From NCBI RefSeq assembly GCF_002217285.1, contig NZ_MUGW01000012.1, positions 1 to 64,000 on the forward strand: DNA of 64,000 nucleotides. Direction: 5' to 3'. Each line of letters opens with the position of its first letter. Within the stretch, counting starts at the first letter, position 1. This document shows, one piece after another, positions 1-64,000 of this stretch. Source of the DNA: Flavobacterium hercynium (GTDB lineage Bacteria; Bacteroidota; Bacteroidia; Flavobacteriales; Flavobacteriaceae). A program made the translations under genes and the position numbers. The notes under the pieces are model-generated. The model saw only the letters and a program-made list of their open reading frames with translations. It was not told the origin of the DNA and searched no databases.

Positions 1-54
1 TTTACAATTCACAATTAAAAAGAAATGGTTAGTGGGAGTTAGTGATTGAAATTG

Positions 55-78
55 CCAGACTATGTGCCTATAGTCTGG
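55..78. repeat. Inverted repeat upstream of the glycan cluster
   Basis: The 8-bp arms CCAGACTA (55-62) and TAGTCTGG (71-78) are perfect complements with an 8-nt loop, and the stem can extend outward by three pairs past one G-T opposition. No T tract follows, so a plain terminator is unlikely. It could be an operator or an mRNA leader hairpin for the GH2 gene that starts 70 bp downstream. The rest of positions 1-147 shows no gene. Confidence 0.5.
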
Positions 79-147
79 TAATTTATCTGGTAAAGAAGAA
101 AATAAACAGCAATAGTTTTTGAAAATAATTGCAAAAAACGAGATAAG

Positions 148-1962
148 ATGAATAAAAAAATAACTGTTTTAGTAGCGCTTTTTTTAAGCTGTCTGATTCA
201 TGGACAATGGAAACCTCAAGGAGACAAAATCAAAACAAAATGGGCGACGCAGGTTGATGCGGGCAAAGTGTTACCAGAATATCCCCGTCCTATTATGGAG
301 CGCGGTCAATGGAAGAACCTAAATGGCTTATGGAATTATGCTATTCAGGAATTTGGCAAAGTAGCACCTTCAAAATATGATGGGCAAATTTTAGTTCCGT
401 TTGCAGTAGAATCAAGCTTGTCCGGCGTGATGAAAGAAGTTGGATCTAAAAAGGAACTTTGGTATGAAACCAATTTTTCAATTGAATCGAATTGGAGCGG
501 AAAAAACATACTGCTTCATTTTGGTGCTGTAGACTGGAAAACAGAAGTTTTTATAAACGACATAAAAGTAGGGTCACATACAGGCGGATATACACCATTT
601 TCGTTTGATATTACGCCATTTATTCAAAAAGGAAAAAATCAAAAGTTAGTAGTTAAAGTTTGGGATCCTTCAAACGATGGAACACAGCCAAGAGGAAAAC
701 AAGTCAATAAGCCGGAAGGAATTTGGTACACACCTGTTACCGGAATCTGGCAAACCGTTTGGATTGAACCTGTAAACGCTAAAAACATTACAGCATTAAA
801 AACCACTCCAAATATTGATCAAAATACCATCACGATCAAAGCCGATGTAAAAGGAGCAGAGACAGGAGATTTCGTAGAAATAGTCGTGTATGACGGAGGA
901 AAAGAAATTGCCAAAGAAAAAGCTGTTGTAGGAGAAAGCAATGATATCGTTTTAAGTTCACCTAAATTATGGTCTCCTGAAAGCCCGTTTTTATACCAGA
1001 CAAAAGTTCGTTTGATCAGCAAAAATAAAGTTGTTGATGAGGTAAAAAGTTACTTTGCCATGCGAAAAATTTCATCAAAAAGAGATGAAAACGGAATCAT
1101 GAGAATGCAGTTAAATAACAAAGATTATTTTCAGTTTGGTCCATTAGATCAAGGCTGGTGGCCTGACGGATTGTATACGGCTCCAACAGATGAAGCATTG
1201 AAATACGATATTATTAAAACAAAAGAATTGGGTTTTAATATGATTCGTAAACACGTAAAAGTAGAACCGGAACGCTGGTATACACATTGCGATCAACTTG
1301 GGATCTTAGTTTGGCAGGATATGCCAAGCGGAGATGAGCAGCCAATCTGGCAAGACAAAAAATACTTTGAAGGAACAGAATTGCAGCGTACTGCAAAATC
1401 AGAACAAATCTACAAAAAAGAGTGGGCAGAGATTATGGATCACTTGTATTCCTATCCAAGTATCGTAGTCTGGGTTCCGTTTAACGAAGCGTGGGGACAA
1501 TTTAAAACGGTGGAAATAACGGAATGGACAAAAAATCACGATCCAAGCCGATTAACCAATTCATCAAGTGGAGGAAATCATTTTCAGACCGGAGATATTT
1601 TAGATTTACACCATTACCCGGGACCAAATATGTATTTGTATGATGCGAGAAGAGTAACCGTTTTAGGTGAATACGGAGGAATAGGGCTTCCGCTTGAAGG
1701 ACATTTATGGAGAGCAAACGACAATTGGGGGTACGTTAAATTTAAAAATGAAAGCGAAGTAACAGCGGAATACATTAAATACGCAGAAATTCTGAAAAGT
1801 TATGTCAAAACAGGATTCTCAGCGGCAGTTTACACGCAGACTACAGATGTTGAAGGAGAAGTAAACGGTTTTATGACGTACGATCGAAAAGTGGACAAAA
1901 TGGACTTTAAAGCTGTAAATAAAATCAACACAGAAGTTATTGAGGCATTAAATCAAAAATAG
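148..1962 (+). CDS. Glycoside hydrolase family 2 protein
   Basis: A 604-residue secreted or periplasmic GH2 enzyme. Residues 1-19 form a signal peptide (hydrophobic run after NKK). A sugar-binding jelly roll (about 45-215), an immunoglobulin-like domain (about 216-310) and a TIM barrel (about 315-600) follow in the usual GH2 order. The acid/base is the Glu of FNEAWG, E447, and the nucleophile is the Glu of LGEYGG, E508, both by family analogy. The length fits compact GH2 proteins rather than LacZ. It is first in a run of four carbohydrate genes spaced 39-108 bp apart. With two GH43 genes and a mutarotase beside it, it probably acts on a plant arabinose- or galactose-containing glycan. GH2 covers beta-galactosidase, beta-glucuronidase, beta-mannosidase and arabinosidase activities, so the substrate cannot be fixed from sequence. 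Confidence 0.9.
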   Translation: MNKKITVLVALFLSCLIHGQWKPQGDKIKTKWATQVDAGKVLPEYPRPIMERGQWKNLNGLWNYAIQEFGKVAPSKYDGQILVPFAVESSLSGVMKEVGSKKELWYETNFSIESNWSGKNILLHFGAVDWKTEVFINDIKVGSHTGGYTPFSFDITPFIQKGKNQKLVVKVWDPSNDGTQPRGKQVNKPEGIWYTPVTGIWQTVWIEPVNAKNITALKTTPNIDQNTITIKADVKGAETGDFVEIVVYDGGKEIAKEKAVVGESNDIVLSSPKLWSPESPFLYQTKVRLISKNKVVDEVKSYFAMRKISSKRDENGIMRMQLNNKDYFQFGPLDQGWWPDGLYTAPTDEALKYDIIKTKELGFNMIRKHVKVEPERWYTHCDQLGILVWQDMPSGDEQPIWQDKKYFEGTELQRTAKSEQIYKKEWAEIMDHLYSYPSIVVWVPFNEAWGQFKTVEITEWTKNHDPSRLTNSSSGGNHFQTGDILDLHHYPGPNMYLYDARRVTVLGEYGGIGLPLEGHLWRANDNWGYVKFKNESEVTAEYIKYAEILKSYVKTGFSAAVYTQTTDVEGEVNGFMTYDRKVDKMDFKAVNKINTEVIEALNQK

Positions 1963-2001
1963 TACGCGCAACAATAAAAAATATACAACACAAAATTTAT
2001 A

Positions 2002-3030
2002 ATGAGAAAATATTTAATCCTCTTTTTATTCATGATTGTTTCAGCTGGATATTCGCAGCAAAAAACATTCACCAATCCTATTTTACCATCGGGTGCAGAT
2101 CCGTATAGTACGTACTACAAAGGATATTATTATTACACGCATACCTTGCAGAATCGTCTGGTACTTTGGAAAACAAAAGACCTTTCTGATCTAAAAAATG
2201 CTGAGAGCAAAGTTATTTGGGAGGCACCAAAAGGAACGGATTATTCGTCAGAAATCTGGGCACCGGAATTTCATATCATTAACGGAAAATGGTATGTATA
2301 TTTTGCTGCAGATGATGGTGATAACAATAAACACAGAATGTATGTTTTAGAAAATAAAGCATCAGATCCGTTTAAAGGTAAATTTGAATTTAAAGGAAAA
2401 ATAGCAGCAAAGACAGACAAATGGGCTATTGATGGAAATGTTTTTGAATATAAAAAACAACTGTACATGATTTGGGCAGGATGGGAAGGCGATACCAACG
2501 GTCAGCAAAATATCTACATTGCTAAAATGAAAAACCCGCTTGAAATAGAAGGAGACAGGGTTATGATTTCTGCACCAACAAACAATTGGGAAACTCATGG
2601 AGCATTGCACGATGATGTAAATCCGGCTCAGGTTAATGTAAACGAAGGCCCACAGTTTTTGTCCAGAAATGGCAAAATTTTCATTGTGTTTTCAGCAAGT
2701 GGCTGTTGGACAGATTTTTATTCTTTAGGCTTATTAACTTTTAATGGAGGAGATAATTTATTAGATGCTTCGGCTTGGAAAAAAGTGCCGGAACCGATAT
2801 TCAAACAATCCGATAAAACCAAAGTTTACGCACCGGGACACAACTCTTTCTTTAAATCTCCTGACGGAAAAGAAGATTGGATTTTATACCATGCGAATTC
2901 AAATCCGGGAGAAGGATGTGGGAATAAAAGGTCACCAAGAATGCAAAAAATTGATTGGGATGCAAACGGCTTCCCTGTTTTAGGAGAACCGGTAAGTGAA
3001 GACACTAAATTGGCAATTCCATCAAAATAG
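2002..3030 (+). CDS. Glycoside hydrolase family 43 protein (signal peptide)
   Basis: A 342-residue five-bladed beta-propeller glycosidase of GH43, likely an alpha-L-arabinofuranosidase or beta-xylosidase class enzyme. A signal peptide ends near residue 18 (AGYSQQ). The three GH43 carboxylates are recognisable: D33 in SGADPY (general base), D144 in AIDGNV (pKa modulator) and E215 in NEGPQF (general acid). The start follows the GH2 stop by 39 bp, so co-transcription is likely. It shares the catalytic layout with the second GH43 gene at 4400, but the two are clearly divergent. One is soluble and the other lipid-anchored, which suggests different positions along the same degradation route. Confidence 0.9.
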   Translation: MRKYLILFLFMIVSAGYSQQKTFTNPILPSGADPYSTYYKGYYYYTHTLQNRLVLWKTKDLSDLKNAESKVIWEAPKGTDYSSEIWAPEFHIINGKWYVYFAADDGDNNKHRMYVLENKASDPFKGKFEFKGKIAAKTDKWAIDGNVFEYKKQLYMIWAGWEGDTNGQQNIYIAKMKNPLEIEGDRVMISAPTNNWETHGALHDDVNPAQVNVNEGPQFLSRNGKIFIVFSASGCWTDFYSLGLLTFNGGDNLLDASAWKKVPEPIFKQSDKTKVYAPGHNSFFKSPDGKEDWILYHANSNPGEGCGNKRSPRMQKIDWDANGFPVLGEPVSEDTKLAIPSK

Positions 3031-3115
3031 AAAATATAAAACCATAACCAGAGAAGGACAGTAGCTTGGTTCAATTGATGCTGCCAAATACTTTGTTTCT
3101 CAAAATAACATAAAA

Positions 3116-4291
3116 ATGAAAAACATTCAGATCGCTGTAGTTGTAATGCTGGCACTTTTTCAATTTAATTGTAAAGACAGTAAAAAAGAAGATGCAGCAA
3201 CAAAAGAAACTGCTGAAATAAAAACAGATTCAGTAGAAACTGCTTTAGAAGCTAAAAACTTCGATACTATTATCGACGGTAAAAAAGTCAATTTGTATTG
3301 GATAGGAAATAAAGATATCAAAGCTGCTTTTACTAATTATGGCGGAAGATTGGCAGGACTTTGGGTTGCTGATAAAAACGGAAAGCCTACTGATGTTGTC
3401 GTTGGAATGCACAGTGCAAAGGGATTTAAAACGGCAACAGAACCTTATTTTGGCGCTACCATTGGAAGAGTTGGAAACCGAATCGCAAAAGGAAAATTTA
3501 CATTAGAAGGAAAACAATATCAAGTACCGCTTAATAACGGAAAAAATGCTTTGCATGGTGGTGTAAAAGGTTTTCAGGATGTAGTTTGGGATGTTACCAA
3601 AACAGATGAAAATACATTGGTTTTTAGTTATGTTTCTCCAGATGGTGAACAAGGTTTTCCCGGGAATTTAACGGTAAAAGTAACATACTCTATTACAGCT
3701 GAAAATGCAATAAAAATGGAATACGAAGCGACAACGGATAAAACGACAGTTGTTAATTTAACCAATCATGCCTTTTTTAACTTAAACGGAGAAGGAAGCG
3801 GTACTATTTTAGGTCATGAATTACAGATTTATGCAAACGAATATACTCCGGTTGATGAAGGATTGATTCCGCTGGGTGCATTAAAATCAGTAAAAAACAC
3901 ACCATTTGATTTTACATCGAAACATACGATTGGAGAAAGAATTGAAACGAAAGACGACCAATTAAAATTTGGAAAAGGTTACGATCATAATTATGCTTTA
4001 AACGGAACAAAGAAAAACGGATTAAATCATGCTGCAACGATTACTGGAGATAAATCCGGAATTACGATGGATGTTTATACACAAGAACCGGGATTACAGT
4101 TTTACAGCGGTAATTTCATGCAGTCAAAAAATACGTTTAAATCAGGTTCAAAAGATGATTTTAGAACGGCATTTGCTCTGGAAACACAACATTTTCCGGA
4201 TGCACCAAATCAGCCAAAATTTGCATCTATAGTTTTAAAACCAGGACAAAAATACCACACTGTTTCTTTTTATCAGTTTTCGTCAAAATAA
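3116..4291 (+). CDS. galM: Aldose 1-epimerase, likely lipoprotein
   Basis: A 391-residue mutarotase of the GalM family, which interconverts alpha and beta anomers of aldoses such as galactose or arabinose. Family motifs are intact: NRIAKGKF, H147 in LHGG, H218 in NLTNHAFF (general acid) and E356 in FALETQHFPD (general base). The N terminus (hydrophobic run, then C19 followed by KDSKKE) looks like a flavobacterial lipoprotein signal, although the -3 residue is not the usual Leu. About 30 charged low-complexity residues then precede the beta-sandwich domain. Secreted mutarotases are common in Bacteroidota glycan loci. It sits between the two GH43 genes, 86 bp after the first. Confidence 0.9.
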   Translation: MKNIQIAVVVMLALFQFNCKDSKKEDAATKETAEIKTDSVETALEAKNFDTIIDGKKVNLYWIGNKDIKAAFTNYGGRLAGLWVADKNGKPTDVVVGMHSAKGFKTATEPYFGATIGRVGNRIAKGKFTLEGKQYQVPLNNGKNALHGGVKGFQDVVWDVTKTDENTLVFSYVSPDGEQGFPGNLTVKVTYSITAENAIKMEYEATTDKTTVVNLTNHAFFNLNGEGSGTILGHELQIYANEYTPVDEGLIPLGALKSVKNTPFDFTSKHTIGERIETKDDQLKFGKGYDHNYALNGTKKNGLNHAATITGDKSGITMDVYTQEPGLQFYSGNFMQSKNTFKSGSKDDFRTAFALETQHFPDAPNQPKFASIVLKPGQKYHTVSFYQFSSK

Positions 4292-4341
4292 TCTTTGAAT
4301 TGTGAGTTGTGAGTTGTGATGTGAATTGTAAAATTTAAACA

Positions 4342-4372
4342 CTAATCGCAAAAGTTTGTCTAATGCGATTAG
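4342..4372. repeat. Inverted repeat between galM and the second GH43 gene
   Basis: CTAATCGCA (4342-4350) and TGCGATTAG (4364-4372) are perfect 9-bp arms around a 13-nt spacer, 28 bp before the downstream ATG. No T tract follows. It is preceded by short TTGTGAG-type tandem copies at about 4299-4320. It could be an operator or an RNA processing hairpin that tunes expression inside the operon. Confidence 0.45.
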
Positions 4373-4399
4373 AATATTATATAGTAAAAACTAAAACTA

Positions 4400-5389
4400 A
4401 TGAAAAAAATAGCAATCGTAGTAACATCATTCTGCTTTTTGGTGGCGTGTTCACAGGAAAAAGCAGGAGCTCCGGTAAAAGAGGCAGAAACTAAAGCTCA
4501 GGCTAAAGTAAATACTATTTTATTGGCTGATCCTACCATTTTTCATGATAAAGGAACATATTACTTATATGGAACGACAACAGGAAATGTAAATGGTGAA
4601 GGTTTTCAGGTTTATACATCACCTGATTTAAAAGCCTGGAACGGACCAGTTGGAGCACAAAATGGATTGGCCTTAAAAAAAGGAGATTCATTTGGAGATA
4701 AAGGATTTTGGGCACCGCAGGTTATTGCCTATAAAGATAAATTTTATATGATTTACACTGCCAATGAAAACATTGCAACAGCAGTTAGTGATAGTCCGTT
4801 GGGGCCATTTAAAAGTGTAACAAAAGAACCAATTATCAAAACCGGAAATCAGATCGATCCTTTTGTTTTTATTGATGATAACGGTAAAAAATACTTGTAT
4901 TACGTTCGACTTACCAACGGAAACCGAATTTTTGTTGCCGAAATAAATGACGATCTTCAAAGTATTAAACAAGAAACGTTAACCGAATGTATCTCTGGAA
5001 CATTGCCTTGGGAAAATACGGAAAATACCAATTGGCCCGTTACAGAAGGACCAACAGTTGTTAAACACAACGGATTGTATTATCTGATTTACACAGCAAA
5101 TGATTTTAGAAGTATTGATTACGCAGTGGGTTACGCCACAAGTAAAAGTCCTTTAGGACCTTGGGAGAAATCAAAAAACAGTCCGATCATTAGTAGAAAA
5201 AACACCAATCAAAACGGAATCGGTCATGGTGATATCTTCTTTGATAAAGATCAAAAGATGCATTATGTCTTGCATACGCATTTTAGCAGCTCAGAAGTTT
5301 CTCCAAGAAAAGCAGCCATTATTGATGTTGAATTTAGTGGAAACGAATTAAAGGCAGTAAATAATACGTTTCATTTTTTGAATAATTAA
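4400..5389 (+). CDS. Glycoside hydrolase family 43 lipoprotein
   Basis: A 329-residue GH43 beta-propeller with a clear lipobox (LVAC, C17), so it should be anchored in the outer membrane. Catalytic carboxylates by family analogy are D44 (LADPTIF), D153 (QIDPFV) and E216 (VTEGPT), at nearly the same spacing as in the soluble GH43 of this cluster (33/144/215). Likely activity is release of arabinose or xylose from oligosaccharides; exact specificity is not readable. It is the last gene of the cluster and is followed after 4 bp by a strong terminator. Confidence 0.88.
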   Translation: MKKIAIVVTSFCFLVACSQEKAGAPVKEAETKAQAKVNTILLADPTIFHDKGTYYLYGTTTGNVNGEGFQVYTSPDLKAWNGPVGAQNGLALKKGDSFGDKGFWAPQVIAYKDKFYMIYTANENIATAVSDSPLGPFKSVTKEPIIKTGNQIDPFVFIDDNGKKYLYYVRLTNGNRIFVAEINDDLQSIKQETLTECISGTLPWENTENTNWPVTEGPTVVKHNGLYYLIYTANDFRSIDYAVGYATSKSPLGPWEKSKNSPIISRKNTNQNGIGHGDIFFDKDQKMHYVLHTHFSSSEVSPRKAAIIDVEFSGNELKAVNNTFHFLNN

Positions 5390-5393
5390 GAAT

Positions 5394-5425
5394 AAGGGGG
5401 AAAGAAAAAACTTTCCCCCTTTTTT
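5394..5425 (+). terminator. Rho-independent terminator of the glycan cluster
   Basis: A perfect 11-bp stem, AAGGGGGAAAG (5394-5404) and CTTTCCCCCTT (5411-5421), with an A6 loop and a T run to 5425. It directly follows the GH43 stop codon, and the A-rich opposite side may also serve the convergent gene. Confidence 0.9.
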
Positions 5426-5491
5426 ATGTTTTTAGTTGTATTAAGAACTGCCTGTTTTTTAGTAACGGATTTTTGATTCGTTACTTGTATG

Positions 5492-6439
5492 TTATTCTAA
5501 ACCAATTGAAGCAGTAGTTTTTCTTATAAAAATAAGCCCATCAAAATCAGATCCTAATTTTACAGGTAGAGGAGTTGGTGTTTTCCAATTCGAATACAGA
5601 TTCGTGATTTTGTTAACTTCATTTTTCAGAGGATTGTTCGCTATTGTAAAATCAATAAAAAACAATTGATATTTGACTTTAGCAAATAAGCTGGAAAAAG
5701 TTCCTTCACTTCCTTCAAAGTCATGTTTTTCCAATTGCCCTTCATTATCCAGAACATTTACATTTCCTTTGTACGTGTCAAAACCAATTGCATAAAATTT
5801 ATTGCCAAATTCCTGATTAATGTAATATCCTAAAGCTTTAAATTCAGCCATTGTGGTATCTTTTGCTATGTGCAGATTATGAGACCAAATAATGGTTTTA
5901 CGATGACTAATCGAATTTTGTGCAATAAAGTTTTCTGCCATTAGTTTATCTCTTGTATAAGGATCTGCCCAATAATCTTCGTGATCAATACCAACAAGTC
6001 TGAATTTATCATTATTTGTTTTGGTCTTATTGTAATTCATAATCCATACACATAAGTCGTACATTTCTTTTGAATTATAAAGTCCCATAGATTTTAGCAT
6101 TGTTTTTATATCTCCATCACCATTTAGAATAAATTTGTTAAGCGATTCGATACTTGCAGACGTCGCTTCTAATGCTAATGTTTTATAATTTTCTTCTTTA
6201 ATCAGATATTCAATAATGCGTGATTTCTGTAAATAAAATTCGTGTGTACCATGTGAAGCTTCTCCAAGACCAACAATATGCTTGTCTTTTAGCACTTTTG
6301 ATAAAAATTTCAGATCACTGAAATCATTGGAGGAGTCAGACTTTAAGGCAATTACATTTTTATTCAGCCAGTCAATTGAGCTATTCTGCGCATAAAAAGT
6401 AGAAGAAGTAAAAAGTACTAAGCAAAGGATTTTTAGCAT
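5492..6439 (-). CDS. Erythromycin-esterase-like protein, shortened
   Basis: A 315-residue exported protein of the erythromycin esterase (EreA/EreB-like) superfamily. A signal peptide ends near residue 17 (TFYAQ). The family hallmark GLGEASHGTHEF places the catalytic Glu at E60 and His at H63, and a second His pair is seen in WSHNLHIA. Typical members have about 400-450 residues. Here the helical insert between the GIDHEDYW strand and the RDKLMAEN helix appears to be almost absent, so the macrolide-binding lobe is probably missing. Many chromosomal family members have no known antibiotic substrate, so resistance should not be assumed. It is transcribed alone and converges with the glycan cluster. 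Confidence 0.82.
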   Translation of the reverse strand: MLKILCLVLFTSSTFYAQNSSIDWLNKNVIALKSDSSNDFSDLKFLSKVLKDKHIVGLGEASHGTHEFYLQKSRIIEYLIKEENYKTLALEATSASIESLNKFILNGDGDIKTMLKSMGLYNSKEMYDLCVWIMNYNKTKTNNDKFRLVGIDHEDYWADPYTRDKLMAENFIAQNSISHRKTIIWSHNLHIAKDTTMAEFKALGYYINQEFGNKFYAIGFDTYKGNVNVLDNEGQLEKHDFEGSEGTFSSLFAKVKYQLFFIDFTIANNPLKNEVNKITNLYSNWKTPTPLPVKLGSDFDGLIFIRKTTASIGLE

Positions 6440-6872
6440 AATATAGGTTTATGTGGTTTTGTTTTTTTGGTTAAAAATAGCACTGATAGTAAGGTTGTTA
6501 TATATAGGTAATGTTTTATTTCTTACAAGGTTAAGCAAAAATGCTGGATAATAGTGTTTAATTATTTTAATATTGCGCATCTAAAATAATTACTGTTTTA
6601 GCGGAAATTATTAATCGAAAGCACATTAGCAAAGAATAAATTATATTGTATTTAACCTTTTTGCCTTTATAGCAGTAAATTGAATATTGAAAATATTTAA
6701 ATATACCGGAGTTAAAAGTGTATCAGCTTAATGTATTATAACTAGAATTATTAAACTAGATTAAGAATATTTCTTAAAGATGTTTATAGGTGGCACTACT
6801 AAATTTACTTCAATTTTGTATGGCAGATTATTACTTAGACCTGCAAGTAAAATTAAACATAAAATAAAAAAC
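6440..6872. other. Intergenic region with an 11-bp inverted repeat
   Basis: No convincing gene in this 433-bp AT-rich divergent region. It contains a perfect inverted repeat, TAATTATTTTA (6559-6569) and TAAAATAATTA (6582-6592), spaced by 12 bp, which could be an operator for either divergent gene. A longer open frame from 6780 exists, but it adds 31 residues with no family support ahead of the tautomerase start. Confidence 0.5.
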
Positions 6873-7094
6873 ATGCCACACGTAATTGTAAAAATGTATC
6901 CCGGAAGTTCTGAAGAACAAAAAGAAAAAATTGCACAAGAAATTACTAATGTAATTATAAAGCACACAGGCAAACCTGAAGAAGCAATTTCAATTGCTAT
7001 AGCAGAAGTGACTGAAGATCTTTGGATACAGGAGGTTTATGATAAAGAAATAAGCCCAAACAAAGAAAGTCTTTATAAAAAACCAGGGTATTAA
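6873..7094 (+). CDS. 4-oxalocrotonate tautomerase family protein
   Basis: A 73-residue tautomerase-superfamily protein. The start at 6873 is chosen because it gives the sequence Met-Pro-His-Val-Ile-Val: these enzymes use Pro1 (after Met removal) as the catalytic base, and an upstream in-frame ATG at 6780 would bury it. The remainder (QKEKIAQEITNVI, then a second strand with IAIAEV) fits the beta-alpha-beta fold of small hexameric tautomerases. The substrate is unknown; relatives act on 2-hydroxymuconate or related enols. It is a single gene followed by a terminator. Confidence 0.85.
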   Translation: MPHVIVKMYPGSSEEQKEKIAQEITNVIIKHTGKPEEAISIAIAEVTEDLWIQEVYDKEISPNKESLYKKPGY

Positions 7095-7100
7095 TAATGA

Positions 7101-7128
7101 AAAACCCTTAAACTAATTTAAGGGTTTT
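7101..7128. terminator. Terminator after the tautomerase gene
   Basis: A perfect 12-bp stem AAAACCCTTAAA (7101-7112) and TTTAAGGGTTTT (7117-7128) with a CTAA loop, 6 bp after the stop codon. A-rich and T-rich flanks are part of the stem. Confidence 0.85.
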
Positions 7129-7190
7129 ATTAAACTATTTTATCCAAGAGGAAAGTCCTAGCAATATATTTCCAGTATAAGTTCGATTAT

Positions 7191-8060
7191 ATGAAAAAAA
7201 TCATTTTATCCGTAGTTCTAATTTTTTCTTCAGTCCTATATTCTCAAGAGCAGCAAAAAGTGATGAGATATGCACTTCAGACTATTCCTGCTCCAAAAAA
7301 TACGATTCCTTATGGCAATAATCCGACAGCCGGACATTATATAACATCTGGAGATGCAAAAATTTATTATGAAATTTATGGTAGTGGAGAACCTGTTTTG
7401 GTGCTGCATGGAGGAATATTTGGATCTACTTTTGAGATGTATCATTTTATTGATAGTCTTAAAGTAAATCATAAAGTGATAGCAATTTCTACAAGAGGGC
7501 ATGGAAAATCAGAAATGGGAAGCCAACCCCACACTTATCAGCTAAAAGCAAAAGATGCAGCAACCATATTAAATGCAGTGACAAAAGACAGTGTTACCGT
7601 AATTGGCTTTAGTGATGGAGGATATACCGGATTTATGCTTGCAAGTATTTATTCTGATAAAGTTAAAAAATTAGTTGTTATTGGGGCAGGAGAGAGGCAT
7701 CCGGGAGATTCACCCAATGCCATCACTATAGAGCAGGCTTTGGTACTTGATAAACCTTTTTGGGATCAGCAATTAGCTTTGATGCCGGAGCCAAAAAAAC
7801 TTGGAGAACTTTTCACTCGCGTTCAGGATGAATTCAATACAAAACTTGTGGCTGACAAAAAATTATTTAGTACTATCAAATGTCCTGTTTTAATAATGGT
7901 TGGGGATCATGATAATTTTATCTCCGTAGAAAATGCTAGTCATGCTTCTAAATCTATTACTATGGGTCAGCTTAGTGTTATTCCTGGTGCAGGGCACGGT
8001 GCTTTTTTTGAAAAATGGTCTGTTGCCTGGCCCGCTGTAAATTATTTTTTGCAGCATTAA
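7191..8060 (+). CDS. Secreted alpha/beta hydrolase
   Basis: A 289-residue alpha/beta-fold hydrolase with a signal peptide (cleavage near residue 18, LYSQEQ). The oxyanion segment LHGGIFG, nucleophile elbow GFSDGG with S141, the acid-bearing strand MVGDHDNF and the His loop GAGHGAFF complete a catalytic triad. The GFSDGG elbow resembles peroxidase-like and ester hydrolases of the epoxide hydrolase/haloperoxidase group. The substrate cannot be deduced. The next gene starts 22 bp downstream, so a two-gene operon is likely. Confidence 0.85.
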   Translation: MKKIILSVVLIFSSVLYSQEQQKVMRYALQTIPAPKNTIPYGNNPTAGHYITSGDAKIYYEIYGSGEPVLVLHGGIFGSTFEMYHFIDSLKVNHKVIAISTRGHGKSEMGSQPHTYQLKAKDAATILNAVTKDSVTVIGFSDGGYTGFMLASIYSDKVKKLVVIGAGERHPGDSPNAITIEQALVLDKPFWDQQLALMPEPKKLGELFTRVQDEFNTKLVADKKLFSTIKCPVLIMVGDHDNFISVENASHASKSITMGQLSVIPGAGHGAFFEKWSVAWPAVNYFLQH

Positions 8061-8082
8061 ATTATACTCTTAAATAAACAAG

Positions 8083-8754
8083 ATGATGGAAATTTTTAAA
8101 TATACGATTCTGATGTTGTTCTTAAATTCGTTTGTTTTTGCACAGAAGGTAAAGTTAACCGACGAAAACCTCAAAGAAGTTGGAAGTTACGTTTCGCAGA
8201 GTAAGATACACGGAAGCAAAGCAGTACGAGTGGTTAAAGATTCTACTATCCTTCTTGATGATGAAGCTACATTCTCCAGAATTAATAACATTGAATTTAG
8301 TGAGGGTGTTATCGAGGTAAAGGTGTTGAGTAAAATACTAAGAAGTGCTCCTTCGCATGCTCGCGGTTTTATAGGCATAGCATTTCACATCAATCAAGAT
8401 AATTCAAAATTTGAAGCAATCTACTTAAGACCTGCAAACGCAATGGCAGAGGATCAGCTTCGCAGAAATCGCTCTACGCAATATTTTGCATATCCTGATT
8501 TTAAATTTACTGACAGCAGAAAAACCGCTCCGGGAGTTTATGAATCGTATGAAGATATGGAACTTAATAAATGGATTGTCATTAAAATTGCAGTTAAGGG
8601 AAAGCAGGCGAAACTATATATAGACGGCCGGAAACAGCCTTCTTTGATTGTAAATGATCTTAAACTTGGGTATGGAGCTAAGGGAGCAATTGGTTTATTT
8701 GTAGACATTGGCACCGAAGGATTTTTTAAAGACCTTATTATTCAAAATGAATAA
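8083..8754 (+). CDS. Secreted concanavalin-A-like (LamG/DUF1080-type) protein
   Basis: A 223-residue protein with a signal peptide (about 1-20, FVFAQ) followed by a beta-rich domain. The pattern FSEGVIEVKV, then GFIGIAFHI, KFEAIYLRP, KWIVIKIAVKGKQAKLYIDG and GAIGLFVDIGTEGFFKDLII is that of a jelly-roll of the LamG/DUF1080 class, which in this phylum often binds or cleaves sugars. No catalytic residues are assigned. It probably forms an operon with the preceding alpha/beta hydrolase. The exact function is unknown. Confidence 0.7.
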   Translation: MMEIFKYTILMLFLNSFVFAQKVKLTDENLKEVGSYVSQSKIHGSKAVRVVKDSTILLDDEATFSRINNIEFSEGVIEVKVLSKILRSAPSHARGFIGIAFHINQDNSKFEAIYLRPANAMAEDQLRRNRSTQYFAYPDFKFTDSRKTAPGVYESYEDMELNKWIVIKIAVKGKQAKLYIDGRKQPSLIVNDLKLGYGAKGAIGLFVDIGTEGFFKDLIIQNE

Positions 8755-8782
8755 TAATTTTATGCTTTATATAATCGAAAAA

Positions 8783-9400
8783 TTAATGCTCAATCACAAT
8801 ATTTTTTCTGATTTTACTTAGGAATTCAGGTGTTATTCCCAAATAAGAAGCAATTTGTGTATTAGGTATTCTATTGAGGAGCTCAGGGTATTGTTTTGTA
8901 AAGCTAATGTAGCGTTCCTCGGCTGTAGAACTGATATTTTGCAAGATGCGATTCTGAAAATTTATATATTTATGTTCGGTAATAATCCTGAAATTGCGGT
9001 CGAATTTATGATAATGAATAAATAAGTATAAAAGATCATCATGTTGTATCTGAAGTATGATAGAAGGTTCTATAGCCTCGATATACATGCGACTCGGTTC
9101 TTGTGAATAAAAACTATGAAGATCGCTTATCCATTCATTTTCAGAGGCAAATTGAAGATTATGTTCTTTTCCTGAAGGATCTACTGCAAACATTTTAAAG
9201 CAACCTGAAACAATAAAGAAATAATGACGGCAGGTGTCACCTTCCTGCAGGACATAACCTCTGCGTCTGATATTTCTTTGAGAGAATAATCGAACCACTT
9301 CTTTACATTCCTTCTCATCAAGAGCAAAATAGCCATTAAAAAAACGAATTAACTGATTTAGAGGAGATTCTTTATCTACTGATGTTGCAGTAATATCCAT
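8783..9400 (-). CDS. Crp/Fnr family transcriptional regulator
   Basis: A 205-residue regulator with an N-terminal cyclic-nucleotide-binding-type beta roll (about 35-125, including LQEGDTCRHYFFIVSG) and a C-terminal winged helix whose recognition helix lies in QIASYLGITPEFLSKIRK. No Cys cluster of the Fnr iron-sulphur type is visible. Flavobacteria carry many of these single-domain regulators next to redox or detoxification genes. It faces the preceding hydrolase operon convergently (28 bp apart), so its target is not obvious from position. Confidence 0.88.
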   Translation of the reverse strand: MDITATSVDKESPLNQLIRFFNGYFALDEKECKEVVRLFSQRNIRRRGYVLQEGDTCRHYFFIVSGCFKMFAVDPSGKEHNLQFASENEWISDLHSFYSQEPSRMYIEAIEPSIILQIQHDDLLYLFIHYHKFDRNFRIITEHKYINFQNRILQNISSTAEERYISFTKQYPELLNRIPNTQIASYLGITPEFLSKIRKNIVIEH

Positions 9401-9545
9401 AATGATGTTTAAAAAGTAAATGTAAGGAATATGCTTGGTATTAGAAAAGTTTAATGTTCTACATCGACGTTTTAGGTATATTTAACACCCTTATTTTCAA
9501 AACCCCGTATTTTTTATGACTAATTATTTAATATATTAATTAAAA

Positions 9546-9815
9546 TTACTTTGTAATCTTCCCTAGTCTCACAATTTGGTAAATAGCATGATTTTTTAAT
9601 GCTAATGAACGTGCGATCTCCGGAATTCCCTGCATGTTTACTTCACAGATATAACCAAACTCTAATTCAGATAGTATTGTACAATGCTTTGAAATTATTT
9701 TTTTGAAAGTTTTAGTTGTTTTATAAAGTTCAATATAAACTAAATACAGCCCATCTGAATATTCTTTCGGACTTCCAATCGTTTTCAATAATAACTCATA
9801 ATCCGTTTTTTTCAT
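9546..9815 (-). CDS. Hypothetical small protein
   Basis: An 89-residue protein starting MKKTDYELLLKTIG; an upstream in-frame TTG (9848) would add 11 residues, but the ATG is preferred. The sequence has mixed charge and hydrophobic stretches (GLYLVYIELYK, LEFGYICEV) with no signal peptide or membrane segment. No family is recognised. It lies alone between a Crp-type regulator and a broken methyltransferase. Confidence 0.5.
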   Translation of the reverse strand: MKKTDYELLLKTIGSPKEYSDGLYLVYIELYKTTKTFKKIISKHCTILSELEFGYICEVNMQGIPEIARSLALKNHAIYQIVRLGKITK

Positions 9816-10037
9816 AATACTCGGTTTTTCGTGAAATTCTCCTAACAAATTAAATAACTGTGTGTTATATCTAAATTAAAAATAAATTTTTAGAATGACG
9901 ATATTAAAATAGTTAGTTGCAAGATTGGTTTGTGTAGAAAATCGAGAGAATTGTAACTGCTTGTTTTATTGATTCCGTACACTGTTATATTTTTTTTTAA
10001 ATTATTTTTGTGTGATACTATTTACGATAAAGAAATA

Positions 10038-10770
10038 ATGAAAGAAAATAAATATGATGAGGTTTCGTTTTTTGAGCAGTATGAAAAAATGAGCCGTTCC
10101 CAAAAAGGACTTGAAGGTGCAGGAGAATGGCATGTATTAAAACAAATGTTACCCGATTTTGCCGGAAAGAAAGTGCTTGATTTAGGATGTGGCTACGGAT
10201 GGCATTGCAGGTATGCGATCGAAAATGGTGCTCAGTCTGCAATTGGTATTGATATTTCTGAAAAAAATGCTTCAAAAAGCCGCAGAAATTAATCAATTGG
10301 AGAATATAAAATACCAACAAAATGCACTTGAAGATGTCGAATTCGCCACTGAAACGTTTGATGTTATAATAAGTTCTCTGACTTTTCATTATGTGCAAGA
10401 ATATGATGTTCTTATTCGTAATGTATACAATTGGCTTAAACCAAATGGCCGGTTTGTATTTTCTGTTGAGCATCCTATTTTTACAGCAGAAGGTTCTCAG
10501 GATTGGGTTTACGATGAAGATGGAAATAAGTTGTATTGGAGTGTTGATCACTACTTTTTAGAAGCACAAAGAAATACCTCTTTTTTAGGAGAACATGTTG
10601 TAAAATACCATCGAACGATAAGCACTTACTTGAATGAACTTATAAAACAAGGCTTTAAAATAATCGAAGTCAATGAACCTATGCCAAGCGAAGAAATGCT
10701 GAAAAGTATTCCCGAAATGACAGACGAGTTACGTCGTCCCATGATGTTGCTTATTTCAGTTGAAAAATAG
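10038..10770 (+). pseudogene. Class I SAM-dependent methyltransferase, frameshifted in an A7 tract
   Basis: Two overlapping frames together encode one methyltransferase of about 243 residues. The first frame (from MKENKYDEVSF at 10038) carries SAM motif I, KVLDLGCGYGWH, and GIDISEK. The second frame continues with MLQKAAEINQLENI, the motif IV region FDVIISSLTFHYV, and the C-terminal domain to 10770. They join in the A7 run at about 10261-10267: removing one A restores GIDISEKMLQKAAE, the normal family pattern. As it stands, the first frame stops at 10292. This may be a true null allele, a sequencing indel, or a case rescued by slippage on the A tract. The substrate is unknown. Confidence 0.85.
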
Positions 10771-10781
10771 ATAATTAAATT

Positions 10782-11213
10782 ATGAAGAGAAAATTTCTAG
10801 CTGCTACTTACATTTGCTTTTTGCCTGGTTTAGCTTTTTTACTAATAACATTTTATCTATATAGTACCAGATATTCTTTTTTTGAAAATGCGAATGAAAC
10901 AAATGGTACAATTACTAAATTCATACCTGCAGCAAGCAAAAATGGAACAGTCTATTATCCTTATATTTCGTTTGTTACCAAATCGAGGCAGCAAGTAGAA
11001 TTTACTTCCTGTGTAGAAAAAAAATCGTTCAATAATATCGAAGGAAGCAAGGTTAAAGTTTTCTATGATCCAACTAATCCGGAGAAAGCAGAAATAAACG
11101 GTATGTACGTCTTTTCGATTGACCCATTATTTTTTGGATTTTTGGGTATGTTTTTCTTCTTAATAGGTTTTTGGATTATTTTTGGGGAGTATCGAAAAAG
11201 GAAGAAAAAATAG
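10782..11213 (+). CDS. DUF3592-like two-helix membrane protein
   Basis: A 143-residue protein with one membrane helix near residues 5-27, an extracytoplasmic beta-rich domain (GTITKFIPA, YYPYISFVTKSRQQVEF, GSKVKVFYDPTNPEKAEI) and a second helix near 112-134, ending in a basic tail. The VKVFYDPTNPEKAEI signature is typical of DUF3592. The function is unknown. It follows the methyltransferase by 11 bp, so the two were probably one transcription unit. Confidence 0.75.
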   Translation: MKRKFLAATYICFLPGLAFLLITFYLYSTRYSFFENANETNGTITKFIPAASKNGTVYYPYISFVTKSRQQVEFTSCVEKKSFNNIEGSKVKVFYDPTNPEKAEINGMYVFSIDPLFFGFLGMFFFLIGFWIIFGEYRKRKKK

Positions 11214-11247
11214 TTTCTGAAGCTGTGGATAAAATCTAAAAGAATAA

Positions 11248-12045
11248 ATGGATCAACTAAAAAAAGGAGAATTTTACGGAACAAATTACCAAAAATCACT
11301 TTTTGATAATATCATTATAACAGATACTGAATATACGCACAGTAAAGTAGATTGGCATTATCATGAAAATCCTTATTTTACCTATCTGCTTCAAGGCAAA
11401 CTTTTTGAATCTAACAAAAAAGAGTCATATTACTTAGAGCCCGGAAGCTTATTATTTCACAATTGGCAAGATGCCCATTACAATATAAAACCTCCTGGAT
11501 TTGCGAGAGGATTTCATATTGAACTCAATGAAAATTGGTTTTCCAATTATGACATTCAGCTAACAGATTTTGAAGGAAGTATAAACCTGAAAAGTCCTGT
11601 GACTAAAAACTTGATGAACAAAGTGTTTATTGAATCCAAAATGAATGATTCATATTCAAATCTATCTATTGAATCTTTAATGATTGAGCTTTTCAGTACG
11701 ATTAAAGAAAATAAAAAAATTAGTGATAAAAAACCGGATTGGGTAAACAAGCTTCAGGAACTTTTGTTAGAAGAACAAATTGATTATTCTTTAAATAATT
11801 TAAGTTCTTTTTTAGGAATTCATCCCATTCACTTATCCCGGGAATTTAATAGATATTTTGGTACAAGCCTTGGGAATTACATTAGGTTATTAAAAGTTAA
11901 TAAAGCGTTTTACTTAATTGCTTCCAATACAATTTCAATGACAGAAATTTGCTATCAATGTGGGTTTTATGATCAAAGCCATTTTATTTCAAGTTTCAAA
12001 AAAGTTTACAACACAACTCCTTCAAAATTATTTAGGAAAACTTGA
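11248..12045 (+). CDS. AraC family transcriptional regulator
   Basis: A 265-residue regulator with an N-terminal cupin-like ligand domain (WHYHENPYFTYLLQGKL, PGSLLFHNW) and a C-terminal AraC double helix-turn-helix. The second HTH ends with the family signature FYDQSHFISSFKKVYNTTPSKL. It lies 74 bp upstream of the serine hydrolase gene in the same direction and may control it. The inducer is unknown. Confidence 0.88.
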   Translation: MDQLKKGEFYGTNYQKSLFDNIIITDTEYTHSKVDWHYHENPYFTYLLQGKLFESNKKESYYLEPGSLLFHNWQDAHYNIKPPGFARGFHIELNENWFSNYDIQLTDFEGSINLKSPVTKNLMNKVFIESKMNDSYSNLSIESLMIELFSTIKENKKISDKKPDWVNKLQELLLEEQIDYSLNNLSSFLGIHPIHLSREFNRYFGTSLGNYIRLLKVNKAFYLIASNTISMTEICYQCGFYDQSHFISSFKKVYNTTPSKLFRKT

Positions 12046-12119
12046 TAATGTTAATTTTATACAATTTTCACAGTCTTAAAAATCTCATCTTCGCAGCATA
12101 TTTTTAAATCTATTAAAAA

Positions 12120-13790
12120 ATGAGATTTCATAACATCCTATTCTTTTTCTTCGTCCTTTGTTCTTTTTCTGTCGCCGCACAGGATATGGCTGACTATACC
12201 GATAATTGGGAAGGAAAAATCGAAAATGCTAAAACATTCAATTTAAAAGTAGAAATTGAAAATTTAGGATTTGAAAATGCTATTTTCAAAATTTACAACA
12301 ATAGAAGTATTATCAATTATCCATTTAATGCAGTAAATCTTGATCGCATTACAATTCCTTTTACGGAAAATATATCTTTTGAGGGTGTTTTGTCAAAAAA
12401 CGGTACAGCAATCAATGGGTTTATTAAATCTGGTTTAATGCTCTACCATTTAAAGTTAGTTAAATCAGGAAACAATTCTTTTGTTGGAGATTGGAATATT
12501 TTGATGATAGACGAACTAAAAGCACCAGATTTTTATTTAAGTGTAGAGAATGGTTCAGAAAATGAATATCAAGCTTACCCAGTTTTGGGGGATAATCGTT
12601 TTACCGGAACATGGTGCGATAATTTTCAAAAAGAAAATGATAGTATAACATTTTCTGATTTTAAGACCGGTTTACAATTTAAAGGAAAATTACTGCCTAA
12701 TAAAATTCATTTAGAAATATTGTTAGGGAAAAATGTAATCACAGAAATCGATTTAAAAAAGTCTGTTACAGATTGGAAAATTGGCGGTTTCAAAACAGAT
12801 AAAGCAACGACCATTCCAGAATTAAGCGAATTAGAGAATCTTATTGCAACCAATTCATTTCCTAATACACATTCCGTTTTAATTTCAAAAAATGGTAAAC
12901 TGATTTATGAAAATTATTTTGAAGGTTACACTGCAAATGTTCCACACGATATGCGTTCTGCATCAAAAAGTATTTCATCAGCAATAGCCGGAATTGCATT
13001 AGACAAAGGATTATTCAAAAGTGTTGAGCAATCTATTTTTGATTTTTTACCTGCAAAGTATCAGGTTCAAAAGGATAGTTTAAAATCAAAAATTAATATC
13101 AAAAGCTTATTAACGATGAGTTCAGGATTAGATGCAATTGATTATGGCATTAATGCTAATCCAAAATCTCCTGCTGTTGAAGATAATTATCAAAAGTCAA
13201 AAGATTGGATAGAGACAATATTGAACACTCCAATGATAAACACTCCAAATACAAAAGCCAATTATGGGTCTGCGAATCCGTATTTACTTGGAATTGCTAT
13301 GGATTCAGTCGTTTCAGAGCCATTAGAATTGTTTATGGATCATTATTTATTTCAAAAATTAGAGATTTCAAACTATGTTATTTTTAGTGATTTAAATCGA
13401 AATCCTTATTTTGGAGGAGGAATGTACCTGACTTCAAAAGACATGATCAAATTTGGAGAGCTATACCTTAACAACGGAAAGTGGAATTCGAAACGTATTC
13501 TTTCAAAGAAATGGGTGGAAGATTCCTTTAAAAATTACCTTGCTTTACAAAACACAACAGACAAAAATGGATACGGATATTTATGGTGGCATCATAATTA
13601 TCAGGTAAATGGAAAAAATGTTTCATCTATCGAAGCCAGAGGTGCAGGTGGCCAATATATTTTTGTTGTTCCAAGTCTAAACGCAGTTGTCGTCATAACA
13701 TCCGGAAATTTCAGAAACGGAAAAATACAGCAGCCAGAAATAATTTTTAAGAATCATATTCTGCCTTATCTTAAGAAGTTAAAAAACTAA
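12120..13790 (+). CDS. Serine hydrolase, class C beta-lactamase family (CubicO-like)
   Basis: A 556-residue secreted protein with a signal peptide (about 1-19, SVAAQ), an N-terminal beta-rich region (about 20-230) and a beta-lactamase-fold serine hydrolase domain (about 235-550). The nucleophile motif is SASK (S280, K283), with the Tyr motif YGSAN (Y382, N386) and a C-terminal GAGGQYIFV loop replacing the KTG triad. Such proteins are esterases, amidases or peptidases; true beta-lactamase activity is uncommon. It follows an AraC gene that may regulate it. Confidence 0.87.
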   Translation: MRFHNILFFFFVLCSFSVAAQDMADYTDNWEGKIENAKTFNLKVEIENLGFENAIFKIYNNRSIINYPFNAVNLDRITIPFTENISFEGVLSKNGTAINGFIKSGLMLYHLKLVKSGNNSFVGDWNILMIDELKAPDFYLSVENGSENEYQAYPVLGDNRFTGTWCDNFQKENDSITFSDFKTGLQFKGKLLPNKIHLEILLGKNVITEIDLKKSVTDWKIGGFKTDKATTIPELSELENLIATNSFPNTHSVLISKNGKLIYENYFEGYTANVPHDMRSASKSISSAIAGIALDKGLFKSVEQSIFDFLPAKYQVQKDSLKSKINIKSLLTMSSGLDAIDYGINANPKSPAVEDNYQKSKDWIETILNTPMINTPNTKANYGSANPYLLGIAMDSVVSEPLELFMDHYLFQKLEISNYVIFSDLNRNPYFGGGMYLTSKDMIKFGELYLNNGKWNSKRILSKKWVEDSFKNYLALQNTTDKNGYGYLWWHHNYQVNGKNVSSIEARGAGGQYIFVVPSLNAVVVITSGNFRNGKIQQPEIIFKNHILPYLKKLKN

Positions 13791-13892
13791 TTCAAATTAA
13801 AGTACTGTAATTTTTTTTGCCGAAAAAGATAGTAGCTCTAAAAAGGATACCTTTGTAATAGCTTGTAAATCTTAAAAAGAAATTATAATTCT

Positions 13893-14477
13893 ATGTACGA
13901 TATATTTTTCGAACATCTTGAAAAAAAGGTTCAGTTGAATGAGTCCGAAAAGGAACTGATAAAGTCTTTTTTTACGCCTAAAAAACTAAAAAAAAGACAG
14001 TTTTTGGTTGTTGAAGGTCATCCTTGTATTTATCTGACATTTGTTTCCAAAGGTCTTTTAAAAGCGTATAATGTCGATGAAAAAGGGAATGAGCACATCA
14101 ACCAATTTGCACCTGAAGGTTGGTGGACTTCTGATATGAATAGTTTTTTTAGTGATGAAGTTTCATTTTACAGTATTGATGCAATGGAGGACTCCGATAT
14201 TCTTGTCATTAGCAATAAGGAATTTGAAGAATTAATGCTAAAAGTCCCTATTATGGACCGCTATTTTAGATTGCTTTTTCAAAATAGTTTGATTACAAAA
14301 GAGCGAAGATTAATCAGCTCTAATACTCATAATGCAGAAGAAAAATACCAGCACATTTTAAAAAACAATCCAGATTTGATAAAGCGTGTTCCCCAGAATT
14401 TATTAGCATCATACCTTGGTCTTTCTGCAGAAACGCTCAGTCGCCTTAAAAAGAATGCAACACTTGGAGAGAAATAA
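13893..14477 (+). CDS. Crp/Fnr family transcriptional regulator
   Basis: A 194-residue regulator with the cyclic-nucleotide-binding-type domain (about 25-115; VVEGHPCIYLTFVSKGLLKAY in two halves) and a C-terminal HTH with LLASYLGLSAETLSRLKK. The product ends soon after the HTH, as is usual for this short flavobacterial class. It lies 85 bp upstream of an SDR-type reductase in the same direction and is a likely local regulator of it. Ligand unknown. Confidence 0.87.
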   Translation: MYDIFFEHLEKKVQLNESEKELIKSFFTPKKLKKRQFLVVEGHPCIYLTFVSKGLLKAYNVDEKGNEHINQFAPEGWWTSDMNSFFSDEVSFYSIDAMEDSDILVISNKEFEELMLKVPIMDRYFRLLFQNSLITKERRLISSNTHNAEEKYQHILKNNPDLIKRVPQNLLASYLGLSAETLSRLKKNATLGEK

Positions 14478-14562
14478 TTGATTTAGATCAATCGGTTTTC
14501 TTGTTCTATGTCATCTTTATGAGTTTGGTTTTAGAGTTAATTTTGTAGAAAACTTATATGAT

Positions 14563-15663
14563 ATGGATTCTCAACAATTAATTAAACCAAATACAACGGG
14601 CAATATTGCTTTAGTAGTAGGAGCAACAGGAATAACCGGAAGTAATCTCGCTTTAAAACTTCTGGAAAAACAATGGACCGTTTTTGGACTTTCAAGAAAT
14701 CAAAAAAAGGATATCGAAGGATTACTTCCAATTGCTGCCGATTTACTCGATGAAGAGTCTCTAACCAAAGCATTAGAGAATATTTCACCTACTCATGTTT
14801 TCTTCACTACTTGGATGCGAAATGACACTGAAGAAGAAAATATTAGAATTAACAGTGCTATGATTCGAAACTTACTGAATGTTTTATCTTTAAAAAAAAC
14901 AGTTCAGCACGTTTCTTTGGTTACGGGTTTAAAACATTATCTTGGGCCATTTGACGCCTATGCAAAGTCGGGAACACTTCCGGAAACTCCATTAAGAGAA
15001 GAAATGCCACGATTAGATTTACCTAATTTTTATTATGCTCAGGAAGATGAAGTTTATAAAGCAGCAGCAAGAGACGGATTTACATGGAATGTACACAGAC
15101 CGCATACAGTTATTGGTAAAACCATTGGGAACGCAATGAACATGGGAACCACATTGGCTGTTTATGCAAGTATCTGTAAAAAAGAAGGACTTCCTTTGAT
15201 CTGGCCAGGATCAGAAGCACAATGGAACGGACTTTCAGATGTTACGGATGCTAAAATTTTGGCAGAACAAATCCTTTGGTCAGCAACAACAACCAAAGCT
15301 CAAAATGAAGCTTTCAATATTACAAATGGTGATGTTTTTCGCTGGAAATGGTTATGGCCTAAAATAGCCGAATGGTTTGAGATTGACTATGAAGGCTATA
15401 GTGGAACAATTAAACCACTTGAAGCATCATTAACTAAAAAACAATCCATTTGGACAGAGATTGTAAAAGAGAATCAATTGATAGAAAATGATTTAAATAA
15501 GTTAGCATCGGCATGGCATACAGATCTTGATCTTGGACGTCCCTTAGAGGTTATGACAGATATGTCTAAAAGCAGAAATCTGGGATTTTCTATTTATAAA
15601 AGTACAAAAGATTCCTTTTTTGAGTTGTTTGCGCTATTAAGAAAGGAACAGATAATCCCGTAA
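14563..15663 (+). CDS. SDR reductase, PRISE/progesterone 5-beta-reductase-like
   Basis: A 366-residue extended short-chain dehydrogenase/reductase. The Rossmann glycine motif GATGITG lies near residue 21-27. The segment FYYAQEDEVY is characteristic of the PRISE (progesterone 5-beta-reductase/iridoid synthase-like) group, where the Tyr acts in 1,4-enone reduction. Further family segments are GFTWNVHRPHTVIG and a C-terminal substrate lid. It probably reduces an activated C=C bond with NAD(P)H. A TAATTTTG -7-like element lies at 14538-14545, just before the ATG. The upstream Crp/Fnr gene is the likely regulator. Confidence 0.82.
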   Translation: MDSQQLIKPNTTGNIALVVGATGITGSNLALKLLEKQWTVFGLSRNQKKDIEGLLPIAADLLDEESLTKALENISPTHVFFTTWMRNDTEEENIRINSAMIRNLLNVLSLKKTVQHVSLVTGLKHYLGPFDAYAKSGTLPETPLREEMPRLDLPNFYYAQEDEVYKAAARDGFTWNVHRPHTVIGKTIGNAMNMGTTLAVYASICKKEGLPLIWPGSEAQWNGLSDVTDAKILAEQILWSATTTKAQNEAFNITNGDVFRWKWLWPKIAEWFEIDYEGYSGTIKPLEASLTKKQSIWTEIVKENQLIENDLNKLASAWHTDLDLGRPLEVMTDMSKSRNLGFSIYKSTKDSFFELFALLRKEQIIP

Positions 15664-15721
15664 TATAAAATTAGTGACGTCGTTCAATGATATTGCTTAT
15701 TTTTATTGAAAAATAAAATAA

Positions 15722-15751
15722 AACTGGACAAGGATTTCTCCAAGTCCAGTT
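15722..15751. terminator. Bidirectional terminator between SDR and nitroreductase genes
   Basis: AACTGGAC (15722-15729) pairs with GTCCAGTT (15744-15751), and the stem continues inward after a two-base internal loop (AGGA with TCCA-side bases). AT-rich flanks on both sides fit use by both convergent genes. Confidence 0.75.
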
Positions 15752-15824
15752 ATTTAATAAAATCAAAAAGTGAAGTAATCTTCAAATTGATGACTACACT
15801 ATTTCGAGTTCATTTGAATGTTTT

Positions 15825-16454
15825 TTATTTTATATAAAATAAAAATTCGTCAAGTGATAATCTGGTTTTCTTCATTGCCGCTAAATAATCATTTTCAGCA
15901 TCTCGATACCCTAAAGACAATATAACGGAACTGTGCAAACCTTTTTCCGTCAAGCCTAATATTTTGTCAAATTTAGCTGGATCAAATCCTTCCATAGGTG
16001 TTGCGTCAACTTTTAATTCAGCAGCAGCTATTAAAGCAGTTCCAAGTCCTATATAAGCTTGTTTATCTGACCATACACTATTTTGTTCAGCAGTTTGCGT
16101 AGAAAAATGAGTGATCAAAGTATCTTCAAAACCTTTAAGTGTACCTGATTCCATATTACGTTGTTGTTCCATCATGGCAACATAAGTTGTAATATAGTCA
16201 GACGTAATTCTGTTCATTCCTGCAAAAACCAATAAATGAGAGGAATGCTCTATTTGTGTATTGAAAGATCCCTCGGCTAAACTTTTTCTAATTTCAGGGT
16301 TACTGATTACAAACAAGCGGTAAGGTTGTATTCCGCAAGAAGAAGCGCTGAGGTTAATCGCTTCAACAATTTGATTTATAGTTGCATCATCGACTACCTT
16401 ATCTAAATATTTTTTAGCAGCATATCGCCATTCCAGATTTTTTATTAATTCCAT
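15825..16454 (-). CDS. NAD(P)H-dependent nitroreductase family protein
   Basis: A 209-residue FMN-dependent oxidoreductase of the nitroreductase (NfsB-like) family. Residues near the start (EWRYAAKKY) and SASSCGIQPYRLFVI match the FMN-binding N terminus, and ILSLGYRDAENDYLA matches the conserved C-terminal segment. It would reduce nitroaromatics or quinones in the cytoplasm. It is divergent from an HxlR regulator over an 81-bp gap that contains a perfect 10-bp dyad, so HxlR-type control by electrophiles is likely. Confidence 0.88.
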   Translation of the reverse strand: MELIKNLEWRYAAKKYLDKVVDDATINQIVEAINLSASSCGIQPYRLFVISNPEIRKSLAEGSFNTQIEHSSHLLVFAGMNRITSDYITTYVAMMEQQRNMESGTLKGFEDTLITHFSTQTAEQNSVWSDKQAYIGLGTALIAAAELKVDATPMEGFDPAKFDKILGLTEKGLHSSVILSLGYRDAENDYLAAMKKTRLSLDEFLFYIK

Positions 16455-16500
16455 ATCTTATGTATAAATGTTTGCGTAAAAGTATATTGTTTAGATGTAC

Positions 16501-16537
16501 ATTTGTCACTTAATGATAAAAAGTAATAGTGACAAAT
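16501..16537. promoter_or_regulatory. Candidate HxlR operator in the divergent promoter
   Basis: ATTTGTCACT (16501-16510) and AGTGACAAAT (16528-16537) are perfect 10-bp inverted copies with a 17-bp spacer. The right arm overlaps the ATG of the HxlR gene (16536), and the left arm is 47 bp from the nitroreductase start. This arrangement suits an autoregulating dimeric repressor or activator. Confidence 0.65.
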
Positions 16538-16922
16538 GAGTAACCAAGTGAACAGTATGAAAGCAGAGGATGGAGTAATAAAAGAATGCGCACAGGCTAT
16601 TTTAGCGATTAATGATACTATGGATGTATTAAACGGCAGATGGAAAGTATCTATTATTGCTTGTCTGTGTTATCGTCCGATGCGATTCTCTGAGTTATTA
16701 AAAGAAGTTGTTGGTATTTCTGGTAAAATGCTAAGCAGAGAGTTAAAAGATTTAGAAATGAATGATTTGATTTCGCGAAAGGTCTTAAATACAGCTCCGG
16801 TTGCTGTAGAATATTCCATAACTGATTATGGAGAATCGCTAAAAGGACTTACTGAAAAAATAGCAGAATGGGGATTTACACATAGAAAGCGCGTTATCGC
16901 AGGAATGAAAAAAAAAGATTGA
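16536..16922 (+). CDS. HxlR family transcriptional regulator
   Basis: A 128-residue winged-helix regulator. The HxlR signature is present: LNGRWKVSIIACLCYRPMRFSELLKEV, read in pieces, with the wing segment APVAVEYSITDYGESL. A Cys doublet region (IIACLCY) near residues 44-48 could sense electrophiles, as in related regulators; this is inference. It is divergent from the nitroreductase gene, and its own start codon lies within the candidate operator. Confidence 0.88.
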   Translation: MSNQVNSMKAEDGVIKECAQAILAINDTMDVLNGRWKVSIIACLCYRPMRFSELLKEVVGISGKMLSRELKDLEMNDLISRKVLNTAPVAVEYSITDYGESLKGLTEKIAEWGFTHRKRVIAGMKKKD

Positions 16923-17164
16923 TTAATCATAAATCGTGGTATAAATTAAAAGTGTTGTTTTCGTTATTTTTATTATTTTTACACCCCGTGATGTACAAAT
17001 TTATGTTGTGCAAATAGTAGAGAATTTTTAAATCATTCTGAACTCTACTTTAAAATCATAAACAAGTTTAGTAAAAAAGAGAACCTGTTTCTAGCATTAC
17101 AAATCGTTTTTACATTTTTCAAGAATGTGAAAACAATTTCCCGTTTATAATAAAAACTAACATA

Positions 17165-17692
17165 ATGATTAACTATTTAATTGTACCAGGACTTGGTAAT
17201 TCAGGGCCAGAACATTGGCAAACTTATTTTCAGAATTCAGGTGAAAATTTTCACAGAATCGAGCAACAAGAGTGGGACGCTCCAGCGTGTGAAGACTGGA
17301 TCGCAACTATCAACAAAAAAGTTTCGGAATTCGATCTTTCCACGGTTGTACTTGTTGGACACAGTTTAGGCTGTTCTACAATTGCGCATTGGGCAACCAA
17401 GTATAACAGACCAATAAAAGGAGCTTTGCTTGTAGCACCAAGTGACCTTGAAGCTCCTCAATATACTTTTCCTACGACCGGTTTTGCACCAATTCCACAA
17501 GCCAAAATAAATTTTAAAACAATCGTAGTGGCAAGTGCAGACGATGTATGGGTTTCTTTGGAGAGAGCTAAATTCTTTGCTGATAATTGGGGAAGTGAAT
17601 TTATAAATATCGGAAATGCGGGTCATATCAATGTTTCATCCGGACATACCAATTGGGATGAGGGGATGGAGATTTTAAAGAAAATCGAATAA
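17165..17692 (+). CDS. RBBP9/YdeN-type serine hydrolase
   Basis: A 175-residue compact alpha/beta hydrolase. The N terminus LIVPGLGNSGPEHWQTYF, the nucleophile elbow GHSLGC (S67), the acid strand VVASADDVWV and the C-terminal GNAGHINVSSGH complete the RBBP9/YdeN signature. These cytoplasmic serine hydrolases have poorly defined substrates. The gene is convergent with the photolyase gene, with 13 bp between stops and no visible terminator. Confidence 0.88.
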   Translation: MINYLIVPGLGNSGPEHWQTYFQNSGENFHRIEQQEWDAPACEDWIATINKKVSEFDLSTVVLVGHSLGCSTIAHWATKYNRPIKGALLVAPSDLEAPQYTFPTTGFAPIPQAKINFKTIVVASADDVWVSLERAKFFADNWGSEFINIGNAGHINVSSGHTNWDEGMEILKKIE

Positions 17693-17705
17693 TTTAAACC
17701 TTATA

Positions 17706-19127
17706 TCAAAAGCTTTTTCCTTTTTTTCGGATGCTCCAAATAACTTCACTGGCATATTTTCGGGTCTCTTCAATATCTACTATCGGAAACGGATAATCTT
17801 TTCCAATTTCGCATTCGTATAACTGCTGATCAATTAAACCTAATTTCCAGGGTTCATGAAGTAAGTGGGGCGGAATATTAGACAATTCGGGAACCCATTT
17901 TTTAATAAAAATTCCTTCAGAGTCGTGTTCTTCAGAGTTTTTAATGGGATTGTAGATTCGAATAGTGCCGGTGCCGGTTACACCTGCCTGCATTTGTAAT
18001 TGCGGGTAATGAATTCCGGGTTCATAATCCAGAAATTGTCTTGCCAGAAAGTGAAGTTCCCGCCAGTCCTGCCAGAGATTAAAAACAAAAAAAGAAACAA
18101 CCAAAGCGCGCATTCTAAAATTGATAAAGCCAGTTTTTACTAAACATCGCATACAAGCATCAACAATAGGAACACCTGTTATTCCTTCCTGCCATGCTTT
18201 GATGTAATTTTCATTTTTAGGTTTTACCAATACATCAAAACTATGATCTATATTTTTAAATTCAATGCGGCAGTCGCTTTCAAATTTTTGCATAAAATGA
18301 CAATGCCAATGCAAGCGTGAAACAAAATTAAGCATCGCTTTTTTGTTCGGAGATGTTTCATAAAACTGATTGGTATAGTGATAGACCATTCGCATACTAA
18401 TATTTCCGTATGTCAAATAAGGCGAAATTCTGCTGCAGCTTTTTCGGCTTAAACTCGGTTTAGAAATGTGTTTGCTGTAATTAACATGTCTTTCTTGGGC
18501 AAAACTTTTTAGATAACGCCAAGCCCAATATTCACCGCCTTGTTGAAAATTTTCATTGTGATGGGTAATGTCTTTAGAAAATGCTTCTCCTTTTAGATTG
18601 AGATAAAAATCGGTATCTAAACTTTCAAATTGAATAGCATTCAAATCAATCATTTTAGGATCTGCCCGCATTACTTTTTCCCACCGTTCGTCCCAGTTTT
18701 GTCTTGATTTCAGTTTTCTGATTACACCGTGCAACTGCGATTGTTTCCATAAAATGGCATGATCGTCAAAAAAAGACTTCATGGCAATATCGCGGTCAAA
18801 TGTGATTTTAGTGCCAATTTCCTGATGTGAAAAAACAGTTTGAATTTCATAAATATTCGATAAATACTCAAAAACAGGCAGAACTTCATTATGAAAATAA
18901 AAAAGCTGTGTCCCAATTGCCTTCAATTTAGACTGCATTTCTTTTAGAGATTCATAAACAAATCGCCAGTGACGGACATCAGAATCATCGAGTGCCATTA
19001 TAGAAGGCTCAAAAAAATAGACCAAAAGCAACGGTATGTTTTCTTGCTGAGCCATAAAAAGAGGTTCGTGATCTGTAAAACGGAGATCACGCTTGAACCA
19101 CATAATATTTATTTTCTTCTTATTCAA
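17706..19127 (-). CDS. Cryptochrome/photolyase family protein
   Basis: A 473-residue flavoprotein of the photolyase/cryptochrome family, which repairs UV pyrimidine dimers with blue light or acts as a light sensor. The N-terminal Rossmann domain begins at MWFKRDLRFTDHEPL. The C-terminal FAD domain has GGEYWAWRYLKSF, GVPIVDACMRCLVKTGFINF (read in pieces), RMRALVVSFFVFNLW and ITGVPIVDA-type FAD contacts. Length is normal. The subclass (CPD class I versus cryptochrome-like) is not certain. It is downstream of, and 27 bp from, a DUF2805 gene and divergent from an SDR operon, a neighbourhood typical of photolyase-linked stress clusters. Confidence 0.9.
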   Translation of the reverse strand: MNKKKINIMWFKRDLRFTDHEPLFMAQQENIPLLLVYFFEPSIMALDDSDVRHWRFVYESLKEMQSKLKAIGTQLFYFHNEVLPVFEYLSNIYEIQTVFSHQEIGTKITFDRDIAMKSFFDDHAILWKQSQLHGVIRKLKSRQNWDERWEKVMRADPKMIDLNAIQFESLDTDFYLNLKGEAFSKDITHHNENFQQGGEYWAWRYLKSFAQERHVNYSKHISKPSLSRKSCSRISPYLTYGNISMRMVYHYTNQFYETSPNKKAMLNFVSRLHWHCHFMQKFESDCRIEFKNIDHSFDVLVKPKNENYIKAWQEGITGVPIVDACMRCLVKTGFINFRMRALVVSFFVFNLWQDWRELHFLARQFLDYEPGIHYPQLQMQAGVTGTGTIRIYNPIKNSEEHDSEGIFIKKWVPELSNIPPHLLHEPWKLGLIDQQLYECEIGKDYPFPIVDIEETRKYASEVIWSIRKKGKSF

Positions 19128-19154
19128 TTTTCAAGTAGTGATGTAATTTTGTTT

Positions 19155-19445
19155 TCATCTTCGTTTTGAAATTTTATTGTTAGAGATCGCACGCTGTCTG
19201 CTACATTTAAAACGATCAATTTCTATCGGACGTTTTGCTGCATGTTTGGTTTTGCAGTTCTCAACACGTTTGCGCCATAGTTTGTAACTGCTAAATTTTA
19301 GTTCTTTTTTCATTAAAGCCTTTACGTCAGCTTCAGATAAATTAAATTGAAACTTTATGGCATCAAAAGTGGTTCTGTCTTCCCAAGCCATTTCAATTAT
19401 GCGATCCAGTTCCAGGACAGAAAAGTTATTTGGTTTTGTATTCAT
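19155..19445 (-). CDS. DUF2805 (TIGR03643-type) protein
   Basis: A 96-residue basic protein with LDRIIEMAWEDRTTFDAIKFQF and a short HTH-like segment (LSEADVKALMKKEL), followed by FSSYKLWRKRVENCKTKHA. This is the DUF2805/TIGR03643 pattern. The function is unknown, but the family commonly neighbours photolyase genes. It is the first gene of a two-gene minus-strand unit with the photolyase. The basic C-terminal tail could contact nucleic acid. Confidence 0.8.
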   Translation of the reverse strand: MNTKPNNFSVLELDRIIEMAWEDRTTFDAIKFQFNLSEADVKALMKKELKFSSYKLWRKRVENCKTKHAAKRPIEIDRFKCSRQRAISNNKISKRR

Positions 19446-19512
19446 CTCAATAAGCTGTTTAGACTAACATTTTTTGTTTGCAATAGTGCTAAGGTACTTA
19501 ATTAGATTTATT

Positions 19513-19544
19513 TTGTTTAATGTTATCCGATAAAAGTTAAACAA
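19513..19544. promoter_or_regulatory. Dyad operator candidate between DUF2805/photolyase and the SDR operon
   Basis: TTGTTTAA (19513-19520) and TTAAACAA (19537-19544) form a perfect 8-bp inverted repeat with a 16-bp spacer in the 177-bp divergent region. The plus-strand promoter-like TATCTTTA lies directly after it. A shared light- or stress-responsive regulator is possible, but none is encoded next to it. Confidence 0.55.
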
Positions 19545-19622
19545 TGACTATCTTTATATTGAAAATCAATTTCTTATCAATATGATATTTCAAATGCAAT
19601 ACAATAATTTAAATTTATAAAA

Positions 19623-20306
19623 ATGGAAAAAATAGTAATTATTGGTGGGAGCAAGGGAATTGGCAGTGCAATATTGCTGCAGCAATTAGAAGACAAGCAG
19701 GTTTATAACATTAGCAGGACGGCGCCTGAAATTTCTCATCCTAATTTAATTCATTATTCGGCAGATGTTTTAAATGACAGTCTTCCTGAAATTGAAAGTA
19801 TCGATTCTCTTATTTATTGTCCGGGATCTATAAACCTGAAACCTATTTTAAGTTTGAGTATTGATGATTTCAGAAAAGATTTTGAAATTAATGTTATTGG
19901 AGCAGTAAAAGCTATACAACACTATCTCCCAGCTTTAAAAAAAGGAACAAACCCGTCAATTGTTCTTTTCAGTACAGTTGCAGTAAAATTAGGAATGCCT
20001 TTTCACGCCAGTATTGCTGTTGCAAAAGGCGGAGTAGAAGGGCTTGTAAAATCATTAGGTGCTGAGCTGGCTCCCACAATTCGCATTAATGCCATCGCAC
20101 CTACGATAACCGAAACAGCATTATCTGCTTCAATTTTACGAAATGACCGCATGAAAGAAAATATGATAGAGCGTCATCCGCTTAAAAATTATTTAAAACC
20201 TCAGGAAGTTGCGCAGATGGCAGATTATTTAATTTCTAAAGTAGCTGGATCAATTTCGGGACAGATTTTTCAAATGGATTATGGCTTAGTTAGTTTTAAA
20301 ATGTAA
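19623..20306 (+). CDS. SDR family oxidoreductase
   Basis: A 227-residue classical short-chain dehydrogenase/reductase. The cofactor motif is GGSKGIGSA (residues 8-16). The active-site region has a Ser in LFSTVAVKLG, but the YxxxK position reads HASIAVAKGG, so the catalytic Tyr appears to be replaced while the Lys is kept. The C terminus (ISGQIFQMDYGLVS) matches the family. The missing Tyr suggests altered chemistry or a non-catalytic role. It is followed 11 bp later by a larger SDR-DUF2867 gene, and the operon faces the photolyase unit. Confidence 0.85.
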   Translation: MEKIVIIGGSKGIGSAILLQQLEDKQVYNISRTAPEISHPNLIHYSADVLNDSLPEIESIDSLIYCPGSINLKPILSLSIDDFRKDFEINVIGAVKAIQHYLPALKKGTNPSIVLFSTVAVKLGMPFHASIAVAKGGVEGLVKSLGAELAPTIRINAIAPTITETALSASILRNDRMKENMIERHPLKNYLKPQEVAQMADYLISKVAGSISGQIFQMDYGLVSFKM

Positions 20307-20317
20307 TCAAAACAAAC

Positions 20318-21733
20318 ATGAAAATTCTATTAACAGGCGCTACAGGATATATTGGCAAAAGACTTTTACCTTTATTGCTAGATCAGGGACATGAAGTAAT
20401 TTGCTGTGTGAGAGATAAGAACAGGTTTTATTATCCCGATAAAGCTTCAAAAAACATTCAGCTTATTGAAGTTGATTTTTTAGACCCGCAAAGTGTAGAA
20501 AAAATTCCGGAAGATATAGATGCAGCTTATTATCTTATTCATTCCATGTCAGGCGCAGCTAATTATGATGAGCTTGAACGTATTTCTGCCAGTTATTTCA
20601 AAGAGAAAATAAACAGAACAAACGCAAAGCAAATTATTTATTTAAGCGGTATTGTCAATGACAAATCACTGTCTAAACATTTATCTTCCAGAAAGGCAGT
20701 AGAGGAAATCTTAAAAAATGGAAAAACGCCAACCACCACACTTAGAGCCGGAATTATCGTAGGATCGGGTAGTGCTTCTTTTGAAATTATACGCGATCTC
20801 GTTCATAAATTGCCTGTAATGATTACGCCCAAATGGCTTAATACTAAATGTCAGCCAATTGCTATTGCTGATGTTTTAGAGTTTTTAATTCGATCATTAT
20901 TAAATCCTAAAGCGTATAACGAAAGTTTTGATATTGGCGGTCCTGATATTCTTACCTACAAACAAATGTTATTACAATTTGCTGAGGCAAAAAAACTGAA
21001 GAGATATATTTACATCGTTCCGGTTATGACGCCTAAATTATCATCATACTGGCTGTATTTTATTACTTCTACTTCTTTTAAACTGGCTTCGGCATTAGTA
21101 AGCAGTATGAAAGTAGAAGTTGTTTGCTGTGACACTAGAATTAATGACTTATTAAATGTCAAACCGATGAGTTACAAGCTGGCATTGCAGAAAGCACTTA
21201 TAAAAATAGACGAAGATGCTGTTGCATCAAGCTGGAAAGATTCACAAATCAGCGGACAGTTTAAAGGGAGTGTTTCTTATTATCTAAAAGTTCCTAAAAA
21301 AGATTGTTTTATTGACAGAAGAAAAAGAAAAATTATTGACAGGAATTCTACCATTTCTAAAATCTGGTCTATCGGTGGAGAAACCGGATGGTACTATGGA
21401 GACTGGCTATGGAGTCTTCGTGGCTTTATTGATAAGATTTTTGGAGGCGTAGGCGCCAGACGCGGAAGAACAAGCAAACATGAAATTCATGCAGGAGATG
21501 TTCTTGATTTTTGGCGCGTGGTATATGCCAATAAGGAGCAAGGAAAATTAATTTTATATGCCGAAATGAAACTGCCCGGCGAAGCATGGCTAGAATTTAA
21601 AATTTTTAATAACACATTATACCAAGCAGCAACCTTTAAACCTAGGGGAATATGGGGTAAAATATATTGGTATTCTGTTTTACCTTTTCATGGTTTTATT
21701 TTTAAGGGAATGATTAATGAGTTAACAAGCTGA
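20318..21733 (+). CDS. NAD(P)-binding SDR fused to a DUF2867 domain
   Basis: A 471-residue two-domain protein. Residues 1-300 are an atypical extended SDR with the motif GATGYIG and the segment AAYYLIHSMSG, as in the YbjT-like group. Residues about 310-470 match DUF2867 (GGETGWYYGDWLWSLRGFIDK in pieces, GDVLDFWRVV, GEAWLEFKI). The family is often found with photolyase genes in Bacteroidota. The substrate is unknown; a quinone- or lipid-type substrate is only a guess. It is the second gene of the SDR operon. Confidence 0.85.
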   Translation: MKILLTGATGYIGKRLLPLLLDQGHEVICCVRDKNRFYYPDKASKNIQLIEVDFLDPQSVEKIPEDIDAAYYLIHSMSGAANYDELERISASYFKEKINRTNAKQIIYLSGIVNDKSLSKHLSSRKAVEEILKNGKTPTTTLRAGIIVGSGSASFEIIRDLVHKLPVMITPKWLNTKCQPIAIADVLEFLIRSLLNPKAYNESFDIGGPDILTYKQMLLQFAEAKKLKRYIYIVPVMTPKLSSYWLYFITSTSFKLASALVSSMKVEVVCCDTRINDLLNVKPMSYKLALQKALIKIDEDAVASSWKDSQISGQFKGSVSYYLKVPKKDCFIDRRKRKIIDRNSTISKIWSIGGETGWYYGDWLWSLRGFIDKIFGGVGARRGRTSKHEIHAGDVLDFWRVVYANKEQGKLILYAEMKLPGEAWLEFKIFNNTLYQAATFKPRGIWGKIYWYSVLPFHGFIFKGMINELTS

Positions 21734-21885
21734 ATACATTCACTATTATCAAATTCTTTTTTATGCAATTCTTTCGTCAATTTGATCTGCTATGATTTAA
21801 TTGTAAACTTCGTATGAGCTACACAGACAAATTATTTGAGCTTTAGAAACAACTGCAAAGTAGGTTGAAGTTTGATCTTTGTACT

Positions 21886-22857
21886 ATGAAAAACATCAAA
21901 CAAATTCAGTTGGGTCAAAATGGCCCGTTCGTATCCAATCTAGGTCTAGGCTGTATGCGTATGTCTTCTATATGGGGTGGTTCAACTCCAGACGAAACAG
22001 AAAGTATTGCTACCATCCATGAAGCTTTGGATAGTGGTATTAATTTTTTAAATACCGGAGACTTTTATGGTGCCGGTCATAACGAAATGCTCATTGGGAA
22101 AGCAATTAAAGGTAGGCGCGATGATGCTTTCATAAGCGTAAAATTTGGAGCCATTTTTCATAATGGTCAGTGGATTGGACTGGATCTTCGTCCCGTTGCC
22201 ATTAAAAATTTTGTAAACTATTCTCTTACTCGCTTAGGTATCGAAACTATTGATTTATACCAGCCTAGCCGAATGGATGACAGTGTACCTGTAGAAGATA
22301 TCATAGGTACTGTTGCAGAGCTTGTTAAGGAAGGAAAAGTACGCAATATTGGCGTGTCAGAAATTACAGCTGAGCAACTTCGTAAAGCGAACAGCATTTA
22401 TCCTATAAGCGCGCTGGAGATTGGCTATTCACTCGCTGATCGCCAAATCGAAAATGAACTGCTCCCAACAGCAAAGGAATTAGGTATTGGAATAGTAGCA
22501 TTTGCCAATACTGCTGAAGGCTTATTGACTGGTGACTTGAAAGCACCACTTGCAGAAAACGATTACCGTAATCATTTCTCTCGTTTTCAGGGCGCAAACT
22601 TAATTAATAACCTGGAAAAAGTCGAAGTAGTAAAACAACTAGCCCGTGATAAAGGCTTTACGCCAACACAAATTGCGATTGCTTGGGTAAAGGAGCAGAG
22701 CAATCATATTATGCCCTTAGTGAGCATGAGCCGCAGATCGCGCCTGCCAGAAAATATCGCTGCAATGGATATTTTATTTACGCAGGAAGAATTGAACACT
22801 TTAAACACTACTTTTGCAATAGGCGCTATACAAGGCGGCACTTACTTACAACGCTAA
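21886..22857 (+). CDS. Aldo/keto reductase
   Basis: A 323-residue NADPH-dependent aldo/keto reductase with a TIM barrel. The start at 21886 (MKNIKQIQLG) is preferred over an upstream TTG (21865) because the product then begins at the usual first strand. Catalytic Tyr is in NTGDFYGAGHNE, catalytic Lys in ISVKFGA, and the nucleotide-binding end is MPLVSMSRRSRLPENI. It probably reduces aldehydes. The AraC gene begins at the base immediately after its stop codon, so the two are co-transcribed. Confidence 0.88.
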   Translation: MKNIKQIQLGQNGPFVSNLGLGCMRMSSIWGGSTPDETESIATIHEALDSGINFLNTGDFYGAGHNEMLIGKAIKGRRDDAFISVKFGAIFHNGQWIGLDLRPVAIKNFVNYSLTRLGIETIDLYQPSRMDDSVPVEDIIGTVAELVKEGKVRNIGVSEITAEQLRKANSIYPISALEIGYSLADRQIENELLPTAKELGIGIVAFANTAEGLLTGDLKAPLAENDYRNHFSRFQGANLINNLEKVEVVKQLARDKGFTPTQIAIAWVKEQSNHIMPLVSMSRRSRLPENIAAMDILFTQEELNTLNTTFAIGAIQGGTYLQR

Positions 22858-23667
22858 ATGACGAGTCCAGCAGAAATTATTCCGGGGGTTATTTTCTATT
22901 CTTATCTTTCCACGGAACGAAGAGAAAAAGTATGCTTTTGGAAACACCATACTTTAGTATTACAAGTTTCAGGACAGTTTATCTTAGAAACCTCTGAACA
23001 GAATATTTTGATGACTGGAGGAGAAATGCTGCTAATTGGAAAAAACCAAGTAGGAACGCTGACTAAAACACCGTTGCCCGGAGCGAACTATGAAACAATT
23101 GTAATATCCTTGCAGGAAGATTTGTTGCGCAAAATTGTGCTGGAGGAAAAGCTCGAAGCAAATAAAAAATATATCGGTCCGCCCAATATTTTAATTCCTT
23201 CAAACGAATTTCTGCAAGGATATTTTCAATCTATTGTTCCTTATGCCCGAAACTCGGGAGCAAGTATGACAGATGAAATGGGTATTCTTAAAGTTAAAGA
23301 AGCAGTTAAATTATTATTACTTGCTCTTCCGGAATTGCGTGACTTTTTATTCGATTTTTCAGAACCTTTTAAAATAGATCTGGAGCGATTCATGGTCAGT
23401 AATTTTCATTTCAACATACCAGTTGAAAAATTCGCGAGGCTTACAGGTCGTAGCTTAGCAGGTTTTAAGCGTGACTTTCAAAAAACTTTTGGCTTACCAC
23501 CGCGACAATGGCTGAATGATAAGAGACTTAATACGGCTAAATACCTCATAGAAATCAAGCATCAAAAACCATCAGCCATTTACCTCGATTTGGGCTTTGA
23601 AAGTCTTTCGCATTTTTCTCATAGTTTCAAGAAAAAATTTGGTGTAGCGCCTACTAAATTTAATTAG
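22858..23667 (+). CDS. AraC family transcriptional regulator
   Basis: A 269-residue regulator with an N-terminal sensing domain (FWKHHTLVLQVSGQF, GGEMLLIGKNQVG) and a C-terminal AraC double HTH with GRSLAGFKRDFQKTFG and LGFESLSHFSHSFKKKFGVAPTKF, read in pieces. Its ATG directly abuts the TAA of the aldo/keto reductase gene, which points to translational coupling. It probably regulates that reductase operon. It is closed by a strong terminator. Confidence 0.88.
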   Translation: MTSPAEIIPGVIFYSYLSTERREKVCFWKHHTLVLQVSGQFILETSEQNILMTGGEMLLIGKNQVGTLTKTPLPGANYETIVISLQEDLLRKIVLEEKLEANKKYIGPPNILIPSNEFLQGYFQSIVPYARNSGASMTDEMGILKVKEAVKLLLLALPELRDFLFDFSEPFKIDLERFMVSNFHFNIPVEKFARLTGRSLAGFKRDFQKTFGLPPRQWLNDKRLNTAKYLIEIKHQKPSAIYLDLGFESLSHFSHSFKKKFGVAPTKFN

Positions 23668-23677
23668 AGGTTCTTAT

Positions 23678-23713
23678 AAAAAAAGTAACAGCATTACCGA
23701 TGTTACTTTTTTT
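23678..23713. terminator. Bidirectional terminator
   Basis: Seven A's plus GTAACA (23678-23690) pair perfectly with TGTTAC plus seven T's (23701-23713) around a 10-nt loop. It lies between the AraC gene and a convergent SDR gene, so it can stop both. Confidence 0.9.
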
Positions 23714-23718
23714 ATTCA

Positions 23719-24345
23719 TTAATAAGTTAGGGCAACATAGTGGTAAAGCAGTTTTGGACTTTCCGCTTCTTTTATTAAAAAATCAGCGACATCAGCTCTT
23801 GAAATTTTACCAACTTTGACTCCTTTTTCTAGTTTAGATATTGTTTTATAAGCGGAACTGACATCTCCGTTTGTAAGCATTCCGGGTCTTACGATTTCCC
23901 ATGCAATATTACTTTTTGTAATTATTCCTTCCATTATCGTTTTATTGCTATATTGTTCTTTAAGGAATAACGAAATAACGGTTCGCATAAAAAAATTCAA
24001 ATAATTTTTACTTTCTCCAGCACCAAAACCTGTAATTATCAAAACTGGTGCGGAATAGCTTAATTCATCAGTAACTTTTACAAGCGTAGTGGCAATATCA
24101 GAAAATAGGGTAGTTGCTTTTTTATTTTTTGTCCCAACGGTTATAAGTACAGCATCACAACCTTCAATTGCATGTTTTAAATCTACTGGTGATGTCGCGC
24201 TGCCCTTTATTTTAATTAGATTCGGATGATTTGGAATCTGATCTGTATTTGTGGATAATGCCGTAACAGTATGTCCTTTTTTAAGCGCTTGAAGTACAGA
24301 TTGTAACCCAATTCCAGCTCCGGCTCCTATAATTGCTATGTTCAT
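23719..24345 (-). CDS. NAD(P)H-binding (SDR-a-type) protein
   Basis: A 208-residue NAD(P)-binding Rossmann protein (NmrA/YwnB-like). The cofactor motif is IIGAGAGIGLQSV, followed by GCDAVLITVGT and the conserved EIVRPGMLTNG. No clear YxxxK catalytic pair is seen, so the role may be redox sensing or isomerisation rather than ordinary reduction. It begins 1 bp after the stop of the inositol-monophosphatase-like gene, indicating an operon. Confidence 0.82.
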   Translation of the reverse strand: MNIAIIGAGAGIGLQSVLQALKKGHTVTALSTNTDQIPNHPNLIKIKGSATSPVDLKHAIEGCDAVLITVGTKNKKATTLFSDIATTLVKVTDELSYSAPVLIITGFGAGESKNYLNFFMRTVISLFLKEQYSNKTIMEGIITKSNIAWEIVRPGMLTNGDVSSAYKTISKLEKGVKVGKISRADVADFLIKEAESPKLLYHYVALTY

Positions 24346-24346
24346 T

Positions 24347-25153
24347 TTAATTTGTTGATTTAATTTTTAAATATTTTTCAGTAACATTTTTTGCAGCAAC
24401 CAATAAGCTTTCACTTCCCCATTTCCATGGAGATCCGTCTGTTGTCAGTATTTGAGCGCCAGCTTCTTTGGCAATAAGTAATCCTGTAATCCAATTATAA
24501 GTATCAAGATCTTCCTGAACGAACAAATCTATTCTTCCTGCACCTACATAGGCTAATTGCAATCCGTGGGGTCCGTAATTTCTGATGATTCCAAAATTAT
24601 CAAGTAGTTTTGTTACGGTAGAACCAATTTTTTTATTCAAATCAGTATTTGATTTATCCTGATGTCCATACTCAAAAACAGCCAGCATTACTGCCAAATC
24701 TGTTTTGTGACTAAGTTCGAGTGCTTTACCATTCATAAAAGCACCTTCACCATCTTTTGCCCAAAACATTTCGTTTGCTAATGGATCATAAATCACCGAA
24801 AAGAAAGGTTTTCCGTTACGAATAAGCGCTAAATTTACAGTCCATCCAGCAATATGTTGCAGATATTGTATGGCGCCATCCATCGCATCACATAACCAAT
24901 ATTCTTCTAATTCAGCTGCTTTTCTTTGTGAATTAGTGTCAAACTCATCACCAATGTACCAGGGAATGTGTGGAAATTGTAGCGCTAAATCTTCTTTTAA
25001 AGAAGTCATACATAAGGTATCGATATCTTCTAATTGTTTTAAAAGCATATCCATAGTTTGAGGAATCACATTTTGTTTATAGTCTTTTAAAAAGACATCG
25101 CCCACTTTTCGTACTGCGTCAAGTACAAATGGGATATTGATTTCGTTTTGCAT
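24347..25153 (-). CDS. Inositol monophosphatase family protein
   Basis: A 268-residue member of the Mg-dependent IMPase/FBPase superfamily. Metal-site motifs are recognisable though altered: GDEFD in place of GEE, DAMDGAIQYL in place of DPIDGT-NF, and the C-terminal TYNWITGLLIAKEAGAQI in place of the WD-AAG--L--EAGG pattern. The shifted motifs place it outside canonical SuhB, and the substrate is open (inositol phosphate, a sugar phosphate or PAP). It is followed at once by an NAD(P)-binding gene, with an AraC gene 79 bp upstream on the same strand. Confidence 0.8.
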   Translation of the reverse strand: MQNEINIPFVLDAVRKVGDVFLKDYKQNVIPQTMDMLLKQLEDIDTLCMTSLKEDLALQFPHIPWYIGDEFDTNSQRKAAELEEYWLCDAMDGAIQYLQHIAGWTVNLALIRNGKPFFSVIYDPLANEMFWAKDGEGAFMNGKALELSHKTDLAVMLAVFEYGHQDKSNTDLNKKIGSTVTKLLDNFGIIRNYGPHGLQLAYVGAGRIDLFVQEDLDTYNWITGLLIAKEAGAQILTTDGSPWKWGSESLLVAAKNVTEKYLKIKSTN

Positions 25154-25232
25154 GTTATTATAGTTTTAATTACAATGCAAAGCTAGTCGTAGTATGTTTT
25201 TTAATGTAGTTTCAATGAAGGGAAGGATAGTT

Positions 25233-26099
25233 CTAATCACGGAATTTTTTCCGAAATTCAAGAGGAGTGAGGTTTGTTATTTTTTTAAAGAGCTTTCCAA
25301 AGTAAACAGGTTCCTCATAACCAACTTCGTACGCAACTTCCTTCACGTTTTTGTCTGTAAAATAAAGTAATCTTTTGGCTTCCATAATCGATGCTTCCTG
25401 TATATGAACAGATACAGGACTTCCAGTTAATAATTTGACGGTATCATTTAAATGAGCCACCGAAATAGAAAGTGCCGAAGCATATTGGGCAGGCTGTTTC
25501 CAGGTTTTAAAATGTTCTTTTGTTAGTTTTATAAACGTTTCCTTGATTATAATACTGCGATTTTCTTTCTCTTTATCAACAGATAAATTAGAAACAAGTT
25601 CTCCTGCAATTAGGCTTAAAAGACCATTTAATAAAGAATGAATACTTTTTTGAGTAAAGACATTTGTATTTTCTAACTGTATTTTTTCAATCAAATCCGT
25701 TAAAATAGTAAGCTGCTGATAAAAATTAGATCTTCCTTCAATTAAAAGCGGGTTGTCTATTTTATTTTCTAAAAGCTGCAATACTTCTTTGCTAATAAGC
25801 GACGGATCAAAACTAATCATCCAGCCTTTAGGATCTTTTACTTCTATAATATGATGTACTTGTTCAGGAAATACACAGAGTAAGGCTGGAGCAGTAAATT
25901 CAACATTTTCAAAATCAATATTTAATTGGAATGTTCCATCTAGGGCTAACATTAATTGACAGTGATTATCACGGTGTGGTTTAGAGATATCGTGTTCTTC
26001 AACTTTATGATCTTCCATATTTACAACAATGATTCCTGCCTTTGCATGAGGCGAAAGTTCAAATTGTTTAATACTATGGTTTTTGTTTTTCAAGATCAC
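25233..26099 (-). CDS. AraC family transcriptional regulator
   Basis: A 288-residue regulator whose first available start is GTG (26099). The N-terminal cupin-like domain has HRDNHCQLMLALDGTFQL in pieces and LLCVFPEQVHHI. The C-terminal HTH pair includes ALSISVAHLNDTVKLLTG and VGYEEPVYFGKLFKKITNLTP. It is upstream of the IMPase/SDR pair on the same strand and is a candidate regulator of it. Confidence 0.87.
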   Translation of the reverse strand: MILKNKNHSIKQFELSPHAKAGIIVVNMEDHKVEEHDISKPHRDNHCQLMLALDGTFQLNIDFENVEFTAPALLCVFPEQVHHIIEVKDPKGWMISFDPSLISKEVLQLLENKIDNPLLIEGRSNFYQQLTILTDLIEKIQLENTNVFTQKSIHSLLNGLLSLIAGELVSNLSVDKEKENRSIIIKETFIKLTKEHFKTWKQPAQYASALSISVAHLNDTVKLLTGSPVSVHIQEASIMEAKRLLYFTDKNVKEVAYEVGYEEPVYFGKLFKKITNLTPLEFRKKFRD

Positions 26100-26190
26100 A
26101 ATAGGATAGTTTATAAATGTAATGCGTTATCTGCTACTAGCAAAAGTAAAGATTAAAAAACACAAATAATCTTTTGCAATAGAGATGGCA

Positions 26191-26955
26191 TCAATTCCCC
26201 TCTAACCATGCCAAAATTTTGCTTTTCTTTTCCCTGCTGACAATAATTTCTTTCTCTGTTGAGATAACAAGATTTATTTTAAGTTTTCTTGGAAAGTAAT
26301 CCGTTGCTTCCAGTATGGCATTACGATTCACAAGATATTGTCTGTTTACCCTAAAGAAATTTTGCCCCATTTTGTTTTCAAGTTCTTCCAGACTTTCCGA
26401 CATAGCATAACTTTTTCCTAAATGAGTATAGAGGTATACCACATCATTTTCCATACAAAAAAAAGCAATCTTGTCCAGGGCAATGGGCAAAAGTCTTTCC
26501 CGATAACGGACCATAATGGTTGTCGATGCATTTTTGTTTATCGCCGTTATTGCTGCAAGAGCATCCTCATAACGCTGGGTTATACTTCCTGCCATGAACT
26601 TCTGCATATTTTCAAATTTTAGCAGCGCATCGGCAAGAGATCTTTTACTGAATGGTTTTAATATATATTCGATTCCATTTGCTTTGAATGCGTCAAGGGC
26701 ATATTCGTCAAATGCAGTGCAGAAGATTACAGGTACAGTAGGAGTAATGGTCTTGGCAATTTCAAAACATAAACCATCTCCCAGTTGTATGTCGCTGAAA
26801 ATGAGGTCAGGTTCTGAATTGTTGTTAAAATAATCTACCGCTTCTTTTACTGACCCTAGAATAGCCGATATTTCAATAGAAGGATTGATTTCTTTCAAAC
26901 TTGTTGCAAGATCTTCTGCTACTATTAGTTCATCTTCAATGATTACGATCTTCAT
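26191..26955 (-). CDS. LytTR family response regulator
   Basis: A 254-residue response regulator. The receiver domain (1-120) has acidic residues E7/D8, phosphoacceptor D55 (SDIQLG) and the conserved Lys in LKPFSK. The LytTR DNA-binding domain (about 150-254) has VRYRERLLPIALDKIAFF and FRVNRQYLVNRNAI. It overlaps the histidine-kinase gene by 20 bp, so the two are translationally coupled. The partner target may be the adjacent outer-membrane gene, whose upstream region carries a spaced direct repeat. Confidence 0.9.
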   Translation of the reverse strand: MKIVIIEDELIVAEDLATSLKEINPSIEISAILGSVKEAVDYFNNNSEPDLIFSDIQLGDGLCFEIAKTITPTVPVIFCTAFDEYALDAFKANGIEYILKPFSKRSLADALLKFENMQKFMAGSITQRYEDALAAITAINKNASTTIMVRYRERLLPIALDKIAFFCMENDVVYLYTHLGKSYAMSESLEELENKMGQNFFRVNRQYLVNRNAILEATDYFPRKLKINLVISTEKEIIVSREKKSKILAWLEGN

Positions 26956-27994
26956 TCTTGATTATTTTAAAGCTTACCGAGAAGGTAATACCGTCATTTT
27001 TAATTATAATTTCTTCTCCTGACCAAAGATTGTAGCGTTCCGCAAGATTACTAAGTCCGCTTTGCGTTGAGGTTTCACCTGCATTTCTGTAATTAATGAT
27101 ATTGGAGACAACAATATTTTCTCCATTTTGCTGTATAATTAGTTTTAATGGGCTTTCCTTCGTGAATATATTGTGTTTTATTGCATTTTCAAGCAGCGGC
27201 TGTAATGAAAATACAGGAAGAAGACCTTCCAGAATCTCATCATCCACAATAACAACTTCCCAGTCGATAGCAGAGCCAAATCGTATCTTCTGCATTTCCA
27301 GATAATTTTTACAGAATCGAAGTTCATCGCGTAAAGTTGCAGTCTGGCTATTATTGTGTGATACAGCCGATCGTAGAAAGTCGGCGAGTTGTATGAGATA
27401 AATTTCGCTGAGTGCAGGATCTTTCTTGATTAGTGCTTTGAGCGTATTTAAAGAGTTGAATAGAAAATGAGGATGAATCTGCTGTTTAAGAAGCAGATTT
27501 TCTGCCTGCGAAGTCCTTAACTGCAGTAATGAAACTTCAATTTCTGTCTGTCTTCTGTTGTACCTGTAAACGACAAAATCATGAAGAAACAGAATAAAAG
27601 TTGTCAGTAAGCACGCCATAGCCGTAAAACCTGCCAGCAACTCATAATCATCTAGCCTCGGATCAATATGTGCAAGTTTCGCAAAAATAGGCCATAAGGT
27701 CAAGTAAATTGAAATACCCGTAGCATAACTCAGGATATACCTGTATAATCTAAACTTAAAGAGATCATCAGAATATTTTTTTGCACATTGTTTCAGTATA
27801 AGCATCAGCAAGTTGCTTGTGATAAACATGTAGGTGCTGGTTTTCATGGCAATTACAAAAATTTCTTTGCTGTGTTCCTCAATTAAAAAAAGCATAAGAA
27901 TCATACACGGAAAAGCAAGAACAACCAGCGATATGTTAAGATTGCGAATTTCTTTTAGACTTTCTGCATTAACTATTTTTCGGATGTTTGTCAT
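26936..27994 (-). CDS. LytS-type sensor histidine kinase (His_kinase domain)
   Basis: A 352-residue membrane sensor kinase. The N-terminal half carries four or so hydrophobic helices (about 18-155). The His_kinase domain has the phosphoacceptor motif QIHPHFLFNSLNTLKAL, and the ATPase part has LQPLLENAIKHN and GLSNLAERYNLW. It lacks a large extracellular domain, so the signal may be within or at the membrane. It is coupled to the LytTR regulator through a 20-bp overlap. Confidence 0.9.
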   Translation of the reverse strand: MTNIRKIVNAESLKEIRNLNISLVVLAFPCMILMLFLIEEHSKEIFVIAMKTSTYMFITSNLLMLILKQCAKKYSDDLFKFRLYRYILSYATGISIYLTLWPIFAKLAHIDPRLDDYELLAGFTAMACLLTTFILFLHDFVVYRYNRRQTEIEVSLLQLRTSQAENLLLKQQIHPHFLFNSLNTLKALIKKDPALSEIYLIQLADFLRSAVSHNNSQTATLRDELRFCKNYLEMQKIRFGSAIDWEVVIVDDEILEGLLPVFSLQPLLENAIKHNIFTKESPLKLIIQQNGENIVVSNIINYRNAGETSTQSGLSNLAERYNLWSGEEIIIKNDGITFSVSFKIIKNEDRNH

Positions 27995-28107
27995 TTTTGG
28001 GGATGTAATTACTCAGCATGAAGTTACAAAATTAAAGGTTTGTGTTTCAAAAGCAGAAATAGTATAATTTATTTCTTAAACCTTTAGGTAATAAAAGCTT
28101 AAAAAAT

Positions 28108-28136
28108 CTGGAGCATCCTATTGAAAGGAGCTCCAG
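28108..28136 (-). terminator. Terminator after the outer-membrane protein gene
   Basis: CTGGAGC (28108-28114) and GCTCCAG (28130-28136) pair perfectly, and an inner TCCT/AGGA helix extends the stem after a single bulged base. On the minus strand the hairpin is followed by a T run (A-run at 28101-28106 on the plus strand), so it ends the gene at 28163-28768. Confidence 0.8.
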
Positions 28137-28162
28137 AAAAGAATTCATCAAAGTGATAATTA

Positions 28163-28768
28163 CTAAAAAATATAGAATACACCAGCTTGTGCACTACTGT
28201 TTTTAAAGTCTGTATTTGTACCTGGATATGTATTTTTTGTAACATTTGTTAGAGACATATAATATCTGGCGCTGACACCAAAACCATTTTTAAACTGCCA
28301 GCCTATACCGCCAGTAACACCTCCATCAATTTTTTCGGCAAAATCATTGCCTGCAGGTATTCCCAAAGCTTTCACATCCTCATCGATCAATATTCCAACC
28401 TGCGGTCCGGCCTCAATAAATAGTCCCATTGGCATTTTATACTTTAAAAGTATTGGAACACTAAGATAAGAAAGCTTAATATCGCTGTCATTGGTAAAAT
28501 TCCCTTTTAGTTTAGCGCCCTGCTGAGAGTAAAGAAACTCTTCTTCGATAGAAAAATGGTCGTTTATTTCATAACCAACAATAGCTCCGGCATGAAACCC
28601 TACAAGTCCTTCAGTATCAAAGTTTGCATTGGTAAAGTTGCTGAAATTAGCTCCTGCTTTTACACCAAAATGCAGTCGTTCGACAATTTGTCCAAAGAAA
28701 CTTTGGCTGAATGCATTCGAAGAGATTAAAATAACACACACTATAAACAGATTTTTCATTGTTTTCAT
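28163..28768 (-). CDS. Outer-membrane beta-barrel protein (porin family)
   Basis: A 201-residue protein with a signal peptide (about 1-22, SNAFSQ) and alternating amphipathic strands (FHAGAIVGYEINDHFSIEEEFLYS in pieces, YLSVPILLKYKMPMGLFIEAGPQVG), ending in Phe (YIF), as outer-membrane barrels do. It fits the small OmpW/OmpX-like PF13568 barrel family. It probably reports or changes envelope state. It lies just upstream of the LytS/LytTR pair on the same strand, and a direct repeat at 28855-28882 may be a LytTR site. Confidence 0.85.
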   Translation of the reverse strand: MKTMKNLFIVCVILISSNAFSQSFFGQIVERLHFGVKAGANFSNFTNANFDTEGLVGFHAGAIVGYEINDHFSIEEEFLYSQQGAKLKGNFTNDSDIKLSYLSVPILLKYKMPMGLFIEAGPQVGILIDEDVKALGIPAGNDFAEKIDGGVTGGIGWQFKNGFGVSARYYMSLTNVTKNTYPGTNTDFKNSSAQAGVFYIF

Positions 28769-28854
28769 TTTTTGTACTATATAATTTGTTACTATTAATT
28801 TATTGAGTTCAAAAGTATAGGCTCAATAGTACATTGTCTATAAAAAAAATGGCA

Positions 28855-28882
28855 AAGCGGACAAATTTGAGGGTGAAGCGGA
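28855..28882. promoter_or_regulatory. Direct repeat, candidate LytTR binding site
   Basis: AAGCGGA occurs at 28855-28861 and 28876-28882, 21 bp start to start, i.e. two helical turns, the spacing usual for LytTR dimers. It is 87 bp upstream of the outer-membrane barrel gene. The assignment rests on spacing and gene context only. The remainder of 28769-29245 shows no gene. Confidence 0.4.
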
Positions 28883-29213
28883 TTCCAATCAAAATTGTTT
28901 AAATCTTTTTCCTATAAATGGCTATTTAATAAATCTTAGAAACTTCCTATTGGATTTAATTTTCAGGACAATCTTTTATAGTTCTTTTTGTGTTTATATA
29001 TTTTTTTTAAGTTTCCTTTTTGCTTAAAAGAGTCATCCTATGTCATTAATCCTTAATATTTTACCGACAAAATAGTAGTAGACAGTAAAATGGATTAAAA
29101 TATTTTTAGCTATAAATATTTAAAAATCAATGCTTTAAAACGAAGCAATGGAATTAGTTTTAAATTTTCGTGAAAAATATTTTAAACTATACTAATTCGG
29201 TAGAATTAATATG

Positions 29214-29221
29214 TATATTTG
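29214..29221 (+). promoter_or_regulatory. Flavobacterial -7 element for the riboswitch transcript
   Basis: TATATTTG matches the Bacteroidota TAnnTTTG consensus. It is 25 bp before the P1 stem of the SAM riboswitch, so transcription should start at about 29226-29230. A clear -33 TTG was not found at the normal distance. Confidence 0.6.
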
Positions 29222-29245
29222 CAAAGTAGAAAAAATTCTACGAGA

Positions 29246-29342
29246 CTTATCCAGAAAGACTGAGGGAAGAGGCCCTGTGAAGTCTTAGCAACCTGTTTCT
29301 CAATAAGGTGCTAAATCCTTCCTGCTTTGCGGGACAGATAAG
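29246..29342 (+). promoter_or_regulatory. SAM-I (S-box) riboswitch
   Basis: Conserved SAM-I elements occur in order. P1 is formed by CTTATC (29246-29251) and GATAAG (29337-29342). P2 with its kink-turn begins GACTGAGGGA, continues GGCCCTGTGAAGTC, and then shows AGCAACC. The P3/J3-4 core has AAGGTGCTAAATCC, and P4 is CCTGC-TTTG-CGGG-like. SAM binding would normally reduce expression downstream. No classical T-run terminator follows, so control may act on translation or through a short hairpin at 29345-29364 (AGATTT/AAATCT). The next large gene is the SusC-type receptor. Confidence 0.93.
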
Positions 29343-29400
29343 ATAGATTTCATTTAGAAAATCTGAATAAGCTCAATCAAACATTAAATTCTATTCTAAG

Positions 29401-29496
29401 ATGAAAACTGAGCTATTATTACATGCCGATTACAAAAAAAATAAAATGTCTTTAAAGGAAAACAATCCTATAGTTTTCCGAATGCAAAATCATTAA
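29401..29496 (+). CDS. Putative 31-residue small ORF in the riboswitch leader
   Basis: An ATG-started frame of 31 codons lies between the riboswitch and the SusC gene, beginning MKTELLLHADYKKNKMSL and ending FRMQNH. Three Met codons occur at 1, 16 and 28. It has no signal peptide and no recognised family. It could be a leader peptide that couples translation to the riboswitch, or chance. A small hairpin (TATCAG 29522-29527, CTGATA 29533-29538) follows before the receptor start. Confidence 0.4.
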   Translation: MKTELLLHADYKKNKMSLKENNPIVFRMQNH

Positions 29497-29596
29497 TATT
29501 TTCTAAAACCATTCCTGTTTTTATCAGGTTCACTGATAGGTCGTTTTGCTACTGGCCCGGGAATTTCCATGTTCAATTTTTAAAAAACCAAACTCA

Positions 29597-32500
29597 ATGA
29601 AACAAAAATTATTAATTCTAATTTTTCTGTTCAGCATAATTGCCGGAAAAGTAAATGCGCAAGAACGAACGATCAGTGGTACTGTTAGAGGATCCGATAA
29701 CGGAGAACCTTTGCCGGGAGTTACAATTCTGGCTGTAGAAAGTAATAAATCGACTGTCAGCGATGCAAACGGAAAGTTTTCTTTGGCCGTAACCCAACAA
29801 GACAAAGTAGTTACTATCAATTATATTGGTTACGAAACGCTTGAAAAAAGAGTCAATTCTTCTTTTAATGATATTCTGTTAAATCCTTCTAATACAGCTT
29901 TGAAAGAGGTTTTGGTTGTAGGTTACGGAACACAGAGTAAAAAAGAGTTTACCGGTTCTGCAGCCAGAGTAACCTCAAAAACAATTAAAGATATTCCTGT
30001 TCAGAGTTTTCAACAGGCACTTATTGGTAAAGCTTCAGGAGTAAATGTTTCAACACCAAGTGGAGTTTTAAACGATACTCCGGTCATTCGAATTCGTGGT
30101 GTCAATTCCATATCACTTAGTACATCGCCTTTAATTGTAATTGATGGAATTCCGGTTAATTCCGGGGAAGTGTCTACAACGAATTCAGTTGCCAATAATC
30201 CACTTGCAGATATTAACCCGTCTGATATTGAGTCGATTGATATTCTAAAAGATGCAGCTTCTACTTCAATTTACGGTTCACGTGCTGCCGGTGGAGTTAT
30301 TTTAGTTACCACCAAAAAAGGAAAAACAGGTAAAGCAAAAGTAACTTACGACAGTTGGTTCGGAATTACCAGAGCAACAAGACTTCCTAAACTTTTAAAT
30401 AACACTCAATTTGAAGATATTAAAAACGAAGCCGTTTTAAACAGTAAAAATTTAAGTGGCAACGGAAATAACACAGCGGTAGCTTCGGCACTTTTTTTCC
30501 CTTCTTACAATGCAGATGGTTCACGCGTTAATACAAATTGGCAGGATCAGGTCTACCGTGATGCCATTTCTCAAAACCATAATGTGAGTATCTCCGGTGG
30601 AACAGACAAAACAAAATATTTTTTCTCTACCAATTATTCCAAACAAGAAGGAATTACAAAAGACAATGAGTTCGAAAGAAAAGGAGCCCGATTTAATATA
30701 GATCATGAAGTAAACAGCTGGTTGAAATTAGGCGGAAATCTTTCGTATAACAATACATTTAATCAGGCACAAAATACAGGCTCGCTAAGCAGCAGCGGAT
30801 TATTATTAATTGGCGCAGCACGTTTGGCTTTGGCGCTTCCTCCAAACGTTTCTCCTTATAATGAAGATGGTACTTATAATTTAAGTCCAACAGGAACAGC
30901 AAATCCGGGAAATAATTTGTTTACCAATACATTATGGCATCCGGGAGCGCTGTTTGAAAATAGTAAATACACTAGTTCAAACGATCATTTTGTTGGAAAT
31001 GTACACGCTACAATTACGTTTTTCGAAGGATTTAAATTTGATAGTAATTACGGATTTGACAGATTAGGAGCAGATAATATAACCTATTTGAGTCCAAATC
31101 TTGGATCTTCTGCATTTGCTACAAGCGGTTCATCTACGAATATTGCAGCTTTAAGAGATAATTACAATTTTACCAACAGTTTATCTTTCGACAGACGATT
31201 TGGTCAAAATCATCACGTTGCCGCATTGGCAGGCTACGATGTTCAGAGATTCGAAAACTCTTCCTGGGGAGCCAATCAAACGAACGTTTCAGACCCATTT
31301 TTTGAAAATTATCAGGGAACCTGGGGAACCATCAGAGCATCTGGAAACGGTTTGTCAGAACGACTTTTTCTTTCTTCTTTCTTCAGATTATCTTATGATT
31401 ATGCAGGGAAATATTTCATAACAGGAAACTTTAGAAAAGACGGAAACTCCGCTTTGGGAGTTAATAACAAATACGGAAACTTTGGCGGTATCTCTGCAGG
31501 ATGGTCTGTAAGCGAAGAATCTTTCTTTAAGAACAGCGGTATTACAGATTATTTCAGTTCACTTAAACTAAAAGGAAGCTGGGGAAGAGTAGGTAACGGA
31601 AACCTTTCGTCAGCTTATGCCTCGCAAAACCTTTATGGAGCATCCATTTACGGAACAGCATCAACGTGGGCTATTTCTCAGGCAGGAAATGAAAATTTAG
31701 GATGGGAAACAAGCGACCAGACCAATATTGGAATTGAAGCAGGCTTCTTTAAAGACAGATTAGAATTTACAGCGGATTATTTCAATAATAATGTAAACGG
31801 ATTAATTTTGAGTACACCACAATCACCTTCAAAAGGAATTCCCGGAGATGCTATTCTTTCTAACGTTGGGTCTATGTACAATCGTGGTATCGAGTTAGGT
31901 CTGAATGCTTCGATTGTAAATAATGAAAATTTTCAATGGAAAGCTTCCTTCAATTATACACATGTAAAAAATAAAGTTACGGCTCTTGCCGAAGGAAATA
32001 CAGATATTATAGGATATACTCAGGTCACTACAGAAGCCAATAATATTACGAGAGTAGGTTATTCTGCCGGAAGTCTTTATGGAGCCGTAACAGCAGGAGT
32101 AAATCCGGAGAACGGACAGAGAATATTTCTAAACAAAAATGGAGAAAAAGTACAATACAGCGCAGCAGCTCCTTCTGGACAAAGCAACTGGACGTACTTA
32201 GACGGGACAACGGCGCAAGCGATTACAGTTTCTGATTATCAGGTTTTGGGTAATGCGCTGCCGGTTTGGTACGGAGGTTTAACCAATAACTTCCAATACA
32301 AAGCCTTTGACTTTACAGTAGGGTTTACGTATTCCGGAGGAAACAAAGTAATGAACAATACAAGAGGAACTCTTCTGGATCAGCGCTTTTACAACAATTC
32401 AACAGAAGTCTTAAACCGCTGGACAACACCAGGTCAGGTTACAGATATTCCAAGAGTGGTTTATAATGATGTTATCTCAAACGGATCAAGCGGATATGCT

Positions 32501-32767
32501 ATTTCTGATAATGCAGAAAAAGCAGATTTCTTAAGATTACAGCAGTTGGCGATTGGTTTTTCGCTTCCAAAAAATATTTTAGAAAAAGCACAAGTAGCAT
32601 CTGTTAGACTTTATCTGCAGGCAACCAATCTTTTCCTGATTACTTCCTACTCGGGTTCTGACCCTGAAACTTCTTCAAACGGAGATTCAACAACCTCTAT
32701 GGGAGTAGAAAAGAATTCTGTAGGACAAGGGAGAACTTTCACATTTGGTCTTAACGTCGGTTTCTAA
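29597..32767 (+). CDS. SusC/RagA-type TonB-dependent outer-membrane receptor
   Basis: A 1056-residue receptor; the start at 29597 (MKQKLLILIFLF) gives a normal signal peptide ending near NAQ, whereas the longer frame from 29546 adds 17 unsupported residues. A carboxypeptidase-like regulatory domain (about 22-105), the SusC signature LKEVLVVGYGTQ, the plug (DIPVQSFQQALIGKASGV) and a 22-strand barrel ending in an aromatic (FGLNVGF) follow. It imports ligands captured by the SusD partner using TonB energy. The SAM riboswitch upstream and two peptidases downstream point to peptides or sulphur amino acids rather than glycans. Confidence 0.93.
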   Translation: MKQKLLILIFLFSIIAGKVNAQERTISGTVRGSDNGEPLPGVTILAVESNKSTVSDANGKFSLAVTQQDKVVTINYIGYETLEKRVNSSFNDILLNPSNTALKEVLVVGYGTQSKKEFTGSAARVTSKTIKDIPVQSFQQALIGKASGVNVSTPSGVLNDTPVIRIRGVNSISLSTSPLIVIDGIPVNSGEVSTTNSVANNPLADINPSDIESIDILKDAASTSIYGSRAAGGVILVTTKKGKTGKAKVTYDSWFGITRATRLPKLLNNTQFEDIKNEAVLNSKNLSGNGNNTAVASALFFPSYNADGSRVNTNWQDQVYRDAISQNHNVSISGGTDKTKYFFSTNYSKQEGITKDNEFERKGARFNIDHEVNSWLKLGGNLSYNNTFNQAQNTGSLSSSGLLLIGAARLALALPPNVSPYNEDGTYNLSPTGTANPGNNLFTNTLWHPGALFENSKYTSSNDHFVGNVHATITFFEGFKFDSNYGFDRLGADNITYLSPNLGSSAFATSGSSTNIAALRDNYNFTNSLSFDRRFGQNHHVAALAGYDVQRFENSSWGANQTNVSDPFFENYQGTWGTIRASGNGLSERLFLSSFFRLSYDYAGKYFITGNFRKDGNSALGVNNKYGNFGGISAGWSVSEESFFKNSGITDYFSSLKLKGSWGRVGNGNLSSAYASQNLYGASIYGTASTWAISQAGNENLGWETSDQTNIGIEAGFFKDRLEFTADYFNNNVNGLILSTPQSPSKGIPGDAILSNVGSMYNRGIELGLNASIVNNENFQWKASFNYTHVKNKVTALAEGNTDIIGYTQVTTEANNITRVGYSAGSLYGAVTAGVNPENGQRIFLNKNGEKVQYSAAAPSGQSNWTYLDGTTAQAITVSDYQVLGNALPVWYGGLTNNFQYKAFDFTVGFTYSGGNKVMNNTRGTLLDQRFYNNSTEVLNRWTTPGQVTDIPRVVYNDVISNGSSGYAISDNAEKADFLRLQQLAIGFSLPKNILEKAQVASVRLYLQATNLFLITSYSGSDPETSSNGDSTTSMGVEKNSVGQGRTFTFGLNVGF

Positions 32768-32785
32768 TAAATAATAAAAATTACA

Positions 32786-34243
32786 ATGAAAACATATATA
32801 AAATCATATCGAAAATCAATTGCAGCAGTAGCACTTCTTTCGGGACTATTATTTACTTCTTGTGAAAATAATGAAGATTTAGCCATAACACCGGAAACCA
32901 CCGTTTCTGATCAGGATATTTTTAAAACTCCCGCCAGAATTGAAGGTTTGGTAAACGGAATTTACAAAGCGTTTAAAGGTGCGAGTCTTTACGGTGGACG
33001 TTTCCTTTTGTATCAGGATCAGCGAGGCGAAGATTTCATCAACATTACGGCAAATAACTTTACAGGTTACGAAAGTTGGAACAATTCATACAGCTCTGGT
33101 TCAAATGACATTAATAATCTTTGGTCAGCAGCCTATTCAGCAATCAATAGAGCGAATATTTTAATTGAAGGACTAGCTGTAAATCAAGGTGTAATTACAG
33201 AACAAAAAGCCAACGAATATATCGGTGAAGCCAAATTAATAAGAGCGTTATCATATTACAGTTTGGTAGTTAGTTTTGGACAGCCTTACAATAAAGATGC
33301 AGGAGCATCTCAAGGAGTTCCTTTACGTTTAAAAGCAGAAACAGGTACAGCCAATAATGATTTGGCAAGAAGTACTGTTGCAGAAATTTATACGCAGATA
33401 TTAAAAGATCTGGATGATGCAGAGGCAGCTCTACCACAGAGTTATACCAGCGCAGATTTGAATACAACAAGAGCACACGTAAGCACAGCAATTGCTTTAA
33501 AAACAAGAGTATATCTTTCGCAGAATAATTGGGCAAAAGTAATTGAGGAAGCGGCAAAATTAGCACCGCAGACACAAGCGCCGTTTTCTACCACCGCCAG
33601 CGAAGTAAAACATGCCTTACAGCCGGATATTACCGTTTTGTTTTCGTCCAATTATGCAACTGTTGAATCTATTTTTAGTATTCCGATGAGTAGTTTGGAT
33701 TCGTATACAGGACAATCTGCGATAGCGTACATCTACAATACCAATTTAGAATATTATTTAAATCCGACCGGTATTTTGGGTGATGCACAGTGGGGAGCTA
33801 CTGATAAAAGACGTGATTTAACAAGAACCGTTTCCGGAAAACAATATTTTAAAAAATACGCAAAACCGTCACCATTCTTAGATTATATTCCTGTTGTTCG
33901 CTATTCAGAAGTTTTATTGAATTATGCCGAAGCAGCCGCTAAAACCGGAGACCTTACATTAGCAGCTAATCTTTTAAGAGCGGTTCACCTTCGTTCTGAT
34001 CCTTCGTATGTATTTTCTGCAACAGTAACTTCTGATCCAGTACAGCTGATCGACGCTATTTGGAAAGAACGCCGAATTGAGTTGTTAGGAGAAGGTTTTC
34101 GCGGATTAGATTTACTAAGAAACCTACAGGATCTTCCTGCGAAAGGAGACAGTAAACTGCAAACACCAGCCGTTGTGCCTTCAGCAGCTAATTATATTTT
34201 TCCGGCTCCAAATACCGAATTAGCAACGAATAAATTGTATTAA
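32786..34243 (+). CDS. SusD/RagB family surface lipoprotein
   Basis: A 485-residue lipoprotein (FTSC, C26) of the SusD/RagB family, 18 bp after susC. The TPR-like helical N half (IEGLVNGIYKAFKG, LWSAAYSAINRANILIEGL, AKLIRALSYYSLVVSFG) and the C-terminal ERRIELLGEGFRGLDLLR signature are typical. It forms the lid of the SusC barrel and captures substrate at the cell surface. The ligand is not known, but the downstream peptidases suggest peptides, as for RagB. Confidence 0.93.
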   Translation: MKTYIKSYRKSIAAVALLSGLLFTSCENNEDLAITPETTVSDQDIFKTPARIEGLVNGIYKAFKGASLYGGRFLLYQDQRGEDFINITANNFTGYESWNNSYSSGSNDINNLWSAAYSAINRANILIEGLAVNQGVITEQKANEYIGEAKLIRALSYYSLVVSFGQPYNKDAGASQGVPLRLKAETGTANNDLARSTVAEIYTQILKDLDDAEAALPQSYTSADLNTTRAHVSTAIALKTRVYLSQNNWAKVIEEAAKLAPQTQAPFSTTASEVKHALQPDITVLFSSNYATVESIFSIPMSSLDSYTGQSAIAYIYNTNLEYYLNPTGILGDAQWGATDKRRDLTRTVSGKQYFKKYAKPSPFLDYIPVVRYSEVLLNYAEAAAKTGDLTLAANLLRAVHLRSDPSYVFSATVTSDPVQLIDAIWKERRIELLGEGFRGLDLLRNLQDLPAKGDSKLQTPAVVPSAANYIFPAPNTELATNKLY

Positions 34244-34291
34244 AAATAACTTAGAAACTTAGTCAGGGTTTCACTTAAAAAAACAAATAAA

Positions 34292-35278
34292 ATGAAAAAG
34301 ATACTATTAGGTTTTGCTTTATTTCTTGGCATAACACAAAGTCAGGCACAAGAGCATAATTTGCAATTAAAAGGAACTGTAGCAGATACTGTTGCTCAAT
34401 ATGTGTATTTGCAAAAATTCCACAATAAAATGTTTACTACAATTGATTCTGTAAAAGTTAAAGACGGAAGTTTCAGTTTTAAAACAAAAGTAAAAACGTC
34501 TGAATTATATGGTCTAAGCGTAAATACAGCCAATATTCCGCTGTATGTTTTCCTTGAAAAAACACCAATTACGGTAAAATTAAGTCCGGTAAAAAATTAC
34601 AGCACTTCGGTTGTGGAAGGTTCAGCTTCTCAGGATTTATTTGATGTTTACAGAAAAACAAAAAACGTAGAAATCAGCAAGTTCATCACAGAACATCCGG
34701 CTTCTATCGTATCCGCTTATGTTTTGTACAGAAACTGGTCGTACAGATTAACTCCGGATCAAATCACACAAAATATTGCTTTGTTAGATAAAAGCCAGCA
34801 AAATAGCACTTACGTGAAAGAACTAAAGGAACTGGTTAAGGTTTTAAACGGATTGCAAATTGGAAAAAAAGCCCCCGATTTTACAGCCAACAATCCGGAC
34901 GGAAAACCAGTTCGTTTTTCAGAAAACCTCAAAGGCGAATATACTTTGGTTGATTTCTGGGCTTCATGGTGTGCGCCGTGCCGAAAAGAGAATCCAAATA
35001 TTGTGGCAGCTTACAAACAATATCACGACAAAGGATTCAACATTATAGGCATCTCTTTAGATAAAAAGAAAGAAAACTGGATAAAAGGAATTAAAGATGA
35101 TAATTTAGATTGGCTTCAGGTTTCAGAATTGATTTACTGGAACAGTGCCATTGCCAAATTGTATGGTGTAAGAGCAATTCCAGCCAATTATCTGGTAGAT
35201 TCAAAAGGAATTATTGTAGCGAGAAATCTTCGCGGAGAAGAACTTCAAACAACACTGAAATCACTTTTAGACAAATAA
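34292..35278 (+). CDS. TlpA-like thioredoxin-fold protein with DUF4369 domain
   Basis: A 328-residue exported protein: signal peptide about 1-19 (QSQAQE), a DUF4369 beta domain (about 22-115), a helical linker, and a TlpA/AhpC-type thioredoxin fold (about 190-328). The active site is WCAPC (C227, C230), and the cis-Pro region is RAIPANYLVDSKG. It would be a periplasmic thiol-disulphide oxidoreductase. Inside a SAM-riboswitch locus it could reduce disulphide-bearing or oxidised Cys peptides before uptake; that is inference. It lies 48 bp after susD. Confidence 0.88.
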   Translation: MKKILLGFALFLGITQSQAQEHNLQLKGTVADTVAQYVYLQKFHNKMFTTIDSVKVKDGSFSFKTKVKTSELYGLSVNTANIPLYVFLEKTPITVKLSPVKNYSTSVVEGSASQDLFDVYRKTKNVEISKFITEHPASIVSAYVLYRNWSYRLTPDQITQNIALLDKSQQNSTYVKELKELVKVLNGLQIGKKAPDFTANNPDGKPVRFSENLKGEYTLVDFWASWCAPCRKENPNIVAAYKQYHDKGFNIIGISLDKKKENWIKGIKDDNLDWLQVSELIYWNSAIAKLYGVRAIPANYLVDSKGIIVARNLRGEELQTTLKSLLDK

Positions 35279-35286
35279 TGTATACG

Positions 35287-35316
35287 AACCTGTACGATGG
35301 TAAAATCGTACAGGTT
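35287..35316 (+). terminator. Strong hairpin between tlpA-like and M14 genes (attenuator)
   Basis: A perfect 12-bp stem, AACCTGTACGAT (35287-35298) and ATCGTACAGGTT (35305-35316), with a 6-nt loop, 8 bp after the stop. The following TAAATTTTAA is only weakly T-rich, so partial termination or mRNA stabilisation within the operon is more likely than a full stop. Confidence 0.6.
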
Positions 35317-35336
35317 TAAATTTTAATGATAAAAAA

Positions 35337-36581
35337 ATGAAAAGGAAATTATTTTTTTCAACCGTTGTACTATTTGCTTTAGCGGCAAATGCACAGGTAA
35401 AAAGTACTTTTAAAGGACAAGATCCCATTACGGCTGTTTCAACAGTAACGCGTCCTGTGCAAAAACAATGGAAAGGTGTTTTTGATAAAACAGGCGATGA
35501 GGTTTTCTTCGGAAATAACTTTGCAGGCGCAAGACTAAACGGAGTTGTCAAAATTGATGAAACAACATTCAGCGTTTTGATTACACCTGAAAACACGCCA
35601 ATTAACGGAAGTCCTTGGTATGCTTTTAAAGTTTGGTCAAAAACAAACAAAGAAATCAAAATTCGGTTTGATTATCCGCAGAATGTAAAACATCGCTACA
35701 ATGCTAAAATCAGTAACGATGGCAAAAAATGGGAGGCCTCTCAAAATGGAACTTTCGTAAAAAGAGAAAAAGATTCCAACTATGTTTTGACAGTAAAAGT
35801 CAGTAAAGACACTACTTGGATTGCAGCGCAGGAACTTAAAACCTCTAAAGATATCAAGGAATGGATTTCTGCATTAAAAAACAAAAACAATACAGCAGAA
35901 ACTTCTATAGGTTTAACTGCCGAAGGGCGCAAGATTCCGGTTTTTAGCATTGGAAATACGTCATCTAAAAATAAAATCCTGATTTCGGGCAGAAACCATC
36001 CGCCGGAAGTTACAGGACATTATGCGCTCGAAGCTTTTATTGAAAGCTTGACAGCCGATACACCATTGGCAAAAAAGTTCAGAAAGAAATTTGAAGTGTA
36101 CGTAATTCCACTTTTAAATCCAGATGGAGTCGACGGTGGTTTTTGGAGACATAATTCGGGCGGAATCGATTTAAACCGGGATTATAATGACTTCAATCAG
36201 CCGGAAACAAAAGCAGTTCGGGATTTCTTGAAAAATGAAATTAAAGGCGAAAATAAATTGTTGTTTTCGATTGATTTTCATTCCACTCACGATGATATTT
36301 ATTATACCGTTGATCCCGAATTGAAAGGTAATATTCCGGGTTTTGTGCCCAATTGGCTCAACAAAGTCAAAGACGGAATTCCGGGTTATACACCGCATGT
36401 AAAACCGTTGTATTTTAAACCACCGACTTTTACTTTATTCAGTTATTTATTTGAAACCTATAAAACAGAAGCATTGGTTTTTGAAATTGGAGATAGTACG
36501 CCAAAAGATTTCATTAAAAAGAAAGGCGAAGTTTCGGGAGAAGAATTTATGAAATTGATATTAGAAAGCAGTAAAAACTAA
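35337..36581 (+). CDS. M14 family zinc carboxypeptidase
   Basis: A 414-residue exported metallocarboxypeptidase. A signal peptide (about 1-20, ANAQV) and a beta-rich N domain (about 30-165) precede the M14 catalytic domain. Zinc ligands are H221 and E224 (RNHPPEVTG) and H315 (IDFHSTH). NPDGVDGG and GIDLNRDYND supply substrate contacts, and E383 (VFEIGDS) is the likely catalytic Glu. It would trim C-terminal residues from peptides in the periplasm. It is the fourth gene downstream of the SAM riboswitch and lies 12 bp before the S9 peptidase gene. Confidence 0.9.
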   Translation: MKRKLFFSTVVLFALAANAQVKSTFKGQDPITAVSTVTRPVQKQWKGVFDKTGDEVFFGNNFAGARLNGVVKIDETTFSVLITPENTPINGSPWYAFKVWSKTNKEIKIRFDYPQNVKHRYNAKISNDGKKWEASQNGTFVKREKDSNYVLTVKVSKDTTWIAAQELKTSKDIKEWISALKNKNNTAETSIGLTAEGRKIPVFSIGNTSSKNKILISGRNHPPEVTGHYALEAFIESLTADTPLAKKFRKKFEVYVIPLLNPDGVDGGFWRHNSGGIDLNRDYNDFNQPETKAVRDFLKNEIKGENKLLFSIDFHSTHDDIYYTVDPELKGNIPGFVPNWLNKVKDGIPGYTPHVKPLYFKPPTFTLFSYLFETYKTEALVFEIGDSTPKDFIKKKGEVSGEEFMKLILESSKN

Positions 36582-36593
36582 AAGAATAGGGGA

Positions 36594-38759
36594 ATGAATA
36601 CAATAAAAAATAAAATTAGTACCGCCTTACTACTTCTGGCAGCAGTGAGTTGTTTCGGGCAGCAGAAAAAAGAATTAATTCAAGTTACGGATCTTTTAAA
36701 AATAAGAACGGTTGGTGATGTAGAATTGAGCAAAGACGGGCAGAACGCCGTTTTTACTGTAAAAAGTATCATTAAAAATCCGGAAAACGCATTAGATTAT
36801 GATTATGATACACAGCTTTGGATCACTAAAACGGCAAAGAACAGCAAACCAAGACAATTAACTTTTGGAAAAGAAGGATCAAGTTCTCCGGTTTTCAGCC
36901 CTGACGGAAAACAAATTGCTTTTACAAGAAGCATAAAAGGAAAATCACAAGTATTCCTTTTTACGGTTGATGAAGGTGGAGAAGCGGTTCAGTTAACGAC
37001 TTCTAAATATGGTGCCGGAAACCCAAAATGGAGTCCTGACGGAAAGCAGATTTTGTTTACGGCTTCTCTTCAAATCAATGAGTTGGTTAAAGATTCGGTT
37101 TTAAATCCCAATAAAGAATTACCTGTTTGGAGTTATGAAAAACCAGGATTTGCTGCCAATGAAAACTTGATAGTTAATAAAGCCAAAGCTGATCCAAACG
37201 GAAGTATTGAAGCGATCAGAGCCTATTTAGACAATAACGAAAAAGACAAAAAAGCAAAAGTAATGGATAAGCTCCAATTTCAAACGGAAACAGGACTTAG
37301 CAGTGAACTTCGTTTTTCGCATGTTTTTATAATCGATGCAAAACCGGGAGCAAAAGAACATGCCATTACCAAAGGATTTTATTCGTATTCTAATCCATCT
37401 TTTGTGAGCAATACTAAAATTGTGTTTAGCGGAAATATCAAGGAGAAAAGACATCCGGACAGAGTTCTGGAAAGTAAGATCTACACGATCAATACCGACG
37501 GAACTAACGTAACCGAATTACTTGGCGCCGAAAATCAGGTTTTCCAACTTTTGGCCGTTTCTCCTTCAGGAAAACAATTGGCTTATCAGGAAAGTATCAT
37601 CAATAATTTATCGGTTCCGGTTCTTAAAATTTTCAATTTAGAAAATCCTTCGGCGGAAAGCCAAACAATTGAATATGATCGAAATAACAACAATGTAAGA
37701 TTCTCGAAAGATGAAAAACAGCTTTATTTTACATCATCAAGTAATGGAGGATCTGCCATCTGCACAGTATCGCTCAATACGCTAAAAGTAACAGCACTTA
37801 CTTCATTTGATCAGGGAATTACAGATTATGATATTAACAACGGTGTTGTCGTTTTCTCTAAGACAGATGTCAAAAATCCATCAGAATTGTATGTTGCTGA
37901 CTTGAAATTAAAAGAGCCCAAATTGATATCAGAGTTCAATACAAAATGGCTGGAGAACAAACAAATCAGCTTGCCGGAAAAAGGCACTTTTGTAAACGAA
38001 AAAGGGCTTGAGATCGAATATTGGGTTATGAAACCCACTCGTTTTGAAGAAGGAAAAAAATATCCCCTGTTAACAGAAATCCACGGAGGTCCGGCGTCTA
38101 TGTTTGGTCCCGGTGACGGAAGCATGTGGCTGGAATATCAATTTTTTACAGCTCAGGGTTATGGAGTAGTGTACAGTAATCCAAGAGGTTCATCAGGCTA
38201 CGGAGAAAAATTCTTAAGATCGAATATCAACGATTGGGGAACCGGACCGGCAAGTGATGTTTTAACAGCATTAGACAAAACGGTTGCACAAGGCTGGGCA
38301 GATCAAAGCCGACTCTTTATTACGGGAGGATCTTATGCAGGTTATTTAACCACCTGGATTATCAGTCATGATCAGCGATTTAAAGCAGCTTCAAGTCAGC
38401 GTGGCGTTTATGATTTCAGTACCTTTTTTGGAGAAGCCAATGTATGGAGAATGGTACCGAGATATTTCGGAGGTTATCCTTGGGAAGAAAAAACAAAAGC
38501 AATTTTAGAGCGCGAATCTCCAATTAACTATGTAGAAAATATCAATACACCATTTTTGATTTTCCACGGTGATAATGATAATCGCACCGGCGTTACACAA
38601 AGTCAGATGTTGTACAAAAGCCTTAAAGTTTTAGGTAAACCAGTTGAATATGTAAGACAGCCCGGAGCAAGCCACGAATTGACCAGAAGCGGAGACAACC
38701 GTCAGAGAATTGACCAGCTGCTTCGAACGTATGAATTCTTTGAAAGATTCAATCATTAA
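36594..38759 (+). CDS. S9 family prolyl-oligopeptidase-type peptidase
   Basis: A 721-residue exported serine peptidase. The N terminus has a signal sequence (VSCFGQ; a Cys at about 20 could alternatively be lipidated). A WD40/TolB-type beta propeller (about 40-440, with repeats such as SPDGKQIAFT) precedes the alpha/beta hydrolase domain. The triad is S580 in GGSYAG, D662 in HGDNDNRT and H694 in GASHEL. It resembles dipeptidyl or acylaminoacyl peptidases. With the M14 enzyme it would break imported peptides down to amino acids. It is the last gene of the riboswitch-headed group. Confidence 0.9.
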   Translation: MNTIKNKISTALLLLAAVSCFGQQKKELIQVTDLLKIRTVGDVELSKDGQNAVFTVKSIIKNPENALDYDYDTQLWITKTAKNSKPRQLTFGKEGSSSPVFSPDGKQIAFTRSIKGKSQVFLFTVDEGGEAVQLTTSKYGAGNPKWSPDGKQILFTASLQINELVKDSVLNPNKELPVWSYEKPGFAANENLIVNKAKADPNGSIEAIRAYLDNNEKDKKAKVMDKLQFQTETGLSSELRFSHVFIIDAKPGAKEHAITKGFYSYSNPSFVSNTKIVFSGNIKEKRHPDRVLESKIYTINTDGTNVTELLGAENQVFQLLAVSPSGKQLAYQESIINNLSVPVLKIFNLENPSAESQTIEYDRNNNNVRFSKDEKQLYFTSSSNGGSAICTVSLNTLKVTALTSFDQGITDYDINNGVVVFSKTDVKNPSELYVADLKLKEPKLISEFNTKWLENKQISLPEKGTFVNEKGLEIEYWVMKPTRFEEGKKYPLLTEIHGGPASMFGPGDGSMWLEYQFFTAQGYGVVYSNPRGSSGYGEKFLRSNINDWGTGPASDVLTALDKTVAQGWADQSRLFITGGSYAGYLTTWIISHDQRFKAASSQRGVYDFSTFFGEANVWRMVPRYFGGYPWEEKTKAILERESPINYVENINTPFLIFHGDNDNRTGVTQSQMLYKSLKVLGKPVEYVRQPGASHELTRSGDNRQRIDQLLRTYEFFERFNH

Positions 38760-38870
38760 AAAAAGTCATTCTCAAAAAACAGTAATTTTTAGACCAATGT
38801 TCCTATTTTAACCGATCTTTGCACCGGAAAATCGGTAAAAATATCCGCCGAGTTAATTTAAAAAATACGC

Positions 38871-40085
38871 ATGCAAATTATTTCAAATAAAAAGCTTAAA
38901 AAAGAAAATCAAAAAATAGCGACCTTAATATCCTTTGCTCTTATACCTCTTTCAGGGTTTGCAACAGATATTTATCTCCCGTCAATGCCTTCTATGGGAA
39001 CTGCTCTTCATATTAGTAGTCTGGAGATACAGCTGACTTTAAGTATATTTCTTATCAGTTATGGTGTAGCTCAGTTATTTATTGGAAGTATTGTAGATAG
39101 TTTTGGCCGATACAATATTAGTTTGACGGCGATGGTACTTTTCATTCTTTCCTGTTTGGTGATTGCCAATACCCAAAATATTTATCTTATTTATACGATG
39201 AGGTTAATACATGGAATTACAGTCGCCGGGATCGTGGTGGCTAAAAGAGCTTATTTTGTTGATCTTTTTGAAGGAGAACAGTTAAAGATTTACCTGAGTA
39301 TCTTTACTATAATTTGGTCTACGGGACCTATAATTGCGCCATTTATTGGTGGATATCTTCAGGAAATTTTCGGATGGGAAGCCAATTTTTATTTTTTAGG
39401 TGCAGTGGCCGCAGTATTTTTTGTACTTGAAATGGTATTTGGCGGTGAGACAATAAAGGCTCCAATGGAATTCAATATAAAGAAAATTGGAGGTATCTAT
39501 TTGGAAATGCTTAAAACACCAAGTTTTATGCTTGGCGTTTTTATGCTCGGATTAGCCTATTCGATGGTAATGGTTTACAATATGTCAGGGCCTTTTATTA
39601 TAGAGCACGAGCTGTTGCTTACGCCTGTAGTGGCTGGATATTGTTCTCTAATACTTGGATTTGCATGGATGGCAGGTGGTTTTATTGGTAAAGCAACTAT
39701 TAAAATTCCTTTCTATAAAAAAATGGCAATAAATATTCTGATGCAAATCATTTTTGTAGTCGCTATGATTTTAGCTGTGGGCTTCTATTCCAGTGTTTTT
39801 ACATTAGTACTTTTTGCATTTCTAATTCATGTCTGTTCAGGTTACACCTATAACAATTATTTTGTGTTTAGTCTCAGCAGTTTTCCTAAAAATGCAGGTA
39901 TAGCTGGTGGACTCACAGGAGGAATTGTTTATATTTTGGTCTCTTTTTTAAGTTTCTTCATTATAAAATTTTTACCGGCAAAAGACCAGTATAACCTTAG
40001 TTACAGCTATTTAATATTAGCACTGCTTTCCGGACTTGTAATGTTTATCATTGTCCGTTATGTAAAGAACATTACTCAAAAGTAA
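38871..40085 (+). CDS. MFS transporter, Bcr/CflA-type drug exporter
   Basis: A 404-residue inner-membrane protein with 12 predicted helices. Family features include PLSGFATDIYLPSMPSMG at helix 1, the motif A region GSIVDSFGRYNIS, and the GPIIAPFIGGYLQEIFGWEANFYFLG segment read in pieces. This is the DHA1 Bcr/CflA pattern, usually proton-driven export of drugs or amino acids. An inverted repeat ACCGAT/ATCGGT (38811-38836) lies in its leader. It converges on a MarR-GNAT gene. Confidence 0.88.
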   Translation: MQIISNKKLKKENQKIATLISFALIPLSGFATDIYLPSMPSMGTALHISSLEIQLTLSIFLISYGVAQLFIGSIVDSFGRYNISLTAMVLFILSCLVIANTQNIYLIYTMRLIHGITVAGIVVAKRAYFVDLFEGEQLKIYLSIFTIIWSTGPIIAPFIGGYLQEIFGWEANFYFLGAVAAVFFVLEMVFGGETIKAPMEFNIKKIGGIYLEMLKTPSFMLGVFMLGLAYSMVMVYNMSGPFIIEHELLLTPVVAGYCSLILGFAWMAGGFIGKATIKIPFYKKMAINILMQIIFVVAMILAVGFYSSVFTLVLFAFLIHVCSGYTYNNYFVFSLSSFPKNAGIAGGLTGGIVYILVSFLSFFIIKFLPAKDQYNLSYSYLILALLSGLVMFIIVRYVKNITQK

Positions 40086-40112
40086 AATAATAGATATCTT
40101 CTAAAAATAAAG

Positions 40113-40184
40113 TAGCCGTTGCATCAGTCAGATTTTTTTCTTCAAAAAGAATTTTTCGCACCTGATACAACGGCTAGTTTTTTT
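40113..40184. terminator. Bidirectional terminator between MFS and MarR-GNAT genes
   Basis: TAGCCGTTG (40113-40121) pairs with CAACGGCTA (40168-40176); additional CATCAG/CTGAT pairing extends the stem around a long loop. The plus side continues with GTTTTTTTATT to about 40184. Confidence 0.75.
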
Positions 40185-40188
40185 ATTG

Positions 40189-41112
40189 CTATAGGTGTAG
40201 ATCGTAGCGTTCAAGAAGAAACGTATTTCCCCATTGACTAACTTCTTGGGTTTCACTTAACTCAAAACCAACTTGTTTATACATGTCCAAAGCACGTTCC
40301 TGCATGTTTGTGGTAAGCAAATAAATGTTTTTATATCCTTTTATTTGACAGAAATCTAATGCCTCACCTAAAAGTTTTTTTCCTATCCCTAATCCTCTGA
40401 CAGACGGATCTAATAAAAACCATCTGAGCTGCGCTTCCAGATCTGTCTGATGTACTATAGCAATGCAGCCCACAATTTGATTATTCAGTTCAGCCAGCCA
40501 CAAGCGATCCTTTTCTGGCCTATAATCTGCGAGAAAGTGATGAAATGTCTCCACTACATAAGATTCAAATTCCGATGAAAATCCGGACTCCTTATTGTAA
40601 ATTTTACCATGAAGATGAATGATATAACCAATGTCTCCTGGCCTTAAATCATACCTGTAAGTAATGTTGACCGGCGCGATTTTATCTTCCTCATTCTTTA
40701 GCAGTTTTTTTATAGTGGCCATCGCGTCCACTAGTTTTTCCTGTTCGCTGGTCGTAAGACTCTGGATTCTTAATTTTGTTTGGTCATCGGCAATGTCATT
40801 CAACTCTTTAAGTAATTCGGTACCCAAAGTCGTAAGCTTAATAGTAAAGGCACGCCTGTCCGTTACGGAATGACATTTTTCAATCACACCATCCTTTGTG
40901 AGGCGCTTGACTACTCTGCTCATATATCCCTTGTCAAGATTTAAAATTCCACATATATTTTTGGCAGTTGTTTGCTGAGCTTCCGCGATTTCATGAATAA
41001 TGCGTATTTCAGTTACTGAGTATTGGCTTTCAAGATAAAACTGATCCAATATATCCAAATGGGATACATAGAATCGGTTAAACGATCTGATTTCGGAGGT
41101 TATGTTGGTCAT
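40189..41112 (-). CDS. MarR regulator fused to GNAT acetyltransferase
   Basis: A 307-residue fusion. Residues 1-145 form a MarR winged helix (ICGILNLDKGYMSRVVKRLTKDGVIEK in pieces, DRRAFTIKLT). Residues about 155-305 form a GNAT fold with acetyl-CoA motif RGLGIGKKLLGEAL and NMQERALDMYKQVGFEL. Such MarR-GNAT fusions are a known domain architecture. The regulator half may sense the substrate that the other half acetylates. It converges with an MFS exporter gene. Confidence 0.9.
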   Translation of the reverse strand: MTNITSEIRSFNRFYVSHLDILDQFYLESQYSVTEIRIIHEIAEAQQTTAKNICGILNLDKGYMSRVVKRLTKDGVIEKCHSVTDRRAFTIKLTTLGTELLKELNDIADDQTKLRIQSLTTSEQEKLVDAMATIKKLLKNEEDKIAPVNITYRYDLRPGDIGYIIHLHGKIYNKESGFSSEFESYVVETFHHFLADYRPEKDRLWLAELNNQIVGCIAIVHQTDLEAQLRWFLLDPSVRGLGIGKKLLGEALDFCQIKGYKNIYLLTTNMQERALDMYKQVGFELSETQEVSQWGNTFLLERYDLHL

Positions 41113-41324
41113 TACAAATTTTATTTATCGCAAATATATAAATTAGTTGCTTTTGTCAACTAATTATTTTGATTTTCTTTGGATATTCTAAATTGTAAAG
41201 AACTAGCCAATGCTTCCAAAGTGTAAAAAATGGTTATGTCAAATATTCGTATAGCAAGAAAAATTTTAAAACGCTTTAATTAATATATTTGACACACCAA
41301 ATCCACAATTAAACCTAAACTCAA

Positions 41325-43040
41325 ATGATGTTTCAAAAAAAGAAAATCAATAGAAAAACAATACTTTTAATCTTTTGTATTTTGTCTAATTTTTGCTTCG
41401 GACAAGCTAACTATTATGTTGCAACAACGGGTAATAATGCTAATTCCGGTTCTCTTGCTTCACCTTGGAAAACAATACAATACGGATTAAATCAATTGCC
41501 GGCAAATGGAATTTTAAACATTTTTCCGGGAACGTACTTAGAAAAAATTACAATTGCGAAAAGTAATATTACCTTAAAAAATTATTCCGCGATACTTCCT
41601 GTTATTGATGCCACAGGATTAACTACTCAAGATGCTATTCTTGCCATCAAGAATAAAAGCAATGTAACTATTGATGGAATTGAGCTGCAAAACAATATTC
41701 AAAATACGGCTCAGGGAATTTTAGTTGAAGGAAGTGGAGATAACATTACAATTAAAAACTGTAAAATACACGATATTCATTTTTCATCCAATGTAAATGC
41801 GGCTGTAAACGAAAACGTAAATGCACAAGGAATTATAGTTTTTGGTACTAACGCTACAACGCCAATTACCAACTTAAAAATACAAAATAATGAATTGTAC
41901 AATTGCAGGTTAGGTTACAGCGAAGGAATTGCGGTAAATGGAAATGTCAGCGGGTTTGAAGTTACTAACAATAACGTTCATAATCTTACGAATATTGGTA
42001 TCGACATTATTGGTCACGAAGGCACTTGTCCAAATCCGGCAAACGATCAGGCCAGAAATGGACTTGTTAAAAACAATATTGTTCATGATTGCATTGCAGC
42101 CTATTCAACATCCGGAGGAATTTATATAGATGGAGGAAAAAATATAACAGTTGAAAACAATACCTCGTATCATAATGGATATGGAGTAGAGGTTGGCTGC
42201 GAAAAAATTGGGCAGACTACCGATGGAATTATTATTAGAAATAATGTTTTTTACGACAATCAAATTTGTGCTGTAGCAATGGGAGGATTTGATTATCCGT
42301 CTGGTTCAGGAAAAGTTATTAATTCTTCTTTTAGGAACAATACCTGTTATTTTAATGATTTCAGCAATTCCGGAAGCGGTGAATTGTATCTTTCTTACAG
42401 TGAAAATAGTACTATTGAAAACAATATTTTTTATACCCGAACTCAAAATATTTTAAGCTATGCAGAATTAACACAACCGGGTTTAATTTTCAATTACAAT
42501 ACCTTTTTCTGTCAGGCAGGTACAACAAAATTAACAGCAGACTGGAACGGAACGCAATATACAGGATTTGCTTCTTTTGTGGCAGGAACGAAAACAAATG
42601 CAAATTCTATATTTGCAAATCCACAATTGACGAACGCTACTATCACCAATCCTGATTTTCATCTTTTGACCAATTCGCCAAGTAAAAATGCAGGAAATCC
42701 AGCTTACATTGCTGCAAGTACCGAAACCGATTATTATAATGGACTAAGAATTGAAGGAGGAAGAATTGATTGTGGAGCAGATGAGTTTGGAATTACTACT
42801 TTGGGAATCGATAAATTGGAAGTTTCTAAATTCAATGTATACCCAAATCCGGCAACAAATTTTATTACTATAGATTCTGAAATAAAGGTAGATAAATATC
42901 AAATTTTCAATATCAACGGACAAAAATTACTGGAAGGATCTGAAAATAAAATTAATATTTCAGGATTGAATTCAGGACTTTACTTTATAAAGTTTGAAAT
43001 TGAGAGTAAGAGTTACGTATCTAAAATAATCAAAAAATAA
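41325..43040 (+). CDS. Secreted right-handed beta-helix protein with T9SS sorting tail
   Basis: A 571-residue protein with a signal peptide (about 1-27, CFGQA). A right-handed parallel beta-helix of the pectate-lyase/PbH1 type (about 60-470) is built from N-rich rungs such as NITIKNCKIHD, FEVTNNNVHNLTNIGIDI and ITVENNTSYHNGYGVEV. The C-terminal Por-secretion/T9SS domain (about 495-571) has VYPNPATNFITI and GLYFIKFE, ending in KIIKK. It should be exported by type IX secretion to the surface. A polysaccharide lyase or mannuronan-epimerase-like role is possible, but no catalytic set is assigned. Confidence 0.85.
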   Translation: MMFQKKKINRKTILLIFCILSNFCFGQANYYVATTGNNANSGSLASPWKTIQYGLNQLPANGILNIFPGTYLEKITIAKSNITLKNYSAILPVIDATGLTTQDAILAIKNKSNVTIDGIELQNNIQNTAQGILVEGSGDNITIKNCKIHDIHFSSNVNAAVNENVNAQGIIVFGTNATTPITNLKIQNNELYNCRLGYSEGIAVNGNVSGFEVTNNNVHNLTNIGIDIIGHEGTCPNPANDQARNGLVKNNIVHDCIAAYSTSGGIYIDGGKNITVENNTSYHNGYGVEVGCEKIGQTTDGIIIRNNVFYDNQICAVAMGGFDYPSGSGKVINSSFRNNTCYFNDFSNSGSGELYLSYSENSTIENNIFYTRTQNILSYAELTQPGLIFNYNTFFCQAGTTKLTADWNGTQYTGFASFVAGTKTNANSIFANPQLTNATITNPDFHLLTNSPSKNAGNPAYIAASTETDYYNGLRIEGGRIDCGADEFGITTLGIDKLEVSKFNVYPNPATNFITIDSEIKVDKYQIFNINGQKLLEGSENKINISGLNSGLYFIKFEIESKSYVSKIIKK

Positions 43041-43152
43041 TCAATTATTATTTCTAATCGAACTCAATTGTGGCTCCATCGCTTATAATTGACATGTTTG
43101 TTATTGTCCATTACAAAAAGGACATTACTAAAAATTAAATATAAACTTCAAG

Positions 43153-43198
43153 TACTCTCAAATTTGCCATTCAGCCAGATTTGAGAGTATTTTTTTTA
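43153..43198 (+). terminator. Terminator of the beta-helix gene, overlapping the HxlR 3' end
   Basis: TACTCTCAAAT (43153-43163) pairs with ATTTGAGAGTA (43179-43189) and is followed by an eight-T run. Both arms and the loop lie over the last codons of the convergent HxlR gene, so coding and terminator functions share the same bases. Confidence 0.82.
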
Positions 43199-43484
43199 AT
43201 GATTTTCCTTTCTCAGTTAAAGTATAAAATACACCGTCTTCGATTTTTTCTTTTGTAATTAATAAGTCGTCAGTCATTTGTTTAAGATGCAATGCTAGCA
43301 TTCGATCACTTATTGCAGGCAAGAGCTGTTTAAAATTTGAAAATGATCGTCTATCGTGTTCCAGTAAACTAAAAAGCAGCGATAGTTTCCAGCGTCCTGA
43401 AATCAGCTGCAGTGTTTTAGAAGCATTGCAGAAATCAGTAAGAGTTTGTTGATTTTCAAAATTTGTGGAGCTTTCTTTTCTCAT
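43158..43484 (-). CDS. HxlR family transcriptional regulator
   Basis: A 108-residue winged-helix regulator; the ATG at 43484 is chosen over a TTG three codons upstream. The signature ISGRWKLSLLFSLLEHDRRSFSNF (read in pieces), then ISDRMLALHLKQM and GVFYTLTEKGKSLKKIL, is HxlR. A Cys near the N terminus (LTDFCNASK) could be a redox sensor; this is inference. It is divergent from a VOC-family gene that it probably controls. Confidence 0.87.
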   Translation of the reverse strand: MRKESSTNFENQQTLTDFCNASKTLQLISGRWKLSLLFSLLEHDRRSFSNFKQLLPAISDRMLALHLKQMTDDLLITKEKIEDGVFYTLTEKGKSLKKILSNLAEWQI

Positions 43485-43502
43485 TACTAACAATTTTGTG
43501 AG

Positions 43503-43536
43503 TTGCCCACATATCGGACAGTTGAACCTATATTTG
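43503..43536 (+). promoter_or_regulatory. Flavobacterial promoter of the VOC gene
   Basis: TTG at 43503-43505 and TATATTTG at 43529-43536 with a 23-bp spacer match the TTG-N17-23-TAnnTTTG consensus. The ATG follows 17 bp later, and this TTG is therefore more likely the -33 box than a start codon. Confidence 0.6.
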
Positions 43537-43553
43537 TCTCAAAAGTAATCATA

Positions 43554-44000
43554 ATGAATAATAACATAAAAGGATTTCATCATTTTGCTATTAAGGCGCA
43601 GGATTTTGATAAGACAGTACAATTTTACAATACTTTAAATTTTGAAATAGTACACAGCTGGAGTTTACCCGAGTTCAATTTGCAGCGCTGCGTCATGATG
43701 AAAAACAAGGCATTTGAATGTTATATCGAAATCTGCGATCGCAATGCAGCTTTTCCAACCGAGGGACGAAAAAGGAGGGAAGGAGATCCTCATATTGAAA
43801 ATGCTCTTTTACATATCTGCTTTATTGTTGATGATGCCAAAAAAGCCTACAATGAAGCAATAGAAAACGGAGCAACGGCATTATCTCAAAAAGAAACATT
43901 GAGCTTGAAAAATGCTCAAAAAGCAATAACCGTAAGCAATAGTCTGGTTTATAGCCCAAATGGTGAAGTTATTGAATTTCTGGAATCTGTTGTTTTTTAG
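43554..44000 (+). CDS. VOC family (glyoxalase/dioxygenase-fold) protein
   Basis: A 148-residue protein starting MNNNIKGFHHFAIKAQDFDKTV. The beta-alpha-beta-beta-beta repeats of the vicinal oxygen chelate fold are visible (FHHFAIKAQDF with a first metal His, HIENALLHICFIVDD, and VVYSPNGEVIEFLE-type C terminus with the metal Glu). Relatives are glyoxalases, dioxygenases or antibiotic-binding proteins. It is divergent from HxlR and likely induced through it. Confidence 0.85.
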   Translation: MNNNIKGFHHFAIKAQDFDKTVQFYNTLNFEIVHSWSLPEFNLQRCVMMKNKAFECYIEICDRNAAFPTEGRKRREGDPHIENALLHICFIVDDAKKAYNEAIENGATALSQKETLSLKNAQKAITVSNSLVYSPNGEVIEFLESVVF

Positions 44001-44102
44001 TTTTTTGAAGTACGTTATAATTCTGTTTACGAAGTATTTAATTCATGATTTAGGTGAATTTAAATGATTTAAAAAACGTAAAAGTACTTCTATTTCAATT
44101 TC

Positions 44103-44157
44103 AAAAAAGTTAAAAAACTGTAGTAAAAATATTTCTTATATTCGCCTGACGAAAAGC
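44103..44157 (+). repeat. Duplicated upstream block, copy 1
   Basis: A 55-bp segment that recurs at 45467-45520 with only an A indel and about three substitutions. It contains TATATTCG, close to the -7 consensus, and a CTG where copy 2 has TTG at the -33 position. It ends about 62 bp before the lipoprotein start at 44220. Confidence 0.8.
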
Positions 44158-44219
44158 TGTATTGATGTCATTCTATGGCGGGTATTAGTGGGTTGAAGGT
44201 CATTGTAAAAAAGAACAAA

Positions 44220-44882
44220 ATGAAAATAGTAGTACTTATATCAATTTTAGTATTGAGTGTTTCTTGTAGAAATAAAGAAATAAAATCAGTTGAAAAAATA
44301 GATACTTCAAAAGAAACAGAAGAGATAATTTCTGAAAATAAAAGTAAACCGGATACTAGTTATACTACTGACATTCCTCATATAGAAGATTTCCAAAATG
44401 AAGTAATGAAAGAAGAAGATATTCTTTTTAATGGAAGGCTAAAAAAATATTTCACGCTAAGCGAATTCGAAACAGTATTTGGACAAAATGATAGCATTAA
44501 ATTATTGTTAGAAGAGGAGCCTTGCTATACCATTTTTGAAAATAAAGATGGAAGTGTTGATCCGGAAGACAAGTATCTTTACAAAGAGGGTTCACGATTT
44601 GAAAACTCAAAAGACAAAGTAGCTGTTGATGAATTTAAATTTACAAAAAGTAATTTTGTTTTATTTAAAGGAATTAGGCTAGACTCCTCTACATCAATAA
44701 GCGACTTGCAAAAAATATTTCCGAATGCGACAAAAAATATTGGATCTATGGATGTGTATAAAGAAGGAAAGGTACAAGTAATTCAGTTAAGAGAGGATGA
44801 AAATAATGTTTCTGACGGACATATAAATATATTCATTAAAAACGGAAAATTATACTCCATGCATTGGTGGTATCCTTGTTAA
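44220..44882 (+). CDS. Hypothetical lipoprotein
   Basis: A 220-residue lipoprotein with a good lipobox (SVSC, C16 region: LVLSVSCRNKE) when started at 44220; an upstream frame from 44175 would bury the signal. A Glu/Lys-rich linker (about 18-60) precedes a globular domain with YFTLSEFETVFGQNDS, FKFTKSNFVLFKGIRLDSSTS in pieces, and ISDLQKIFPNA. The last part resembles small-molecule or protein-binding domains of SmpA type only vaguely. No family is named. It shares a duplicated upstream block with the BatD-like gene at 45547. Confidence 0.75.
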   Translation: MKIVVLISILVLSVSCRNKEIKSVEKIDTSKETEEIISENKSKPDTSYTTDIPHIEDFQNEVMKEEDILFNGRLKKYFTLSEFETVFGQNDSIKLLLEEEPCYTIFENKDGSVDPEDKYLYKEGSRFENSKDKVAVDEFKFTKSNFVLFKGIRLDSSTSISDLQKIFPNATKNIGSMDVYKEGKVQVIQLREDENNVSDGHINIFIKNGKLYSMHWWYPC

Positions 44883-44937
44883 AAGGAGACATTTGTAAAA
44901 TCTATAGAATCGTGTTTTTTCTTTTTAGAATATTCTT

Positions 44938-45327
44938 TTAAAGCGGAAAGCCAATTTCCCAGATGTGTCCAAAAGGATCTTTTAATTTTCCAATTCTCCA
45001 GTCTTCTTCAGTTGTTATGGGACAAATTTCTGTTGCCCCATATTGTAATGCATCTTCAAATATTTTATCTGCGTTTTGAGTTTCTAAAATTATTCTAATA
45101 GGCGCGGTAGTATTGGATTGTCCAGCAGTTTGACTGCCATCACAGGGTTCTTCGTCGCTTAGATAAAATTCAGCACCATCAATTGTGATTACGGATGAAA
45201 TTTTATTGTTTTCAAGCGAATATCTCTTTGATTCAATAGCTCCAAAAGCATGTATGTAAAAGTCAACTGCTTTTATTCCATTTTCTACTACAAGAAAAGG
45301 TTTGATATTAGTTTTGATTTTTGTCAT
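44938..45327 (-). CDS. VOC family protein, PhnB-like
   Basis: A 129-residue protein starting MTKIKTNIKPFLVVENGIKAVDFY; the longer frame to 45396 adds a non-conserved hydrophobic stretch. It has the PhnB/YciI-like glyoxalase fold: AVDFYIHAFGAIESKRY, GAEFYLSDEEP, and the C-terminal DPFGHIWEIGFPL with the metal-position His and Glu. Metal binding in this subgroup is often lost. It is inserted between the two lipoprotein genes on the opposite strand. Confidence 0.85.
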   Translation of the reverse strand: MTKIKTNIKPFLVVENGIKAVDFYIHAFGAIESKRYSLENNKISSVITIDGAEFYLSDEEPCDGSQTAGQSNTTAPIRIILETQNADKIFEDALQYGATEICPITTEEDWRIGKLKDPFGHIWEIGFPL

Positions 45328-45466
45328 TGCGATGAAAATTAACGATTCAATAGTATTTAATAGAATGTAAAAATAATTATTTGTTTTGATTTTCAAATAG
45401 TTAAGTGGCTTTTTTGATGTGTTTTTTTTTCTACAATTCTAATAATATTCGAAGTTGTTTATAATA

Positions 45467-45520
45467 AAAAAAGTTAAAAATTGTAGTAAAAATATTTCTT
45501 ATATTCGCCCGACGAAAAAC
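45467..45520 (+). repeat. Duplicated upstream block, copy 2
   Basis: The second copy of the 55-bp block at 44103-44157, here with TTG then about 16 bp and TATATTCG, i.e. a plausible flavobacterial promoter. It ends 26 bp before the BatD-like lipoprotein start. Confidence 0.8.
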
Positions 45521-45546
45521 TAATTCACTTCAGAAACACAACCAAA

Positions 45547-46521
45547 ATGAACAAACTTAAAAACACTCTTTTCCTTTACCTGATAATTATAATTTCACCT
45601 TTTGCAATTGTATCCTGCCAAAGTAAAAGCAATAACAAAAGCAACATCAAAAAGAAAAAAGAATTTGTTCATTTTGTTGTACAACCCGAAGTAGAGCTTG
45701 GAAAATCTTTTGATTTTAGTATTCATTTTGAAGAAATGCCGGACAGTATTTCGAGTAGTACTCCGGAAATTGATGGTTTGGAATTAACTGATAAATTAAG
45801 CTATGCATTAAACAGAACAAGAGAAAGTGAACTGACAGGTGATGATGATAAAGTCATTAAGAAATTTTATTCTTTTTACACCTATGCTACACCTACAAAA
45901 CTGGGCAAAATAGAGTTTCCGATTTTGTCGGTAACACATAAAGGAAAGGTATATAAGACTTCGCCATTTTCTATTAATGTTGTAGAAAAAATTAAAACCG
46001 ACCAGAATGCTGTAAAAGTAATTTGGTCTTCAGACCAATCTAGTTACGATAAAAAAGACACCATTACATTGAGCCTGTACGAGTATTCGAAATTCTCTAA
46101 AACATATAGAAAGCGTGCTGCGGCTAAAAATCTTTCACTTAAAGGAAAGGAAAACGAAATAAAGGTAGGTGTTGAACAAACCATTGATGATATAGCAGGA
46201 ATAGATGGTTTTGAAAAATGGATTGATCCACAATTTGAGATTGTAAATTTTGATTGGGATTTATTCAGAAACAGACAATCAATGGAAAAAATTGATAATG
46301 AACTTTATATCAAAACATTGATTTTAGAAATACAACTTTCAGCAAAAACAACAGGAACGGTTGAATTTGGACCAAGTGAATATGATTTTTTACTGTACAA
46401 AAGTAATACGGACTATTTCAACAAATTCGTTCCTAACGACAATGGAAGTTATAATGTAACGGATAATGGTTCAACTAATCTTAAAGTTAAATCTAATAAA
46501 TTGACAATCGAAATAGATTAA
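45547..46521 (+). CDS. BatD-like lipoprotein
   Basis: A 324-residue lipoprotein (IVSC near residue 25). The region about 40-140 has the beta-rich BatD pattern (FVVQPEVELGKSFDFSIHFEEMP in pieces, KKFYSFYTYATPTKLGKIEFP), and the following WSSDQSSYDKKDTITLSLYEYSKFS repeats the fold, as does the C-terminal LEIQLSAKTTGTVEFGP segment. BatD proteins belong to aerotolerance (Bat) operons. Here no batA/B/C/E gene is adjacent, so it is an orphan paralogue. The short C terminus lacks the usual membrane helix and is replaced by lipid anchoring. Confidence 0.75.
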   Translation: MNKLKNTLFLYLIIIISPFAIVSCQSKSNNKSNIKKKKEFVHFVVQPEVELGKSFDFSIHFEEMPDSISSSTPEIDGLELTDKLSYALNRTRESELTGDDDKVIKKFYSFYTYATPTKLGKIEFPILSVTHKGKVYKTSPFSINVVEKIKTDQNAVKVIWSSDQSSYDKKDTITLSLYEYSKFSKTYRKRAAAKNLSLKGKENEIKVGVEQTIDDIAGIDGFEKWIDPQFEIVNFDWDLFRNRQSMEKIDNELYIKTLILEIQLSAKTTGTVEFGPSEYDFLLYKSNTDYFNKFVPNDNGSYNVTDNGSTNLKVKSNKLTIEID

Positions 46522-46605
46522 AGTGTAGGATACAATTTAGAAGTTCGTTTAAAGTAATATTCGATCTATTCTTTATTTTTTTTGATTAACTCCCGTTACA
46601 ATTCT

Positions 46606-46637
46606 AAAAGCTTCATAGTAATTTGAAGCTTTTTTTG
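46606..46637 (+). terminator. Terminator after the BatD-like gene
   Basis: AAAAGCTTC (46606-46614) pairs with GAAGC and its T-run (46625-46637) around a 10-nt loop, a classical intrinsic terminator 85 bp after the stop. Confidence 0.88.
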
Positions 46638-47019
46638 TTTGAGTTAGATTTACTAAAACTTGATTCAGATTGTTAGTGCGAAGTAGGGTAGACATTCCCA
46701 CAGTTTTCCATTATGAACTCTTTGTTGAGCGAGGTTGTACTTTGATAATTCAGCTCAGAATTCTTTCAAATGGCTTTTTACTTTCTTGTGAACTAATTTC
46801 TTAACTCCAGCTGGCGAGCATCTCGCTTTTATAATTACGAAACGTTTCTCCCTGATCTACCTACGATGATTATAGCTTTTTGGATATTTAGTTCTCTCCA
46901 TAAACCAGTATAAATATGTATTGTAGCATTTTATTTTATCATTACACTTGTTGAGATAAATATTAGTAGGTTATGGTTTTCCGTAAATCTCATCAAATCT
47001 CTTTCAATAATTTTATCAA
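46638..47019. other. Intergenic stretch at the edge of the accessory island
   Basis: About 380 bp without a convincing gene on either strand. Base composition is locally mixed (CTGGCGAGC, CTCGCTTTT) compared with its AT-rich flanks, and the minus strand reads as short peptide pieces separated by stops, which hints at decayed coding sequence. No identity can be given. It marks the boundary between core-type genes and the mobilome/restriction genes. Confidence 0.4.
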
Positions 47020-47598
47020 ATGGAAGCAGCCGAAATTCGTACAGAGAATATTAGAAATGAATGCCATAATAACAAATTTCATTGTTATGGTAAATCCTAT
47101 ATTTATGGAGAGCGGGTAAACAAGTACGAAAGAAGATTAAGATTAATAAACTTTATTGGTTTGATTGTTCCATTAATTTTTGGAGGTTATGTACTAACTT
47201 ATGGGAACAATTACATCCAAAGCCTTTCGCTTTATGTGGCCGGTCCAATATTGTTAATACAATTAATATTTTCAGCATTGGCTTTAGTATTTAAATGGGA
47301 TGATGAATTAGCGTATTCTTTAGAAGCTACAAGAGATCATAATCTTTTAGCACAAGACTTTAAAACATTAGGTCAATTTCCACCAGCTTCTGTTGATGAT
47401 TTAACCATAAAATATAACATTTTGAATGAAAAACTAAAATTTCGAAATGAGCAAGATGTAAAACATGATCTAACTAATAAAGAGCGGATTAAAGGAATGA
47501 GATGGTCTCTTCGCGAATTTAATAAAGAATGTATCAGATGTCATGAAATTCCATACTCAATGGAAAAATCAACCTGTGCAGTTTGTGGTAAATATTAA
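47020..47598 (+). CDS. Mobilome CxxC-x11-CxxC membrane protein
   Basis: A 192-residue protein with two adjacent membrane helices (about 42-64 and 68-92) and a long cytoplasmic tail. It ends in the exact pattern Cys-x2-Cys-x11-Cys-x2-Cys (CIRC ... CAVC), which is the signature of the 'mobilome CxxCx(11)CxxC' family (TIGR04402) seen near restriction and mobile genes. The paired helices near the N terminus also resemble SLATT-type effectors. The zinc knuckle could bind nucleic acid or a partner. It lies 16 bp before a small Cys-tailed protein. Confidence 0.8.
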   Translation: MEAAEIRTENIRNECHNNKFHCYGKSYIYGERVNKYERRLRLINFIGLIVPLIFGGYVLTYGNNYIQSLSLYVAGPILLIQLIFSALALVFKWDDELAYSLEATRDHNLLAQDFKTLGQFPPASVDDLTIKYNILNEKLKFRNEQDVKHDLTNKERIKGMRWSLREFNKECIRCHEIPYSMEKSTCAVCGKY

Positions 47599-47614
47599 TT
47601 AAACAATTATAAAA

Positions 47615-47803
47615 ATGAGTACAAAAACAGAAAAGTTCAAATATGAGTTTACAAAATTATCAGATGCTGAAAAGGCAGAGTTAACTAAATTCATTAATGA
47701 TTATCAAGCAGGAACAACTTTTTATAAATCAAATTTAAGTGAATCTTTAAGGAAAAGTTTAGGTCCAACTGATGCTTCAAAATGTGGGTGTTGCGGAAAA
47801 TAA
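47615..47803 (+). CDS. Hypothetical small protein with CGCC tail
   Basis: A 62-residue charged protein (FKYEFTKLSDAEKAELTKFIND) ending KCGCCGK. No family is recognised. It follows the CxxC membrane protein by 16 bp and is probably its partner. The Cys tail could join in metal or disulphide chemistry with the neighbour's four-Cys knuckle; this is inference. Confidence 0.65.
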   Translation: MSTKTEKFKYEFTKLSDAEKAELTKFINDYQAGTTFYKSNLSESLRKSLGPTDASKCGCCGK

Positions 47804-47820
47804 TAGTTAGAAGTAAAAAA

Positions 47821-47914
47821 TTGTCAAATAAATTTTAACAAATTAGTACTTTACAAACTAAATCACAATATTATTATGATTGATAAAGTGCTAATTTATT
47901 GGTAAGTTTGACAA
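47821..47914. repeat. 94-bp imperfect palindrome upstream of hsdM
   Basis: Two nested inverted pairs: TTGTCAAA (47821-47828) with TTTGACAA (47907-47914), and AAATTAGTACTTTA (47840-47853) with TAAAGTGCTAATTT (47884-47897, one mismatch). A central AATCA/TGATT (47861-47881) adds to it. It ends 19 bp before the hsdM ATG. It may be a multi-site operator, a cruciform, or a small mobile-element remnant. Confidence 0.75.
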
Positions 47915-47933
47915 TCACAAATTAATTCTTTTA

Positions 47934-49442
47934 ATGGCTAAAATAGACAATAGTACTTTTGAGCAAAAACTCTTTAAATCAGCAGATAAACTTCGAAAAA
48001 ATATTGATGCAGCTGAATACAAACACGTAGTATTAGGCTTAATCTTCCTGAAATATATTTCCGAATCTTTTGGAGAGCTGTATGATAAACTAAAAGCCGA
48101 TGAATATTCGGATCCCGAAGATCGAGATGAATACCTAGCAGCTAACACCTTCTTTGTACCGAAAGAAGCACGTTGGAACCACATACACGCCAATGCTAAA
48201 TTACCAATAATTGGACAAACCATCGATGAAGCAATGCAAGCCATCGAGAGGGAAAACAAAGAGCTTAAAAATGTTTTACCACAAGTATATGGTAGAGCCA
48301 ATTTAGACAAAACCTCTTTAGGGGAGTTGATTGATCTAATTTCTAACACCGAATTGCAAATAGAAAACGGTAAATCAAAAGACCTTTTTGGTAGAGTCTA
48401 CGAATACTTTTTAGGTGAATTTGCTAATGCCGAAGGTAAAAAAGGAGGACAATTCTATACACCAAAATCAATTGTGAAATTAATGGTAGAAATGATAGAG
48501 CCTTACAAGGGCAGAGTATATGATCCAGCAAGTGGTAGTGGCGGAATGTTTGTAATGAGTGAAAAATTTGTAACTGAGCATCAAGGAAATATAAAAGATA
48601 TTACCGTTTATGGACAAGAAAGTAACCAAACGACTTGGAAACTTTCTAAAATGAATCTTGCTATTCGTAACATTAACTCCAAGTTTGTGGCATGGAATAC
48701 TGAAGGGACTTTTCTTAAAGATGCACACCCAGACTTAAAAGCTGATTTTATTTTAGCTAATCCACCATTTAACCAAAGTGAATGGGGAGTAGATATTTTG
48801 CAAGAAGATGGACGTTGGAAATATGGTATACCTCCAGGTGGGAACGCTAATTTTGGCTGGATGCAACATATGTTGTACCATTTGGCACCACGAGGTGTGA
48901 TGGCAACAGTTTTGTCTAACGGTTCGTTAAGCTCTAACACTAGCGGTGAAGGTGAAATACGTAAAAATTTAATTGAAAACGATTTGGTAGAATGCATTGT
49001 CGCTTTACCCAAACAATTATTTTACAATACAGGAATTCCTGCCTGTATTTGGTTTTTACGCAGAGAAAAAAGTAATCACAGTCGTGAGATTTTGTTTATC
49101 GATGCCTCCGAAATGGGGTTTATGAAAGATCGAACGCATCGTGATTTAGCAGAGGGGGACATAGAAAAAATAACAGCTACTTACAGCAACTGGCGTAAGA
49201 GAGAAAACTACCATAATGAAAAAGGTTTTTGTAAAAGTGCAAATTTGGATGAAATACGAAACCACAACTATATCCTGACACCTGGACGTTATGTAGGCAT
49301 TGAAGATTTCGATGATGATGGTATTTCTTTTGAAACCAAAATGACAACCTTAACAAGTATTTTAAAAGAACAAATGAATAAAGAATCAGAACTGAATAAC
49401 GAAATAGTTACACAACTGGCTAAAATTGGTATTCAATTATGA
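47934..49442 (+). CDS. hsdM: Type I restriction-modification methyltransferase subunit
   Basis: A 502-residue N6-adenine methyltransferase subunit of a type I system. The N-terminal HsdM helical domain (FEQKLFKSADKLRKNIDAAEYKHVVLGLIFLKYI in pieces) precedes the catalytic domain with SAM motif I DPASGSGGMF (D197) and catalytic NPPF (276-279). The C-terminal part has GRYVGIEDFDDDG. It works with HsdS to methylate the host recognition site. The stop overlaps the hsdS start (ATGA), so the two are translationally coupled. Confidence 0.95.
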   Translation: MAKIDNSTFEQKLFKSADKLRKNIDAAEYKHVVLGLIFLKYISESFGELYDKLKADEYSDPEDRDEYLAANTFFVPKEARWNHIHANAKLPIIGQTIDEAMQAIERENKELKNVLPQVYGRANLDKTSLGELIDLISNTELQIENGKSKDLFGRVYEYFLGEFANAEGKKGGQFYTPKSIVKLMVEMIEPYKGRVYDPASGSGGMFVMSEKFVTEHQGNIKDITVYGQESNQTTWKLSKMNLAIRNINSKFVAWNTEGTFLKDAHPDLKADFILANPPFNQSEWGVDILQEDGRWKYGIPPGGNANFGWMQHMLYHLAPRGVMATVLSNGSLSSNTSGEGEIRKNLIENDLVECIVALPKQLFYNTGIPACIWFLRREKSNHSREILFIDASEMGFMKDRTHRDLAEGDIEKITATYSNWRKRENYHNEKGFCKSANLDEIRNHNYILTPGRYVGIEDFDDDGISFETKMTTLTSILKEQMNKESELNNEIVTQLAKIGIQL

Positions 49443-50674
49443 AAGGTTATAAAGAAACAAAGATTGGAAAAATACCTGAAGATTGGGAAGAAGGAAAATT
49501 TTCAACTGATTTAAAAATTCAAGGTAGGATTGGATGGAAAGGATATACAACTTCTGATCTAGTTGAATCTGGACCAATCGTTATTGGTGGAACAGAAATA
49601 AAATCTAAATTACAATTAGTATTAGAGAATGTAAAACATTTGTCAAGACTAAAATATGAAGAATCTCCTGAAATAATGCTTAAAGATGGAGATGTTTTGC
49701 TAGTTACAAGGGGAAATTTAGGAGAAGTTGGATATTATCATTCTGAATATGGTGAAGCAACAATTAACCCAAGTGTAATAATTCTCAAGGAATTTATAGG
49801 TAATCCAAAATTCTTGTTTTATTATTTAATTTCAAAAAATGGCAATCAACAAGTATTATCACTAACAAGTGGAAGTTCTATTCCTGCTATATATCAATCT
49901 GAAGTTTATAAACTCTATTATCCTAAACCTAATATAAGAGAACAAAAGGAAATTGTTGACTTGATAGTTGCTTTTGATAATAAGATTGAATTACTACGAG
50001 CTCAAAATAAAACTTTAGAAGAAACAGCTCAAATCATTTTTAAAGAATGGTTTGGTAAATATCAAATAACTGATAAATTACCAGAAGGATGGAGAATTGG
50101 AAAACTAGGAGATGTTACTAAAACTTTTGGAGGAACAACGCCGAGTACCATAAATCCTGATTATTGGAATGGTGATATTAGTTGGACAAGTCCAAAAGAT
50201 TTAAGTAACTCAAAGGGAATATTTCTTTTAAATACAGAAAAAAAAATCACAAAAGAAGGTTTAAAAAAGATTAGTTCAGGTCTATTACCAAAAAGAACAC
50301 TACTAATGTCTTCAAGAGCACCTGTAGGTTATTTAGCACTAACAAATATTAAATTAGCAATAAATCAAGGATACATTGCAATTGCTCCTGAACAATATTT
50401 TTCAAATAATTTCATGTATTTATGGTTAAAAGAAAATATGAAAATAATTGAAAATGCTTCAAATGGATCAACTTTTATGGAGATAAGTAAATCTTCATTT
50501 AGAAATATTGATTGTGTAATTCCTAATAAAAAAATATTGGAAAAATTTGATAATTCTATTTACCCTATGTTTGAAAAAGTATTAACTAATTTATTGCAAA
50601 TCGAGACACTCACTAAAACTCGAGATGAATTATTACCAAGATTAATGAGTGGTGAAATTCGTGTAAAAATATAA
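49439..50674 (+). CDS. hsdS: Type I restriction-modification specificity subunit
   Basis: A 411-residue HsdS with two target-recognition domains: TRD1 about 1-160 and TRD2 about 205-385. The helical spacers are conserved: DNKIELLRAQNKTLEETAQIIFKEWF (read in pieces) centrally and TRDELLPRLMSGEIRVK distally. TRD2 begins WRIGKLGDVTKTFGGTTPS, a common HsdS entry. The two TRDs would define a bipartite DNA target that cannot be read from sequence alone. It is coupled to hsdM. Confidence 0.93.
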   Translation: MKGYKETKIGKIPEDWEEGKFSTDLKIQGRIGWKGYTTSDLVESGPIVIGGTEIKSKLQLVLENVKHLSRLKYEESPEIMLKDGDVLLVTRGNLGEVGYYHSEYGEATINPSVIILKEFIGNPKFLFYYLISKNGNQQVLSLTSGSSIPAIYQSEVYKLYYPKPNIREQKEIVDLIVAFDNKIELLRAQNKTLEETAQIIFKEWFGKYQITDKLPEGWRIGKLGDVTKTFGGTTPSTINPDYWNGDISWTSPKDLSNSKGIFLLNTEKKITKEGLKKISSGLLPKRTLLMSSRAPVGYLALTNIKLAINQGYIAIAPEQYFSNNFMYLWLKENMKIIENASNGSTFMEISKSSFRNIDCVIPNKKILEKFDNSIYPMFEKVLTNLLQIETLTKTRDELLPRLMSGEIRVKI

Positions 50675-50679
50675 TTTTT

Positions 50680-51300
50680 ATGTTAGAAGAAGCAAAAGAT
50701 TTAGGAAAAGAAATGCTAAAAGATACAAAAGAAGTTGTAATTGAACGCTTTTTTAGTCCAATGTATTTCTATTTTATAATGGCTTGGATAATTTATAATT
50801 GGACTTTTGTTTACAGTCTTCTTTTTGTAGAAAGTACAAAATTTAAAAAACTTAAATTAGATTATCTTCTAAGTTTTTATCCAACTACTGATTTTTGGGA
50901 ATACATACATAATTTTTGGTATGTTTTCTTAGGTCCGTCAATTTCAACATTTATTTTAATCTGGTTCATTTCAATTTGGTCTGAAAAGTCTTTTGAGAGA
51001 TTTGAAAAATACAAATCTAATAAGAGAACTATTAAAAGAAAATTGGAATATGAAGAAAAATATATGATCGCAAAAGAACAACGCAAGATTAGAGATGAAG
51101 AATCTGATAAACCAGAGATTTTATATCTTGACAATCAAGAATTCAACACTTGGTTAGATTCTAGTCAAGAGAATATAATGGTAGGTGAACTTTCCTTTTC
51201 ACCAAGTGAAGTATTGTTTAATACAGATTTTGATAGCTATAAAGATACATTGGAAGAATATAATAATAGACTTCTTGAAGAAGATACTGAAATAGAATAA
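50680..51300 (+). CDS. Hypothetical two-helix membrane protein in the hsd operon
   Basis: A 206-residue protein with membrane helices at about 26-50 (FYFIMAWIIYNWTFVYSLLF) and 84-105 (GPSISTFILIWFISIW), then a Lys/Glu-rich coiled region (about 110-150) and an acidic C-terminal domain. No family is recognised. It begins 6 bp after hsdS and is followed by a nuclease-like gene and hsdR, so it travels with the restriction system. It could be an accessory defence component rather than a restriction subunit. Confidence 0.7.
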   Translation: MLEEAKDLGKEMLKDTKEVVIERFFSPMYFYFIMAWIIYNWTFVYSLLFVESTKFKKLKLDYLLSFYPTTDFWEYIHNFWYVFLGPSISTFILIWFISIWSEKSFERFEKYKSNKRTIKRKLEYEEKYMIAKEQRKIRDEESDKPEILYLDNQEFNTWLDSSQENIMVGELSFSPSEVLFNTDFDSYKDTLEEYNNRLLEEDTEIE

Positions 51301-51320
51301 TATTTTTCATAATACTATTA

Positions 51321-52358
51321 ATGAACCAACCCAATATTTTCAACTACGCTACGAGTGAACTAACCCAAGATGCATTTATAACATGGTTATTGCAATGGGC
51401 TAATCCTATATTTAAAAATGATAATGAGAAATTACACAACTTAGGAATTTCATTTTTACAATCTTTGGTAGCTTTTCAAAATATTACAATTGGAGAGATA
51501 TCTGAACTGGAAATTAAGCAACAATTTCATAAAGTAGATATATTTGTTACTTTCAAAATGAATGATTGTACTTATGGAATTATTATAGAAGATAAGGTAC
51601 ATAGCAATGATCATTCCAATCAGTTACAACGCTATTTAACCAAAATATCAGAGTTAAAAACTTGTCATGTTTTAGTGCCTATATATTTCAAGACAGGATA
51701 TCAAGTAGATTTATCAAAAATTATTGAAAACAATTACCATTATTATACAGTAAAAGATCTTTTGAATATAATTACACTAGAAAAAGTCACCGCTGTAGAT
51801 AATGATGTTTTATCACAATATCACAGCTATTTAGAAATAAAAGAAAAACATTTCAATAATGCCGAAATCGAGTCAAACAATTATCTCATAAGGCCAATAA
51901 AAGATTGGAAACGGTGGTCATGTGTTCGCTTTTTTCATGATTATAAAGAACATTTTAATGCTGGTTGGGGTGAAGTTGCCAATAATAGAGAAGCACTTCT
52001 TGCTTTCTGGTTTGGAGGTAAAGAATTAACTTCAATTGACAAAAAAATAGGAATCTATATGGATATTGTTTTTAAAGATGACAGGCTTCGTGTGAATTAC
52101 AGGATTTATCTAAAGGATAATGTGAAAATTAATATTCAAATGCGAGATGATATTTATGATGGCTTTGTTCCTTTCTTTAAAAAAAGTGGTATTGAGTGTC
52201 GAAAAGCTAAATATTCGCATGCTAAAGAAACAATGCTTTTGGCAGAAATTACAAATGTTGATGGGGATTTTAACTATATTGAATTTGTTGAAAAAATTGA
52301 GTTTTATCAAAATGTGCTTAATGAATATGTAGATAATAGAAATGCTATGTTGCTTTAA
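51321..52358 (+). CDS. PD-(D/E)XK nuclease superfamily protein
   Basis: A 345-residue protein with a PD-(D/E)XK core. D73 (KVDIFVTF) and E90-D91-K92 (IIIEDKVHS) are followed by NQLQRYL, the pattern of the PDDEXK_4 family. A C-terminal part (about 200-345) has alternating beta strands (IYMDIVFKDDRLRVNYRIYL in pieces). It is inserted between hsdS and hsdR in the same direction. It may be an additional restriction nuclease or anti-phage effector that shares HsdM/HsdS protection. Confidence 0.82.
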   Translation: MNQPNIFNYATSELTQDAFITWLLQWANPIFKNDNEKLHNLGISFLQSLVAFQNITIGEISELEIKQQFHKVDIFVTFKMNDCTYGIIIEDKVHSNDHSNQLQRYLTKISELKTCHVLVPIYFKTGYQVDLSKIIENNYHYYTVKDLLNIITLEKVTAVDNDVLSQYHSYLEIKEKHFNNAEIESNNYLIRPIKDWKRWSCVRFFHDYKEHFNAGWGEVANNREALLAFWFGGKELTSIDKKIGIYMDIVFKDDRLRVNYRIYLKDNVKINIQMRDDIYDGFVPFFKKSGIECRKAKYSHAKETMLLAEITNVDGDFNYIEFVEKIEFYQNVLNEYVDNRNAMLL

Positions 52359-52382
52359 ATAATAATTTTTACTGTTTGAAAC

Positions 52383-55300
52383 ATGAACGAAAACACTATA
52401 GAAGAATCACTAATAGAACAATTAGTAAATCAAGGCTATACTTATTTTTATGGTCCTGATGTAGCATCATATAGTAAAAAAACACAAAGAGAAAACTTTA
52501 CTTCGGCTATTTTAGAAAATCATTTTAAAGACAGTTTAAAAAAACTCAATCCTACTTTGCCAGAATCGGCACGAATACAAGCTTTTCAAAAAGTGATCAA
52601 TTTGGGCACACAAGATATTATGGAAAACAACGAGCGTTTTCATAATTATCTTGTCAATGGTGTGACAGTTGAATATACAAAAGACGAAAGTGCAATTGGT
52701 ATTGCTGTTACTTTATTAGATATTGAAAATGTTGAAAATAATAGTTTTTGGATCGTCAATCAATTAGTAGTTAAAGAAAACAATAACGAAAAACGTTTTG
52801 ATGTAGTAATTTATATTAATGGTTTACCGTTGGTCTTTATAGAATTAAAAAATGCGACTAATGAAAAAGCAACATTACTAAAAGCATTTCAACAAATACA
52901 AACTTATAAAAATACCGTTCCAAGCATTTTTTACTACAATGCACTTTGTATTATTTCTGATGGCATAGAAGCCAGAGCATCAAGTGTTTCTGCTCCTTTT
53001 TCGAGATATTTACCTTGGAAAGCACCTAAATATAATGATACCGAAGTTAAAACTGAGTTGCAAATTCTAGCAGAATGTATGTTAGATAGAAAAACTTTAG
53101 TTGAATTGATTCGTTATTGTACCGTTTTTGAGTCTGAAGAAAAGAAAGATCAGAAAACAGGATTAATTTTTCAAACAAAAATTAAGAAAGTTGCCGCTTA
53201 TCATCAATATTATGCTGTACAAAAAGCAGTGAAACAAACTATAAGGGCAACACACAACATAGATGGAGATAGAAAAGCTGGTGTGGTTTGGCACACACAA
53301 GGAAGCGGTAAATCATTAACGATGGTTTTTTATAGCGGACAAATCATTACGCATCCTTTAATGGAAAACCCGACCATTGTAATTTTAACCGACCGTAATG
53401 ATTTAGACGATCAATTATTTGGAACATTTGGTAACTGCGTTGGTTTGTTACGACAAAAACCAGTACAAGCCGAAAATAGAGAACACATCAAAGAATTATT
53501 AAAAGTTTCTGGTGGTGGTGTAATTTTTACTACTATTCAAAAATTTTCACCCGAAACAGGCAATGTTTACAATACTTTATCAGTAAGAACGAATATAGTT
53601 GTTGTTGCGGACGAAGCACATAGAAGTCAATACGGTTTTGCAGGTAGAGAAGTGGAAACAGAAGATGGTATGGAAACTCGCTATGGTAATGCAAAATACT
53701 TACGTGATGCTTTACCTAATGCTTCTTACATAGGATTTACAGGAACTCCAATAGAAAAAGAAGATAAATCAACTCCTGCTGTTTTTGGTGATTATATAGA
53801 TGTTTATGACATCAAACAAGCAGTAGATGATGGTGCAACGGTACCTATTAGTTATGAATCACGTTTAATAAAAATTAAATTAGACGATGCAACTACAGCC
53901 ACAATTGATGCAGAAATAAACGCTATTTCAGATGCTACCGAAGAGCAATTAGAAAAAGCTAAACAAAAAGTAGCAACTATTGATGCGGTTGTAGGACACC
54001 CTGACAGATTAAAAGACATTGCCAAAGATATAGTTACACACTTTGAAAAACGTCAAGAAGTCTTTGAAGGGAAAGCAATGATAGTTTGTATGACTAGAAC
54101 TATTTGTGCTAAACTATATGAAGAAATAATTGTTCTAAAACCCGAATGGCACAGTTCAGATATAGACAAAGGAAAAATAAAGGTTATTATGACAAGTGCT
54201 TCTGATGATATTATTTTATTACAGCCACATCATACAACAAAAAAACAACGCAAAAATCTAGCAACAAGGATGAAAGATTCTAATGATGAACTAAAATTGG
54301 TCATTGTAAGAGATATGTGGCTAACAGGATTTGATGCGCCAAGTTTGAATACTATGTACATTGATAAAAAAATGCAAGGGGCAAATTTGATGCAAGCAAT
54401 AGCAAGGGTAAATCGAGTCTACAAAGATAAACCAGGTGGTTTAATTGTTGATTATATTGGTATAGGTCAAGATTTAAGAAACGCAATGGCAATCTATTTG
54501 CAAAGTGGTGGTGAAGGAACACCAATATTTGATATAAAAGAAGCTATTGCAGGAATGAAAGAGAAGTTTGAAATTATAGAACAAATGTTTAGTGGCTATA
54601 ATTTTAAAGCCTATTTTATTTCTGAAACTGCTCAAAAATTACAAATATTGTTAGGAGCCCAAAATTTTATACTATCAACTGAGACTTTAAAGAATCGCTT
54701 TTTAAAAGAAGTTACTTTGTTATCAAGATTGTTTGCAATGTCTATTCCTAGTGCAGACGCTAATAGAATTAAAAATGGAGTAGCATTTTTTCAGGCAGTT
54801 AAATCAAGAATAAACAAGTTCAATAGTAATGGTGTAAAATCAGACTATGAAGTAGAAACTGCAATTAAACAAATTGTTGATGAAGCATTATCAAGTGATG
54901 GTGTAATTGATATTTTTGAAGCGGCAGGGATAAAAGCCCCATCAGTAGGTATTTTATCAGATGAGTTTTTGTTGGAAGTGAAAAATATGCGACAAAAAAA
55001 CCTTGCATTTGAATTACTTAAAAAATTATTAAGCGACGAAGTAAAAATTCGTAAAGCAAAAAATTTAGTACAAGGTAAAAAGTTCTCCGAAATGCTTGAA
55101 TCAGTTGTTAAACGTTACCATAACAATCAAATAGATTCCGCACAAGTATTACAGGAACTATCAGAAATCGCAAAAGAAATGCGATTAGAAGATAAAAAAT
55201 CGAAGGATTTAGGTTTAACACCCGAAGAATATGCTTTTTATAGTATTCTTAAAGATAATGATTCAACTTCTTTTTTAGATGATGATAAAATGAAAGATTT

Positions 55301-55499
55301 AATTCATACAATAGTTGATGTTATCAGAAAAAATGCAACAGTAGATTGGAGTAAACGTGATGATGTTAGAGCACAATTGCGCTTAACTGTAAAAAAAATA
55401 TTAATGCGGTATGGTTATCCACCAGATGTTGCTAAAATGGAAGCTGATAGAGTAATAGCTCAAAGCGAATCTCTGGCAGATATTTTTTCAAAACATTAA
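52383..55499 (+). CDS. hsdR: Type I restriction endonuclease subunit R
   Basis: A 1038-residue motor nuclease. The N-terminal nuclease fold has D140 (FDVVIY) and E154-x-K156 (FIELKN). The translocase has Walker A GSGKS (307-311) in WHTQGSGKS and DEAH (410-413), followed by FTGTPIEKED and the helicase motif IARVNRVYKDKPGG. A helical C-terminal domain (about 800-1038) binds the M/S complex. It cleaves unmodified DNA after ATP-driven translocation. All key motifs are intact, so the system is probably active. Confidence 0.95.
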   Translation: MNENTIEESLIEQLVNQGYTYFYGPDVASYSKKTQRENFTSAILENHFKDSLKKLNPTLPESARIQAFQKVINLGTQDIMENNERFHNYLVNGVTVEYTKDESAIGIAVTLLDIENVENNSFWIVNQLVVKENNNEKRFDVVIYINGLPLVFIELKNATNEKATLLKAFQQIQTYKNTVPSIFYYNALCIISDGIEARASSVSAPFSRYLPWKAPKYNDTEVKTELQILAECMLDRKTLVELIRYCTVFESEEKKDQKTGLIFQTKIKKVAAYHQYYAVQKAVKQTIRATHNIDGDRKAGVVWHTQGSGKSLTMVFYSGQIITHPLMENPTIVILTDRNDLDDQLFGTFGNCVGLLRQKPVQAENREHIKELLKVSGGGVIFTTIQKFSPETGNVYNTLSVRTNIVVVADEAHRSQYGFAGREVETEDGMETRYGNAKYLRDALPNASYIGFTGTPIEKEDKSTPAVFGDYIDVYDIKQAVDDGATVPISYESRLIKIKLDDATTATIDAEINAISDATEEQLEKAKQKVATIDAVVGHPDRLKDIAKDIVTHFEKRQEVFEGKAMIVCMTRTICAKLYEEIIVLKPEWHSSDIDKGKIKVIMTSASDDIILLQPHHTTKKQRKNLATRMKDSNDELKLVIVRDMWLTGFDAPSLNTMYIDKKMQGANLMQAIARVNRVYKDKPGGLIVDYIGIGQDLRNAMAIYLQSGGEGTPIFDIKEAIAGMKEKFEIIEQMFSGYNFKAYFISETAQKLQILLGAQNFILSTETLKNRFLKEVTLLSRLFAMSIPSADANRIKNGVAFFQAVKSRINKFNSNGVKSDYEVETAIKQIVDEALSSDGVIDIFEAAGIKAPSVGILSDEFLLEVKNMRQKNLAFELLKKLLSDEVKIRKAKNLVQGKKFSEMLESVVKRYHNNQIDSAQVLQELSEIAKEMRLEDKKSKDLGLTPEEYAFYSILKDNDSTSFLDDDKMKDLIHTIVDVIRKNATVDWSKRDDVRAQLRLTVKKILMRYGYPPDVAKMEADRVIAQSESLADIFSKH

Positions 55500-55526
55500 T
55501 TCTAAGCAATATGTTTTACGATAAAA

Positions 55527-55553
55527 AAGGCTCAACCAATTAAGTTGAGCCTT
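55527..55553. terminator. Bidirectional terminator after hsdR
   Basis: AAGGCTCAAC (55527-55536) and GTTGAGCCTT (55544-55553) form a perfect 10-bp stem with a 7-nt loop, preceded by an A run. It serves hsdR on the plus strand and the convergent XRE gene on the minus strand. Confidence 0.88.
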
Positions 55554-55581
55554 ACTTATGAATAAAAATTATCCTAGGAAT

Positions 55582-55986
55582 CTATTTTTTAATTAATTTC
55601 TCAAGCCTTGCCATCATTTCATCTTTCTCCTTCAGCATACGCTCGAATAAAGCAATTTTCTCTTCGTGAAGTTTTTTGATGTCCTCAATCGAATTGTTAT
55701 TAAAAACTTCAATTCTATTATTGAACATTGCATTATCAGAGAAATTACAAGAAATTAAATTTACAGCCTGCTCCTCATCAAAATTCTGAAACGCTTGAAC
55801 AGGAATTTTTAAAGCATCTGAGATTTGTTTTAGCAGGTTATCCTCAATTACATCTTTTTGCTCCAGCATCGAAATTTTCTTTTGATTCCATTCCTCTCCC
55901 AGATCAAAAGCCAATGTCTCTTGTTTGATGCCTAGCATTTCTCTAAAACGTTTTACGTTTCTTCCCTGATGTATTTTCTGTTCCAT
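55582..55986 (-). CDS. XRE-type helix-turn-helix regulator
   Basis: A 134-residue regulator starting MEQKIHQGRNVKRFREMLGIKQE; an upstream TTG (56031) would add 15 weak residues. The N-terminal HTH (about 8-65) has QETLAFDLGEEWNQKKISMLEQKDVI. The C-terminal part (about 90-134) is a coiled coil (KKLHEEKIALFERMLKEKDEMMARLE in pieces). It probably controls nearby genes of the island, but no operator was identified. Confidence 0.85.
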   Translation of the reverse strand: MEQKIHQGRNVKRFREMLGIKQETLAFDLGEEWNQKKISMLEQKDVIEDNLLKQISDALKIPVQAFQNFDEEQAVNLISCNFSDNAMFNNRIEVFNNNSIEDIKKLHEEKIALFERMLKEKDEMMARLEKLIKK

Positions 55987-56357
55987 AATGAGTGTCAATT
56001 TTTTGAAAGCGCAACGATAAAGCGGTTTCAATTAAAAAGTTTGAGGATCAAATATAAAAAAAGATCCTGTAAAAATTGGGTTTGTTAGCTATTATATGTG
56101 TAAATCTGTAGTGATTGTTTTGTTTACATAAATAAACTTCGACAATCGGTTTTAAAGCACTTAGAAGTCTGTTTAAAGGAGTAAAAACATATAGATTGCT
56201 TTCTGTGTAAACTATTCGATTTTGTTGCTTAATTCTCAATTTTCGAATTTTTGAAGTAGCTCCTTAAAGTATTACCAATCTTTGTCGAGTTTCTAAAGAA
56301 GACTTCTTATTCTTCGAAGTGACAAAAAAGGAGAGTAAGAACCCAAAAAAAGAAAAA

Positions 56358-56377
56358 CCCTCAATAAAAATTGAGGG
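56358..56377 (-). terminator. Hairpin, probable minus-strand terminator
   Basis: CCCTCAAT (56358-56365) pairs with ATTGAGGG (56370-56377) over an A4 loop. On the minus strand it is followed by a T-rich run (plus-strand A-rich 56345-56357). No minus-strand gene directly upstream was identified, so its client is unclear. Confidence 0.6.
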
Positions 56378-56607
56378 CTTCAAAGTGTTGCGGAGAAAGA
56401 GGCTCCGCAAGCCTTATTTTAATCCCAATGATATTGGGGCTTCACATCATCTCTAAGAACAGGGTTACCAATAGGGTAACTCAAAAAATCTTCGTATAAA
56501 TACACAACAAATGTGGTGAAAATTTCCGAGATGAACTGTTAAATTATGCTGAATTCATTCTAGTTTTTCTAATTCTTTAATCATCTTCATTTATGGCTCG
56601 AATATTT

Positions 56608-56639
56608 CAAATATCGCATATCGCAATATGCGATATTTG
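56608..56639. repeat. Perfect 14-bp inverted repeat with adjacent GATATCT units
   Basis: CAAATATCGCATAT (56608-56621) and ATATGCGATATTTG (56626-56639) are perfect complements around a CGCA loop, followed by a short run of GATATCT/GATATC units to about 56658. It lies about 350 bp upstream of the putative ADP-ribosyltransferase gene. It may be an operator cluster or a recombination site. Confidence 0.75.
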
Positions 56640-56985
56640 ATATCTGATATCTGATATTATATTTTATATGAACTGTTGTCTTAATAATTGGAAAGCAAAA
56701 CTTATGGTCGAACCTTTCTCGCCTGCGAAAGACAATTAAACTAAATGAGGAAAGCGACTTTTTTCTTACGGTAGTTCGCAAACTACTTTGCGTGTTTTTT
56801 TGTGTTGAAAAAAAATAAATCTCAATTTATCAAAAACCTCAATTGTAGTTTTCTTTTTTTATGTAGTATTGTATATTCTTATCATATATGAATTGCGCAT
56901 TTACATTTTTAAAGAGTTTAATATGCGTTATTAAGCAGTGAGTATCTACAAAGTTTTAAGCAAGCCATAAACAACAAAACCTAAA

Positions 56986-57675
56986 ATGAACGAATACGAA
57001 TATATTTTCAACGACCAATCTCTAGAAATCTTTCCTGAAAGCATTGTTAACGACCCATACATCGTTTTTCACGGGACATCACATTACTATTCGGAGCATA
57101 TCGAGCAAATTGGTTTTCAAAGAAACTACTCACCATTTGATGAAAACGCTGTAGTGAATCTAGTAGAATTATTAGAAAGTGAAAATTTCATAAACTATGA
57201 TGTGGATAATATGGCAAGTTCTTTAAGACATTACTTAAATAACAATATGCGTTTAAGTTTTACGAGTCTTAGCGGTAATGCAATTAATTACGCAACAGGT
57301 ATAAGCAAAGGTGGTCAGATAATTGGAAAAATTCGAAGAGCTCAGCAAGTTGTGAACAATGCTCTTGCAGAAAATCCCGAATTAGATAATAACATTAATG
57401 AACTGATAAGAAATTTATTTATACTTTGCTCTGATATTGGTAATGCTTTAGGGGTAATTTATGCAATTAGACTTCCAGCTGATTTAAATGGAATAATTGA
57501 TGAGAATTATGTCATTCATTCTTATAATTCAATTCCGGCAATTTCAATTGAGGGAAGAGTTATTTTACCAAATGGAATCGAAGAAGTGGATAGAGAAACT
57601 GTAAGTAATCGAAATAAGCAAAAAATAATAGATGGAATAGGTAAAATTCTCTACCGTAAAAATGAGGAAGAATAG
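56986..57675 (+). CDS. Putative ADP-ribosyltransferase-fold protein
   Basis: A 229-residue protein without signal peptide. The segment YIVFHGTSHYYSEHIEQIGF, read in pieces, resembles the first strand and helix of PARP/DarT-type ADP-ribosyltransferases, where the His of HGTS (H29) holds NAD. A second family-like segment is LSFTSLSGNAINYATG (S91-F-T-S, Y102). A third acidic catalytic residue is not certain. Assignment is by motif shape only. It is followed, 156 bp on, by a HEPN-like gene; such pairs are common in conflict systems. Confidence 0.55.
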   Translation: MNEYEYIFNDQSLEIFPESIVNDPYIVFHGTSHYYSEHIEQIGFQRNYSPFDENAVVNLVELLESENFINYDVDNMASSLRHYLNNNMRLSFTSLSGNAINYATGISKGGQIIGKIRRAQQVVNNALAENPELDNNINELIRNLFILCSDIGNALGVIYAIRLPADLNGIIDENYVIHSYNSIPAISIEGRVILPNGIEEVDRETVSNRNKQKIIDGIGKILYRKNEEE

Positions 57676-57830
57676 CTTGGTATGCTTATCATTGCTATAA
57701 TTGATTTGCACCAAAGACTTAATAGAAATTGCATTTCTGTATTCATGATAATTCGGCAAAAGCGAAACCAAGGCCTAATTTCTTCCGGACACCATTTATA
57801 AACACAACGTTGATAACAATCAAAGAAGCT

Positions 57831-58526
57831 ATGGAGAAAAAATTCGTATTTCCAAATGCAGGTATTCATATTGTTTCATGGAAAATCGGTGAAGCAGATT
57901 ATTTTTTAGAAGAGCTTAAAAACACTCATGCACATGATGATAAATTCAATTATATTTTTAGTGCATATGTTTCCTCGTTAAGAAGTATAACTTTTACATT
58001 ACAGTACGTAATGACAAAATATCCTAATTTTGACGATTGGTATAAAATAAGGCAGGAAAGATTACGCAGCAGTAAGTTAGCTAAAGCTTTCGTTGAATTT
58101 AGAAACCATGCACAAAAAACAGGTATAATTCCAATTGCTCCTGAAAATAGTATCTATGAAGGAATATTCTATGATTCAACACAATTTTTTGTTCCAACTA
58201 ATAGTCAAATTAAGGAAGTTCCAAATGGAAGCGTTGTGGAACTTTCTGAAAAATGTTTAGTGGAAGTGCTTAATGTTGTTGCTGAATGTTATAAAGATTT
58301 TGATATTTACATAGATCCACGGGTTTTATTTACTGAACGTGGAATCGATAGTTTGAATTGGACAGTTGAAGATGTTGAAGAATATGTCGGTATTCCCAGA
58401 GGATATACAAATGCTGACTTTAATGACGCCACATTATCAAACAGGCAAATTAGACTTAATTTACTTAGAAATCATGGAGGAGATGAAACCCTTCAGCAAT
58501 TTTTAGATAAATATTTAGCACAATAA
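57831..58526 (+). CDS. HEPN-like helical protein (Cthe_2314-type)
   Basis: A 231-residue protein from the ATG at 57831; the longer frame from 57729 lacks support. The region about 30-110 is helical: FNYIFSAYVSSLRSITFTLQYVM in pieces, DDWYKIRQERLRSSKLAKAFVEF, and then R91-N92-H93. This resembles HEPN domains of the Cthe_2314 type, in which an R-N-x4-H/K motif forms an RNase site. Here the RN is followed closely by His and Lys. The function is probably RNA cleavage or an associated antitoxin/partner role beside the ART-like gene. Confidence in the fold is moderate. Confidence 0.5.
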   Translation: MEKKFVFPNAGIHIVSWKIGEADYFLEELKNTHAHDDKFNYIFSAYVSSLRSITFTLQYVMTKYPNFDDWYKIRQERLRSSKLAKAFVEFRNHAQKTGIIPIAPENSIYEGIFYDSTQFFVPTNSQIKEVPNGSVVELSEKCLVEVLNVVAECYKDFDIYIDPRVLFTERGIDSLNWTVEDVEEYVGIPRGYTNADFNDATLSNRQIRLNLLRNHGGDETLQQFLDKYLAQ

Positions 58527-58569
58527 TGCAATGAATATTGATAACAGAGGTCTTTAGTTTGAGAATCTA

Positions 58570-58854
58570 TTATTGTTTTGATGGTAATGGTATAATTTTG
58601 TCTAAACCAGACTCTAGTAATAGTTCTTCCATCATAATTTCATATATATCTACTCCTTCTTTCTCACATATCTCGAAGCATTCATTCATTAATTCATTTC
58701 TTACTTCAGCATCTTCTTTAGTGTAAGATGGCGTGTTTGTTGTGAAGTTAATATAATCATTAAAATCATCATCGGGATGAAAACTTAATCCTTCAGCTGT
58801 CAATTGTTTTGCAAATTGCTTAACATCTTCTATTGTCAGGATTTTAGTTATCAT
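58570..58854 (-). CDS. Hypothetical acidic small protein
   Basis: A 94-residue acidic protein (MITKILTIEDVKQFAKQLTAEG, with ECFEICEKEGVDIYEIMMEELLLE). Predominantly helical with a possible amphipathic C-terminal helix. No family is recognised. It is transcribed toward the HEPN-like gene, 43 bp from its stop. An antitoxin role is possible from its size and charge, but nothing in the sequence proves it. Confidence 0.5.
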   Translation of the reverse strand: MITKILTIEDVKQFAKQLTAEGLSFHPDDDFNDYINFTTNTPSYTKEDAEVRNELMNECFEICEKEGVDIYEIMMEELLLESGLDKIIPLPSKQ

Positions 58855-58986
58855 AATATTTGTTTTAAGTTAATCGAAATTTTAATAAAGTAAAAGCAGT
58901 AAAAAATGTAGAAACTCTTGCAGTAATACAAATCTAACAAATTAATCAATTGAATCATAAATTATATAATTTATATTTAGAATAGA

Positions 58987-59382
58987 TCATTTTCGATTAC
59001 CATTGTGTTTTTTGTTTTTTGCCTTATGGATCTTAAATTTTGCATTTAAAAATTCTCTAATAATTTCTTTTGCTGCTTTCAAAAAATAATTATTATAATT
59101 TGCTATTTCAATTCCAACGGAAGCTTCTTTTATTACGTCCGTTGATAACCTAAATTCTATGTGCTGAATAGTTATCAAATTCAAATCCCCAATTATAAAT
59201 TGCGCAAATCCTAATCCTTTTTTATAATATTCATCATCAGTCAAAACGGTTTTACTATTCGCTTTTATTTTTGCTTTAATGTTTGTTTTTAACTGTTCAT
59301 AAAAATACTCTGGATTAGAGTATTTGTTATTTATTATTTGATGAATAATTAAAGCTAACTCTCTTTTTGTATATGTTTTCAT
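58987..59382 (-). CDS. Hypothetical basic protein
   Basis: A 131-residue protein starting MKTYTKRELALIIHQIINNKYSN; a longer frame to 59418 adds 12 residues. It is Lys-rich with a basic tail (KFKIHKAKNKKHNGNRK), suggesting nucleic-acid contact. Sequences such as GLGFAQFIIGDLNLITIQHIEFRL indicate a compact alpha/beta domain. No family is recognised. It sits alone among other small island genes. Confidence 0.55.
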   Translation of the reverse strand: MKTYTKRELALIIHQIINNKYSNPEYFYEQLKTNIKAKIKANSKTVLTDDEYYKKGLGFAQFIIGDLNLITIQHIEFRLSTDVIKEASVGIEIANYNNYFLKAAKEIIREFLNAKFKIHKAKNKKHNGNRK

Positions 59383-59515
59383 AAATATATTTTTAACTGT
59401 TTTGTGAAGTATTAACATCTACACTTATATCTTTTTGTGTTATGTCTATAATTTAATTATTATAAATGTACCGCTAATTAGCAAAAGAAGCGGGTAATAG
59501 TTTTTGGCATAAACT

Positions 59516-60526
59516 TTATTTTAAAAGTCTTTTTTCTTTTTTAAAAATATTAAATTTTTTGTTGAAGTCGTCTCTAAATATATTGATATCGAAGAATAAC
59601 CTTTCATTATCATTTTGTGCGGAAAATTTTAATGTCTCTTTCAATATAGTATTATTTCCTTCAATTCGCATTTTATAAAGTGAAGGTGATATTGCCCAAG
59701 TTTCACATTGAAAGAACATTAAATTAGTAATTTTACTTTCCAACGTTTCTTCATTATCGCTGAAAAAGCTTTCTACATATTTGCTTACTAAATTCTCTTC
59801 TGATTTTTTGTAACCCATCATTAAAATTGATTTATCTTTATAAGGAAATAGATTTATAAAAATGTCAACCACTTCTTCTTTTTGCTTTCCGTTTATATAA
59901 TGATAAAAGTTTAATTCCTGACTAGTTTCATAGTTATAAAATGAAGATAAACAAATTTCTTTTTTTTCAATTTCTCGAACCCTAAAGACAAATGATTCTG
60001 TATTGTTATTTATGTCATTCCATATTAACATTTCAGTTCGTGCTATGTCCATTATTCCCAAATTCTCTTCAAATGACATTTCTCTAAGCATTGAACAGTT
60101 ATAAAGATTTGAGTGATTGGATTCAAGACAAGAATATACATCGACATTAACTAATTTTCTGAACTTTTCATTATAAATCGTTCTCAGTGTAAATAGTAAA
60201 CAGTTTTTATAATTACCAAAATCAATTTCGTTAGTTTCAATAGTAGTAAATAATTTAGTATCATGCTCTAAACAGAAACAATTAAAGGAAAAAGCCTCAT
60301 TTAAACCGATTGCTTTTATTGAAACACTTGGGTTACTAAATTGATTAATAAAAGGCTGCATAACATGTCGGCCTTCAGCTATTGTCGACAGAATTCCATT
60401 TTTTTGAAGTATATGTGAGTTTATAGATTTTTCAGTACAATTTGGATGAAAGCAAATTTTGATTTTTTTGACAGCTTTCATTTTACAATCTTGAAAAGCT
60501 TTAGCGGATTGCGTTTTAATATTCAT
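59516..60526 (-). CDS. Hypothetical Cys/His-rich protein (HNH-like metal site)
   Basis: A 336-residue protein with a likely zinc site near the N terminus: C25-x4-C30 (CFHPNC), then SINSHILQKNG with H38, and C83-x-C85-x2-H88 (FCLEHD). The Cys/His spacing and SHILQK segment are reminiscent of treble-clef or HNH-type folds. The remaining 240 residues are mixed alpha/beta, with no named domain. The family pattern (CxxxxC...SHxxQKxxxL) looks conserved. The function is unknown; the location in a defence island makes a DNA-related role plausible. Confidence 0.5.
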   Translation of the reverse strand: MNIKTQSAKAFQDCKMKAVKKIKICFHPNCTEKSINSHILQKNGILSTIAEGRHVMQPFINQFSNPSVSIKAIGLNEAFSFNCFCLEHDTKLFTTIETNEIDFGNYKNCLLFTLRTIYNEKFRKLVNVDVYSCLESNHSNLYNCSMLREMSFEENLGIMDIARTEMLIWNDINNNTESFVFRVREIEKKEICLSSFYNYETSQELNFYHYINGKQKEEVVDIFINLFPYKDKSILMMGYKKSEENLVSKYVESFFSDNEETLESKITNLMFFQCETWAISPSLYKMRIEGNNTILKETLKFSAQNDNERLFFDINIFRDDFNKKFNIFKKEKRLLK

Positions 60527-61124
60527 ATATGGGGAATATTTTATAGTTAAATACTTTTCAATCGAATGTTTAATAATTTCAACATCTTTAAAAAATAACC
60601 CAAAAGATAGTTAATTTTATTTGAGATTGTATTTATTAGAATTAATTAAAGTAATTGATACTTATTATTTCGTAAGATCTATAAATTTGGCTAATACCTC
60701 TAAGGTGTCTCCAATTTTAAGTGCTTGCTGATAAACCGGATAGCTGAGATTATTAATAAATATAACCAGATTAGACCACATTGGTCAAACTATATGCTTA
60801 CTCCTAATCAAATGTACTTACAAAGAAGTATTAAAATGAAAACTTATAAAACAAAAGACAGAAGTAACTCGGAAGTTACTTCTGTCTAAAAAATGTATTT
60901 TTACTATTATTAATCCTGTATCGTTATTTTAGGACTAGTCAGAGTGATGCAACATCTTCTTTTGTATTAGACAAGTCCTAATATTTCTTTAAGGGAGACT
61001 TTGTCAAATCCTGCAGGAGCTGTTTCATTTTCTTTAGCAATAATGATTTTATTTATTATTTGCTCAACGCAAAGGTTTTAAAGCAAATGCAAAGGTTTCA
61101 GGTGTTATAAAAAGACAGTAAAAT
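60527..61124. other. Intergenic region with a minus-strand terminator-like hairpin
   Basis: No gene seen in this 598-bp stretch. The perfect 14-bp hairpin AGACAGAAGTAACT (60856-60869) and AGTTACTTCTGTCT (60874-60887) with a 4-nt loop lies 240 bp beyond the stop of the caspase-like gene. On the minus strand it is followed by TTTTGTTTTAT, so it may end that transcript. Confidence 0.6.
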
Positions 61125-63836
61125 TTAATCCTTATCCATTAAATAGAACGTACCGTCTGTCACATATTCTTTATATTTTTCACAAATAATGTCCCTAAGC
61201 CACTTTTTTTCTATGCTTGTCGCCCGAATAGCTTTATTCATTAAATAAAACTCATTTTGTATTTCAAGCTCCTTTTTAAGCAGTGATAATTGTTCATTCG
61301 GAAAATTATCCGAAATCATTAATATAGAAATAGCTACACTTTTAAAATTTTTATTGAAACCGGAATATTTCATCGCATTATTTCGAACCTCCAGTTCTTT
61401 ATTGTTTAGTAGCGCATAAAGCTCTGTTTTGTTGCCATACATGGACAGAATTATTTCTGCGTTTAATTTTTCATCTCCGCTTTTTGAAAGACCTTCTCTA
61501 GCCACTTGTAACAACTTTTGATCTGGTTGAACCTTAGATATCAAATTTGCTATCAACATTGATTTGTCTTTCTGGGGCATTAAGGATATAATCGTACTGT
61601 TAACCCCGGCCCTGTCAGTAATTGCTTTCCAGCGTAGTGCCTCAACGGTAACATCATCCCAGTCTAAAGGAATGGAAACTGGAAACTGACCAAATTTAAC
61701 GTTCATTTCGCGAAGCGTCCTAATCGAGGCAACACGTAATGTTGGTAAAATATCAGATTCGCTATATGGTAAGTGCTTTAATAATAGTGGTATTGCTTCA
61801 CGGCTTTTAAGATAAGCCATTGCATTTATAAGGATTTCCTGGTGATATGGTGTTGGCAACAGATTAAACGTATTTTCTATAAATGCATAGTTGACCATTT
61901 TTTTTCTTGCCAATTCTAAAATGATAAAGGGATCTCGCTGGAACTTTTCAGCCAGATATTCTGGATTTTGACGTAACTCAGTTTCGACTTCGGGACATTG
62001 TGCCAAAAGTAACTGCATACTTTCATTACTATGAAGCTGAACTGAAAGATTTAGTAAATGATCACATATTCCAATTGGCTTATCCTGTGCGATCAGTGCT
62101 GTTAGTATAAAATTTATTGCATCGTAATTTGGATCTTCACCTTTTTTTAATTTTATTTGGCTTTGTATGATAAAGTTTTCGAATTGTTTTTGAAGTGTAG
62201 CATAGTTGTTTTTTCTCATAAGATACCCCAGAGCAAGACCATCGTTGTATTGAACATTTTTTAGCAGTGTAATTATATCGTCGTCTTTTAGCTTGACATC
62301 ATAAAGAATTGCTGTTTCAAAAATTAGTGGAACTAGATTTGCCGCGAAATGGCCAGTAAGTAATTTACTCAGGTATTGTGAGACTTGTTTTTTGTCCTTA
62401 CTTTGTATATTATTCAAAATTTCGCGTTGTGAATAGAAATCTTCAATAAGGTTTACCTTCCATTGAAATGCATATTTGGATGCTGTCTTAAGGCTTATTC
62501 TGGTAAGGCAACCTATTGCAGCTCGTTTGTCAAGTACGCTATTCGAAGGATTTAAAATAAGAGAAATTAATACGATGGAATCACGAGGTGTCTGGATATA
62601 CTTAAAATAATTCAAAATGTTCGACTTATTTCGTGACTGCGAAGGATTTTTATTATATATTGCCTTCAGTGCAATAGATCTCGCTTTTGAGATCTCGCCT
62701 AAGGCTGTATAAAGTTCAACTTTTTTTCCATCATTGCATTCATCAATTACCATTGGAAATACTTGCTTTCCTAAAGTTCCCGCTAAAGCTAGTTTATTAC
62801 GTAGTTTGCTTTTGGGTAACAGGTCATTCGCATTTACGTTGAGAGTATACAAATGTTTGGGAAATCCCAAAAGAGCAAAGTGATGAATTCCTTTATAAAC
62901 AGACACGTTACTTTCTGTAATAACAGCAAATTGAGATTTGTCTAAAATTGAAAATGTGACACCTAACGCAAAAATTATTGTAATTGCCGCAATTGCTGTC
63001 GCTCTTTTAATAATTTTAATTATGTATTCTCGGGAATATCTCGTTGTTTTCAAAAGCATCTGTTTTAGCGACAGGTCTTTGTGAAAAAAAAGTAAAGGGT
63101 CTTTTTTATAAACCCCAGTAAAAACAACTTCCTGCTTTGGGGCGTTGGGGTAATTAAGCCTCAGGTCCTCCTCCAACTGAGTAGAAAGATATTCAAAGAG
63201 TTCTGAAAAATAGATCAGCCCTGACGTTCGGCTAATAACTATTTCACCTGCCAAGACACGTACAAAATGTTTAGTAAATAAGGTGCCATTTTCGTTCTCT
63301 AATTCCCATGAATTTTGCTCTGAACGTGAAGCACTTAAAAGAATTTTGAAGTCCTTCTCTTTCAGGTTAGAAAAATAAGAAGGGGCTAACTCTGCAAATC
63401 CGGCACTACGACAGCAGTCCAGAATAAAGATGAGTCCCCTTCCACCGAAGTTGGAGAATAAATCATTTAGTTCTATGCTGGAAAGCGCGGTTTTATCTAA
63501 ATTGTCAATCGCAGTTTCACCAAGGCAGAGATAAAATTTTGAATTATTAATAATGCCATGACCAGCAAAGTAAAATAGAAGACTGTCTCCATCGCGTGCA
63601 CTATTAACTTTATCTTGTATTTTTTCAATTACAAGTGATTTAGGCTGATGTTGTTCGATTATTTTTATATTTTCTAAAGGAATGCTTCCCGCATGTGGAT
63701 TTGTCAGGACATGCAGAAGACTAGCTACATCTTTCGTGGGGCTGCGCAGGTCTGCTAAATGCTTGCTTTGGTATTTATCGATGCCAAATAAAATAATCTG
63801 TGAGGATTGGCTAAACTCAATTGCTTTAATATCCAA
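61125..63836 (-). CDS. Caspase-like (C14) peptidase with membrane helix and helical-repeat tail
   Basis: A 903-residue protein. Residues 10-250 form a caspase/metacaspase p20-like domain: H93 in YFAGHG and the Cys in ILDCCRSAG (D140-C141-C142). NGTLFTKHFVRVL and SELFEYL match later parts. One membrane helix follows (about 277-297), then about 600 residues of short helical pairs resembling HEAT/ARM repeats (EIMMSK-like leucine-rich pairs, ALAGTLGKQV, AIPLLLKHLPYSE). The start is TTG at 63836; the codon just upstream is a stop, and no ATG precedes the domain. Caspase effectors with sensor tails act in bacterial abortive-infection systems; this role is inference. Confidence 0.85.
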   Translation of the reverse strand: MDIKAIEFSQSSQIILFGIDKYQSKHLADLRSPTKDVASLLHVLTNPHAGSIPLENIKIIEQHQPKSLVIEKIQDKVNSARDGDSLLFYFAGHGIINNSKFYLCLGETAIDNLDKTALSSIELNDLFSNFGGRGLIFILDCCRSAGFAELAPSYFSNLKEKDFKILLSASRSEQNSWELENENGTLFTKHFVRVLAGEIVISRTSGLIYFSELFEYLSTQLEEDLRLNYPNAPKQEVVFTGVYKKDPLLFFHKDLSLKQMLLKTTRYSREYIIKIIKRATAIAAITIIFALGVTFSILDKSQFAVITESNVSVYKGIHHFALLGFPKHLYTLNVNANDLLPKSKLRNKLALAGTLGKQVFPMVIDECNDGKKVELYTALGEISKARSIALKAIYNKNPSQSRNKSNILNYFKYIQTPRDSIVLISLILNPSNSVLDKRAAIGCLTRISLKTASKYAFQWKVNLIEDFYSQREILNNIQSKDKKQVSQYLSKLLTGHFAANLVPLIFETAILYDVKLKDDDIITLLKNVQYNDGLALGYLMRKNNYATLQKQFENFIIQSQIKLKKGEDPNYDAINFILTALIAQDKPIGICDHLLNLSVQLHSNESMQLLLAQCPEVETELRQNPEYLAEKFQRDPFIILELARKKMVNYAFIENTFNLLPTPYHQEILINAMAYLKSREAIPLLLKHLPYSESDILPTLRVASIRTLREMNVKFGQFPVSIPLDWDDVTVEALRWKAITDRAGVNSTIISLMPQKDKSMLIANLISKVQPDQKLLQVAREGLSKSGDEKLNAEIILSMYGNKTELYALLNNKELEVRNNAMKYSGFNKNFKSVAISILMISDNFPNEQLSLLKKELEIQNEFYLMNKAIRATSIEKKWLRDIICEKYKEYVTDGTFYLMDKD

Positions 63837-63839
63837 CTA

Positions 63840-64000
63840 TTAGAACCATTTAGAGGTAAAGGCACGTTTAGGTGGTAATAAATTTTTTCTTCCTTCCGGT
63901 AAAACTTCGCCGCGGGCCAATGATTGGTCTTGATTCTCTTTCCCGGTTATTTGATTTGTTCCAACCGCCGTGCTGTAAATTAGAAATCCGTTAACGATGG
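63840..64000 (-). CDS. Partial CDS running off the window, directly upstream of the caspase gene
   Basis: The last 52 codons of a minus-strand gene (stop TAA at 63842-63840) are visible, including NGFLIYSTAVGTNQ and ARGEVLPEGRKNLLPPKRAF. Only 3 bp separate its stop from the TTG of the caspase-like gene, so translation is probably coupled. No family can be assigned from this fragment. The gene continues beyond 64000. Confidence 0.65.
   Translation of the reverse strand, partial: IVNGFLIYSTAVGTNQITGKENQDQSLARGEVLPEGRKNLLPPKRAFTSKWF

Follow-up and report, generated by a model that had tools for sequence, protein, structure and literature searches.

A SAM-I riboswitch and a conserved leader ORF upstream of a susC-susD-tlpA-M14-S9 gene block in Flavobacterium hercynium: a likely system for scavenging sulphur amino acids from peptides

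Introduction

The closest described systems to the locus reported here are the SAM-I (S-box) regulons, family RF00162, and the RagAB/SusCD outer-membrane importers. SusCD importers are usually assumed to carry glycans, RagA is a peptide importer, and, to our knowledge, the substrate of most SusCD pairs is unknown. Riboswitch control of an outer-membrane transporter has a precedent in Bacteroidota: a TPP riboswitch precedes the outer-membrane thiamine transporter of Bacteroides thetaiotaomicron (PMC7366714). Short leader ORFs have been described as well, with cysteine codons before cysS and with Arg-Leu-Arg before hflX (PMC8632094).

We analysed a window of 64,000 nucleotides of F. hercynium (assembly GCF_002217285.1, contig NZ_MUGW01000012.1, positions 1 to 64,000, forward strand). 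It contains an aptamer above the SAM-I family cut-off and genes sharing the SusC/RagA score and the SusD families with the known importers. Unlike what is usual for SAM-I regulons, this aptamer heads an outer-membrane SusCD importer with a thioredoxin and peptidases; unlike RagAB/SusCD, the block is riboswitch-headed, tied to TlpA, M14 and S9 (in relatives also to AT5 and MetNIQ) and has no carbohydrate enzymes. The TPP case (PMC7366714) differs in ligand and cargo, a vitamin rather than a presumed peptide. As with the cysS and hflX leaders (PMC8632094), the window carries a short ORF with codons for a limiting amino acid or a tail of the R-x-R kind; it differs in lying behind a SAM-I aptamer, and scans of the window leader yielded no terminator. 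Searches of open-licence papers gave no description of a SAM-I-headed SusCD-TlpA-M14-S9 operon.

Results and Discussion

The aptamer and the gene block

The features of the locus, all on the plus strand, are the following:

29214..29221, +, TATATTTG, resembling the −7 element TAnnTTTG (motif match)
29244..29344, +, SAM-I riboswitch aptamer, RF00162 (covariance model, pair changes)
29401..29496, +, leader ORF MKTELLLHADYKKNKMSLKENNPIVFRMQNH with a conserved FRM tail
29539..29557, +, short GGTC/GGCC hairpin before susC (RNAalifold on 12 leaders; pair changes in relatives)
29597..32767, +, susC, TonB-linked outer-membrane importer (SusC/RagA family score)
32786..34243, +, susD, surface lipoprotein of the RagB/SusD family (Pfam families)
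34292..35278, +, tlpA-like thioredoxin gene with DUF4369 and a CAPC motif (Pfam, motif)
35286..35317, +, hairpin of 13 bp followed by a weak T tail, between tlpA and M14, possible partial terminator
35337..36581, +, M14 zinc carboxypeptidase (Pfam, zinc/catalytic motifs)
36594..38759, +, S9 peptidase of the prolyl-oligopeptidase family, containing a beta propeller (Pfam)

A preliminary description of this stretch had read a complete SAM-I aptamer before susC, susD, a TlpA-like gene, an M14 and an S9 gene, all on the plus strand with gaps of 12-58 bp, and each of these readings held. The aptamer scored 79.1 bits (E 6.1e-17) where the gathering score is 44.4, over model positions 1-108 of 108, and was the sole Rfam match above gathering score within the window; 252 nt separate its end from the susC ATG. 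The alignment of 22 aptamers of the genus revealed compensatory changes, with both sides changed in 8 of 24 pairs. The window aptamer is predicted to bind SAM and to make expression SAM-dependent. TAnnTTTG is the −7 element of Bacteroidota promoters, and TATATTTG is its only occurrence within 29101-29250, being kept in most of 12 leaders and displaced in L058.

The five collinear genes scored above curated family cut-offs and are separated by 18 (susC-susD), 48 (susD-tlpA), 58 (tlpA-M14) and 12 bp (M14-S9). SusC reached 773 bits for SusC/RagA TIGR04056 (cut-off 368), its start being the ATG at 29597, with the TTG at 29546 as a mechanical ORF start, and SusD matched both SusD-like_3 and SusD_RagB above their curated cut-offs, with a lipobox-like LLFTSC read by eye. 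Family scores, gene adjacency and the lipoprotein signal on SusD thus identify a SusCD/RagAB importer. The tlpA product carries AhpC-TSA and DUF4369 domains, both above curated cut-offs, and the CxxC form CAPC; for ResA it stayed below the NCBIfam cut-off (81 bits vs 170), so that we call it TlpA-like by Pfam and CxxC only. The M14 product (80.8 bits vs a Pfam cut-off of 21.6) shows the motifs HPPE, NRD, DFHS and EIG. The S9 product (155.5 bits vs a Pfam cut-off of 22.6) does not match the canonical GxSxG, its serine lying in GGSYAG, and it fell under the NCBIfam equivalog cut-off for the dipeptidyl-peptidase DPP5 (236.1 vs 900).

An MFS gene at 38871, 111 nt past S9, lies outside the conserved block. 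No carbohydrate-active enzyme family was found in the six genes at 29597-40085, so that this mark of a polysaccharide utilisation locus is absent from them. RagA is among the solved relatives; the nearest solved chains of SusC and SusD did not separate peptide from glycan cargo. The 13-bp hairpin may reduce read-through to M14-S9 and might split the susC-to-S9 transcript, co-transcription of the block being presumed. As a conserved terminator this hairpin was rejected, since the gaps of relatives hold differing palindromes and that of Pedobacter is almost closed.

Conservation of the block and other genes headed by SAM-I

All 11 distinct Flavobacterium-type genomes in which this M14 was detected have the order susC-susD-tlpA-M14-S9 behind SAM-I, and so does Pedobacter sp. 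MC2016-15; F. reichenbachii and F. chungbukense are among the species with the block. Counted by locus, it occurs in 11 of 79 M14 loci (ten Flavobacterium-type and Pedobacter). A search of 398 genus genomes found it in all 7 having M14 at ≥88%, which are not independent, because each is the window or matches a named genome. Judging from this gene order, the pairing of SAM-I with the block is not chance.

The preliminary description had asked whether this order is conserved, and took SAM-I conservation without the downstream genes as evidence against its reading. The relatives above bear out the order, whereas the contrary pattern was partly found: among 20 SAM-I sites of the genus, 17 head only tlpA and AT5, a cysteine-desulfurase-like gene, with no SusCD, M14 or S9; the full block follows at two of the sites, and at the remaining one the genes are unrelated. 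These sites were hand-picked from the matches listed, as aptamers of ~100 nt outside the met cluster, and at least one more such site exists (G077:C5). The riboswitch thus serves TlpA-AT5 without the importer and peptidases, and on these gene neighbourhoods TlpA and AT5 are the constant partners of this SAM-I type, the importer and peptidases being either a co-inherited addition or an often-lost part.

This raises the alternative that SAM-I mainly controls TlpA and AT5, for thiol chemistry and sulphur release, and that SusCD, M14 and S9 make up a module for peptide uptake in general, which in some genomes happens to share the leader. The 17 chosen sites fit it, as do a second locus of this kind on contig C33 of the window's own genome, where AT5 stands with tlpA behind another SAM-I, and the module of Niastella, in which, as in G887, the block genes are kept without SAM-I. 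However, SusCD and M14-S9 behave as one: in the TlpA tree both occur in 13 rows and neither in 18, never one alone, with at least four changes forced. Moreover, in the distant Pedobacter SAM-I lies directly 5' of susC, with no AT5 in the stretch seen, and both outgroup rows of the tree hold the full block, which may therefore be ancestral. We consider this alternative unlikely.

Across the class Bacteroidia, SAM-I sites were typed by blastp against the proteins of the window's genome, except in L227 and L250, where the protein encoded downstream of the aptamer was named by eye only. The 110 sites are part of 150 listed (at least 150 exist), own-genus rows and some others being excluded, and two of them (L183, L258) have too short a downstream sequence for typing. 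Among these matches listed, 72 + 28 sites, i.e., 100 of 110, head metH or metX/Y/B, so that SAM-I marks methionine supply in Bacteroidia. We rejected the idea that SAM-I marks SusCD importers in general: among the matches listed, a susC follows at 2 of the 110 sites, in both cases a susC of another kind, and no SAM-I model match lay within 1.5 kb on either side of 22 SusC relatives of the class sample (39-54% identity) or of 24 further f39 loci.

AT5, MetNIQ and the possible substrate

AT5 follows S9 in all 10 named relatives, and MetNIQ follows in 4 of them. In L038, MetN scored 540.9 (equivalog cut-off 499.7) and MetQ 428.6 (subfamily cut-off 374). In the window's genome both AT5 and MetNIQ are unlinked to the block; its own MetNIQ copies (G000:C20) are 88-91% identical. 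AT5 of the relatives and of C33 shares with the cysteine desulfurases of the SufS family the PLP lysine and the catalytic cysteine, aligned in register, but stays under the NCBIfam subfamily cut-off for SufS (157.7 vs 475.1) and differs by its position under SAM-I, adjoining TlpA.

Scavenging of sulphur amino acids from peptides, as first suggested from the window alone, fits the aptamer, the gene order behind it, the fusion of TlpA and M14 in G887 and the MetNIQ and AT5 neighbours; the tlpA-AT5 sites count against it. On balance, we regard it as probable that the block, headed by SAM-I and the conserved leader ORF, serves to recover methionine and cysteine from peptides under SAM shortage. 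In that state the riboswitch would allow the block to be expressed, SusCD would import oligopeptides across the outer membrane, TlpA would reduce their disulphides, and S9 and M14 would cleave them in the periplasm. MetNIQ could then take up methionine, and AT5 could free sulphur from cysteine for homocysteine synthesis.

A different cargo would be a specific thiol compound used as sulphur source, for example a gamma-glutamyl peptide like glutathione disulphide, instead of Met/Cys peptides in general. Cytosolic-carboxypeptidase types are among the nearest solved chains of the window M14, and some cytosolic carboxypeptidases cut glutamate. In Flagellimonas loci, the surroundings of an M14 (48%) and an AT5 (55%) homologue include a gamma-glutamyltranspeptidase, amidohydrolases and an N-formylglutamate-amidohydrolase-like gene; on the other hand, SAM-I is missing there and SusD is of other types, and the window block has no transpeptidase gene. 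We think this cargo quite improbable.

The leader ORF as a possible second input

The leader ORF between aptamer and susC is predicted to act as a second input, at which the ribosome would slow at Met/Arg codons (Met/Cys in relatives) when these amino acids are short. Its FRM tail is kept in 12 of 12 susC leaders; in the window, Cys codons are absent from the ORF and its inner Met codons number just two. Alternatively, the conserved TTCCGAATGCG stretch might act only as RNA, the ORF not being a regulatory peptide, and we take this as a serious possibility, a little short of an even chance. In five tlpA leaders (FAFF) the frame stops early, yet the nucleotides are retained, the synonymous excess in the ORF is moderate, and the RM tail is missing from 7 of 18 tlpA leaders. 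Terminator scans, RNAalifold on 12 susC leaders and an 8-leader alignment found only conserved hairpins in the window leader, with no terminator or terminator/antiterminator pair, either as an expression platform or after the leader ORF as in a ribosome-mediated attenuator. A translated product is favoured, instead, by the RM loci, which hold no in-frame stop while the other two frames contain 51 and 40 (partly through ORF selection), and by Pedobacter and two f39 loci, which retain an RM[RC] tail and many Cys/Met in other nucleotides. Class-wide, Cys/Met-rich ORFs follow SAM-I at 10 of 110 sites among the matches listed, vs 0.18 by shuffling. No RM leader ORF was seen in the metX and metH SAM-I leaders of the window's genome.

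With the leader ORF taken as a peptide-coding input, we propose, rather tentatively, that a two-input leader of Bacteroidota, in which SAM-I precedes a leader peptide of the Met/Cys or FRM kind, runs sulphur-amino-acid acquisition, and that SusCD-TlpA-M14-S9-AT5-MetNIQ could be a dedicated pathway from external Met/Cys peptides to homocysteine synthesis. Such a pathway would be the equivalent, for peptides and under riboswitch control, of a polysaccharide utilisation locus. If leader ORFs work as predicted, one leader would read both SAM and aminoacyl-tRNA supply, a combination of which searches of open-licence papers gave no description. Since the riboswitch names the nutrient in shortage, the regulatory RNA suggests a substrate for an orphan SusCD that can be put to the test.

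In the metN leaders of the genus, a Met/Cys leader ORF is followed by a U-tailed terminator hairpin in 8 of 8 leaders, and these are predicted to be ribosome-mediated attenuators. The metN leaders, like the leader ORF, the tlpA-AT5 sites and the AT5 and MetNIQ neighbours, are absent from the preliminary description. In the relative G472, which carries another susC, a 13-bp U-tailed terminator lies 3' of the aptamer.

Gene Block behind the SAM-I Aptamer

As the preliminary description had it, a complete SAM-I aptamer lies ahead of susC in the window, and the family search returned the same gene families for the block behind it, whose products are, in order, SusC, SusD, a TlpA-like thioredoxin, an M14 carboxypeptidase and an S9 peptidase. 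The two features of the leader are as follows:

29244–29344, plus strand: SAM-I aptamer, full, from the SAM-I search of the window
29401–29496, plus strand: leader ORF MKTELLLHADYKKNKMSLKENNPIVFRMQNH, between the SAM-I aptamer and susC

The susC gene begins 252 nt 3′ of the aptamer, and the following gaps are short (susC-susD 18, susD-tlpA 48, tlpA-M14 58 and M14-S9 12 nt). All five products have, by eye, export-signal-like N-termini, and the family search matched no carbohydrate-active enzyme family in the block. A hairpin, GTAGAAAAAATTCTAC (window 29226–29241), lies where the transcript is predicted to begin, and some relatives have matching changes in it (CACAGAAAATTTCTG..., read from the leader alignment). 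After the block (window region 38760–41112) comes a Bcr/CflA-like MFS gene (38871–40085), preceded by the inverted repeat ACCGAT...ATCGGT and faced by a MarR/acetyltransferase-like gene (MarR name by eye).

Conservation of the Riboswitch and the Block

Named GTDB genomes were searched with the M14 protein, and the 80 candidates kept out of 106 gave 79 loci. Using 22 aptamers from the genus, we built a SAM-I model; it matched the window and 11 of these loci, namely ten of Flavobacterium type (M14 identity 87–93%) and Pedobacter sp. MC2016-15, whose identities to the window are 73% for SusC, 78% for SusD, 66% for TlpA, 55% for M14 and 57% for S9. In all 11 the order susC-susD-tlpA-M14-S9 is kept behind the aptamer. 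Niastella vici has the block order without SAM-I, and there two ORFs 5′ of susC (196 and 395 aa) resemble, by eye, a sigma/anti-sigma pair. Judged by ORF labels, none of the other 67 M14 loci, some clipped by contig ends, has the full order. Within the genus, 12 of 398 genomes have an M14 match with an E-value of at most 1e-60; seven of these (window included) reach at least 88% identity, and all seven carry M14 inside a SAM-I-headed block; since these are the window or overlap with named records, they are not extra independent cases, and the distinct Flavobacterium-type genomes with the block number 11.

The tie between riboswitch and block, also put forward in the preliminary description, held in part: the order is kept at every SAM-I-positive M14 locus, but 17 of 20 SAM-I sites outside the met cluster, chosen among those listed for the genus (104 of 121 genomes with SAM-I), head only tlpA and AT5, a cysteine-desulfurase-like class-V PLP enzyme. 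Two of the remaining sites head a full block ending in AT5, and one (genome G004) precedes unrelated genes. The last SAM-I (locus L052), of the tlpA type and about 1 kb upstream of those genes, is perhaps an orphan remaining after gene loss. The window's genome has four SAM-I aptamers: one before metX and one before metH, both at the methionine cluster, that of the window, and one on contig C33 heading a tlpA paralogue and AT5. Elsewhere, in one f39 family genome, SAM-I heads a 376-aa protein that by eye is IscS/NifS cysteine-desulfurase-like (L250/L267, minus strand).

SusCD and the Peptidases as One Module

A TlpA tree of 31 proteins, 13 from loci with SusCD and M14-S9 and 18 from loci without, requires six changes between the two states, at least four of them forced by well-supported branches, and none of the 31 loci has only SusCD or only M14-S9. 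Loci L051 and L053 share the same downstream ORF pattern (by ORF lengths), yet differ by both SusCD and M14-S9. Moreover, in G887, of family f39, TlpA and M14 are fused in one protein (DUF4369, AhpC-TSA, Peptidase_M14), located between susCD (61–65% identity) and S9. This joint presence and absence, together with the fusion, is good evidence that the block genes share a function, as would follow from thiol reduction combined with the trimming of peptides.

AT5 follows S9 in all ten named full blocks, with an extra ORF intervening in two, and the methionine transporter genes MetN, MetI and MetQ lie downstream in four of the ten; metN is also downstream at at least four tlpA-AT5 loci, and the MetN of L038 exceeds the methionine-transporter equivalog score. 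The best alignment of AT5 is to a cysteine desulfurase (8d8s, E 1.7e-37), in which the PLP lysine and the catalytic cysteine line up; its score is below the SufS cut-off. The window's genome carries AT5 on C33, and its MetNIQ genes are on C20.

On the likely reading, low SAM would release expression of the block, SusCD would take in Met/Cys peptides, TlpA would hold thiols reduced, and S9 and M14 would cut the imported peptides, while MetNIQ and AT5 would supply methionine and sulphur. Gene neighbourhoods in Flagellimonas lend some support to a glutathione-like substrate. In Flagellimonas/Allomuricauda (L077, L079–L083), AT5 (55%) and M14 (47–48%) homologues are grouped with amidohydrolase-size genes; L077 has an N-formylglutamate-amidohydrolase-like gene, two amidohydrolases, a SusD and a gamma-glutamyltranspeptidase.

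SAM-I, SusCD, TlpA and the peptidases are each of known kinds. PMC7366714 describes a Bacteroidota outer-membrane thiamine transporter under riboswitch control, and notes, without validation, small ORFs resembling leader peptides within long 5′ UTRs of B. thetaiotaomicron. In searches of the open-licence literature, we found no description of a SAM-I–SusCD operon or of a SAM-I and leader-peptide tandem.

A Leader ORF between Aptamer and First Gene

Among 33 leaders surveyed, an ORF with an Arg-Met (RM) tail at its C-terminus, usually FRM plus R, Q or H, is present in all 12 SAM-I–susC leaders, including that of Pedobacter, whose ORF is Cys- and Met-rich, and in 11 of 18 SAM-I–tlpA leaders; of the seven tlpA leaders lacking the tail, five stop at FAFF. 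No such ORF was found at the G004 SAM-I. G887 retains the leader ORF (...TSCRPSMRMCC) without SAM-I, and NCBIfam and Pfam hold no family for these leader peptides. In 108 loci, a set enriched in such loci by design and counting some genomes twice, an RM-type tail occurs in 39 of 8151 intergenic ORFs of 20–55 aa, and every one of the 25 that have a gene no more than 450 nt away belongs to the leaders described here. An alignment of 22 leader ORFs is free of stops in frame 0, whereas the other frames contain 51 and 40, and synonymous to non-synonymous single differences are 776:1273, against 560:1392 and 446:1592. The absence of stops and the synonymous excess give moderate support to translation of the leader ORF.

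SusCD of two unrelated kinds occur near SAM-I. A second pair, of SusD-like_2 type, immediately follows SAM-I in two genomes of f39 (L264, L265), and SusCD of that type also follow SAM-I–tlpA–AT5 in one Flavobacterium (L040:5832–10448). At two f39 loci where the SusCD pair is a different one, the leader ORFs end in FFRMCM and IRMCM. In G472, SAM-I likewise precedes another susC, and this SusC2/SusD2 pair shares 58–61% identity with the one that follows SAM-I–tlpA–AT5 in G102. The G472 leader has a U-tailed terminator of 13 bp, which lies 39 nt past the scanned region and 5′ of the RMCM leader ORF.

Predicted Leader Peptides at Other Sulphur Genes

Across the class Bacteroidia, 110 SAM-I sites (72 metH, 28 metX/Y/B, 2 susC and 8 other or untyped) were examined for ORFs with at least four Cys/Met in the last ten residues within 260 nt after SAM-I. 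Such ORFs occur at ten sites, against 0.18 expected from shuffles, one example being ...YNCNMCMCCCC before metY. The ten (L202, L208, L221, L228, L229, L239, L253, L255, L259 and L262) span several Bacteroidia families. A loose control gave 33 Cys/Met-rich tails in 26182 small ORFs at any position in 108 loci, and two of these pointed to metN leaders and the L265 leader.

All eight Flavobacterium metN leaders read (L038, L039, L047, L054, L061, L063, L064 and L065) encode an NYY...MMCC-like peptide, with exact MMCC in five. In the four measured, an 11–14 bp U-tailed hairpin begins 53–58 nt 5′ of metN, and a CUGGCUU-like segment could pair with the AAGCC arm of this terminator. The metN leader of the window's own genome (G000:C20, L323) has NMAMCCM and a similar hairpin. 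Leader peptide, U-tailed terminator and possible antiterminator, here before a methionine transporter, are the layout of a classical attenuator. Taken with the Cys/Met-rich ORFs after SAM-I, this makes leader-peptide control of sulphur-amino-acid genes look real in these bacteria, and the leader ORF of the window may be a variant of such peptides. In the metN leaders, the Met-Met-Cys-Cys-like codons lie inside a hairpin, and the CUGGCUU-like segment is the candidate antiterminator.
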